A DNA stretch of 41,493 nt, from contig RDDZ01000150.1 of the NCBI GenBank assembly GCA_003852775.1, positions 1 to 41,493 on the forward strand, in the 5' to 3' direction. Positions 1-41,493 of the stretch are shown here, piece by piece. The translations under genes and the position numbers were made by a program. Below the pieces are notes generated by a model. That model was not told the DNA's origin and did no database searches. It saw nothing but the letters and a program-made list of their open reading frames with translations. The stretch is from Microbacteriaceae bacterium. GTDB lineage: Bacteria; Actinomycetota; Actinomycetes; Actinomycetales; Microbacteriaceae. Position 1 is the first letter of the stretch, and the number at the start of each line of letters is the position of its first letter.

Positions 1-1
1 C

Positions 2-172
2 CTACGCAGCCCCTGCCGCTGCGCCCGCCGCCAACCCGTACGCCGCGCCCGGTGCGGCAGGCGCAGCGACCGGCTCGGCGGCTGCGGCGGCGGGCGTCTC
101 GGCGGCGGGCGCGGCGGGCGCGCTCGGCGTCGGCTCCTCCTCAGGGGAGGCAGGGGTGGTGGTATCGGTCAT
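2..172 (-). CDS. Short Ala/Pro-rich ORF at the left edge, possibly the head of a DUF4190-like gene
   Basis: This 56-codon frame starts at ATG 172, preceded by AAGGAG eight bases upstream, which is a good ribosome site and argues against an upstream start. The product begins MTDTTTPASPEEEP and is otherwise almost pure Ala, Pro and Glu, with no domain visible. It lies just downstream of a DUF4190-type gene on the same strand and has the same disordered, proline-rich style, so it may be the N-terminal tail of a paralogue. The frame closes with TAG at positions 4 to 2, right at the window edge. The preceding AAYG-like repeat suggests a TAC codon there, so the stop may be a sequence error. No function can be assigned. 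Confidence 0.4.
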   Translation of the reverse strand: MTDTTTPASPEEEPTPSAPAAPAAETPAAAAAEPVAAPAAPGAAYGLAAGAAAGAA

Positions 173-253
173 GTCCGAACTCCTTCGACTGAGGGACCGC
201 CCCATGCTCGCAGCGGCGTCAGGAGGTGTCAACGCGACGCGGCGGGCTGGTCG

Positions 254-787
254 TCAGTACCTGCTGAACACGCCCAGGCCGACGAACATCGAGACGATGA
301 ACAGCGTGTAGAGCACGAGGAACCCGGTCAGCACGTACCCGATGATGACGCCCGCGAGCGCCATGCCGCGGCCTCCCTCGCCCGTACGCCGGATCTGCCG
401 GAGCGCGATGTGGCCGGTGATCACACCGGCGATCCCGGTGATCCAGGTGACCAGTCCGACGAGCGAGAGCACGAGGGAGGTGATGGCGAGGGGGCTGGTG
501 CGCGGCCCGTAGGCGTAGGCGGCGCCCGTGGTCGAGTAGGGCGCGAGCGCAGCGGGCGGAGGGCTCGTGGGAACGGGCTGATAGGCGCCGGGCTCGGCGG
601 GCGCCGCCATCGGGGCGACGTACGGGTTCACCGGGCTCGCGGCCGGCGCGACGTACGGGTTCACCGGGGTCGCAGTCGGCGCGACGTACGGGTTGACGGG
701 CGCCGCGACCGGAGCGGGGCCGGGCGCAGGCACCGGCTCCGGCGGCGCGATCGGCTCGGGTGCGGACGGGTGGGCGGCGTCGGACAT
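254..787 (-). CDS. DUF4190 domain membrane protein with a PVNPYVAP repeat
   Basis: The 177-residue product has two parts. Residues 1-98 are Pro/Ala-rich and probably disordered, with three tandem copies of an 11-residue unit beginning PVNPYVAP (residues 30-62). Residues 99-172 hold two hydrophobic segments (about 99-126 and 142-172) separated by a basic loop (HIALRQIRRTGEGGRG), the typical DUF4190 arrangement. I chose ATG 787 because GAGGGGG precedes it by four bases; upstream in-frame Met codons lack a site. Family members are small membrane proteins of unknown function that are common in actinobacteria. It is separated by 67 bases from tsaD and may be read through from it. The domain call is fairly sure; the role is unknown. 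Confidence 0.8.
   Translation of the reverse strand: MSDAAHPSAPEPIAPPEPVPAPGPAPVAAPVNPYVAPTATPVNPYVAPAASPVNPYVAPMAAPAEPGAYQPVPTSPPPAALAPYSTTGAAYAYGPRTSPLAITSLVLSLVGLVTWITGIAGVITGHIALRQIRRTGEGGRGMALAGVIIGYVLTGFLVLYTLFIVSMFVGLGVFSRY
602..700 (-). repeat. Three tandem 33-bp units coding PVNPYVAP-type repeats
   Basis: Three consecutive 33-base units encode PVNPYVAPTAT, PVNPYVAPAAS and PVNPYVAPMAA inside the DUF4190 gene. The near-identical DNA units could allow copy-number change by slippage. They form the proline-rich cytoplasmic tail ahead of the membrane segments. Confidence 0.8.
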
Positions 788-854
788 GGATCCCCCTCGG
801 GTGGTCTCCGCCATGCTGGCAGCCGACGCCCCGCCCGGCAACCCACCGCTCCCG

Positions 855-1916
855 TCAGGCCTGGATGTGGGTGATGGGGAGAGTCGAGTCGGCGCCCACG
901 TCGAGGCTCGACGGCGCGTGGCCCGCCGCGATGAGCTGGGCGGCGAGCGACGCGATCATGGCGCCGTTGTCGGTGCAGAGCGAGAGCGGGGGGATGCGTA
1001 GCGCGACGCCCGCCTCCGCGCACCGCTCGACCGCGACCTCCCGCAGCCGGCGGTTCGCGACGACGCCGCCGCCGAGCAGCAGGCGCGGAACGCCGAGGTC
1101 CCGGCACGCGGCGAGGGCCTTCGTGAGCAGCACGTCGACGACCGCCTCGCGGAAGCCGGCAGCGACATCCGCGGCGGGCACCGGGCCGCCGGATGCGCGC
1201 GCGGCCTCGACGTGGCGCGCGACGGCGGTCTTGAGGCCCGAGAACGAGAAGTCGTAGCGGTGCCGCTCGAGGTCCTTCGCGGCGGTGAGCCCGCGCGGGA
1301 AGCGGATGGCCGCAGGGTCGCCGTCGGCAGCGGCCCGGTCGATCTCGGGACCGCCGGGGTAGGGCAGCCCGAGGAGTCGCGCGACCTTGTCGAAGGCCTC
1401 CCCCGCGGCGTCGTCGATCGTCTCGCCGAGCAGCTCGACGTCGGAGACGAGGTCGCGCACGAGCAGGAGCGAGGTGTGGCCGCCCGAGACGAGCAGGGCG
1501 ATCGTCGGCAGCTCGAGCTCGCCCTCGCCGACGAGGGGGTCGTGGCCCAGGAGGTCGGCGCCCACGTGCCCCACGAGGTGGTTGACGGCGTAGAACGGCT
1601 TGCCGGTCGCAAGCGCGAGCGCCTTCGCGGCGCCGACACCGACCATGAGGGCGCCCGCGAGCCCGGGCCCGCTCGTGACGGCGACCGCGTCGAGGTCGTC
1701 GAGCGCGACGCCCGCCGTGCGCAGCGCCTCCTGGATCGCGGGGCTCAGCGCCTCGAGGTGGGCGCGCGCCGCGATCTCCGGCACGACGCCCCCGTAGCGG
1801 GCGTGCTCGTCCATCGAGCTCGCGATGACGTTTGCGAGCAGCTCGGTGCCGCGCACGATGCCGACACCCGTCTCGTCGCAGCTCGTCTCGATCCCGAGCA
1901 CGAGCGGTCCGCTCAT
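855..1916 (-). CDS. tsaD: tRNA N6-adenosine threonylcarbamoyltransferase TsaD
   Basis: TsaD transfers the threonylcarbamoyl group from threonylcarbamoyl-AMP to A37 of ANN-decoding tRNAs, working with TsaB and TsaE in the cytoplasm. The 353-residue protein begins [17 protein letters not shown], the classical Kae1/TsaD N-terminus. It has the metal-binding HLVGH motif (H113, H117), the nucleotide-binding SGGHTSL stretch, and a C-terminal [11 protein letters not shown] followed by CTDNGAM. Length matches the family. ATG 1916 overlaps the rimI stop by four bases (ATGA), so the two are translationally coupled. It is the last gene of the run glmS-acpS-alr-tsaE-tsaB-rimI-tsaD. Both partners, tsaB and tsaE, are in the same run, so the identification is firm. 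Confidence 0.97.
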
Positions 1917-2368
1917 GACAGCACCGCCTTCATGACGACGGCGTCGACGCCGTCGGGCTGGTAGTACCGCGGGCGCACGGCGATGCGCTCGAATCCGCGG
2001 CTCGCGTAGAGCGCCTCGGCCCCGGGGTTGTCGGCGCGCACCTCGAGGAAGACCTCGAAGGCCGCGCGGGCGCGCGCCTCCGCGAGGAGGGCGTCGAGGA
2101 GCGCCGCGCCGATCCCCTGGCGGCGGGCGGGCTCGGCGACGGCGATGGTCTGGATGTCGCCCTGCCCCGAGCCGCGCGGGGCGAGGAGGCCCGCGTAGCC
2201 GATGACGGCGCCCGCGTCGTCGACGGCCACGAGGTAGTGGGTGTGGGCGCCCGCGAGCTCGGCGGCGATGAGCTCGCGCGACCACGCGTCGGTCGGGAAG
2301 GTGGCGCGCTCGATCGCGTCGATCGCGTCGAGATCGGATGCCGTGGCGGCGCGCATGGTCCAGCTCAC
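1913..2368 (-). CDS. rimI: Ribosomal-protein-alanine N-acetyltransferase RimI (GNAT)
   Basis: The 151-residue protein has a single GNAT fold. The acetyl-CoA binding motif A is visible as [14 protein letters not shown], followed by [14 protein letters not shown], typical of RimI. RimI acetylates the N-terminus of ribosomal protein S18 in E. coli; in actinobacteria its targets may be wider. The start is GTG 2368, whose last two bases form the tsaB TGA stop (GTGA overlap). An internal ATG at 2356 would also keep the domain. Position between tsaB and tsaD is the usual actinobacterial arrangement and supports RimI over another GNAT. Confidence 0.9.
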
Positions 2369-2976
2369 GGCGTGACCCGCTTCGGCGTCGAGAGCGTGAC
2401 GTCGGGCGCGCGCAGGTAGACCGGCTCGGCCGGGCCGGCCGGAAGACCCGCGTCGTGACGGGCGAGGGCGAGGATGCCGAGCAGCCCCGCGTCGATCGTC
2501 GCGGCGTCGACGCGCACGTAACCGGCGAGGGAGGTGACGGTGTCGAAATCGGCGACCGGCGTGAGCGACGGGCCCTCGATGCGGACGGGGAGCCCGTCGG
2601 AGCCCGGGGCCGCATACCGCGACCAGGCGTACTCGCGGCGGCGCGCATCCGTCACGACGAGCACGCGCTCGGTGCGTCCGTAGGCGACCGCGTCGTGGGA
2701 GACGACGGGCAGCACGGGGCGGCCGATGCCCAGGGCGAAGGCCCGCGCGGCTGCGATGCCGACCCGCAGGCCCGTGAACGGCCCGGGCCCCATGCCCACC
2801 GCGACGCCCTCGAGCTCGCGCGGCTCGACGCCCGCCTCCGCGAGCACGTCGCGGATGAACGCGCCGATGACCTCCGCGTGCCCGCGGGTGTCGGCCGTCG
2901 TGCGCTCGGCCCGGGTGCCCTCGCGGGTGACGACGGCGACGCTCGTCCCCGTCGAGGTGTCGATCGCCAGCAGCAC
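2365..2976 (-). CDS. tsaB: tRNA threonylcarbamoyladenosine biosynthesis protein TsaB
   Basis: TsaB is the non-catalytic ASKHA-fold partner that dimerises with TsaD during t6A synthesis. The 203-residue product starts [15 protein letters not shown] after a GTG start at 2976 and carries the signature [13 protein letters not shown], matching the TsaB family in sequence and length. Compared with TsaD it lacks the metal-binding HxxxH motif, as expected. A gap of nine bases separates it from the tsaE stop, the only non-overlapping junction in this seven-gene run. The upstream ribosome site is weak, so translation may depend on coupling to tsaE. Confidence 0.95.
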
Positions 2977-2985
2977 CGGACAAGC

Positions 2986-3471
2986 CTACGTCGGCGGGGC
3001 GGGCCGGAGCTCGACGCCCTCCCAGCGGGGGCCGTATGCCGCGACCCGCACGTGCCGCGGGGCGTCGTCGGCCTCCGGGTCGCCGCCGATCGGCCGATCG
3101 ATGTCGACCTCGATCCACGAGTCGACCACGCCGTCGATCTTGCCCGCACCCCACTCGACGACCGTGATCGAGCCCTCGAAGTCGAGGTCGAGGTCCTCCA
3201 CCTCGGCCGCCGTCGCGAGCCGGTACGCGTCGACGTGCACGAGGGGGACGCCGGATGCGGTGGGGTGCGTGCGCGCGAGCACGAACGTCGGGCTCGTCAC
3301 CTGGCCGCGCGCGCCGAGGGCCTCGCCGATGCCGCGCGTGAGCGTCGTCTTGCCGGCGCCGAGCTCGCCGTTCAGCAGCACGAGGTCGCCCGCGCGGAGC
3401 TGGGACGCGAGGTAGGCGCCGAGCGCCTCCATGGCCTCCGCGTCCGGCACCTCGAACCGGTGCTCGCTCAC
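2986..3471 (-). CDS. tsaE: tRNA threonylcarbamoyladenosine biosynthesis ATPase TsaE
   Basis: TsaE is the P-loop ATPase that resets the TsaBD complex during t6A formation. The 161-residue protein has the Walker A GELGAGKT at residues 35-42, then TSPTFVLARTH and LVHVDAYRL, and a later ITVVEWGAGK in place of the family's VEWPE-type motif. The start is GTG 3471, which shares four bases with the alr stop (GTGA). It ends with a TAG stop, which matters for judging the in-frame TAG codons seen in rpsG. Short C-terminal extensions like this one are common in actinobacterial TsaE. Confidence 0.95.
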   Translation of the reverse strand: MSEHRFEVPDAEAMEALGAYLASQLRAGDLVLLNGELGAGKTTLTRGIGEALGARGQVTSPTFVLARTHPTASGVPLVHVDAYRLATAAEVEDLDLDFEGSITVVEWGAGKIDGVVDSWIEVDIDRPIGGDPEADDAPRHVRVAAYGPRWEGVELRPAPPT

Positions 3472-4562
3472 GTCGTCACCCGCGCGACGCGGGGTCCGAT
3501 GCGCGTCACGAGCTCGTAGCCGATCGTGCCGCTCGCGGCCGCGAGCGCGTCGACACCGGGTTCGCCCTCGGCGGGGTCGCCCCACAGCACGACCGGGTCT
3601 CCCGGCGCGACGGGCGCGTCGCCCACGTCGACGACGAACTGGTCCATCGCGATGCGGCCGACCTGGGGGAACACGGAGTCGCCGATGCGCACGCGCAGCA
3701 TGTCGGAGGCCGAGCGCGGGATGCCGTCCGCGTAGCCGAGGGGCACGAGCGCGAGCGTCGTCTCCCCGGGGGTGCGGTGCACGTAGCCGTAGGACACACC
3801 CGTCCCGGCGGGCACCCGGCGCACCGCCGCGACCCGCGAGACGAGGCGCATGACGGGGCGGAGGCCGAGCGAGGCCGGGTCGACGGACGGATCGGGCGAC
3901 AGCCCGTACATCGCGATCCCGACGCGCACCATGTCGAACCGCGCCCCGGGCATCGTGAGCGCGGCGAGGCTCGCGGCGATGTGCCGCAGCTCGGGACGCA
4001 GGCCCGCGTCCTCGGCGAGCGCCACGGCGTCCGCGAAGGCCGCGCACTGCGCCGCGTCGTCGTCGGGGGAGGTGCCCGAGAGGTGGCTCATGAGGCCGCG
4101 CACGCGCAGCCGACCGGCGCGCTCGAGCTCGGCCGCGCGCGTGAGGACCTCGGCGGTCTCGGCGGGCGCGAAGCCGTTGCGGCTGAGCCCCGTGTCGAGC
4201 TTGAGGTGCACGTCCGCGCCCGCGGCGGCGGCCGCCTCGAGCTGGCCGCGCGTGGAGACCCCGACGTCGACGCCCGCCTCGACCGCGGCCGTGTAGTCGG
4301 GCTCGGCCGCATGCAGCCACGCGAGCAGGGGGGCGCGGATGCCGGCCTCGCGCAGCGCGAGCGCCTCGCGCAGGTCGGCGACCCCGAGCCAGTCGGCGCC
4401 CGCCTCGACCGCCGTGCGGGCGACGGGCAGCGCGCCGTGCCCGTAGGCGTCGGCCTTCACGACAGCGAGCACACGCGCGGGGGCGACGATCCCGCGCACG
4501 ATCTCGAGGTTGTGCGCGAGGGCGTCGAGCCGGATGCGGGCCTCCCGCAGCGGCGCGGTCAC
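3468..4562 (-). CDS. alr: Alanine racemase
   Basis: Alr is a PLP enzyme that interconverts L- and D-alanine, supplying D-Ala for peptidoglycan. The 364-residue protein shows the PLP-lysine motif AVVKADAYGHG (K36) in the N-terminal TIM barrel, KLDTGLSRNG in mid-barrel, and GVSYGY (Y258), which should hold the second catalytic base. The C-terminal beta domain contains the substrate-site stretch GRIAMDQFVVD. GTG 4562 overlaps the acpS stop by four bases. The acpS-alr-tsaE order is also seen in other actinobacteria such as Streptomyces. All expected catalytic residues are present, so it should be active. Confidence 0.97.
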   Translation of the reverse strand: MTAPLREARIRLDALAHNLEIVRGIVAPARVLAVVKADAYGHGALPVARTAVEAGADWLGVADLREALALREAGIRAPLLAWLHAAEPDYTAAVEAGVDVGVSTRGQLEAAAAAGADVHLKLDTGLSRNGFAPAETAEVLTRAAELERAGRLRVRGLMSHLSGTSPDDDAAQCAAFADAVALAEDAGLRPELRHIAASLAALTMPGARFDMVRVGIAMYGLSPDPSVDPASLGLRPVMRLVSRVAAVRRVPAGTGVSYGYVHRTPGETTLALVPLGYADGIPRSASDMLRVRIGDSVFPQVGRIAMDQFVVDVGDAPVAPGDPVVLWGDPAEGEPGVDALAAASGTIGYELVTRIGPRVARVTT

Positions 4563-4921
4563 GGCAGCCGCTCCGCGACGACGGTCGCCACTGCGACCCC
4601 CGCGTCGTGGCTCATGGAGACGTGGAGCGCGGAGACGCCGCGCCGCTCGAGGAGCGCCGCGAGGGGGCCCTCGACGGCGAACGACGGGTTGCCGCTCGCG
4701 TCGGATGCGATGCGCATGTCGATCCAGCGCACGTCCTCGGCGTCGCCGAGCGCCTTGACGAGCGCCTCTTTGGCCGCGAACCGGCCCGCGAGGGAGCGCA
4801 GCGGCAGCATCCGTTCGCTCTCGGCGAACAGGCGCTCGCGCAGGCGGGGCGTCCGGGAGACCGCGCGCTCGAATCGGGCCAGGTCGACGACGTCGACGCC
4901 CAATCCGACGATCACGGTCAC
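4559..4921 (-). CDS. acpS: Holo-[acyl-carrier-protein] synthase AcpS
   Basis: AcpS moves the 4'-phosphopantetheine arm of CoA onto a serine of acyl carrier protein, activating it for fatty acid synthesis. The 120-residue protein is of normal length and has both magnesium-binding motifs: GLGVDVVDLARF (D10) near the start and RFAAKEALVKAL (E52). It ends with HVSMSHD, which precedes the last strand. The start is GTG 4921, overlapping the glmS TGA as GTGA. It lies 1.9 kb from coaA, which makes the CoA precursor, though coaA is on the other strand. Confidence 0.96.
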   Translation of the reverse strand: MTVIVGLGVDVVDLARFERAVSRTPRLRERLFAESERMLPLRSLAGRFAAKEALVKALGDAEDVRWIDMRIASDASGNPSFAVEGPLAALLERRGVSALHVSMSHDAGVAVATVVAERLP

Positions 4922-6768
4922 TCCACCGTGACGGACTTGGCCAGGTTGCGCGGCTGGTCGACGTCGAGTCCCTTCGCCGTCGCGAGCTCCATGCCGAAGA
5001 TGTGCAGCGGCACGACCGACAGCAGCGGCTCGACGAGCGGCGAGGCGAGCGGGATGCGGATGACCTCGTCGGCGTACGGCACGACGGCGACGTCGCCGAG
5101 CTCCGCGATCGCGATGACACGTGCGCCGCGGGCGCGGATCTCCTGGATGTTGGAGACGACCTTCTTGTGCAGCGACGACGGGTCGCGCGGGCTCGGCACC
5201 ACGACGAACACGATCTGCCCCGGCTCGATGAGCGCGATGGGCCCGTGCTTGAGCTCGCCGGCGGCGAAGCCCTCCGCGTGGATGTAGGCGAGCTCCTTGA
5301 GCTTGAGGGCGCCCTCGAGGGCCACCGGGTAGCCCACGTGGCGGCCGAGGAAGAGCACCGACTGGGTGTCGCTCATCCAGTGCGCGAGCTCCGCGATGCG
5401 CGCGGATGCCGAGTCGACGACCGTGCGGATCTTGGCGGGGACCGCCTCGAGCTCCGCGATCTGCGTCGCGATGCCCTTCTCGTCGAGCGTGCCCCGCAGG
5501 GTCGCGAGGTGCAGGCCGAGGAGGTAGAGGGCCGTGACCTGGGCGACGAACGCCTTCGTCGAGGCGACCGCGACCTCCGGGCCCGCGTGCGTGTAGAGCA
5601 CGGCGTCCGACTCGCGCGGGATCGTCGCGCCCTGGGTGTTGCAGATCGAGAGCGTGCGGGCCCCCTGCTCGCGCGCGTAGCGCACGGCCATGAGGGTGTC
5701 CATCGTCTCGCCCGACTGGCTCACCGACACCACGAGCGTGCGCTCGTCGAGCACCGGGTCACGGTAGCGGAACTCGTGCGAGAGCTCGACGTCCACGGGG
5801 ATGCGCGCCCACGCCTCGATCGCGTACTTGCCGACGAGGCCCGCGTAGGCGGCGGTGCCGCAGCCGAGCACGAGCACGCGGTTGATGCCCGTGAGCGCGT
5901 CGGCGACGTCGTCGAGCTCGGTGAGCGTCGTGGCGCCCTCGTGCACGCGCCCGAGGAGCGTGTTGGCGACCGCGTCGGGCTCCTCGTCGATCTCCTTCTT
6001 CATGAAGCTCGGCCAGCCGCCCTTCTCGGCGGCGGAGGCGTCCCACGCGACCTCGAACTCGGAGGCCTCGGCGGGGTCTCCCGCGAAATCGATCACCTCG
6101 ACCGAGTCGGGGCGGATCGTGACGATCTGGTCCTGGCCGATCTCCATCGCGCGACGCGTGTGCTCGACGAACGCGGCGACGTCGGATCCCAGGAAGTTCT
6201 CGCCCTCGCCGAGGCCGATCACGAGCGGCGAGCTGCGGCGCGCGCCCACCACGACGCCGGGGGCGTCCTTGTGGAGCGCGAGGAGCGTGAAGGCGCCGTC
6301 GAGACGCGCGACCGTGCGGCGCATCGCCTCGGTGAGGTCGCCCGTCTCACGGAAGGCGCGGCCCACGAGGAGCGCGGCGACCTCCGAGTCGGTCTCGCTC
6401 TCGAAGCTCTCGCCGGCCTCGGCGAGTTCCGCCTTGAGCTCGGCGAAGTTCTCGATGATCCCGTTGTGGATGAGCGCGAGGCGGCCGTCGTCGCCGAAGT
6501 GCGGGTGCGCGTTGACGTCGGTCGGGCCGCCGTGCGTCGCCCAGCGGGTGTGGCCGATGCCGGTGCCGCCGTCGGCGATGGGGTGCTCGGCGAGGTCGTC
6601 CGACAGGATGCCGAGCTTGCCCGCGCGCTTGCGCGATCCGATCTCGCCCGAGGGCGAGAGGACCGCGACGCCGGCGGAGTCGTAGCCCCGGTACTCGAGC
6701 CGCTTGAGCCCGCCGAGCAGCACCTCGAGGCTGCTCCCCGAACCCACGTAACCGACGATTCCGCACAT
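4918..6768 (-). CDS. glmS: Glutamine-fructose-6-phosphate aminotransferase (isomerizing) GlmS
   Basis: GlmS makes glucosamine-6-phosphate from fructose-6-phosphate and glutamine, the first step to UDP-GlcNAc. The 616-residue protein starts MCGIVGYVG with the nucleophile C2 exposed after Met removal. The glutaminase domain spans about residues 1-230, followed by two SIS domains with the SVSQSGETMDT phosphate-binding loop. The C-terminus DQPRNLAKSVTVE matches the family. Only 11 bases upstream, TAGGAT resembles a -10 box, and AGGA at 8-base spacing serves as a ribosome site. No glmS ribozyme fits in the 59-base upstream gap. It heads the run ending with tsaD; glmM, the next pathway step, lies 1.5 kb away. 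Confidence 0.97.
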   Translation of the reverse strand: MCGIVGYVGSGSSLEVLLGGLKRLEYRGYDSAGVAVLSPSGEIGSRKRAGKLGILSDDLAEHPIADGGTGIGHTRWATHGGPTDVNAHPHFGDDGRLALIHNGIIENFAELKAELAEAGESFESETDSEVAALLVGRAFRETGDLTEAMRRTVARLDGAFTLLALHKDAPGVVVGARRSSPLVIGLGEGENFLGSDVAAFVEHTRRAMEIGQDQIVTIRPDSVEVIDFAGDPAEASEFEVAWDASAAEKGGWPSFMKKEIDEEPDAVANTLLGRVHEGATTLTELDDVADALTGINRVLVLGCGTAAYAGLVGKYAIEAWARIPVDVELSHEFRYRDPVLDERTLVVSVSQSGETMDTLMAVRYAREQGARTLSICNTQGATIPRESDAVLYTHAGPEVAVASTKAFVAQVTALYLLGLHLATLRGTLDEKGIATQIAELEAVPAKIRTVVDSASARIAELAHWMSDTQSVLFLGRHVGYPVALEGALKLKELAYIHAEGFAAGELKHGPIALIEPGQIVFVVVPSPRDPSSLHKKVVSNIQEIRARGARVIAIAELGDVAVVPYADEVIRIPLASPLVEPLLSVVPLHIFGMELATAKGLDVDQPRNLAKSVTVE

Positions 6769-6827
6769 GGGGTCGATCCTAGGCCAGCGGGCCTGGGTGA
6801 CGCCTGCAGCCCACTACGCTCGTAGGG
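6769..6827. promoter_or_regulatory. Divergent promoter region between glmS and coaA
   Basis: This 59-base gap must hold promoters for both directions. On the minus strand TAGGAT sits seven bases before the glmS ATG. On the plus strand TACGCT (6815-6820) sits seven bases before the coaA ATG, inside the short inverted repeat CTACG-CT-CGTAG (6814-6825). Both fit the actinobacterial TANNNT -10 pattern with leaderless or nearly leaderless messages, but no convincing -35 box is visible. This is inference from spacing only. Confidence 0.4.
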
Positions 6828-7778
6828 ATGGCTGAGAACGGCGAGCGTCAGGCTCCGGCGACCCCGTTCCTCGAGCTGGATCGCGCCGCCTGGGCGGCCC
6901 TCGCCCCGACGACCGCGCATCCGCTCACGGAGGAGGAGCTCGTCAGGCTGCGCGGGCTCGGGGATGCGCTCGACCTGCGCGAGGTCGCCGACGTCTACGT
7001 GCCGCTCAGTCGGCTCCTCAACCTCTACGCGGCCAACGCGAAGGCCCTGCACCGCTCGACGCGCGGCTTCCTCGGCACCGGGGACGAGCCGCCGACGCCG
7101 TTCGTCATCGGCGTCGCCGGTTCCGTGGCCGTCGGAAAGTCGACGACCGCGCGCCTCCTGCGCGAGCTGCTCGCCCGCTGGGACGACACCCCGCGCGTCG
7201 AGCTCGTCACGACCGACGGCTTCCTGCTGCCGAACGCCGAGCTCGAGCGCCGCGGCCTCATGGAGCGCAAGGGCTTCCCCGAGAGCTACGACCGCCGCGC
7301 GCTGCTGCGCTTCGTGAGCCGCGTGAAGAGCGGCGTCGAGGAGGTGCGCGCCCCCGTCTACTCGCACCTCGTCTACGACATCGTCCCGGATGCCGAGATC
7401 GTCGTGCGGCGCCCCGACATCCTCATCGTCGAGGGGCTCAACGTGCTGCAGCCGCCGCAGCCCGGCGCGCGCCTCGCGGTGAGCGACCTCTTCGACTTCA
7501 CGATCTACGTCGACGCCCGCACCGTCGACATCGAGAACTGGTACGTGGAGCGCTTCCTGCGCCTCCAGCGGGGCGCCTTCGCCGACCCGCGCTCCTACTT
7601 CCACCGCTTCGCGTCGCTGAGCGAGGAGGACGCGGTCGCGCGGGCGCGCTCCATCTGGGACCAGATCAACGGCCCGAACCTCGAGCAGAACATCGCCCCG
7701 ACGCGGGCGCGCGCCTCGCTCGTGCTGCGGAAGGCGTCCGACCACACGGTGTCGAACGTGCTGATCCGGAAGGTCTGA
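6828..7778 (+). CDS. coaA: Type I pantothenate kinase CoaA
   Basis: CoaA phosphorylates pantothenate, the first and usually rate-limiting step of CoA synthesis. The 316-residue protein has the P-loop GSVAVGKST (98-106) and the following [18 protein letters not shown] and VEGLNVLQ motifs of the prokaryotic type I family, with normal length. It is a single plus-strand gene between two minus-strand transcription units. The start ATG 6828 follows GTAGGG and a close -10-like hexamer, so the message may be leaderless. A convergent reductase gene begins 47 bases past its stop. Confidence 0.97.
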
Positions 7779-7791
7779 CTCCCGGTCGTCT

Positions 7792-7821
7792 GCGCCGCGA
7801 GGTGGTTCCGGACCGCGGCGC
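7792..7821. terminator. GC hairpin between convergent coaA and the reductase gene
   Basis: GCGCCGCG (7792-7799) pairs with CGCGGCGC (7814-7821), an 8-bp stem with a 14-base loop. It lies between two convergent stop codons (7778 and 7826). No T-run follows on either strand, so a classical intrinsic terminator is not shown, although GC hairpins without U-tracts are often proposed as terminators in actinobacteria. Confidence 0.4.
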
Positions 7822-7825
7822 GTGC

Positions 7826-8269
7826 TCAGTCGGCCTCGATGGGCTCCAGCACGAGAACCGGGATGACGCGCTCGGTCTTCTTCTGGTACTCGGCGTAGTC
7901 GGGCCACACCTCGACTGCGCGCGCCCACCACAGCTCGCGCTCCTCGCCCTCCACGCGACGCGCGAGGTAGTCGGCGCGGTGGGCGCCGTCCTGCAGCTCG
8001 ACGTGCGGGTTCGCCACGAGGTTGTGGAACCAGTTCGGGTTGTCGTCCGAGCCGCCCTTCGAGGCGACGACCGCGTAGACGCCGTCGTGCTCGACGCGCA
8101 TGAGGGGGCTCTTGCGGAGCTTGCCGCTCTTCGCGCCCACCGAGGTCATCACGATGATGGGCACGCCGCGCAGCTCGTTCGCCTCGGTTCCGCCCGATGC
8201 CTCATAGGCCTCGGCCTGCTGGCGCGCCCACTCCGACGTGCTCGGCTCGTACTCCCCGGTCAGCGGCAT
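7826..8269 (-). CDS. Deazaflavin (F420)-dependent nitroreductase/quinone-reductase family protein (Ddn-like)
   Basis: The 147-residue protein matches the small split-barrel Ddn family of F420H2-dependent reductases. Visible signs are [20 protein letters not shown] near residue 36, which forms the cofactor phosphate site, and [21 protein letters not shown], the family hallmark, followed by the Trp-rich [19 protein letters not shown]. Family members reduce quinones or nitro compounds with F420H2, so F420 production by the host is implied. ATG 8269 has AAGGGAAG upstream. It follows glmM by 26 bases and may be co-transcribed. The substrate is unknown. Confidence 0.85.
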
Positions 8270-8281
8270 CCGTCTTCCCTT

Positions 8282-8295
8282 CGTCGGATCCGACG
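8282..8295. promoter_or_regulatory. 14-bp perfect palindrome abutting the glmM stop
   Basis: CGTCGGATCCGACG is a perfect palindrome that touches the glmM TAA (8298-8296) and precedes the ribosome site of the reductase gene. It could be a protein-binding site or a small RNA hairpin that separates the two genes. There is no direct evidence for either. Confidence 0.35.
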
Positions 8296-9660
8296 TTACG
8301 GCAGGGCGAGGCGCTCGCGCACGATCCCGGCGAGCTCGTCGGCGATGCGCTGGGCCTCGTCGTGCTCGCGCGCCTCGACCATGACGCGCACGAGCGGCTC
8401 GGTGCCCGAGGGGCGCAGCAGCACGCGGCCGTCCTCGCCGAGCGCGGCCTCGTGGCGGCGCACGGCCTCGGCGATCGCGTCGTCGTGGAGCGCGTGGTGG
8501 TCGACGCCGCGCACGTTGACGAGTACCTGCGGGTAGACCGTCATGACCGATGCGAGCTCCGCGAGGCTCTTGCCGGTGCGCGCCATCTCGGCCGCGAGCT
8601 GCAGGCCCGTGAGGATGCCGTCGCCCGTCGTGGCGTGCTCGCTGAAGATGATGTGCCCCGACTGCTCGCCGCCGAGCGAGAGACCGCGCTCGCCCATCGC
8701 CTCGAGCACGTAGCGGTCGCCGACGGCGGTCTGCACGATGTCGATGCCGTGCTCGGCCATCGCGACGCGCAGCCCGAGGTTGCTCATCGTCGTGACGGCG
8801 AGGGTGTCGTGGGCGAGGTGGCCGCGGCGCTTGAGCGAGATCGCGAGGATCGCCATGATCTGGTCGCCGTCGATGACGTTGCCGTCGGCGTCGACCGCGA
8901 GGCAGCGGTCCGCATCGCCGTCGTGGGCGATGCCGAGATCGGCACCCGTGAGGCGCACGGTCGCCTGCAGCTTCTCCAGATGCGTCGAACCGACGCCGTC
9001 GTTGATGTTGAGGCCGTCGGGATCGGCACCGATGACGGTCACCTGGGCCCCGGCATCCGTGAACACCTGGGGCGAGACGCCCGCGGCGGCGCCGTGCGCG
9101 GCGTCGATGACGACCTTGAGGCCGTCGAGACGCACGTCGAGGGTGCCGAGGAGATGCAGCAGGTAGCGGTCCTCGGCGTCGGAGAAGCGGCGGATGCGGC
9201 CGACGCCCGCGCCGGTCGGGGCGAGCTTCTGCCGGCCCATCGCGGCCTCGATGCGGTCCTCGACCTCGTCGGGCAGCTTGACGCCGCCGATCGCGAAGAA
9301 CTTGATGCCGTTGTCGGGCGCGGGGTTGTGCGACGCCGAGACCATGACGCCGAAGTCGGCGTCGATGTCGGCGACGAGGAAGGCCGCGGCCGGGGTCGGG
9401 ATGACGCCGGCGTCGAGCACGTCGATGCCCGAGCTCGCGAGCCCGGCGGCGACGGCGGCCGAGATGAACTCGCCCGAAACGCGGGGGTCGCGCGCGAGCA
9501 CGGCGCGGGGACGCCGCCCCTCTCCGCGGACCTGGTCCGCGTGGCGGCCCTGCGTCAGGACGTAGGCGGCTGCCTGAGCGAGGCCGAGGGCCAGATCCGC
9601 GGTGATGACATCACCGTTCGCCAGCCCTCGGACCCCGTCAGTGCCGAAGAGACGCGGCAT
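8296..9660 (-). CDS. glmM: Phosphoglucosamine mutase GlmM
   Basis: GlmM converts glucosamine-6-phosphate to glucosamine-1-phosphate on the way to UDP-GlcNAc. The 454-residue protein begins [15 protein letters not shown] and has the phosphoserine loop SASHNP (active serine S110). The magnesium loop HDGDADR and the C-terminal phosphate-binding [11 protein letters not shown] follow. These motifs with the GTDGVRG start distinguish GlmM from other hexose phosphomutases. ATG 9660 has AGGA eight bases upstream. It follows rpsI by 21 bases, and rplM-rpsI-glmM is a standard actinobacterial order, so wall precursor supply is tied to ribosome production here. Confidence 0.97.
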
Positions 9661-9681
9661 GCGCGTGTCCTGTGGGAAGCC

Positions 9682-10170
9682 TTAGCGCTTCGAGAACTGC
9701 GACGCCTTGCGGGCCTTCTTGAGACCGGCCTTCTTGCGCTCGATGACGCGGGCGTCGCGCGAGAGGAAGCCGGCCTTCTTGAGCGCCGGGCGGTTGTTCT
9801 CACGGTCGATCTCGTTGAGCGCACGGGCGATCGCGAGACGCAGGGCGCCCGCCTGACCCGAGGGGCCGCCGCCCGTGATCTTCGCCTTCACGTCGTAGGA
9901 GCCGAGCAGGTCGAGCACCTTGAAGGGGTCGTTGATGAGCTGCTGGTGCAGCTTGTTGGGGAAGTAGTCCTCGAGGGTGCGGCCGTTCACGGTGAACTCG
10001 CCGGCTCCCGGGGTGAGGCGCACGCGGGCGATGGCCTCCTTGCGGCGGCCCACGGCCGCGCCGGAGACGTTGAGCACGGCGCGGGGAGCGCGCGGAGCCT
10101 CGTCAGCGGGCGTCTCGGTCGAGAAGGAGGTGAGAACCTCGTCCGACACGGTGTCTTCGATCTTCGCCAT
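9682..10170 (-). CDS. rpsI: 30S ribosomal protein S9
   Basis: S9 sits in the 30S head with its C-terminal tail reaching the P-site tRNA. The 162-residue protein has the S9 core from about residue 33, with [10 protein letters not shown] at 41-50, and ends [12 protein letters not shown], the conserved tRNA-contacting tail. The first 32 residues are an acidic, Pro/Ala-rich extension typical of actinobacterial S9. ATG 10170 has AAGGA eight bases upstream. It lies 29 bases after rplM. Confidence 0.97.
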
Positions 10171-10199
10171 CGGTGATGTCCTTGGAAGTCTCTCGGCGC

Positions 10200-10646
10200 T
10201 TACTGCGCGACCTGGGTGAGGGTGTAGGGCTTCGGCTGCTGCGCGGCGTGCGGGTGCTCGGCGCCGGCGTACACCTTCAGCTTCTTGATCTGGGCGCGAC
10301 CCAGCGAGTTCTTCGGCAGCATGCCGCGGATGGCCTTCTCGACCGCGCGGGTCGGGTGCTTCTCGAGCAGCTCCGAGTAAGTGGTGGCCGAGAGGCCGCC
10401 CGGGTAACCCGAGTGGCGGTAGGCCTTCTTCTGCTCGAGCTTCGCACCCGTGAGCGCGACCTTGTCGGCGTTCACGATGATGACGAAGTCGCCCATGTCC
10501 ATGTGGGGGGCGAAGGTGGGCTTGTGCTTGCCGCGGAGGATGGCGGCGGCGTGGCTGGCGAGGCGGCCGAGCACGACGTCGGTGGCGTCGATGACGACCC
10601 ACTCGCGCTTGACATCCGCCGGCGTGGGGCTGAACGTACGCGTCAT
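10200..10646 (-). CDS. rplM: 50S ribosomal protein L13
   Basis: L13 is an early assembly protein of the 50S subunit. The 148-residue product has the conserved [16 protein letters not shown] start and the [13 protein letters not shown] motif near the C-terminus. ATG 10646 has only a weak ribosome site (GAGTCA). The 132-base upstream region carries a candidate promoter and a leader hairpin, so expression may be controlled there. It is the first gene of rplM-rpsI-glmM. Confidence 0.97.
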
Positions 10647-10697
10647 GGAATGACTCGATTCTGGTCGGTGGTGTTCGTGAATCCCGCTCCGGTGTGC

Positions 10698-10722
10698 GTT
10701 CCTGCCCCGAAGGAGCCGGAAC
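10698..10722 (-). promoter_or_regulatory. Hairpin in the rplM leader
   Basis: In the RNA sense, GTTCC pairs with GGAAC and, after one G·A mismatch, GCTCC pairs with GGGGC around a TTC loop, placed about 50 bases before the rplM start. Leader hairpins that bind L13 are known in Firmicutes. Whether this one is an L13-binding element is untested. Confidence 0.35.
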
Positions 10723-10775
10723 CCGACGGTGGAGGGCCCAACTGGTCGCCTGCGCGGCGCGCAGACAACCTCAAC

Positions 10776-10805
10776 AGACTAGTCGATGAAGGCTTCCTCA
10801 GGCAA
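10776..10805 (-). promoter_or_regulatory. Candidate rplM-rpsI promoter
   Basis: On the minus strand TTGCCT (10805-10800) and TAGTCT (10781-10776) are separated by 18 bases. The -10 box overlaps the truA stop codon. This predicts a start near 10770 and a leader of about 120 bases. The boxes match sigma-A consensus only partly. Confidence 0.4.
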
Positions 10806-11678
10806 ACCGCGTTTGGCGCGCGTCTGCTCGGCGCGCGCGGCGAGCTCCTCGTCGGGCGGATAGCCGACCTCGACGAGGGTGAGCCCCCGCGCGGGCATGA
10901 CGATGAACTCGCTCGTGCGGCGGCCCTCGTCGCGGATGCCGGCCGCGCGCTCGACGGCGAAGCGCCCCTCCCCCGCGGCGACGCACGCGCCGACGAGGGC
11001 ACGCACCATCGAGTGGCAGAAGGCGTCGGCGCGCACGTGCGCGACGAGCACCCCGTCGTCGTCGCGACGCCAACCGAACTCTTGGAGGGTGCGGATGGTG
11101 GTCGCCCCCTCGCGCGGACGGCAGTAGGCCGCGAAGTCGTGGAGGCCCAGCAGCGAGCGCGCGGCGGCGTCCATCGCCGCGACGTCGAGCTCGGCGGGGT
11201 GCCACAGCGTGAACGCGCGCGTGCGCGGGTCGCGGAGCGCCGCGGCGTCGGCGATGCGGTACTCGTAGCGGCGCCACACCGCCGAGAAGCGCGCGTCGAA
11301 CCCGACGGGGGCCTCCGTCGCGCGCAGGATCTGCACGTCGGCGGCCTGGCCGACGATGCCGTTGATGCGCCGCGCGAGCGAGGCGACCCCGGCTGCGCCC
11401 GCGCCTCGGCCCCGGGGCCGGCGCTCGAGCTGGGCGAGCTGGACGGGGGCGAGGTCGAGGTGGGCGACCTGTCCGACGGCGTGCACCCCGACATCCGTGC
11501 GTCCGGCGACGGTGAGGCGCGGGGGCTCGGCGCCCGTGCGCCCGAAGAGCGTCGCGAGCGCGTCCTCGAGCACGCCCTGCACCGTGCGCAGGCCCGGCTG
11601 GCGCGCCCACCCCGTGAAGTCGGTTCCGTCGTAGGCGAGGTCGAGCCGGATGCGCGTCGGGGCTTCCGGGGTGTCCAC
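10779..11678 (-). CDS. truA: tRNA pseudouridine(38-40) synthase TruA
   Basis: TruA makes pseudouridine at positions 38-40 of the anticodon arm. The 299-residue protein has LDLAYDGTDFTGWARQP at the start, the catalytic motif AGRTDVGVHA with D62, and FCHSMVRALVG, which shapes the active site. An insertion of Arg, Gly and Ala residues (about 86-97, RRPRGRGAGAAG) is longer than in E. coli TruA but occurs in actinobacteria. The start is GTG 11678. Upstream, TAAACT (11690-11685) could be a -10 box for a nearly leaderless message. In relatives truA directly follows rplQ; here an acyltransferase gene on the other strand intervenes. Confidence 0.96.
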   Translation of the reverse strand: MDTPEAPTRIRLDLAYDGTDFTGWARQPGLRTVQGVLEDALATLFGRTGAEPPRLTVAGRTDVGVHAVGQVAHLDLAPVQLAQLERRPRGRGAGAAGVASLARRINGIVGQAADVQILRATEAPVGFDARFSAVWRRYEYRIADAAALRDPRTRAFTLWHPAELDVAAMDAAARSLLGLHDFAAYCRPREGATTIRTLQEFGWRRDDDGVLVAHVRADAFCHSMVRALVGACVAAGEGRFAVERAAGIRDEGRRTSEFIVMPARGLTLVEVGYPPDEELAARAEQTRAKRGLPEEAFID

Positions 11679-11684
11679 GAAGCG

Positions 11685-11694
11685 AGTTTAGGCT
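11685..11694. promoter_or_regulatory. Overlapping divergent -10 candidates for truA and the acyltransferase
   Basis: Minus-strand TAAACT (11690-11685) and plus-strand TAGGCT (11689-11694) overlap by two bases in the 34-base gap between the two start codons. If both are real, the two genes compete for one promoter patch. TANNNT is common by chance and no clear -35 boxes are visible, so this is tentative. Confidence 0.3.
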
Positions 11695-11712
11695 GGAGCG
11701 GGTGACCCGCCG

Positions 11713-13836
11713 ATGACCCCGCCCACGCCCGGACCCGAGGACGAGCGCTCCCGCACGCGCCCGTCCGCTTCCGCGCGCCCGGGCTCGGGCGGCTCAGCGG
11801 CCGTCCAGCGGAAGCCGACGGCGAAGCCGGAGACCCGCCCCGGCTCCAAGCCGCCGGTGCGACCGGGAGCGAAGCCCGCGACCGCCACGGCGTCGCCGAA
11901 GCGGACGGCCTCGCCCCGCACCGCGGATACGGCCCCCGCCCCGCCGCCGGCCTCTGCTTCGGCCGGGCGCACTGCGACCCGCGAGGTGCCCCGCGGCCAC
12001 GTCGCGGGCCTCGACGGCCTGCGCGCGTTCGCCGTCATCGTCGTCGTGCTCTTCCACCTCACCCCGGGCGCCGTGGTCGGCGGCTACCTCGGGGTCGACG
12101 TCTTCTTCGTCGTGAGCGGGTTCATCATCACGCGCCTGCTGCTCGTCGAGCACGAGAGCACGGGGCGCATCCGCCTCGGCGCGTTCTGGCTGCGGCGCGC
12201 ACGTCGCCTGCTCCCCGCGCTCGTGGTGCTGCTGCTCGCGTGCAGCAGCGTCGCGCTGCTCCTCGGCGGGGACGTGCTCGTGGGGATCGGCGCCCAGCTC
12301 GCCACGGCCCTCACCTTCTCGAGCAACTGGTACTTCATCGCGAGCGGGTCCGACTACTTCGCGAGCACGGCGCCCGAGCTGTTCCGCAACCTGTGGTCGC
12401 TCGCCGTCGAGGAGCAGTTCTACCTGCTGTGGCCGCTCGTGCTGCTGCTGGTCGTGCTGCGGCTGCCGCGTGCGGGACGGATCGTCGCGCTCGCGCTCGC
12501 GACGCTCGCCTCCGCCGCCGCGATGGCCGTGCTCCTGACGCCCGGCAACCCGACCTCCGTGTACTACAACACGGGCGCCCACGCCTTCGGCCTCACGATC
12601 GGCGCGCTGCTCGCGGTCGTGAGCCGCTGGTGGTCGCCGCGCGCGCTCGAGTGGCCGCGCGCCGCCCGCCGCTGCCTCGGCGTCGCCGGGGCGCTCGCCT
12701 TCGCGGGGCTCGTCGCGCTCTCGATCCTCATGCCGGGCGAGGAGGACTGGGCCTACCGCGGCGGGCTCCTCGCGGCGGCGGCGATGACGGCGGTGCTCAT
12801 CGCCGCGTTCCTCGTGCCCGGGTCGCCGCTCGCGCGCGCGATCGACGTCGCGCCGCTGCGCTGGATCGGACACCGCAGCTACGGCATCTACCTGTGGCAC
12901 TGGCCCGTCTTCGTGCTGCTCGCGGCGGCCCTCCCCGACTGGACGAGTGAGCCGGCCCTCGCGTGGGCGCTCGGCGGGATCGCGGCGGTCATCACCGTCG
13001 CAGCCGCGGCGCTGAGCTTCCGCTACGTGGAGACGCCCATCCGCCGCGACGGCTTCCGCGCCGCGTGGCGCACCTGGACGGCCGGATGGCGCCCCGCCCG
13101 CCTCGCGACCGTCGGCAGCGCCGCAGCCCTCGTGCTGCTGCTCGTGGGGCTCGCCGGGACGACGAGCGCCGTCATCGTCCAGCCGTGGCAGAGCGACGTC
13201 GCCGACCGCATCCAGGCCGGTCAGGACGCCATCCGCGACACCGCGAGCCCCACGCGGTCACCCGATTCGACGCCCACGAGCGATCCGACGGGACCGCCGC
13301 CGCAGCTCCAGGGCGACCGGATCACGGCCGTCGGCGACTCCGTCATGCTCGCCGCGGTCCCCGAGCTCCAGGCGGCGTTCCCCGGGATCCACATCGACGC
13401 GGCCGTCTCGCGCTCGATGTCGGCGGCGCCCGACATCCTCCGCTCGCTGCGCGACGCGGGGATGCTGCGCCCGACCGTCGTCGTGGCCCTCGGCACCAAC
13501 GGCGCGATCTCGTGGGACACGCTCGTGACCATCCGCGAGATCATCGGGCCCGAGCGCGAGCTCGTGCTCGTGACGGCGCAGGCGCCGCGCGGTTGGATCC
13601 CCGGCGTCAACGAGAAGCTCGTCGCGTTCGCGTGGCAGTACCGCGACGTCGAGCTCGCCGACTGGTACACGGCGATCCAGCCCCACCTCGACGTGCTCGC
13701 GCGCGACCGCGTGCACTTCGGCTCGGCCGGCGCCCGGATCTTCACCGCGACCGTCCAGGAGGCGCTCATGCGCCTCGCCGCGCTCCCGCCGCTGCGCGAC
13801 ACGATCGCGGACGAGTCGCTCCCCCGCCCCGTCTGA
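11713..13836 (+). CDS. OafA/YrhL-type integral membrane acyltransferase with C-terminal SGNH domain
   Basis: The 707-residue protein has three parts. Residues 1-93 form a cytoplasmic, basic Pro/Ala/Lys-rich tail. An acyltransferase-3 domain of about ten membrane segments follows, starting VAGLDGLRAFAV (residue 97 on), with the catalytic-type His of LFHL near residue 114, then RRARRLLPAL, NLWSLAVEEQFYLLWP and YGIYLWHWP. After a further membrane segment comes an extracytoplasmic SGNH hydrolase-like domain with GDS (541-543), GTN (594-596) and DRVHF (D665, H668). Such fusions O-acetylate surface polysaccharide or peptidoglycan by passing an acetyl group across the membrane; the acceptor here is unknown. 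The gene lies opposite to its neighbours, between rplQ and truA. Confidence 0.88.
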   Translation: MTPPTPGPEDERSRTRPSASARPGSGGSAAVQRKPTAKPETRPGSKPPVRPGAKPATATASPKRTASPRTADTAPAPPPASASAGRTATREVPRGHVAGLDGLRAFAVIVVVLFHLTPGAVVGGYLGVDVFFVVSGFIITRLLLVEHESTGRIRLGAFWLRRARRLLPALVVLLLACSSVALLLGGDVLVGIGAQLATALTFSSNWYFIASGSDYFASTAPELFRNLWSLAVEEQFYLLWPLVLLLVVLRLPRAGRIVALALATLASAAAMAVLLTPGNPTSVYYNTGAHAFGLTIGALLAVVSRWWSPRALEWPRAARRCLGVAGALAFAGLVALSILMPGEEDWAYRGGLLAAAAMTAVLIAAFLVPGSPLARAIDVAPLRWIGHRSYGIYLWHWPVFVLLAAALPDWTSEPALAWALGGIAAVITVAAAALSFRYVETPIRRDGFRAAWRTWTAGWRPARLATVGSAAALVLLLVGLAGTTSAVIVQPWQSDVADRIQAGQDAIRDTASPTRSPDSTPTSDPTGPPPQLQGDRITAVGDSVMLAAVPELQAAFPGIHIDAAVSRSMSAAPDILRSLRDAGMLRPTVVVALGTNGAISWDTLVTIREIIGPERELVLVTAQAPRGWIPGVNEKLVAFAWQYRDVELADWYTAIQPHLDVLARDRVHFGSAGARIFTATVQEALMRLAALPPLRDTIADESLPRPV

Positions 13837-13872
13837 CGCACAGCCGCCCCACATCCTCGCGGAGACAGCAGG

Positions 13873-13899
13873 AGGCCCCGCTCGCGATGAGCGGGGCCT
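13873..13899. terminator. Bidirectional terminator hairpin between the acyltransferase gene and rplQ
   Basis: AGGCCCCGCTC (13873-13883) pairs perfectly with GAGCGGGGCCT (13889-13899) across a 5-base loop. It lies between the convergent stops at 13836 and 13922. Only short T-runs flank it, but the 11-bp GC stem at a convergent junction makes a terminator for both strands likely. Confidence 0.7.
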
Positions 13900-13921
13900 T
13901 CTGAACGGCGGATGCGGGGAG

Positions 13922-14494
13922 TTACTTCTCCTCCGACTCCTCGGCGGTCTCCTCGGCAGCGGTCTCCTCGGCAGCGGCCTCGGTGGCCTCCTCGACGGGA
14001 GCCTCGACCTCGGCGGTCTCCTCGACGGCGGCCTCGGTCTCCTCGACCGGGGCCTCCTCGGCGGCGGGCTTCGCCTCCGCCTTCGGGGTCTCCACGCGGG
14101 CGGCCGACTTCTTCGACGAGGCCGGCTTCTTCACGACCGGCTCAAGCACGAGCTCGATGACGGCCATGGGCGCGTTGTCGCCCTTGCGGTTGCCGATCTT
14201 GGTGATGCGGGTGTACCCGCCCTCACGCTCCGCGACGAGCGGCGCGATCTCGGCGAAGAGCTCGTGCACGACCGACTTGTCGCGGATGACCGACAGCACA
14301 CGACGACGCGAGTGCAGGTCGCCGCGCTTCGCGAAGGTGATGAGGCGCTCGGCCACGGGGCGCAGGCGCTTCGCCTTCGTCTCGGTGGTCGTGATGCTCT
14401 TGTGCGTGAAGAGGGCCGCGGCGAGGTTCGCGAGCAGCAGGCGCTCGTGCGCCGGACCGCCACCGAGACGGGGACCCTTGGTGGGCTGGGGCAT
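13922..14494 (-). CDS. rplQ: 50S ribosomal protein L17 with long acidic C-terminal tail
   Basis: L17 binds domain III of 23S rRNA near the exit tunnel. Residues 1-120 are the standard L17 core ([22 protein letters not shown] at the start, [11 protein letters not shown] near its end). Residues 121-190 are an added tail, first Lys/Ser-rich and then almost entirely Glu, Ala, Val and Thr. Bacterial L17 is usually about 120-130 residues, so the tail is about 70 residues extra. Extensions of this kind are frequent in actinobacteria, and their purpose is unknown. The gene follows rpoA by 42 bases. Confidence 0.96.
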
Positions 14495-14536
14495 GATCAG
14501 TCGTTCTCCAGAATCAGTTTCGAGTCAGTGCGGGGC

Positions 14537-15526
14537 TCAGACGGTCTCGTCGTCGTATCCGCCGTAGAAGTGCGCGCCGTCGAAGCCGGGCACGCTGTCC
14601 TTGAGCGAGAGGCCGAGCTCGACGAGCTTGTCCTTCACCTCGTCCACGGACTTCTGACCGAAGTTGCGGATGTTCATGAGCTGCGTCTCCGAGAGGGCGA
14701 CGAGCTCGCTGACGGTGTTGATGCCCTCACGCTTGAGGCAGTTGTACGAGCGCACCGAGAGGTCGAGGTCCTCGATGGGCATCGACAGCTCGTTCGAGAG
14801 CACCGCGTCGACCGGGGCGGGCCCGATCTCGATGCCCTCGGCCGCGGTATTGAGCTCGCGGGCGAGGCCGAACAGCTCGACGAGGGTGCGGCCGGCCGAG
14901 GCGAGCGCGTCGCGCGGCGAGATCGCCGGCTTGGTCTCGACGTCGACCACGAGGCGGTCGAAGTCGGTGCGCTCACCCGCACGGGTGGCCTCCACGCGGT
15001 AGGTGACCTTGAGCACGGGCGAGTAGATCGAGTCGACCGGGATCTGGCCGGCCTCCGAGAACTCGCTGCGGTTCTGGGTCGCCGAGACGTAGCCGCGGCC
15101 GCGCTCGATGGTGAGCTCGAGGTCGAACTTGGCCTTGTCGTTGAGCGTGGCGATGACGAGGTCCGGGTTGTGGATCTCCACACCCGCCGGCGCCGAGATG
15201 TCGGCGGCGGTCACCTGGCCCGCGCCGGTCTTGCGCAGGTAGGCGGTGATGGGCTCGTCGTGCTCGCTCGAGACGACCAGGTTCTTGATGTTGAGGACGA
15301 TCTCGACGACGTCCTCCTTGACACCCGGGATGGTGTCGAACTCGTGCTGGATGCCGTCGAGGCGGATGCTCGTGACCGCGGCCCCGGGGATCGAGGAGAG
15401 CAGGGTACGACGCAGCGAGTTGCCGAGCGTGTAACCGAAGCCGGGCTCGAGGGGCTCGATGACGAAGGCGGAGCGGAACTCCGAGATGACCTCTTCAGAG
15501 AGAGTGGGACGCTGTGCGATGAGCAC
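14537..15526 (-). CDS. rpoA: DNA-directed RNA polymerase alpha subunit
   Basis: RpoA is the assembly platform of RNA polymerase, and its C-terminal domain contacts promoter UP elements and activators. The 329-residue protein has the N-terminal dimerisation domain ([25 protein letters not shown]) and the C-terminal domain with [22 protein letters not shown] and [19 protein letters not shown]. The start is GTG 15526 with AAAGGA upstream; a Met codon further upstream at 15568 lacks conserved sequence. In many bacteria rpsD lies between rpsK and rpoA, but here only 143 bases separate them and hold a strong hairpin instead. Confidence 0.97.
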
Positions 15527-15625
15527 GTGGTTTCCTTTCGGCGAGGGCGTCCGCCATATGACGCCCACGACAGATGCGGCGGGTGGCTGGGCCGCCGTTT
15601 GTTGAGTTGTGGAAAGACGTTGGCG

Positions 15626-15663
15626 CGCTCGGATGACCGGATCAGGACCCGGTCATCCGAGCG
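15626..15663 (-). promoter_or_regulatory. Perfect 15-bp hairpin in the rpsK-rpoA gap
   Basis: CGCTCGGATGACCGG (15626-15640) pairs perfectly with its complement at 15649-15663 around an 8-base loop, starting seven bases past the rpsK stop. No T-run follows in the direction of transcription, so it looks more like an attenuator, processing site or message stabiliser than a full terminator. The remainder of the gap to the rpoA ribosome site shows the 11-mer ACAACTCAACA (minus strand, 15610-15600). Confidence 0.6.
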
Positions 15664-15669
15664 GCGAGA

Positions 15670-16068
15670 TCACACGCGACGACGCTTCGGGGGACGGCAC
15701 CCGTTGTGCGCCTGAGGCGTCACGTCGTTGATGGTGCCGACCTCGAGACCAGCGGCCTGGAGCGAACGGATGGCCGTCTCACGACCCGAGCCCGGGCCCT
15801 TGACGAAGACGTCGACCTTCTTCATGCCGTGCTCCTGCGCCTGGCGGGCAGCCGACTCGGCGGCGAGCTGCGCAGCGTAGGGGGTCGACTTGCGCGAGCC
15901 CTTGAAGCCCACACCACCCGAGGAGGCCCAGCTGATGACGGCACCCGACGGGTCGGTGATGGAGACGATCGTGTTGTTGAACGTCGACTTGATGTGGGCC
16001 TGGCCCACAGCGATGTTCTTCTTCTCCTTGCGACGCGGCTTGCGCGCGGCGGCCTTCGGAGCAGCCAT
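15670..16068 (-). CDS. rpsK: 30S ribosomal protein S11
   Basis: S11 lies on the 30S platform near the mRNA exit. The 132-residue protein has a basic N-terminal tail of about 17 residues, then [46 protein letters not shown] and the C-terminal [17 protein letters not shown], all conserved. The start ATG overlaps the rpsM stop by one base (TAATG). Confidence 0.97.
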
Positions 16069-16448
16069 TACTTCTTACCTGCCTTCTTCTTGCCGGCCAC
16101 GGTGCGCTTCGGGCCCTTGCGAGTACGTGCGTTGGTCTTGGTGCGCTGACCGCGGACGGGCAGGCCGCGACGGTGGCGGAGGCCCTCGTAGGAGCCGATC
16201 TCGACCTTGCGGCGGATGTCGGCCTGCACCTCACGGCGGAGGTCACCCTCCACCTTGTAGTTGCCCTCGATGAAGTCGCGAAGGGCGACGAGCTGGTCGT
16301 CGGTCAGATCCTTCACGCGGATGTCACCGGAGATCCCGGTCTCCTTGAGGGTCGCGAGCGCGCGAGTGCGGCCCACGCCGTAGATGTACGTCAGGGCGAC
16401 CTCGACGCGCTTCTCGCGCGGGATGTCGACGCCGGCGATACGTGCCAT
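16068..16448 (-). CDS. rpsM: 30S ribosomal protein S13
   Basis: S13 sits in the 30S head and contacts L5 and P-site tRNA. The 126-residue protein begins [26 protein letters not shown] and ends with a basic [25 protein letters not shown] tail, both typical. ATG 16448 has a strong AAGGAG ribosome site. Its long structured upstream gap suggests it starts a new transcription or regulation unit of rpsM-rpsK-rpoA-rplQ. Confidence 0.97.
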
Positions 16449-16621
16449 GACGGCTTCTCCTTATGGAGTCGATCGGAGGTGTGGAGCGCCGCCGGTGCCC
16501 GGGCCTCCGAACCCGAGGTGTCCCCTCTCGCGAGGTTCTGGCGGTGCTTCTTCTATGTGTTGAGTTGTCGAGTCGCGGGTCTACCGCGGTTGGCAGTATG
16601 TCCGAGGCCCAGAGGGCCTCG
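16449..16621 (-). promoter_or_regulatory. rpsM leader region with tandem small hairpins
   Basis: The region between the rpmJ terminator and rpsM holds CCGAGGCCC paired with GGGCCTCGG (16602-16622, 3-base loop), a weaker CGCGG/CCGCG pair further on, and the 11-mer ACAACTCAACA (minus strand, 16568-16558) that recurs in the rpsK-rpoA gap. These suggest a regulated leader or a promoter region for the rpsM-rpsK-rpoA-rplQ unit. No confident -35/-10 pair was found. Confidence 0.4.
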
Positions 16622-16669
16622 GCGTCAAGGGAAAAAGGTCCGAAAGGACCTTTTTCTTATCCTTGACGC
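16622..16669 (-). terminator. 20-bp terminator-like hairpin containing the rpmJ stop codon
   Basis: GCGTCAAGG (16622-16630) pairs with CCTTGACGC (16661-16669), and GAAAAAGGTCC (16631-16641) pairs with GGACCTTTTTC (16646-16656) around a 4-base loop. All 20 pairs are perfect. The only interruption is a 4-base bulge (16657-16660) that holds the rpmJ stop. On the minus strand the inner GGTCC-GGACC stem is followed by five T, an intrinsic terminator shape; the A-run opposite makes it work in both directions. Confidence 0.75.
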
Positions 16670-16773
16670 TGCTTGTGGCGCGGGTTCGACTTGCAGATGA
16701 CCATCACGCGGCCGTTGCGGCGGATGACCTTGCAGTGGTCGCAGATGGGCTTGACGCTCGGGTTGACCTTCAT
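16657..16773 (-). CDS. rpmJ: 50S ribosomal protein L36
   Basis: L36 is the smallest 50S protein and binds 23S rRNA. Translation gives 38 residues, [14 protein letters not shown] followed by [19 protein letters not shown] and KQRQG. The zinc ligands C11, C14, C27 and H33 are all present, so this is the zinc-binding (C+) form. ATG 16773 has AAGGA just upstream, with short spacing. The last codons and the TAA stop are part of a large hairpin that follows directly. The position between infA and rpsM is standard. Confidence 0.97.
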
Positions 16774-16829
16774 GTTTCCTTCTCGCTGTCCTCGTACCTG
16801 CCGACGGGCAGGCCGTTACTTCTCGAACG

Positions 16830-17051
16830 TCACTTGTAGCGGTAGACGATGCGGCCGCGGGTCAGGTCGTAGGGGCTCAGCTCCACGATCACGCGATCCT
16901 CGGGGAGGATGCGGATGTAGTGCTGACGCATCTTGCCCGAAATGTGGGCGAGAACCTTGTGCCCGTTGCTCAGCTCGACGCGGAACATCGCGTTCGGCAG
17001 AGCCTCGAGGACAGATCCCTCGATCTCGATGACGCCGTCTTTCTTGGCCAT
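16830..17051 (-). CDS. infA: Translation initiation factor IF-1
   Basis: IF-1 binds the ribosomal A site during initiation. The 73-residue protein is a single OB fold with [40 protein letters not shown] and the C-terminal [13 protein letters not shown], identical in layout to bacterial IF-1. ATG 17051 has GAGGG very close upstream. rpmJ follows after 56 bases. In many actinobacteria map precedes infA; here a mannitol PTS gene does. Confidence 0.97.
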
Positions 17052-17170
17052 ACCCTCTGAATCGCTATCGGTGACACTCGGTCATGCGGGTGATTGTTCG
17101 GTGCGGACGGCCCAACGGGCACAAGGCACCAAAGATCGATCGTACCCGATCCGGAGCGATTCCGCATAAT
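17052..17170 (-). promoter_or_regulatory. infA promoter region
   Basis: The 119 bases before infA contain TACGAT (minus strand, 17144-17139), a good TANNNT -10 candidate that would give a leader of about 80 bases. No strong -35 was found at 16 to 19 bases. Since the upstream mannitol genes end in a large inverted repeat, infA-rpmJ needs its own promoter here. Confidence 0.4.
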
Positions 17171-17235
17171 CCGCGAGAGTACGTACTTTGCGTCCGCCGC
17201 GCGGCGTGTCGCGGGAAAAGTGCGTACTCTCGCGG
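17171..17235. repeat. 18-bp inverted repeat with an internal palindrome after mtlF
   Basis: CCGCGAGAGTACGTACTT (17171-17188) pairs with AAGTGCGTACTCTCGCGG (17218-17235), with one G·T pair, around a 29-base GC-rich loop. The left arm itself contains the 10-bp palindrome AGTACGTACT (17178-17187). It lies between the mtlF stop (17240-17238) and the infA promoter. It may be a terminator, a dispersed intergenic repeat or a protein site; the sequence alone does not decide. Confidence 0.6.
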
Positions 17236-17237
17236 AC

Positions 17238-17678
17238 CTAGTCCTCGTTGACGGCCGAGATGCGAGCGTACAGCTCCTCCGCGGTGGGCGCAGCGAGGAG
17301 CGCCTGCACCTCGTCGTCCTCCGAGAACAGCACGGCGATCCGGCCCAGGATCTCGAGGTGCTCGTTCTCGCGACCCGCGATGCCGACCACGAACCGCACC
17401 TCGTCTCCCCCCCAGTCGATGGCGGAGGGGTAGCGGATGACGGCGAGCGCCGTGCGGTCGATGTACTCGCGCCCCTCGTTGGTGCCGTGCGGGATCGCGA
17501 GGTAGTTGCCCATCGAGGTCGACACGGTCGCCTCCCGGGCGAGCATCGAGTCGATGTAGCCCGGCCGCACCGCGCCGGCCTCCACGAGGAGGCGTCCGAC
17601 GTCGCGGATCGCCTCCTCGCGGGTCGGGGTCCGGTCGGCGAGCACCACGCGCTCAGGCGTCAGGATGTCGTCGCTCAT
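17238..17678 (-). CDS. mtlF: PTS mannitol-type EIIA component
   Basis: EIIA passes phosphate from HPr to the EIIB domain of the mannitol permease. The 146-residue protein has the EIIA-Mtl/Fru motif GNYLAIPHGTNEG with the phosphorylated His at 64, and GIAGRENEHLEIL in the second half. ATG 17678 has GAGAGGAG upstream. It lies 35 bases after the EIICB gene and is the last gene of the PTS run. Mannitol specificity is inferred from the EIICB partner; a related hexitol is possible. Confidence 0.9.
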   Translation of the reverse strand: MSDDILTPERVVLADRTPTREEAIRDVGRLLVEAGAVRPGYIDSMLAREATVSTSMGNYLAIPHGTNEGREYIDRTALAVIRYPSAIDWGGDEVRFVVGIAGRENEHLEILGRIAVLFSEDDEVQALLAAPTAEELYARISAVNED

Positions 17679-17713
17679 GGTGTGCTCCTCTCTCGCCGCC
17701 GGACCCCGCGGGC

Positions 17714-19270
17714 CTACTCGGCGGCCCCTTCGCGCTGGTTCTTCACGAGGTCCACGACCTCGTCGTAGCGCGGCGAGTTCATGAAGTTGTCGACGGACAC
17801 GTGCACGGCGTCCGGCGCCTTCTGCCGTGCCCGCGGCGTGAGCTCATTCTGCGTGATGACGAGGTCCTCGTCACCGGTGAGGTTCGCGATCGCCGCGTTC
17901 GACACGTCGACCTCGATGCCCGCCTTCTTGAACTTGTTCCGCAGCACGGATGCGCCCATCGCGCTCGAGCCCATGCCCGCATCGCACGCGAACACGACCT
18001 TCTGGATCGTCTTCGTGGCGACGTCCCCGCCTCCGGCGACGTTGGCCGCGAGGCCCGAGAGCACCGAGCTCTCCTTGCCCTTGTTCGCGGAGGTCGCCGC
18101 GATCGACTCGGCGAGGCGCGCGTCGGCATCCGCCTCGGACGCGAGGTCGCGCTTGCGGCTCGCGAGCAGGATCGGCATCGCGATGAGGAACGTCACCGCC
18201 GCCGCGAGCACGACCGACACGATGACGCCGAGGTAGCTGTCGGGCGCCGTCTGGATCACGACCGCGAAGATCGACCCGGGCGCCGCGGGGGCGCGCAGGC
18301 CGGAGTTGAAGATGACGTTGGTGAGCACACCCGTCGCGCCGCCACCGATCATGGCGAGGATGAGCAGCGGCTTCGCGAGCACGTACGGGAAGTACACCTC
18401 GTGGATGCCGCCGAGGAACTGGATGATGAACGCGCCCGGAGCCGTCGCGCGCGCCGCGCCGACACCGAACACGGTGAGCGCGAGCAGGAGGCCCGCACCC
18501 GGTCCGGGGTTGGCCTCGACGAGGAACAGCAGGCTCTTGCCGTTCTCCACCACCTGCTCGGAGCCGAGCGGGGTGAACACACCGTGGTTGATGGCGTTGT
18601 TGAGGAAGAGCACCTTCGCCGGCTCGACGAGGATCGAGGCGAGCGGGATGAGGCCCGTCTCGATGAGCCACCCGACGGCCGCCCCGAGTGCGTCGCTGAA
18701 GATCTTGATGAGCGGCGCGAGCCCGAAGAACGCGGCGAGAGCGAGCAGGAACCCGAGGATGCCCGACGAGAAGTTGTCGACGAGCATCTCGAAGCCCGGC
18801 TTGATCCTCCCCGCCCAGATCTTGTCGACCTGCTTGAGGATCCACGCCGCGAGCGGACCGCAGATCATGGCGCCGAGGAACATGACCGTCCCCTCGGCGC
18901 CGATCACGACGCCCATCGTGACGACGACGCCGATGACCGCGCCGCGCACGCCGTAGACGATGCGGCCGCCCGTGTAGGCGATGAGGAGCGGCAGCATGTA
19001 GGTGATCATCGGCCCGACGAGGCCCGTCCAGACGCTCCCGTCGGACGCCTCCCCTCCGCCGAGGATCGCCGAGTCCGCCCAGCGCCAGGCCGCCACGGGG
19101 CTGTCGCTGCCGAACCAGCCGTTCGGGATGAACATCGCGGTCACGAGGCCCCAGGCGATGAAGGCCGCGATGTTGGGCATGATCATGCCCGACAGGAAGG
19201 TGCCGAATCTCTGGACGGCGACGCGGGCTCCCCCGCCCCGCGGTGCCGTCGTCGCTGACGTCGTCGTCAT
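17714..19270 (-). CDS. mtlA: PTS mannitol permease EIICB
   Basis: The 518-residue protein imports and phosphorylates mannitol. Residues from about 20 to 360 form the membrane EIIC domain, beginning VQRFGTFLSGMIMPNIAAFIAWG and including ALGAAVGWLIETGLIPLAS and the substrate-site region GGIHEVYFPYVL. The C-terminal EIIB domain has VVFACDAGMGSSAMGASVLR with the phosphorylated C429. There is no fused EIIA; that is the separate downstream gene. ATG 19270 shares four bases with the ptsI stop (ATGA) and has AGGAGG upstream inside ptsI. MtlA is well supported by both domains. Confidence 0.93.
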   Translation of the reverse strand: MTTTSATTAPRGGGARVAVQRFGTFLSGMIMPNIAAFIAWGLVTAMFIPNGWFGSDSPVAAWRWADSAILGGGEASDGSVWTGLVGPMITYMLPLLIAYTGGRIVYGVRGAVIGVVVTMGVVIGAEGTVMFLGAMICGPLAAWILKQVDKIWAGRIKPGFEMLVDNFSSGILGFLLALAAFFGLAPLIKIFSDALGAAVGWLIETGLIPLASILVEPAKVLFLNNAINHGVFTPLGSEQVVENGKSLLFLVEANPGPGAGLLLALTVFGVGAARATAPGAFIIQFLGGIHEVYFPYVLAKPLLILAMIGGGATGVLTNVIFNSGLRAPAAPGSIFAVVIQTAPDSYLGVIVSVVLAAAVTFLIAMPILLASRKRDLASEADADARLAESIAATSANKGKESSVLSGLAANVAGGGDVATKTIQKVVFACDAGMGSSAMGASVLRNKFKKAGIEVDVSNAAIANLTGDEDLVITQNELTPRARQKAPDAVHVSVDNFMNSPRYDEVVDLVKNQREGAAE

Positions 19271-20985
19271 GGTGTGTGCCTCCTGGCTCGGTCGCCGGGC
19301 TGGCGCCCGGCGGTGATGGTGTCGGCGGCCGCCCGGGCCGCCTCTCGGGCATCGGCGGCCTCATCGGCCGCCAGGGCTGCCTCGGCGATCGCGCGTGCGT
19401 CGTCGAGGGTGTACCGCGCGAGGGATACGCGGACGTCTGCGAGCGCCGTCGGCGACATCGACAGGCTCGTGACCCCGAGCCCTGCCAGCACGACGGCGAG
19501 GAGGGGGTCGGCGGCGGCCTCGCCGCACACGCCGACCGGCTTGCCGGAGGCGGCGCCCGCGGCGCCCACCTCCTCCACGAGCCGCAGCACCGCGGGGTGC
19601 CACGGGTCCTGCAGCGCCGCGACCGAGCCGAGCTGGCGGTCGGCGGCCATCGTGTACTGCGTGAGGTCGTTGGTGCCGATCGACGCGAAGTCGGTGCGGG
19701 CCAGCACGCGGTCGGCGATGAGCGCGACCGACGGGATCTCCACCATGACGCCCGCCGTGCGGATGCCGGCCTCGTGGATCGCGCGCGTCACGAAGACCGT
19801 CTCCTCGACCGTCGCGACCATGGGCGCCATGACCCAGAGCTCGGCCTCCGTCTCGGCCTGCGCCGCCGCGAGCGCCGCGAGCTGGTCGCGGAGCACGGAC
19901 TCCGACGCCCGGAGCGCCCGGAGCCCGCGCCGACCGAGGGCCGGGTTCTCCTCCTCCCCGGGCGAGAGGAAGGCGAGCGGCTTGTCGGCGCCCGCGTCGA
20001 GCAGGCGCACGACGACGCGCTTGCCCGCGAACGCGGCGAGCACCTCGCGGTAGCTCGCCTGCTGCGCCTCGACGGTCGGCGCGGTCGCGTCGTCGTCGAG
20101 GAAGAGGAACTCGGTGCGGAAGAGGCCCACGCCCTCGGCGCCGAGCCGCACGGCCTCCGCCGCCTCGCCCGGCTTCCCGAGGTTGGCGAGGAGCTTGACG
20201 GCGGTGCCGTCGGCGAGCGCGCCGGGCCCGGCGGGTGCCGCCGCGGCCGCCTCGCGGGCCGCGATGCGCGCCTCCGCGTCGGCGAGCTCGGCGGCGTCCG
20301 GGTCGGCGAACACGCGACCGCGTTCTGCGTCGACGATCACCTGGGTGCCGTCCCGCAGCGACTCGACGCCCGCTGCGCCGACGATCGCGACGATGCCGCG
20401 CTGGCGGGCCAGGATCGCGGTGTGCGACGTGGGCCCGCCCTCGCTCGTGACGAACGCGAGCACCCGGTCGAGGTCGAGCACGGCGGTGTCGGCGGGCGCG
20501 AGGTCGCGCGCGACGAGAACGTACGGATGCCCGGGGTCGGCCACGAGCTCCGTCGAGCGCCCCTGCAGAGCGGCGACGGCGCGGTCGGCGAGGTCGCGGA
20601 GGTCGGCGACGCGCTCGGCGAAGTACTCCCCCGCGTCGGCGAGGAGCGCGGAGAACTCGCCGAACGCATCCGTCACCGCCTTCTCGGCGGTCACCCCGGA
20701 CTCGAGGTGCCGTTCGACGGCGGCGAGCAGCTCGGGGTCGTCGGTCATGAGGGCCTGCGCCTCGAGCACGTCGCGCGTCGCCTCGTCGGCGCCGGCCGCG
20801 CGCTCGCGGAGCTGCCCCGAGACCGCGGCGAGCGCCCCGCGGGCGCGCGCGAGCTCCGCCTCGGCGCCGATCGCGCTCGGAGCGTCGGTCGGCGCGGCGG
20901 CCGCCTGGCGCGAGACGTGCAGCACCGGCCCGACCACGATCCCCGTGCCGACGCCGACGCCGCGCAGCTCGCGCACCTCGATCAT
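19267..20985 (-). CDS. ptsI: Phosphoenolpyruvate-protein phosphotransferase (PTS Enzyme I)
   Basis: Enzyme I takes phosphate from phosphoenolpyruvate and gives it to HPr. The 572-residue protein has the N-terminal HPr-binding and swivel domains with the active His in SEGGPTSHTAILAR (H188), then a PEP-binding barrel with GLFRTEFLF, SIGTNDLTQY and the catalytic Cys of PVGVCGEAA (C487). Length is normal. The start ATG 20985 overlaps the HPr stop (ATGA). Having Enzyme I and HPr inside a sugar-specific operon means the locus carries the full phosphate relay; whether other PTS genes elsewhere share it cannot be seen. Confidence 0.96.
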   Translation of the reverse strand: MIEVRELRGVGVGTGIVVGPVLHVSRQAAAAPTDAPSAIGAEAELARARGALAAVSGQLRERAAGADEATRDVLEAQALMTDDPELLAAVERHLESGVTAEKAVTDAFGEFSALLADAGEYFAERVADLRDLADRAVAALQGRSTELVADPGHPYVLVARDLAPADTAVLDLDRVLAFVTSEGGPTSHTAILARQRGIVAIVGAAGVESLRDGTQVIVDAERGRVFADPDAAELADAEARIAAREAAAAAPAGPGALADGTAVKLLANLGKPGEAAEAVRLGAEGVGLFRTEFLFLDDDATAPTVEAQQASYREVLAAFAGKRVVVRLLDAGADKPLAFLSPGEEENPALGRRGLRALRASESVLRDQLAALAAAQAETEAELWVMAPMVATVEETVFVTRAIHEAGIRTAGVMVEIPSVALIADRVLARTDFASIGTNDLTQYTMAADRQLGSVAALQDPWHPAVLRLVEEVGAAGAASGKPVGVCGEAAADPLLAVVLAGLGVTSLSMSPTALADVRVSLARYTLDDARAIAEAALAADEAADAREAARAAADTITAGRQPGDRARRHTP

Positions 20986-21254
20986 CCGTCGGCCTCGTCG
21001 TGGTCCGTCGTGAGGAACTCGGAGAGCTCGTCGAGCACGCGCTCGGCGTCGTCGCCCTGCACGTCGAGCACGACCTCGTCGCCGTTCTCGAAGCCGGCGG
21101 CGATGATGCCGAGGATGCTCGCGGCGTTGACCGGCTTGCCGCCGGGCCGGCCGATGGTCACCTGGTGACCGGAGGCCGCCACGGCCTGCGTGAAGAGCTT
21201 CGCCGGGCGGGCGTGCAGCCCGTGGCCGGAGGCGATCGTGACCGTGCGTTCCAT
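20982..21254 (-). CDS. ptsH: Phosphocarrier protein HPr
   Basis: HPr relays phosphate from Enzyme I to EIIA. The 90-residue protein has the active-site stretch GHGLHARPA with H14 (equivalent of His15) and KPVNAASILGI with S46, the regulatory serine that HPr kinase targets in Firmicutes. ATG 21254 is preceded by AGGAAGGA within the upstream gene and overlaps its stop by one base (TGATG). A longer upstream frame exists but lacks HPr similarity, so this start is preferred. Confidence 0.95.
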   Translation of the reverse strand: MERTVTIASGHGLHARPAKLFTQAVAASGHQVTIGRPGGKPVNAASILGIIAAGFENGDEVVLDVQGDDAERVLDELSEFLTTDHDEADG

Positions 21255-21568
21255 CAGGACGTCCTTCCTGCGGCGGCCGCGGCCGCCAGGGTCGTGTCGA
21301 GCAGCTCGTCGCCGTCCGCGCGCGCGGCGTCCGCGAGCACCGCGAAGGGCACCGCGGCGGCCGCCGCGGCCGCCTCCAGCTCGGCGAGCTGCCCGCCCAG
21401 GTGGGCTCCCGCGAGCACCACGTCGGCGTCGGGGAGGAGGTCCGGGGCGGCAGCGGCCGACGACGGGACCGGCGTCACGTCGACGCCCCGCGCGGCCGCC
21501 GCGCGGCGCAGGCGCTGGGCGACGAAGGTGCTCGACGCACCGGCGCCGCACACGATGAGCACCCGCAT
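21254..21568 (-). CDS. PTS IIB-like protein (lactose/cellobiose-type fold)
   Basis: The 104-residue product begins MRVLIVCGAGASSTFVAQRLRRAAAARG, the phosphorylation loop of stand-alone PTS IIB proteins, with C8 as the likely phosphorylated residue. The rest is Ala-rich with DADVVLAGAHLGGQLAEL, like IIB domains of the lactose/cellobiose class. The mannitol permease already has its own EIIB domain, so this extra IIB has no obvious IIC partner here. It may have a regulatory role, perhaps with the divergent PRD activator, or serve another permease. It is the first gene of the PTS operon; ATG 21568 follows GGGAGACGG. Confidence 0.75.
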   Translation of the reverse strand: MRVLIVCGAGASSTFVAQRLRRAAAARGVDVTPVPSSAAAAPDLLPDADVVLAGAHLGGQLAELEAAAAAAAVPFAVLADAARADGDELLDTTLAAAAAAGRTS

Positions 21569-21638
21569 GGCGTCCGTCTCCCGTCCTGCCGCCCGCGGTC
21601 GCGTCGGCGGCGCTGCCGTCCCGGCACCAGGTCCGGGG

Positions 21639-21663
21639 CCCGCCGGTTCCCTCTCCCGGCGGG
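21639..21663 (-). promoter_or_regulatory. Leader hairpin of the PTS operon
   Basis: CCCGCCGG (21639-21646) pairs with CCGGCGGG (21656-21663) around a 9-base loop, about 70 bases before the first PTS gene. It may be an attenuating or protecting hairpin in the message leader. Confidence 0.4.
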
Positions 21664-21709
21664 CGAGGCCAGTGTGCTCCGGATGCCTCTCGGGCCGCCA
21701 GCGCGCTCG

Positions 21710-21727
21710 TTTCCGGGGCCCCGGAAA
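21710..21727. promoter_or_regulatory. 18-bp perfect palindrome, candidate operator of the mtl locus
   Basis: TTTCCGGGGCCCCGGAAA is perfectly symmetric and sits in the 236-base divergent gap, 142 bases from the first PTS gene and 78 bases from mtlR. Plus-strand TTGACT (21765-21770) follows it, a -35 candidate for mtlR, though no good -10 was found. A regulator site, perhaps for MtlR itself or a catabolite regulator, is plausible. It does not resemble the Bacillus MtlR site. Confidence 0.5.
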
Positions 21728-21804
21728 TCTCCCCCGGAACCGCCCGCGCCGCTGCCCGGTTTGCTTGACTGGGGGCACGCACGGTCGTCGCGGAGCGGAG
21801 TGGG

Positions 21805-23703
21805 ATGGTCGCCAGACACGAACAGCTCACGGACGCCCTCGCCCAGCACGGAGGCTGGGTGACGGCAGCCGACCTCGCCGCGCGTCTCGGCGTCACCGAC
21901 CGCAGCATCCGCGGCTACGTCGCCGCGCTCAACGCCGCAGGCGACGTGCCCGTCATCGAGTCGGGCCCGCACGGCTACCGGCTCGACCGCGCCGAGTGGG
22001 GCCGTCGCATCCGCGAGGGGCAGGGGGAGGAGGATGCGACCCCCGCCGCCCGCGTCTCGGCCGTGCTGCGCGCGCTGCTCGACGCCGACCCCGCGTCCGA
22101 GGGCGTCGACGTGTACGAGCTCGCCGAGCGACTTCACGTGAGCGACTCGACCCTCGAGTCGGACCTCGCGCGCGCCCGTTCCCGCGCCGGCTCCGTCGGG
22201 CTCACGATCGTGCGGGCGCGCGAGCACGTGCAGCTCGAGGGGCCGGAGACCGCGCGGCGACGGCTCATCGGCGCGCTGTTCCGCGACGAGGCCACCCGCG
22301 GGATGCGCGAGGTCGATCGCATCGAGAGCTGGTTCGCGGCGGGCGACCTCTCCGCGTTCAAGACGGCCCTCATCGCGCGCCTCGTCGCCGACGGCTACGA
22401 GATCAACGACTACGGCCTCGGCACCGTGCTGCTGCACCTCGCGATCGCGGTGGACCGCTCGCAGGGCGACCACGCGCTCCCCGACCGGACGGGCGGCGAC
22501 GAGGGCGCGTTCCCGCGGATCCTCGACGAGCTCGTCACGGAGCACTTCGGGGTCCGCCTCCCGCCGGGCGACCTCGACTACCTCGGGTTCCTGCTCGGCA
22601 CGCGCGTCGCCGTCGACCCCGTCGACGCGGGGCCGTCCCCGCTCGACGACGAGGAGCTCACGCGGGTGCGCGCGATCGTCGAGAAGGCCGCCCACGAGTA
22701 CCTCGTCGACCTCGACGGCGACGACGACTTCCTGCTGCGGCTCGCGATGCACATCCGCCAGCTCCAGCGGCGCGCGCAGGAGGGGTCGTTCTCCCGCAAC
22801 CCGCTCACCCGCTCCATCAAGTCGGGGTACCCGATGATCTACGAGCTCGCCGTCTACCTCGCGCGCGAGCTGCAGCACGACTCCGGCATCGCGGTGCCGG
22901 AAGACGAGATCGCCTACCTCGCGATGCACCTCGGCGCCCGGCTCGAGGAGCAGCGGCAGACCGAGCAGGCCGTCACGGCGACGATCGTCGCCCCCGCCTA
23001 CCACCGCCTCCACCTCGAGCTGCTGCGCCGCGTGGAGGCCTCCGTCGGCGGGGACCTGCGGATCGAGCAGCTCGACACCCGCTCCGACGTGGACTGGGAC
23101 GCGCTCCCCGGGGACCTCGTGATCTCCGTCATCGACCCGCCGGCGCCGAGCGACCGCATCCTCGTCGTGCACCCCTTCCTCGGGGAGGCCGACGCGCAGG
23201 CCGTCCACTCGGCGATCGCCCGGGTGCGGCGACAGCGGCGGCGCACCCGGCTCGCCGAACGGCTCACGTCGTACTTCGACGAGCGGCTCTTCTTCCGCGA
23301 GTTCTACGCGCCCGACGCCGAGAGCATGATCCGCGCTCTCGGCGCCCGGATGGTGGAGGCGGGCGTCGTCGACGAGGCGTACGTCGCGGGCGCGATCGAG
23401 CGCGAGCGCCTCTCGTCCACCGCCTTCACCGACGGCCTCGCGATGCCCCACGCGATGGAGATGACCGCCGAGCGCACGTCGATCGCGCTCGTGCTCAACT
23501 CCACCTCGATGCCGTGGGGCGACGCCCGCGTCGAGGTCGTCGCGTTCATCGCGTTCAGCGAGTCGGGCCGCGCCTCGTTCCAGGAGGTCTTCGATCAGCT
23601 CGTCGAGGTCTTCGCCGACCGCGAGAACATCCGCAACCTCGTCGCACGCACGACGGACATCCCGAGCCTCGTCGCCGAGCTCACGCGCCTCATCGACGCC
23701 TAG
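21805..23703 (+). CDS. mtlR: PRD-domain transcriptional activator of the mannitol operon (MtlR-like)
   Basis: The 632-residue protein has the BglG/MtlR layout: an HTH domain at about 5-60 (WVTAADLAARLGVTDRSIRGYV), a second winged helix near 85-150, and two PTS-regulation domains with conserved His at about H211, H316 and H375 (FLLRLAMHIRQL, YLAMHLGARLE). An EIIB-like region (from about 390) and a C-terminal EIIA-Mtl-like domain with GLAMPHAMEM (H549) follow. Phosphorylation of these domains by HPr and the EII proteins sets activity in known MtlR proteins. The EIIB-like loop reads IVAPAYHRLHLE and lacks the usual Cys. ATG 21805 has GGAG upstream. It is divergent from the PTS operon it probably controls. 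Confidence 0.88.
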   Translation: MVARHEQLTDALAQHGGWVTAADLAARLGVTDRSIRGYVAALNAAGDVPVIESGPHGYRLDRAEWGRRIREGQGEEDATPAARVSAVLRALLDADPASEGVDVYELAERLHVSDSTLESDLARARSRAGSVGLTIVRAREHVQLEGPETARRRLIGALFRDEATRGMREVDRIESWFAAGDLSAFKTALIARLVADGYEINDYGLGTVLLHLAIAVDRSQGDHALPDRTGGDEGAFPRILDELVTEHFGVRLPPGDLDYLGFLLGTRVAVDPVDAGPSPLDDEELTRVRAIVEKAAHEYLVDLDGDDDFLLRLAMHIRQLQRRAQEGSFSRNPLTRSIKSGYPMIYELAVYLARELQHDSGIAVPEDEIAYLAMHLGARLEEQRQTEQAVTATIVAPAYHRLHLELLRRVEASVGGDLRIEQLDTRSDVDWDALPGDLVISVIDPPAPSDRILVVHPFLGEADAQAVHSAIARVRRQRRRTRLAERLTSYFDERLFFREFYAPDAESMIRALGARMVEAGVVDEAYVAGAIERERLSSTAFTDGLAMPHAMEMTAERTSIALVLNSTSMPWGDARVEVVAFIAFSESGRASFQEVFDQLVEVFADRENIRNLVARTTDIPSLVAELTRLIDA

Positions 23704-23743
23704 GCCGCCCGGGACACGGAAGCGGGGCCGGGCCGGAGACGGC

Positions 23744-24333
23744 TCAGGCGGCGGGAGCGCCAATGCCGGCCTCGGCGAAGGCGGCCCAGATGCGGTCCGT
23801 CACCTCGTCGACCGTGCCGAGCCCGTCGACCTCGATGAGAAGGCCCTGGTCGCGGAACATGTCGAGCACCGGCGCCGTCTCGCGCTGGTAGACCTCCTGG
23901 CGGTGGCGGATCGCCTCCTCGGAGTCGTCCGCGCGGCCCTGCTCGATGGCGCGCTTGCGCAGGCGGCGCACGATCTCGTCCTGGTCCGCGACGAGGCGCA
24001 GCACAGCGTCGAGCTTGTGGCCCTGCGAGGCGAGCAGCTCGTCGAGGTAGCGCACCTGCTCAGGCGTGCGCGGGTAGCCGTCGAGCAGGAAGCCCGTCGT
24101 CGCGTCCGCCTCGGCGAGGCGGTCGGTGACGAGTTCGTTGGTGAGCGAGTCGGGCACGTAGTCGCCCGCGTCGACGATCGCCTTGACGCGCTTGCCGAGC
24201 TCGGTCTCGTTCTTGATGTTGGCGCGGAAGATGTCGCCGGTGGAGATGGTCGGGATGCCGAAGCGCTCCGCGATGCGGGCGGCCTGGGTGCCCTTGCCGG
24301 CTCCGGGGGGTCCGACGATCAGAAGACGTACCG

Positions 24334-24337
<4 letters not shown>
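23744..24337 (-). CDS. adk: Adenylate kinase
   Basis: Adk balances ATP, ADP and AMP. The 197-residue protein has the P-loop GPPGAGKGT (9-17), STGDIFR for AMP binding, and LLDGYPRT. The LID is the short form without zinc cysteines, as in other actinobacteria. The start is TTG 24337, forming a TTGA overlap with the secY stop, with AAGGA eight bases upstream. No ATG or GTG lies close enough to keep the conserved [10 protein letters not shown] start, so the rare TTG is the best choice. It ends the S10-spc operon and converges on mtlR with 40 bases between. Confidence 0.96.
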
Positions 24338-25662
<1,325 letters not shown>

Positions 25663-25691
25663 GACGCCTCCCGGGTGAGATTCTGGAGCGT

Positions 25692-25740
25692 GCCGCACGC
25701 GGGTCGGTGCGGCGAGGAGGTGGCCCCGGGTGGGGCCACC
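25692..25740 (-). promoter_or_regulatory. Tandem hairpins between rplO and secY
   Basis: GGTGGCCCC (25719-25727) pairs with GGGGCCACC (25732-25740) around four bases, and GCCGCAC (25692-25698) pairs with GTGCGGC (25707-25713). Neither is followed by a T-run in the RNA sense. They fill most of the 88-base gap and could attenuate read-through or mark an RNA processing point between ribosomal genes and secY-adk. Confidence 0.5.
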
Positions 25741-25750
25741 TTCCCGATGG

Positions 25751-26500
25751 CTACTTGACGGAGCCGCCGGCGGCGACGATCTTCTGCTCCGCGGAGCTCG
25801 AGACCTTGTCGACCGCAACGTTCAGCTTAACCGTAATCTCGCCGGTGCCGAGAACCTTGACCTTCTCGTTCTTGCGGACGGCACCCTTGGCGACCAGGTC
25901 GCTGATGGTGACGTCGCCGCCCTGCGGGTAGAGCTCGGCGAGGCGGTCCAGGTTCACGACCTGGTACTCGACACGGAACGGGTTCTTGAAGCCGCGGAGC
26001 TTCGGGGCGCGCATGACCTGGTTCAGGTTGCCGCCCTCGAGGCCGACGCGCACCTGGTAGCGGGCCTTGGTGCCCTTGGTGCCGCGACCGGCGGTCTTGC
26101 CCTTCGAGCCCTCACCGCGACCCACGCGGGTCTTGGCCTTCTTCGCACCCTCGGCGGGGCGGAGGTGGTGGGCCTTGAGCACCTGCGGGCGCGACGCGAC
26201 GTCGTCCGACTTCTTGGGAGCAGCCTTCTTGGCGGCGGGCTTGGCCTCGGCCTTGGGGGCCTCGGCGTCGCTCTTCGCAGCGGCGGCCTTGGGAGCGGCG
26301 GCCTTGGCGGGCGCCTTCTTCTCGGCGGCCGGCTTGTCCGCAGCAGCCTTCGAGGCGGTCGCCTTGGGGGCGGCCTTCTCGGCGGCGGGCTTCTTCTCCG
26401 CAGCGGGCTTCTTCTCGGCAGCGGCCTTCGGAGCAGCCTTGGCCGGAGCCTTCTTCTCGGCGGCGGGCTTCTCCGCCGCCGTCTTCTTCTCGTCAGCCAT
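25751..26500 (-). CDS. rplO: 50S ribosomal protein L15 with a very long Lys/Ala-rich N-terminal extension
   Basis: The L15 core spans about residues 108-249 ([36 protein letters not shown], then [18 protein letters not shown]). Residues 1-107 are an extension of Lys, Ala, Pro and Glu with repeated AEKKPA/APKAA units, resembling histone H1-like tails. Bacterial L15 is normally about 150 residues, so this nearly doubles the protein. The start ATG 26500 overlaps the rpmD stop by one base (TAATG), and no later start fits that coupling, so the extension is probably translated. It may bind rRNA or DNA non-specifically. Confidence 0.95.
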
Positions 26501-26685
26501 TAGTCAATCTCCTCGACCTTCACGAGGTGGGCGACCGTGCGGACGTACCCGCGGTTGGCCGGGGTGTCCTCGCGCACGACGACGTCGCCGATGCGCTTGA
26601 GGCCCAGGCTGCGCAGGGTGTCGCGCTGGTTCTGCTTCTCGCTGATAACGGACTTGATCTGGGTCACCTTGAGACGGGCGGCCAT
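26500..26685 (-). CDS. rpmD: 50S ribosomal protein L30
   Basis: The 61-residue protein begins [34 protein letters not shown], the standard small L30 of bacteria, and ends [11 protein letters not shown] 26685 overlaps the rpsE TGA by one base (TGATG), and its own TAA overlaps the rplO ATG, so rpsE, rpmD and rplO are tightly coupled. A longer frame upstream is read in the wrong context and lies inside rpsE. Confidence 0.96.
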
Positions 26686-27401
26686 CAGGCACCAACCTTC
26701 GCGGTAGCTGCGGCGCGTGCGTCGGCCTCGGCGCGGATGAGGCGCTCCGGCGCGACGTCCTCGAACTCGAGGCCGCGGCGCGCGGCGACGGCGCGGGGCT
26801 CCTCGAGCTGCTTGAGGGCGGTCACGGTCGCGTGGACGATGTTGATCGTGTTCGACGAGCCGAGCGACTTCGACAGCACGTCGTGGATGCCGGCGCACTC
26901 GAGCACGGCGCGGACGGGACCACCGGCGATGACACCGGTACCCGCGGCGGCGGGACGGAGCAGGACGACACCGGCGGCCGCCTCACCCTGGACGGGGTGG
27001 GGGATGGTCGCACCGGAACGCGGGACGCGGAAGAAGTTCTTCTTCGCCTCCTCGACGCCCTTCGAGATCGCCAGCGGCACCTCGCGCGCCTTGCCGTAGC
27101 CGACGCCGACCATGCCGTTGCCGTCGCCCACGACGACGAGCGCCGTGAAGCTGAAGCGACGACCGCCCTTGACGACCTTCGACACGCGGTTGATGGTCAC
27201 GACGCGCTCGAGGAACTGGCTGTCCTCACGGCCGCCACGGCCACCGCGGTCGTTGCGCGGGGCGCGCTCGCGGCCGCCGCGACGGGCCTCGCGAGGCTCC
27301 TGAGCCTGCTGCGTGCCCGCGGCGGTCTCCACGACCTGACCCTCGGCGATCTCCTCGGACTGCACGTCCTGGTTCTCCTTGTTCTCGGTGGCGTCGCTCA
27401 C
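26685..27401 (-). CDS. rpsE: 30S ribosomal protein S5
   Basis: S5 helps keep decoding accurate and lines the mRNA entry. The 238-residue protein has an N-terminal extension (about 1-61) that is acidic and then Arg/Gly-rich ([18 protein letters not shown]). The core follows with [34 protein letters not shown] and [16 protein letters not shown]. coli S5 is 167 residues. The start is GTG 27401, forming a GTGA overlap with the rplR stop. Confidence 0.96.
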
Positions 27402-27763
27402 AGCTCCAGCCCTCCCTCGCGGGCGCCCTCGGCGATGGCCGCGACGCGTCCGGCGTACTTGTTGCCGCCGCGGTCGAACACGACCGCGGCGATGCCCGCC
27501 TTCTTCGCGCGCTCGGCGACGAGCTCGCCGACCTTGCGCGCCTTGGCCGTCTTGTCACCGTCGAAGGTGCGCAGGTCGGCCTCGAGCGTCGAGGCGGAGG
27601 CCACGGTGTGGCCCTTGGTGTCGTCGACGACCTGCACGAAGACGTGGCGGGCCGAACGGGTGACGACGAGACGCGGACGCTCCGCGGTCCCGGCGATGCG
27701 CTTGCGCAGACGCGCGTGGCGACGGTTGCGCTGCGCAGACTTGCTGATGGCGGCCATGATCAC
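27398..27763 (-). CDS. rplR: 50S ribosomal protein L18
   Basis: L18 binds 5S rRNA together with L5. The 121-residue protein has [34 protein letters not shown] and ends [18 protein letters not shown], as expected. Two starts are possible: GTG 27763, which forms a GTGA overlap with rplF and has GAAAGG at seven-base spacing, and ATG 27757, which gives the usual MAAISK start but a longer 13-base spacing. I list the GTG. Confidence 0.95.
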
Positions 27764-28296
27764 TTACCAGCCTTTCCGGCCTTGCGGCGGACGACCTCAC
27801 CGGCGTAGCGGACACCCTTGCCCTTGTAGGGCTCGGGCTTGCGCAGCTTCCGGATGTTGGCGGCCACCTCGCCCACGGCCTGCTTGTCGATGCCGCGGAC
27901 GTGGAGCTTGTTGTTGCCCTCGACCTCGAAGGTGATGCCGGCGGGCGGGTCGACGGTGATGGGGTGCGAGTAGCCGAGCGCGAACTCGACCGAGCTGCCC
28001 TTGGACTGAACGCGGTAACCGGTTCCGACGACCTCGAGGCTCTTCGAGTAGCCCTCGGTCACGCCGATGATCTGGTTCGCGATGAGCGTGCGGGTGAGGC
28101 CGTGCAGCGAGCGCGACTCGCGCTCGTCGTCGGGACGGGTGACGAGCACCTGGCCCTCCTCGAGCTTGACCTCGATGGGGCTCTTGACGGTGAGTGAGAG
28201 CTCGCCCTTGGGGCCCTTGACGGTGACGTCCTGGCCGTCGATCGTCACGGTGACGTTCGCGGGCACGTCGATGGGAAGGCGTCCGATACGAGACAT
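27760..28296 (-). CDS. rplF: 50S ribosomal protein L6
   Basis: L6 lies near the factor-binding site of the 50S subunit. The 178-residue protein has two similar alpha/beta domains, starting [33 protein letters not shown], and the C-terminal signature [26 protein letters not shown]. Length is normal. It follows rpsH with six bases between genes. Confidence 0.97.
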
Positions 28297-28302
28297 GTCA
28301 GA

Positions 28303-28701
28303 TCACCACACGTAGGCGAGGACTTCCCCGCCGACGCCCTTCTTGCTCGCCTCACGGTCGGTCAGCAGACCGGAGGAGGTGGACAGGATCGCCACACCGA
28401 GTCCGCCCAGCACGTGGGGGATCTCGGTCGACTTCGCATAGACGCGCAGACCCGGCTTCGAGACGCGCTTGATGCCGGCGATCGACCGCTCGCGGTTCGG
28501 GCCGTACTTGAGGTCGATCGTGAGCGTCTGGCCGACGCGCGCGTCCTCGACCTTCCAGTCGGCGATGTAACCCTCGCGCTTGAGGATCTCCGCGATGTGG
28601 GTCTTGAGCTTGCTGCTCGGAAGCGAGACCGTGTCGTGGTACGCACGGTTCGCGTTGCGCAGACGGGTCAGCATGTCTGCGACCGGGTCTGTCATCGTCA
28701 T
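28303..28701 (-). CDS. rpsH: 30S ribosomal protein S8
   Basis: S8 is a primary 16S rRNA-binding protein and, in E. coli, represses the spc operon by binding its message near rplE. The 132-residue protein begins [20 protein letters not shown] and ends [26 protein letters not shown], as in other bacteria. ATG 28701 is used with AAGGA about ten bases upstream; ATG 28695 is an alternative. The gene usually before it, for S14, is absent; the 108-base gap there is non-coding. Confidence 0.97.
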
Positions 28702-28809
28702 TTCGTTGGTTTCCTTTTTCCTGGGCGGTTTCGGAGCCGGTTCACCGGCGTCCGACCTTCTTCGGTTCGTGCGGGTCTCGGCGGACCGGTCCCCGCGGGT
28801 GGGTGGGTG
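28702..28809 (-). other. Non-coding rplE-rpsH gap where an S14 gene is often found
   Basis: The 108 bases between rplE and rpsH hold no S14 reading frame or CxxC zinc motif on the minus strand. They contain GCCGG-TTCA-CCGGC (28736-28749) and the 10-bp palindrome GGACCGGTCC (28784-28793). The gap is long for this operon, and its small inverted repeats could form a regulatory structure, for example for S8 feedback. Confidence 0.5.
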
Positions 28810-29388
28810 TTACTCGGCCTTGAAGGGGAAGCCGAGCGCGCGCAGCAGGGCGCGACCCTCGTCGTCCGTCTTCGCGGTGGTGACGACCGTGATGTCGAAG
28901 CCGCGGACGCGGTCGATCTGGTCCTGGTTGATCTCGTGGAAGATCGACTGCTCCTGCACACCGAAGGTGTAGTTGCCGTTGCCGTCGAACTGCTTCGGGC
29001 TCAGACCGCGGAAGTCGCGGATGCGGGGCAGCGCGAGCGTCAGCAGACGGTCGAGGAACTCCCACGCGCGGTCGCCGCGGAGCGTCACGTGGGCGCCGAT
29101 GGGCATGCCCTCGCGGAGCTTGAACTGGGCGATCGACTTGCGGGCCTTGGTGACCTGCGGCTTCTGACCCGTGATGAGCGTGAGGTCCTTGACGGCCCCA
29201 TCGATCACCTTGGAGTCGCGAGCGGCCTCGCCGACGCCGGTGTTGACGACGATCTTCACGAGACCCGGCACCTGCATCGGGTTCTTGTACCCGAACTCCT
29301 CGGTGAGGGACTTGATGATCTCGTCGCGGTACTTCTGCTTGAGGCGGGGCTGGATCTTGCCAGCCGCCGCGGCAGTCGCGTTCGCCAT
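28810..29388 (-). CDS. rplE: 50S ribosomal protein L5
   Basis: L5 binds 5S rRNA and bridges to S13. The 192-residue protein carries [62 protein letters not shown] and [29 protein letters not shown], all conserved. The first 12 residues are an Ala-rich addition. ATG 29388 overlaps the rplX TAA by one base. Confidence 0.97.
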
Positions 29389-29747
29389 TAGAGCTTCTCT
29401 CCGGACTTCTTCGCGTAGCGGACGCGAACCGTCTTCTTCACGCCGTCCTTCTCGACGGTCTCCTCACGGAAACCCACGCGGGTCGGCTTCTTGGTCTTCG
29501 GGTCGACGAGCGCCACGTTCGACACGTGGATCGGCGCCTCGTGCGTCTCGATGCCACCGGTCTTGGTGCCGCGCTGGGTCTGGCCGACGCGCACGTGCTT
29601 GGTGACGTAGTTGACGCCCTCGACCACGACGCGGTTCTGGTCGACCAGGACCTCGATCACGCGACCCTGCTTACCACGGTCACCGCCGCGGGCCTGCGAG
29701 GGGCCGCTGATGACCTGGACCAGGTCGCCCTTCTTGATCTTCGCCAT
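29388..29747 (-). CDS. rplX: 50S ribosomal protein L24
   Basis: L24 starts 50S assembly. The 119-residue protein has the KOW motif at the start ([31 protein letters not shown]) and the later [33 protein letters not shown]. It lies three bases after rplN and overlaps rplE by one base. Confidence 0.97.
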
Positions 29748-29750
29748 GGG

Positions 29751-30119
29751 TTACAGCACCTCCGGGGCCAGCGAGATGATCTTCATGAACTTCTTGTCGC
29801 GAAGCTCACGGCCGACCGGTCCGAAGATGCGGGTACCGCGGGGGTCCCCGTCGTTCTTCAGGATGACGGCGGCGTTCTCGTCGAACTTGATGTACGAGCC
29901 GTCGGGACGGCGCGTCTTCTTCACGGTGCGGACGACGACGGCCTTGACCACGTCGCCCTTCTTCACGTTGCCGCCGGGGATCGCGTCCTTCACCGTGGCG
30001 ACGATGACGTCACCGAGGCCCGCGTAGCGACGGCCGGAGCCGCCGAGCACGCGGATGGTGAGGAGCTCCTTGGCGCCGGTGTTGTCGGCGACCTTGAGGC
30101 GGGATTCCTGCTGGATCAT
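29751..30119 (-). CDS. rplN: 50S ribosomal protein L14
   Basis: L14 forms inter-subunit bridges. The 122-residue protein is highly conserved, starting [37 protein letters not shown] and ending [20 protein letters not shown]. Length equals the bacterial norm. It lies three bases after rpsQ. Confidence 0.98.
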
Positions 30120-30122
30120 GGG

Positions 30123-30455
30123 TTACTTCGCCTTCTCCACGATCTCGACGAGACGCCAGCGCTTGGTAGCCGAGAGCGGGCGGGTCTCCGAGATGACGAC
30201 GAGGTCGCCGATGCCGGCCGAGTTCTGCTCGTCGTGGGCCTTGATCTTCGAGCTGCGGCGGATGACCTTGCCGTACAGCGGGTGCTTCACGCGGTCCTCG
30301 ACCTCGACGACGATGGTCTTGTCCATCTTGTCGCTGGTCACGTAACCACGACGAACCTTGCGGTAACCACGGGCAGCCGCGTCCTTGATGTCGTTGGCGG
30401 CGGACTCGTGTCCGGCCTTCGCCGGCTTCACGGCGGCCTTCTTGGTGTCGGCCAT
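30123..30455 (-). CDS. rpsQ: 30S ribosomal protein S17
   Basis: S17 is a primary 16S rRNA binder with an OB fold. The core starts about residue 32 ([35 protein letters not shown]) and ends [17 protein letters not shown]. The first 30 residues are a Lys/Ala-rich addition. The 110-residue total compares with about 85-90 in E. coli. Its ATG overlaps the rpmC TAA by one base. Confidence 0.97.
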
Positions 30456-30778
30456 TACTTGCTCGCCTCCTCAGCGGACTCGGCGGGGGCCTCCGCGGCC
30501 TCCGACTTCTTGGTGGACTTCTTGGTCGCCTTCGCCGGCACCTCGACGGGGGCGGGCGTGGCACGGATGCCGAGCTCGCGCTCGCGGATGACGGTGTAGA
30601 TGCGGGCGATGTCGCGCTTCACGGCACGAAGACGGCCGTGGCTCTCGAGCTGACCGGTGGCGGCCTGGAAGCGCAGGTTGAACAGCTCCTCCTTGGCCTT
30701 CTTCAGCTCGTCGACGAGACGCTCGTCCTCGAAGGTGTCGAGCTCGGCGGGCGCGAGCTCCTTGGATCCGACGGCCAT
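30455..30778 (-). CDS. rpmC: 50S ribosomal protein L29
   Basis: L29 sits at the exit tunnel, where trigger factor and SRP dock. Residues 10-70 are the helical hairpin core ([45 protein letters not shown]). Residues 71-107 are an added tail of Pro, Ala, Lys and Glu. Bacterial L29 is typically 60-75 residues. ATG 30778 overlaps the rplP stop by one base (TAATG); longer upstream frames lie inside rplP and are rejected. Confidence 0.96.
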
Positions 30779-31197
30779 TACGCGTCTCCCTCCTCGCGCT
30801 TGATGATGCGGGCCTTGAGCGGCAGCTTGTGGATGGCACGGGTGAGCGCGCCGCGGGCGAGCTCCTCCGAGACGCCCGAGACCTCGAAGAGGACCCGGCC
30901 CGGCTTGACGTTCGCGACCCACCACTCGGGCGAACCCTTACCGGAACCCATGCGGGTCTCGGCGGGCTTCTTGGTCAGCGGGCGGTCGGGGTAGATGTTG
31001 ATCCACACCTTTCCACCGCGCTTGATGTGACGGGTCATCGCGATACGCGCGGACTCGATCTGACGGTTGGTCACGTAGGCGGGAGTGAGGGCCTGGATGC
31101 CGTACTCGCCGAAGGTGACCTTCGTGCCACCGGTGGCCTGCCCGGAACGACCCGGGTGGTGCTGCTTGCGGTGCTTGACCTTACGGGGAATGAGCAT
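30778..31197 (-). CDS. rplP: 50S ribosomal protein L16
   Basis: L16 organises the A-site region of the peptidyl transferase centre. The 139-residue protein begins [37 protein letters not shown] and contains [27 protein letters not shown], both signatures of L16. It lies two bases after rpsC and shares one base with rpmC. Confidence 0.98.
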
Positions 31198-31199
31198 GA

Positions 31200-31946
31200 T
31201 TACGCCTCGACTCCTGCGGCGGCCTCGGCCCGGGGGCCACGGCGCGCGCCGTCACGACGCTCGGGGCGCGACGACTTCTGAGCCGCCTGCTCGCGAGCGA
31301 GTTCCTTGTTGGTGATGTCGCCCTTGTAGATCCAGACCTTCACGCCGATGCGACCGAAGGTGGTCTTGGCCTCGTAGAAGCCGTAGTCGATGTTCGCGCG
31401 GAGCGTGTGCAGGGGCACGCGGCCCTCGCGATAGAACTCCGAGCGGCTCATCTCCGCGCCGCCGAGGCGGCCCGAGACCTGGATGCGGACGCCCTTGGCG
31501 CCGGCGCGCTGGGCGCCCTGGAGGCCCTTGCGCATGGCGCGGCGGAACGCGACACGGGCGCTGAGCTGCTCCGCGATGCCCTGAGCGACGAGCTGGGCCT
31601 CGGCCTCGGGGTTCTTGACCTCGAGGATGTTGAGCTGGATCTGCTTGCCGGTGAGCTTCTCGAGGTCGGCGCGGATGCGCTCGGCCTCGGCGCCGCGGCG
31701 GCCGATCACGATGCCGGGACGGGCCGTGTGGATGTCCACGCGGACGCGGTCGCGGGTGCGCTCGATCTCGATCTTCGCCACGCCGGCGCGGTCGAGCTTC
31801 GTCTTGAGCATCTCGCGGATCTTGACGTCCTCGGCCACGAAGTCCGCGTAACGCTGACCGGGCTTGGTCGAGTCCGAGAACCAGCGCGACGTGTGGTCGG
31901 TGGTGATGCCCAGACGGAAGCCGTACGGGTTGACCTTCTGGCCCAT
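31200..31946 (-). CDS. rpsC: 30S ribosomal protein S3
   Basis: S3 lines the mRNA entry site. The 248-residue protein starts [25 protein letters not shown], has a KH domain around residues 40-110 with [24 protein letters not shown], and a C-terminal domain with [32 protein letters not shown]. The last 30 residues are a basic/Ala-rich tail. ATG overlaps the rplV TAA by one base. Confidence 0.98.
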
Positions 31947-32344
31947 TACTTACCTGCCTTCTTCGCAGCGGCCGAACCGGCGAGCACCGGCTCGTCCGGC
32001 GTGGCGAGCACGACGGTGATGTGGCTCGTGCGCTTGTTGATGCGGAACGCGCGGCCCTGGGCACGCGGCTGGAACCGCTTGAGCGTGGTGCCCTCGTCGA
32101 CGAACGCACGGGCCACGACGAGGTCGGCCTCGTCGAGGAACGTGTTGGTCGCGTCCGCCTTCACGCGGGCGTTCGCGATCGCGGACGCCACGAGCTTGTA
32201 GACGGGCTCGCTCGCACCCTGCGGCGCGAACTTCAGGATCGCGAGAGCCTCCTGGGCCTGCTTGCCCCGGATGAGGTCCACGACGCGACGGGCCTTCTGA
32301 GGCGTCACGCGGATGTGTCGCACGCGGGCGATCGACTCCACCAT
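31946..32344 (-). CDS. rplV: 50S ribosomal protein L22
   Basis: L22 lines the nascent-peptide tunnel, and its beta hairpin is a macrolide resistance site. The 132-residue protein has [25 protein letters not shown] and the loop [27 protein letters not shown] 32344 has a strong GAGGAGG site. It follows rpsS by 21 bases. Confidence 0.97.
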
Positions 32345-32365
32345 TTCTCTTCCTCCTCAGTCGCC

Positions 32366-32647
32366 TTAGCGGCGACGACCCTTCTTGTCGTCCTTCTCGT
32401 GGCCACGGAAGGTACGCGTCGGCGCGAACTCGCCGAGCTTGTGACCGACCATGGTCTCGGTCACGAAGACCGGGATGTGCTTGCGGCCGTCGTGCACGGC
32501 GATCGTGTGGCCAAGCATGGCCGGGACGATCATCGAGCGACGCGACCACGTCTTGATGACGTTCTTCGAACCCGCCTCGTTCTGAGCCTGGACCTTGCGG
32601 AACAGGTGCTCGTCGACGAAGGGCCCCTTCTTGAGACTGCGCGGCAT
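32366..32647 (-). CDS. rpsS: 30S ribosomal protein S19
   Basis: S19 is in the 30S head next to S13. The 93-residue protein starts [24 protein letters not shown] and has [47 protein letters not shown]; the sequence and length are fully conserved. It lies 12 bases after rplB. Confidence 0.98.
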
Positions 32648-32659
32648 CTTCTACTACCT

Positions 32660-33499
<840 letters not shown>

Positions 33500-33517
33500 G
33501 ATTCTCTTCCCTGGTCC

Positions 33518-33817
33518 TTAGCCGACAGCCGTGAAGATGTCGATCGAGCCGGACTTGAGCGTGACGATGGCGCGCTTGGTGTCCTTGCGCTTGCCCATGC
33601 CGAACCGGGTACGACGGGTCTTGCCGACGCGGTTGATGGTGTTCACCGAGGCGACCTTGACGCCGAAGATCTTCTCGATCGCCAGCTTGATCTCGGTCTT
33701 GTTCGAGCGCGGGTCGACGATGAAGGTGTACTTGCCCTCGTCGATGAGCCCGTAGCTCTTCTCGCTCACGACCGGCGCGATGATGATGTCGCGCGGGTCC
33801 TTGTTGTAGCCGCTCAC
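33518..33817 (-). CDS. rplW: 50S ribosomal protein L23
   Basis: L23 is at the tunnel exit and binds trigger factor and SRP. The 99-residue protein has [52 protein letters not shown], the typical L23 core. The start is GTG 33817, forming a GTGA overlap with the rplD stop. Confidence 0.97.
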
Positions 33818-34467
33818 TTGGCAGCCTCCTCGGTCTTGGCGCCCTTCGACGCGACGAAGGCGTCGAACGCGGCACGGGTGAACACGACGTCATCCGACAC
33901 GACCACGTCGTAGGCGTTGAGCTGGTCGGCGTAGAGCACGTGCACGTTGGCGAGGTTGCGGACGCTCAGCGCGCCGACCTCGTCGGCACGGTCGAGCACG
34001 ACGAGCACGTTCTTGGTGGCGCCGAGCGCGGTGAGCACCTCGGCGGCGGCCTTGGTCGACGGGGCGTCGACGCCGAAGTCCGACACGACGTGGATGCGCT
34101 CGCCGCGGGCACGGTCCGAGAGGACGCCGAGCAGAGCAGCGGCGATCATCTTCTTGGGGGTGCGCTGCGAGTAGTCGCGCGGCACCGGACCGTGGACGAT
34201 GCCACCGCCGGTGTGCTCGGGGGCGCGGATCGAGCCCTGACGGCTGCGACCGGTGCCCTTCTGCTTGAACGGCTTGCGGCCGGCGCCCGAGACCTCACCG
34301 CGACCCTTGGTCTTGTGGGTGCCCTGGCGCGCGGCGGCGAGCTGGGCGGTCACGACCTGGTGGATGAGGGGGACGTTGGTCTGCACGTCGAAGATCGCGC
34401 CGGGCAGCTCGACCGAACCGGCCTTCTTACCCTTGGGGTCGACGACGTCGAGAGTGGTAGCGGCCAT
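33814..34467 (-). CDS. rplD: 50S ribosomal protein L4
   Basis: L4 lines the exit tunnel and, in E. coli, also represses the S10 operon. The 217-residue protein has [53 protein letters not shown], the tunnel loop and its neighbours, and a Rossmann-like C-terminal half with [34 protein letters not shown]. It lies two bases after rplC. Confidence 0.97.
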
Positions 34468-34469
34468 GA

Positions 34470-35120
34470 TCAGGCACCCTTCACGGCGTTGCGGACGAAG
34501 ACGATGCGGCCGCGGGCACCGGGGACGGCGCCCTTGACCAGCAGGAGGCCCTTCTCGACGTCGACCGAGTGGACCTTGAGGCCCTGGACGGTGACGCGCT
34601 CGCCACCCATGCGACCGGCCATGCGCATGCCCTTGAACACGCGGCTGGGGGTCGAGGAGGCGCCGATCGAGCCGGGCTTGCGGTGGTTGCGGTGCGCACC
34701 GTGCGAGGCCGAGACGCCCTTGAAGTTGTGGCGCTTCATGACACCCGCGAAGCCCTTGCCCTTGCTCGTGCCGACGACGTCGACGAGCTGGCCGGCCTCG
34801 AAGATGTCGACCGCGATCTCCTGACCGAGCGAGTACTCGGAGGCGTCGGCGGTGCGGACCTCGGTGAGGTGGCGGCGGGGCGTGACCCCCGCCTTCTCGA
34901 AGTGACCGGCGGCCGGCTTGTTGACCTTGCGCGGGTCGATCTGGCCGTACGCGATCTGGACGGCCTCGTAGCCGTCCTTCTCGACGGTGCGGACCTGGGT
35001 CACGACGTTGGGGGTGATCTGGACCACGGTCACGGGCACGAGCTTGTTGTTCTCGTCCCAGACCTGGGTCATGCCGAGCTTGGTGCCCAGCAGACCCTTG
35101 GTCGTCTTCACAGCAGACAT
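34470..35120 (-). CDS. rplC: 50S ribosomal protein L3
   Basis: L3 reaches into the peptidyl transferase centre. The 216-residue protein begins [26 protein letters not shown] and has [56 protein letters not shown], the central loop that contacts rRNA. ATG 35120 is preceded by AAGGAAACCC. A longer upstream frame lies in rpsJ and is rejected. It follows rpsJ by 32 bases. Confidence 0.97.
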
Positions 35121-35152
35121 GGGTTTCCTTCTGGCTTCCGGTTCAGCTCGGA

Positions 35153-35461
35153 CTAGAGCTTGATCTCGATGTTGACGTCGGCGGGCAGGTCGAGGCGCAT
35201 GAGCGAGTCGACGGCCTTGGGCGTCGGGTCGATGATGTCGATGAGGCGCTTGTGGGTGCGCTTCTCGAAGTGCTCGCGGCTGTCCTTGTACTTGTGCGGG
35301 GAACGGATCACGACGACCACGTTCTTCTCCGTCGGGAGCGGCACAGGGCCGACGACGGTCGCGCCCGCACGGGTCACGGTGTCGACGATCTTGCGCGCCG
35401 ATGCATCGAGGCCGGCGTGGTCGTACGACTTCAGCCGGATGCGGATCTTCTGTCCCGCCAT
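35153..35461 (-). CDS. rpsJ: 30S ribosomal protein S10
   Basis: S10 is a 30S head protein that also works in NusB-NusE transcription antitermination. The 102-residue protein [29 protein letters not shown] and [23 protein letters not shown] is fully conserved. ATG 35461 has AAGGAAGAG upstream. It is the first gene of the 22-gene S10-spc-secY-adk operon and follows a long untranslated leader. It ends with a TAG stop. Confidence 0.98.
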
Positions 35462-35800
35462 GGTCAGCTCTCTTCCTTGTTCCCGTGCGGCACCGAATCG
35501 GCCCGCACATCCGCGCGCCCTTCGACGCGCACCGCTGTTCTTCTGTCAATCACCGATTCCGCCTGACGTCACGAGGGCGCAGGCGCACACGTGTCCCAGA
35601 GGGATTCGGGATTCGATTGAAGCTTCGTCCTGCTCCTCGCGGCCCAGCCGCTTCCGATCCTGGGGGTCGGGGGCTGTGCACTGCCAGAGGAGTGAGCCGC
35701 GCACCGGGGCGCGGCGTGTTGAACCATGAAAGTCTGCCACACGGCGGCATTTGCTGCAACCCGGGCGTGTCGCGCTCGGCGCGTCGCGCTCAGGGGGCTC
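35462..35800 (-). promoter_or_regulatory. S10 operon promoter and long structured leader
   Basis: This 339-base gap holds no gene. On the minus strand TTGCAG (35759-35754) and CAGACT (35736-35731) are exactly 17 bases apart, a fair sigma-A promoter, giving a leader of about 260 bases before rpsJ. The leader can form several hairpins: CCGCGC/GCGCGG (35697-35714), CCGATCC/GGGTCGG just downstream, and GCGGC/GCCGC (35639-35651). In E. coli the S10 leader binds L4; whether this one does is unknown. Confidence 0.5.
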
Positions 35801-36709
35801 TCAGGAGGAGGGCGTGGGCTCCGGGATCGGGGCGTCGCGGCGCTGGCGGAGGCGCCCTCCCGTGGCGGCGAGCCAGCATCCGACGATCACGAGCGGGAAG
35901 CCGATGAGCAGCTGGACGCTGAGCTCCTCGCCCAGCAGGAGCGCCCCGAGGGCGATCGCGACGACCGGGTTGACGTAGGTGAAGAGCGGTGCGCGGACGG
36001 GCCCCACTTCGTCGATGAGCGCGAAGAAGGCGATGAAGGCGAGGGCCGTGCAGAGCACCGCGAGGGCGACGAGCGAGAGGCCGCTGCGGAGGCTCGGCGC
36101 GCCCCCCGGGAGCAGGAGGGCGAAGGGGAGGTAGAACACGCCGACGGCGCCGAGCGCGAGCGTGATCGAGCCGAGGGAGGGCACGTCGGACAGCTTGGAC
36201 GCGATGAGGAAGGGCGCGGTCGCGTAGAGCACGGCGACGAGCAGCACCTCCCCCACGGCGATGATCCCGTCGACGCCGTGCACGAGCGCGGGGCCGCCGA
36301 CGATGACTGCGACACCGGCGAAGCCCATGAGGAGGCCGAGCAGTCGCAGCGGCCTCAGGACGCTGCGGTCGCCGCGGAACACGGCGATGATCGCCGCGAC
36401 GAGCGGCACGGTCGCGACGAGCAGACCCGTCATGCCCGAGTCGAGGGTCTGCTCGGCGTGGCCGAGCAGCAGGAACGGTCCCGCCATCTCGATCGCGCCG
36501 AAGGCGAGCACCCACGGCCACTTGGCCAACGCCGGCCGCAGCGCCCGACGCCGGAGCGCGAACGGCAGCAGCACGAGCGCCCCGCCGAGGGTGCGACCGG
36601 CCACCATCGCGGCCGGTGTGAAGGTCTCGACCGTCTCCTTGATGAAGAGATACGGCACGCCCCACAGCAGCGCCATCGCCGCGAACAGCAGCCAACCCCG
36701 TGCGCTCAC
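35801..36709 (-). CDS. EamA/DMT-family permease
   Basis: The roughly 302-residue protein is a ten-segment membrane protein made of two EamA repeats (about 1-140 and 150-285). The first repeat starts LLFAAMALLWGVPYLFIKETVETFTPAAMVAGR, and the second has the family feature TYVNPVVAIALGALLLGEELSVQLLIGFPLVIVG. Members export amino acids or other metabolites; the substrate cannot be read from sequence. GTG 36709 has AGGA at seven-base spacing; an in-frame GTG at 36727 lacks a ribosome site. It lies between the topoisomerase gene and the S10 operon, a place usually empty or short in relatives, so it looks like an insertion. Confidence 0.85.
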   Translation of the reverse strand: MSARGWLLFAAMALLWGVPYLFIKETVETFTPAAMVAGRTLGGALVLLPFALRRRALRPALAKWPWVLAFGAIEMAGPFLLLGHAEQTLDSGMTGLLVATVPLVAAIIAVFRGDRSVLRPLRLLGLLMGFAGVAVIVGGPALVHGVDGIIAVGEVLLVAVLYATAPFLIASKLSDVPSLGSITLALGAVGVFYLPFALLLPGGAPSLRSGLSLVALAVLCTALAFIAFFALIDEVGPVRAPLFTYVNPVVAIALGALLLGEELSVQLLIGFPLVIVGCWLAATGGRLRQRRDAPIPEPTPSS

Positions 36710-36751
36710 CCGTTCATCCTGGCGCACCCGGCCGACATCCGCGCGCAGACG

Positions 36752-37723
36752 TCACTCGAAGAGCATCGCCCGCAGTTGGGACTCCACCGAGGACGCCCGC
36801 TCCGCATCCACCGTCACGCCGTCGCGGTAGAGGTCGAGGATGCGGGGGTCGATGTAGCTCGCGCGCGCGACCGCGGGGGTGTTGCCGAGCAGCTCGGCGG
36901 TCTGCCGCACGGCGGCGGCGATCGCACGGTCCTGCGCCGACGCCGAGTGCTTGGGGCCCGTCCGCGCGAGCGCGACGGCCGCCGCGCACGTGCCGCGCAG
37001 CGTGCGGAAGTCCTTCGCCGTGAACTCGCCGCCCGTGCGCTCCCGGATGTCGGCGTTGATGTCCTCGGCGCGGAGCGGATGCGGGCCGTCGTCGCCGCGC
37101 CAGGCGAGCAGCCGGGCGCGCGGGCCACGGCGTTTGAGCGCCGCGACGACCGAGGCCAGGTCGGGGTCCGACACCTCCGACGACCACTCCTGCCCGCTCT
37201 TGCCCGGGAACTCGAGGTGCACGACGCGACCGTCCTCGACACGCGCGTGCGCGCCCAGCAGGGTCGACAGCCCGACCGAGCCGTGCTCGAGCGCATAGCG
37301 CTCCGAGCCGACCCGCAGCCGTGCGACGTCGAGCATCCGGAACGCGGCCGCGAGCACACGCTCGCGCGGCAGCCCCTCGCGTCGCAGATCGATCGTGACG
37401 CCGCGCCGGGCCGCCGGCAGCGACTCGGCGAGGGCGAGCGCGCGGTCGAACTTCCGGCGGTCGCGCTGCTCGCGCCACGTCGGGTGGTAGAGGTACTGAC
37501 GCCGTCCCGCGGCGTCGACGCCCGTCGCCTGGATGTGGCCGTTCGGGTAGCTGCAGATCCAGACGTCGGTCCACGCCGGCGGGATGGCGAGCGCCTCGAT
37601 GCGCGCGCGGAGCTCGGGGTCGGTGATGGCGGCACCGTCGGCATCCGTGTACGCGAAGCCGCGCCCGCGGCTCACGCGGCGGATGCCGGGCTCGCCCGAG
37701 CGCGTGCGTCGCAGCCTCACCAT
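36752..37723 (-). CDS. DNA topoisomerase IB (poxvirus-like)
   Basis: Type IB enzymes relax supercoils by nicking one strand through a 3'-phosphotyrosine. The 323-residue protein has the bacterial topoisomerase IB layout: an N-terminal domain with IPPAWTDVWICSYPNGHIQATG, then the catalytic domain with LRVGSERYALEHGSVGLSTL (R137), FPGKSG (K175), TAKDFRTLRGT (R240) and the nucleophile in ARASYIDPRIL (Y290). In poxvirus enzymes a His precedes the Tyr region; an Asn-Thr-Pro pattern is seen here, as in bacterial relatives. The gene starts at ATG 37723 with a weak ribosome site. It lies just after the tuf terminator, apart from normal ribosomal gene order. Confidence 0.92.
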   Translation of the reverse strand: MVRLRRTRSGEPGIRRVSRGRGFAYTDADGAAITDPELRARIEALAIPPAWTDVWICSYPNGHIQATGVDAAGRRQYLYHPTWREQRDRRKFDRALALAESLPAARRGVTIDLRREGLPRERVLAAAFRMLDVARLRVGSERYALEHGSVGLSTLLGAHARVEDGRVVHLEFPGKSGQEWSSEVSDPDLASVVAALKRRGPRARLLAWRGDDGPHPLRAEDINADIRERTGGEFTAKDFRTLRGTCAAAVALARTGPKHSASAQDRAIAAAVRQTAELLGNTPAVARASYIDPRILDLYRDGVTVDAERASSVESQLRAMLFE

Positions 37724-37783
37724 GCTGTGAGTCTCGCGTGCTCACTCCTCGGCGGGCGACCCCTTGACACGACACGCCGGTAC

Positions 37784-37823
37784 GCGAAAGGGCCCGGATC
37801 CAATCGGATCCGGGCCCTTCGCG
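37784..37823. terminator. Strong terminator hairpin downstream of tuf
   Basis: AAGGGCCCGGATCC (37788-37801) pairs perfectly with GGATCCGGGCCCTT (37806-37819) around a 4-base loop, and flanking GCG/CGC extends the stem with one bulged base. In the RNA sense from tuf the stem ends in TTTCGC, a short T-run. It separates the str cluster from the topoisomerase gene. Confidence 0.75.
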
Positions 37824-37840
37824 ATCAGTGAGGCGAGGAT

Positions 37841-37912
37841 GAGGTCTCGACACGGCGGCTGCGCCGCCTGCTCGACCTGAGTCCTCCGGACTCAACGCGC
37901 TGCGCGCATTGA
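37841..37912. repeat. REP-like cluster of three small inverted repeats after tuf
   Basis: Three hairpins follow in a row: GGCGGC-TGC-GCCGCC (37854-37868) within a TCGAC-flanked block, TGAGTCC-TCC-GGACTCA (37878-37894), and TCAACGCGC-TGC-GCGCATTGA (37892-37912, one wobble). The motif TGAGTCCG recurs close to the tuf stop. Blocks of this type look like dispersed intergenic palindromes, and here they form the untranslated tail of tuf before the terminator. Confidence 0.55.
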
Positions 37913-37923
37913 GCCCTGCGGAC

Positions 37924-39117
37924 TCACTTGATGATCTTGGTGACCTTGCCGGCGCCCACGGTGCGGCCACCCTCACGGATGGCGAAGCCGAGGCCCTCCT
38001 CCATGGCGATCGGCTGGATGAGCTCGACCGTCATGTCGGTGGTGTCGCCGGGCATGACCATCTCGGTGCCCTCGGGCAGCGTGATGACGCCGGTGACGTC
38101 GGTGGTGCGGAAGTAGAACTGCGGACGGTAGTTCGCGTAGAAGGGGTTGTGACGGCCACCCTCGTCCTTGGAGAGGATGTACGCGGTGCCCTCGAACACG
38201 GTGTGCGGCGTGACCGAACCCGGCTTCACGACGACCTGACCGCGCTCCACGTCCTCGCGCTTGGTGCCGCGGAGGAGGAGACCGCAGTTCTCGCCGGCCC
38301 AGGCCTCGTCGAGCTGCTTGTGGAACATCTCGATACCCGTGACCGTGGTCTTCTGCGTCGGGCGGATGCCGACGATCTCGACCTCGGAGTTGATCGCGAG
38401 GGTACCGCGCTCGGCGCGGCCGGTGACGACCGTGCCACGACCGGTGATGGTGAAGACGTCCTCGATGGGCATGAGGAACGGCTTGTCCTTGTCACGCACC
38501 GGGTCGGGGATCGACTCGTCGACGGCCTCCATGAGGTCGAGGACCGACTGGACCCACTTCTCGTCGCCCTCGAGAGCCTTGAGGCCCGAGACGCGCACGA
38601 CGGGGGCGTTGTCGCCGTCGAAGTCCTGCGAGGAGAGGAGCTCGCGCACCTCGAGCTCGACGAGCTCCAGGATCTCCTCGTCGTCAACCATGTCCGACTT
38701 GTTGAGCGCGACGAGCAGGTAGGGCACGCCGACCTGCTTGGCGAGCAGAACGTGCTCGCGCGTCTGGGCCATCGGGCCGTCGGTCGCGGCGACCACGAGG
38801 ATCGCGCCGTCCATCTGGGCGGCACCGGTGATCATGTTCTTGATGTAGTCAGCGTGACCGGGCGCGTCGACGTGCGCGTAGTGGCGCTTCGGGGTCTCGT
38901 ACTCGACGTGCGAGATGTTGATCGTGATACCGCGCTGACGCTCCTCGGGGGCCGAGTCGATCGAGGCGAAGTCACGGGGGACGTTCACGTCCGACGGGTA
39001 CTTGTCGGCGAGCACCTTCGAGATCGCCGCGGTAAGCGTGGTCTTGCCGTGGTCGACGTGACCGATCGTTCCGATGTTGACGTGCGGCTTGGTCCGCTCG
39101 AACTTGGCCTTAGCCAC
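37924..39117 (-). CDS. tuf: Translation elongation factor EF-Tu
   Basis: EF-Tu brings aminoacyl-tRNA to the ribosome. The 397-residue protein has the GTPase motifs GHVDHGKT (19-26), DAPGHADYI and NKSDM (the usual NKCD with Ser), then domains 2 and 3 ending [11 protein letters not shown]. The start is GTG 39117 with GAGGAGG upstream, one of the strongest ribosome sites in the window. It is the last gene of the rpsG-fusA-tuf cluster, followed by a structured tail and terminator. Confidence 0.98.
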
Positions 39118-39223
39118 TTGGTGTCCTCCTCAGGACTCGGTCGCAGGCATCCGGATGGCTTTCCGGATGCTCGTGCTTTGGATGGTTCTTACTGTAGTGG
39201 GGTTTGCTGGGCGGTGACCGGGG
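39118..39223 (-). promoter_or_regulatory. fusA-tuf gap with candidate tuf promoter and hairpin
   Basis: The 106-base gap holds TACAGT (minus strand, 39196-39191), a TANNNT -10 candidate without a clear -35, and downstream GCATCCGGA/TCCGGATGC (39147-39170), a 9-bp hairpin with a 6-base loop. GTGACC-GG-GGTCAC (39214-39227) spans the fusA stop. A separate tuf promoter here would fit the high need for EF-Tu. Confidence 0.4.
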
Positions 39224-41338
39224 TCACTCGCCCTTGCTCTTCTGCACGATCTCGTCGGCCACGGCCTTGGGGACCTCGGCGTAGGAGTCGAACTGCATGG
39301 AGTAGACGGCACGTCCGGAGGTCTTCGACCGAAGGTCGCCGACGTAGCCGAACATCTCCGACAGCGGGACGAGGGCGCGCACGACCTTGACGCCGGTCGC
39401 ATCCTCCATCGCCTGGATCTGGCCGCGCCGCGAGTTGAGGTCGCCGATGACGTCGCCCATGTACTCCTCGGGCGTACGCACCTCGACCGCCATGAGCGGC
39501 TCGAGCAGAACGGGGTTCGCCTTGCGCGCGGCCTCCTTGTAGGCCATCGAGCCGGCGATCTTGAACGCCATCTCCGAGGAGTCGACGTCGTGGGCGGCAC
39601 CGTCGACGAGCGTCGCCTTGACGCCCACCGTCGGGAAGCCGGCGAGCACACCGACCTGCATCGCGTCCTGGATGCCCGCATCGACCGAGGGGATGTACTC
39701 GCGCGGGACGCGACCGCCGGTGACGGCGTTCACGAACTCGTACGAGGTCTCGGCGGTCACCTCGAGGGGCTCGAGGGTGATCTGGACCTTGGCGAACTGA
39801 CCCGAGCCACCGGTCTGCTTCTTGTGCGTGTAGTCGTACTTCTCGACCGTCTTGCGGATGGTCTCGCGGTACGCCACCTGCGGCTTGCCGACGTTCGCCT
39901 CGACGTTGAACTCGCGCTTCATGCGGTCCACGAGGATGTCGAGGTGCAGCTCGCCCATGCCCTTGATGACCGTCTGGCCGGTCTCGATGTTCTGCTCGGT
40001 GCGGAACGTCGGGTCCTCCTCGGCGAGCTTCTGGATCGCCGTGCCGAGCTTCTCCTGGTCGGCCTTGGTCTTGGGCTCGATCGCGACCTCGATGACGGGC
40101 TCCGGGAAGGTCATCGACTCGAGGATGATCGGGTGGTTCGCGTCGCTCAGGGTGTCACCGGTCGTGGTGTCCTTGAGGCCGATGACCGCGTAGATGTGGC
40201 CCGCGGTGACCGAGGGGACCGGGATCTCCTTGTTGGCGTGCATCTGGAAGATCTTCCCGATGCGCTCCTTCTTGCCCTTGGTCGAGTTGATCACCTGGGC
40301 GCCCGACTCGAGCGTGCCCGAGTAGACGCGGATGTAGGTGAGACGACCGAAGAACGGGTGCACCGCGATCTTCGAGACGAGCGCGGCGAACGGCTCGTCG
40401 GCCGAGGCCTTGCGCTCGAGGACGACCTCGGCATCCTTGACGTCGTGACCCTGCACCGGCGGCACGTCGAGCGGGCTCGGCAGGAAGTCGATCACGGCGT
40501 CGAGCATCGGCTGCACGCCGCGGTTCTTGAACGCGGAGCCGCAGAGCACCGGGTAGACCTCGCCCGCGATCGTGAGCTTGCGGATGGCGCCCTTGATCTC
40601 GGCGACCGTGAGCTCCTCACCGCCGAGGTACTTCTCGAGAAGCTCCTCGTCGGTCTCGGCGACGGTCTCGAGCAGCGCCGCGCGGTACTCCTCGGCCTTG
40701 GCCTTGAGGTCCTCGGGGATCTCCTCGACCTCGTACTTGGCGCCCATGGTCACGTCGCCCTTGGCGTCGCCGGGCCACACGAGGGCGCGCATCTCGATCA
40801 GGTCGACGACGCCGACGAAGCTCGACTCGGCTCCGATGGGGAGCTGGATGACGAGCGGCTTGGCGCCGAGGCGGCTGATGATCGTGTCGACCGTGAAGTA
40901 GAAGTCGGCGCCGAGCTTGTCCATCTTGTTGACGAAGCAGATGCGCGGGACGTTGTACTTGTCGGCCTGACGCCACACAGTCTCGGACTGGGGCTCGACG
41001 CCCTCCTTGCCGTCGAAGACGGCGACCGCACCGTCGAGGATGCGGAGCGAGCGCTCCACCTCGACCGTGAAGTCCACGTGACCGGGGGTGTCGATGATGT
41101 TGATCTGGTTCTTGTTCCAGAAGCAGGTGACGGCGGCCGACGTGATCGTGATGCCGCGCTCCTTCTCCTGCTCCATCCAGTCGGTCGTCGACGCGCCGTC
41201 GTGCGTCTCGCCGATCTTGTGGTTCACGCCCGTGTAGAAGAGGATGCGCTCGGTCGTCGTCGTCTTGCCGGCATCGATGTGCGCCATGATGCCGATGTTG
41301 CGGACCTTCGTGAGGTCGGTGAGCACGTCTTGTGCCAC
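39224..41338 (-). CDS. fusA: Translation elongation factor EF-G
   Basis: EF-G drives ribosome translocation. The 704-residue protein has the P-loop AHIDAGKT (19-26), the switch [23 protein letters not shown] and NKMDK. These are followed by domains II to V with [12 protein letters not shown] and the C-terminal [21 protein letters not shown]. The start is GTG 41338 with AAGGA seven bases upstream. Length and all GTPase motifs are normal. It follows the rpsG stop by 83 bases. Confidence 0.98.
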
Positions 41339-41421
41339 GGGGTGTTCCTTCTTTCGGAATCGGAGATGTCAGGCCGTCCGGATGTCGACCCTCGGGTAAG
41401 ACATACGGGCGACCCGGATGC

Positions 41422-41493
41422 TTACCAGCGGTAGTGGGCGAAGGCCTTGTTGGACTAGGCCATCTTGTGGGTGTCCTAGCGGCGCTTGACAGC
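41422..41493 (-). CDS. rpsG: 30S ribosomal protein S7, 3' end only, with two in-frame TAG codons
   Basis: The last 24 codons on the minus strand read AVKRR-stop-DTHKMA-stop-SNKAFAHYRW, ending in TAA at 41424-41422. This is the C-terminal helix of S7, which in other bacteria reads KRREDTHKMAE followed by ANRAFAHYRW or close to it. Both TAG codons (41478-41476 and 41457-41455) stand exactly where a conserved Glu (GAG) is expected, each one base from GAG. The gene runs off the window edge. S7 is essential, so sequence error near a contig end is the simplest explanation; a truncated S7 or TAG read-through are alternatives. Order rpsG-fusA-tuf is standard. Confidence 0.75.

Follow-up and report, generated by a model that had tools for sequence, protein, structure and literature searches.

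Two in-frame TAG codons near the end of rpsG in a Microbacteriaceae assembly are very probably base errors at a contig end

Introduction

UAG is reassigned to glutamine in the nuclear codes of several eukaryotes, and we know of no precedent for gene-limited decoding of amber as glutamate in a bacterial ribosomal protein. Blastocrithidia is described as reading UAR codons as glutamate (PMC12153298). For bacteria, the introduction to the Shulgina and Eddy screen of more than 250,000 genomes states that the code changes known until then all reassign UGA; the same screen lists as candidates 290 cases in which a bacterial stop codon was inferred to encode an amino acid, and reports five new codes, which concern sense codons (PMC8629427).

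Two kinds of described system bear on the locus presented here, in which TAG codons stand in frame at conserved glutamate positions of the gene for ribosomal protein S7. That feature recalls the eukaryotic reassignments, including Blastocrithidia; unlike this locus, those act genome-wide, whereas this genome has release factor 1, uses TAG as a stop elsewhere and yielded no tRNA with a CUA anticodon. The other system is the contig-end error of short-read de Bruijn assembly, which the locus resembles in that its contig stops inside the gene, 55-base overlaps occur elsewhere in the assembly, changes crowd into the last 42 bases and the remainder of the gene is missing. It departs from that system in that the other alignable ends of this assembly carry no excess of mismatches.

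The rpsG tail and its relatives

The window, the whole stretch of 41,493 nucleotides that was analysed, spans contig C125 in full, within an assembly of 158 contigs and 2.79 Mb. Its minus strand at 41422-41493 translates to AVKRR-stop-DTHKMA-stop-SNKAFAHYRW-stop, which corresponds to the final 24 codons (counting the stop) of rpsG, the gene for 30S ribosomal protein S7, interrupted where the contig ends. TAG forms both internal stops, at tail bases 16-18 (41476-41478) and 37-39 (41455-41457). A sequence-only reading had placed two in-frame TAGs in an otherwise S7-like tail, with changes at 41478 and 41457, and translation bears this out exactly. Their distance from the end of C125 is 16 and 37 bases, less than the length of a k-mer or a read. 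A single type of substitution accounts for both TAGs, and each falls precisely at a Glu codon. Downstream of the tail, on the same contig, fusA (EF-G) is intact on the minus strand at 39224-41338 (TIGR00484, 1105.9 bits).

Relatives were gathered with a C-terminus pattern that let any letter, a stop included, stand at both places; loci without the pattern were not counted. It matched 112 relative loci, amounting to 94 distinct 72-mers. At tail codon 6 the distinct relatives carry GAG (70) or GAA (24), and at codon 13 GAG (80), GAA (8), GAC (5) or GAT (1), so that aspartate takes the second place in 6 of the 94. A stop at either codon occurs in none of them; the comparison with close relatives that the earlier reading had proposed thus confirms both Glu positions. 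The tail is near-invariant across the distinct relatives and is kept by all eight congeners. More broadly, an S7 profile matches in 278 of 299 family genomes, with no internal stop among the matches listed, and the 21 genomes without a match include this one.

S7 is also unbroken in seven of the eight congeners. In the exception, G008, rpsG (C3:225700-226800) lacks 77 bases that are present in the closest congener, G002; this breaks the reading frame before the tail is reached, at a place remote from any contig end. Since S7 is expected to be essential, an error or a second copy is likely behind the broken gene of G008, and rpsG may be a trouble spot in the genus.

A contig end inside rpsG

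The Pfam S7 model found nothing in this assembly, which is rated 98.3% complete, and in a control it found S7 in 13 of 14 genomes. The gene upstream of rpsG, rpsL, lies at the last bases of another contig, C5. Neither the last 164 bases of C125 nor the last 80 bases of C5 have another match in the assembly, and when both ends are placed on G002, 429 bases between them are uncovered. The unmatched ends and the missing S7 together indicate a hole in the assembly over rpsG, both sides of which are dead ends among the contigs kept. As an observation apart, a cluster of changes marks rpsL in this genome some 173-282 bases before the right end of C5, with GNPQQRGTC and VKLANG where the eight congeners have ANPQQRGVC and VKLSNG (the comparison at DNA level covered three of the eight).

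Beyond the two changes first reported, two silent bases, 41491 (GCT) and 41452 (TCC), also differ from all eight congeners. The four bases private to this genome (tail positions 3, 16, 37 and 42) all lie within the terminal 42 bases of the contig (41452-41493), followed by none in the next 30 bases of rpsG; the first 1479 bases of fusA, the yardstick for local divergence, hold 14. On the coding strand the changes are G to T at tail positions 16 and 37 and G to C at position 42; at position 3 this genome has T, against G in seven congeners and C in G002. At the fusA rate, the probability of at least four private bases is about 7e-4 in 42 bases, a cut set after inspection of the data, and about 5e-3 in 72. 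When each congener is taken as the focal genome in turn, the tail holds between 0 and 4 private bases; congener L007 likewise has four in its 72-base tail, with no contig end nearby, three of them in one Lys-to-Arg codon. The excess of private changes at the terminus is suggestive, not overwhelming.

How contig ends of this assembly behave

The behaviour of ends was surveyed in the window and 50 more of the 158 contigs, giving 98 ends; 20 of these were wholly masked and were dropped, which left 78. Ten of the 50 contigs fetched, 1.0-2.9 kb in length, are wholly N (C23, C24, C26, C27, C29, C111, C112, C114, C118 and C119). Eight pairs of contig ends share an identical overlap of exactly 55 bases. 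Overlaps of this kind are the signature of de Bruijn assembly at k=55, and the assembly behaves accordingly; both TAGs therefore fall inside one terminal k-mer, the last 55 bases of C125 (41439-41493). SPAdes is described as picking k 21-55 by itself (PMC5481147), and from the 55-base overlaps alone we infer that the assembly was made with it.

Some ends do carry faulty sequence. Runs of at least eight C or G occur in the last 60 bases of 5 of the 78 unmasked ends, compared with 0 of 4141 interior 60-mers, so that junk evidently survives at some ends of the assembly. General decay at contig ends was tested on the nine ends, that of C125 included, that align to G002 from the first or second base, and it was not found: the last 55 bases have 44 mismatches in 494 positions and bases 56-300 have 349 in 2126, the interior figure being raised by three ends that align poorly (C5L, C7R and C18R). 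This result counts against an explanation by error. The C125 end itself has 5 mismatches to G002 in its terminal 55 bases and 11 in the 249 farther in, and its partner, the right end of C5, has none in 55.

An excess of CTAG near ends was also considered as a mark of systematic error and was dropped, because repeats can produce such an excess. CTAG occurs at 10 of 1960 positions 40-60 bases from ends, as against 38 of 144,854 at 2000-4000 (both denominators include the 20 masked ends), and it is present in bases 51-64 of 9 of the 78 ends. Four of these nine (C13R, C6R, C120L and C9R) belong to one dispersed repeat, two (C13L and C122L) match each other, and the other three only look alike. The repeat is variable, about 60 bases long and finishes in CTAG, with 12 matches in the genome, the 101-base query included; besides the four ends, copies occupy interior or end places on C97, C135, C34, C68, C134, C108 and C1, and one copy on C34 is next to a tRNA-Arg gene. 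It possibly represents mobile-element ends or a short interspersed repeat.

How TAG is read in the genome

Release factor 1 is present, as prfA scores 477.8 bits against a cut-off of 423.25 and its open frame of 361 codons has no internal stop. TAG ends rplB, rplO and the ORF at 35153-35461, names that come from NCBIfam, with S10 (rpsJ) also identified by Pfam. The sequence-only reading had listed six genes in which TAG is a normal stop, and the three that were checked, rplB, rplO and rpsJ, hold. Likewise, where a C-terminus could be aligned through to its last residue with an ORF of a relative (37 cases, among which there may be wrong-strand frames), the next codon is TGA in 25, TAG in 7 and TAA in 5. 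Genome-wide recoding is contradicted by the presence of RF1 and the use of TAG as an ordinary stop, in agreement with the argument made from the sequence at the outset. A separate remark concerns the L15 ORF of the window. This ORF (25751-26500, minus strand, 249 codons) is matched by the L15 model only over residues 111-249, and its first 110 residues are either an extension or the product of a start chosen too far upstream.

The search for an amber suppressor tRNA that had been suggested as a check yielded none, since no CUA anticodon appears among the 45 tRNA genes found (ARAGORN typing), although one could be missed in an assembly that is 98.3% complete and in which 10 of 50 sampled contigs are wholly masked. 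A recoding scan took the ORFs in 800 kb of G002, set them against 305 kb of this genome and gave 69 alignments covering 21,166 positions, after alignments shorter than 60 residues, the rpsG tail included, had been dropped. In this part of the genome TAG never stands opposite Glu. The alignments contain five internal stops, three TGA and two TAG, and both TAGs are opposite Tyr. These two were rejected as signs of recoding and taken as wrong-strand alignments opposite a likely gene: one is a plus-strand alignment at 1919-2518 of the window, facing an ORF on the minus strand (1913-3154) that encodes an acetyltransferase domain, and the other (L166) lies opposite a plus-strand frame that, judged by eye, reads like protein.

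Competing explanations

The two TAGs are very probably base errors, located where the contig gives out before a gap. C125 comes to a dead end within rpsG, and the support for its final tens of bases is probably a single read or very few. Any substitutions that these reads carried would go uncorrected and could by chance have turned two Glu codons to TAG, while the true rpsG is most likely intact and would span the 429-base gap together with the damaged end. Error in a dead-ending terminus explains the position of the TAGs, the crowding of changes and the missing gene, and nothing further is needed. Four observations count against it. Under random error, the same substitution occurring twice, both times at Glu codons, is a coincidence; half of the four private changes are silent, the pattern that genuine divergence would give; this assembly shows no general tendency to error at its contig ends; and L007 reaches four private bases in its own tail with no contig end close by.

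The main rival, which we regard as improbable, holds that the C125 end comes from a second copy of the rpsG tail, damaged or of foreign origin, whether from a pseudogene, a minor strain or a contaminating relative. The intact gene would then reside in contigs too short to keep, and the assembly would break where the copies tangle. The absence of rpsG from the assembly fits this account, as does the size of the shortest contig fetched, 1019 bases, since anything smaller may have been discarded. GCT and TCC, the silent codons that none of the eight congeners has at these places, are used by 29 and 30 of the 94 distinct relatives, a pattern to be expected of a foreign piece; TAG, in contrast, occurs there in none of those relatives. 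Further points against a second or foreign copy are the single rpsG-fusA junction in the genome, the contamination estimate of 0.05% and the intact fusA that follows on the same contig.

It is very unlikely that S7 is really shortened by 18 residues, with the first TAG a true nonsense mutation and the second the result of drift behind it. TAG is a working stop in this genome, and the length of the S7 C-terminus does vary in Escherichia coli, where K-12 strains are described as having an extension (PMC9997739). Against this stand the near-invariance of the tail in the distinct relatives and its retention by all eight congeners, even though G008 has a deletion farther upstream in the gene. Free drift also fits poorly with the distribution of the changes, since private changes are absent from the 20 bases that separate 41478 and 41457 and from the 30 that follow position 42. 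Moreover, a shortened protein requires two nonsense changes and leaves the crowding of four private changes in the last 42 bases unexplained.

Decoding of TAG as Glu in rpsG through a suppressor tRNA or a local signal fits the placement of both codons at Glu positions and a frame that runs on to TAA at the usual place, but with no CUA anticodon among the tRNAs, RF1 present, no TAG opposite Glu in the aligned positions and TAG serving as a stop, it is extremely doubtful. The sequence-only reading had named contig-end errors, a shortened S7 and suppression limited to this gene without choosing between them; errors at the contig end emerge as the best supported, a shortened S7 is disfavoured and gene-limited suppression gains no support.

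Implications

Were both ambers real and, in rpsG alone, translated at these Glu positions through read-through or a suppressor that escaped detection, amber decoding would set the level of S7 or the length of its tail, a scenario to which we give hardly any credence. If true, gene-limited amber-as-Glu in a bacterial ribosomal protein would be very surprising. As an artefact, the locus offers caution only: stops that appear in frame no farther than one k-mer from a contig end should not be counted as recoding.
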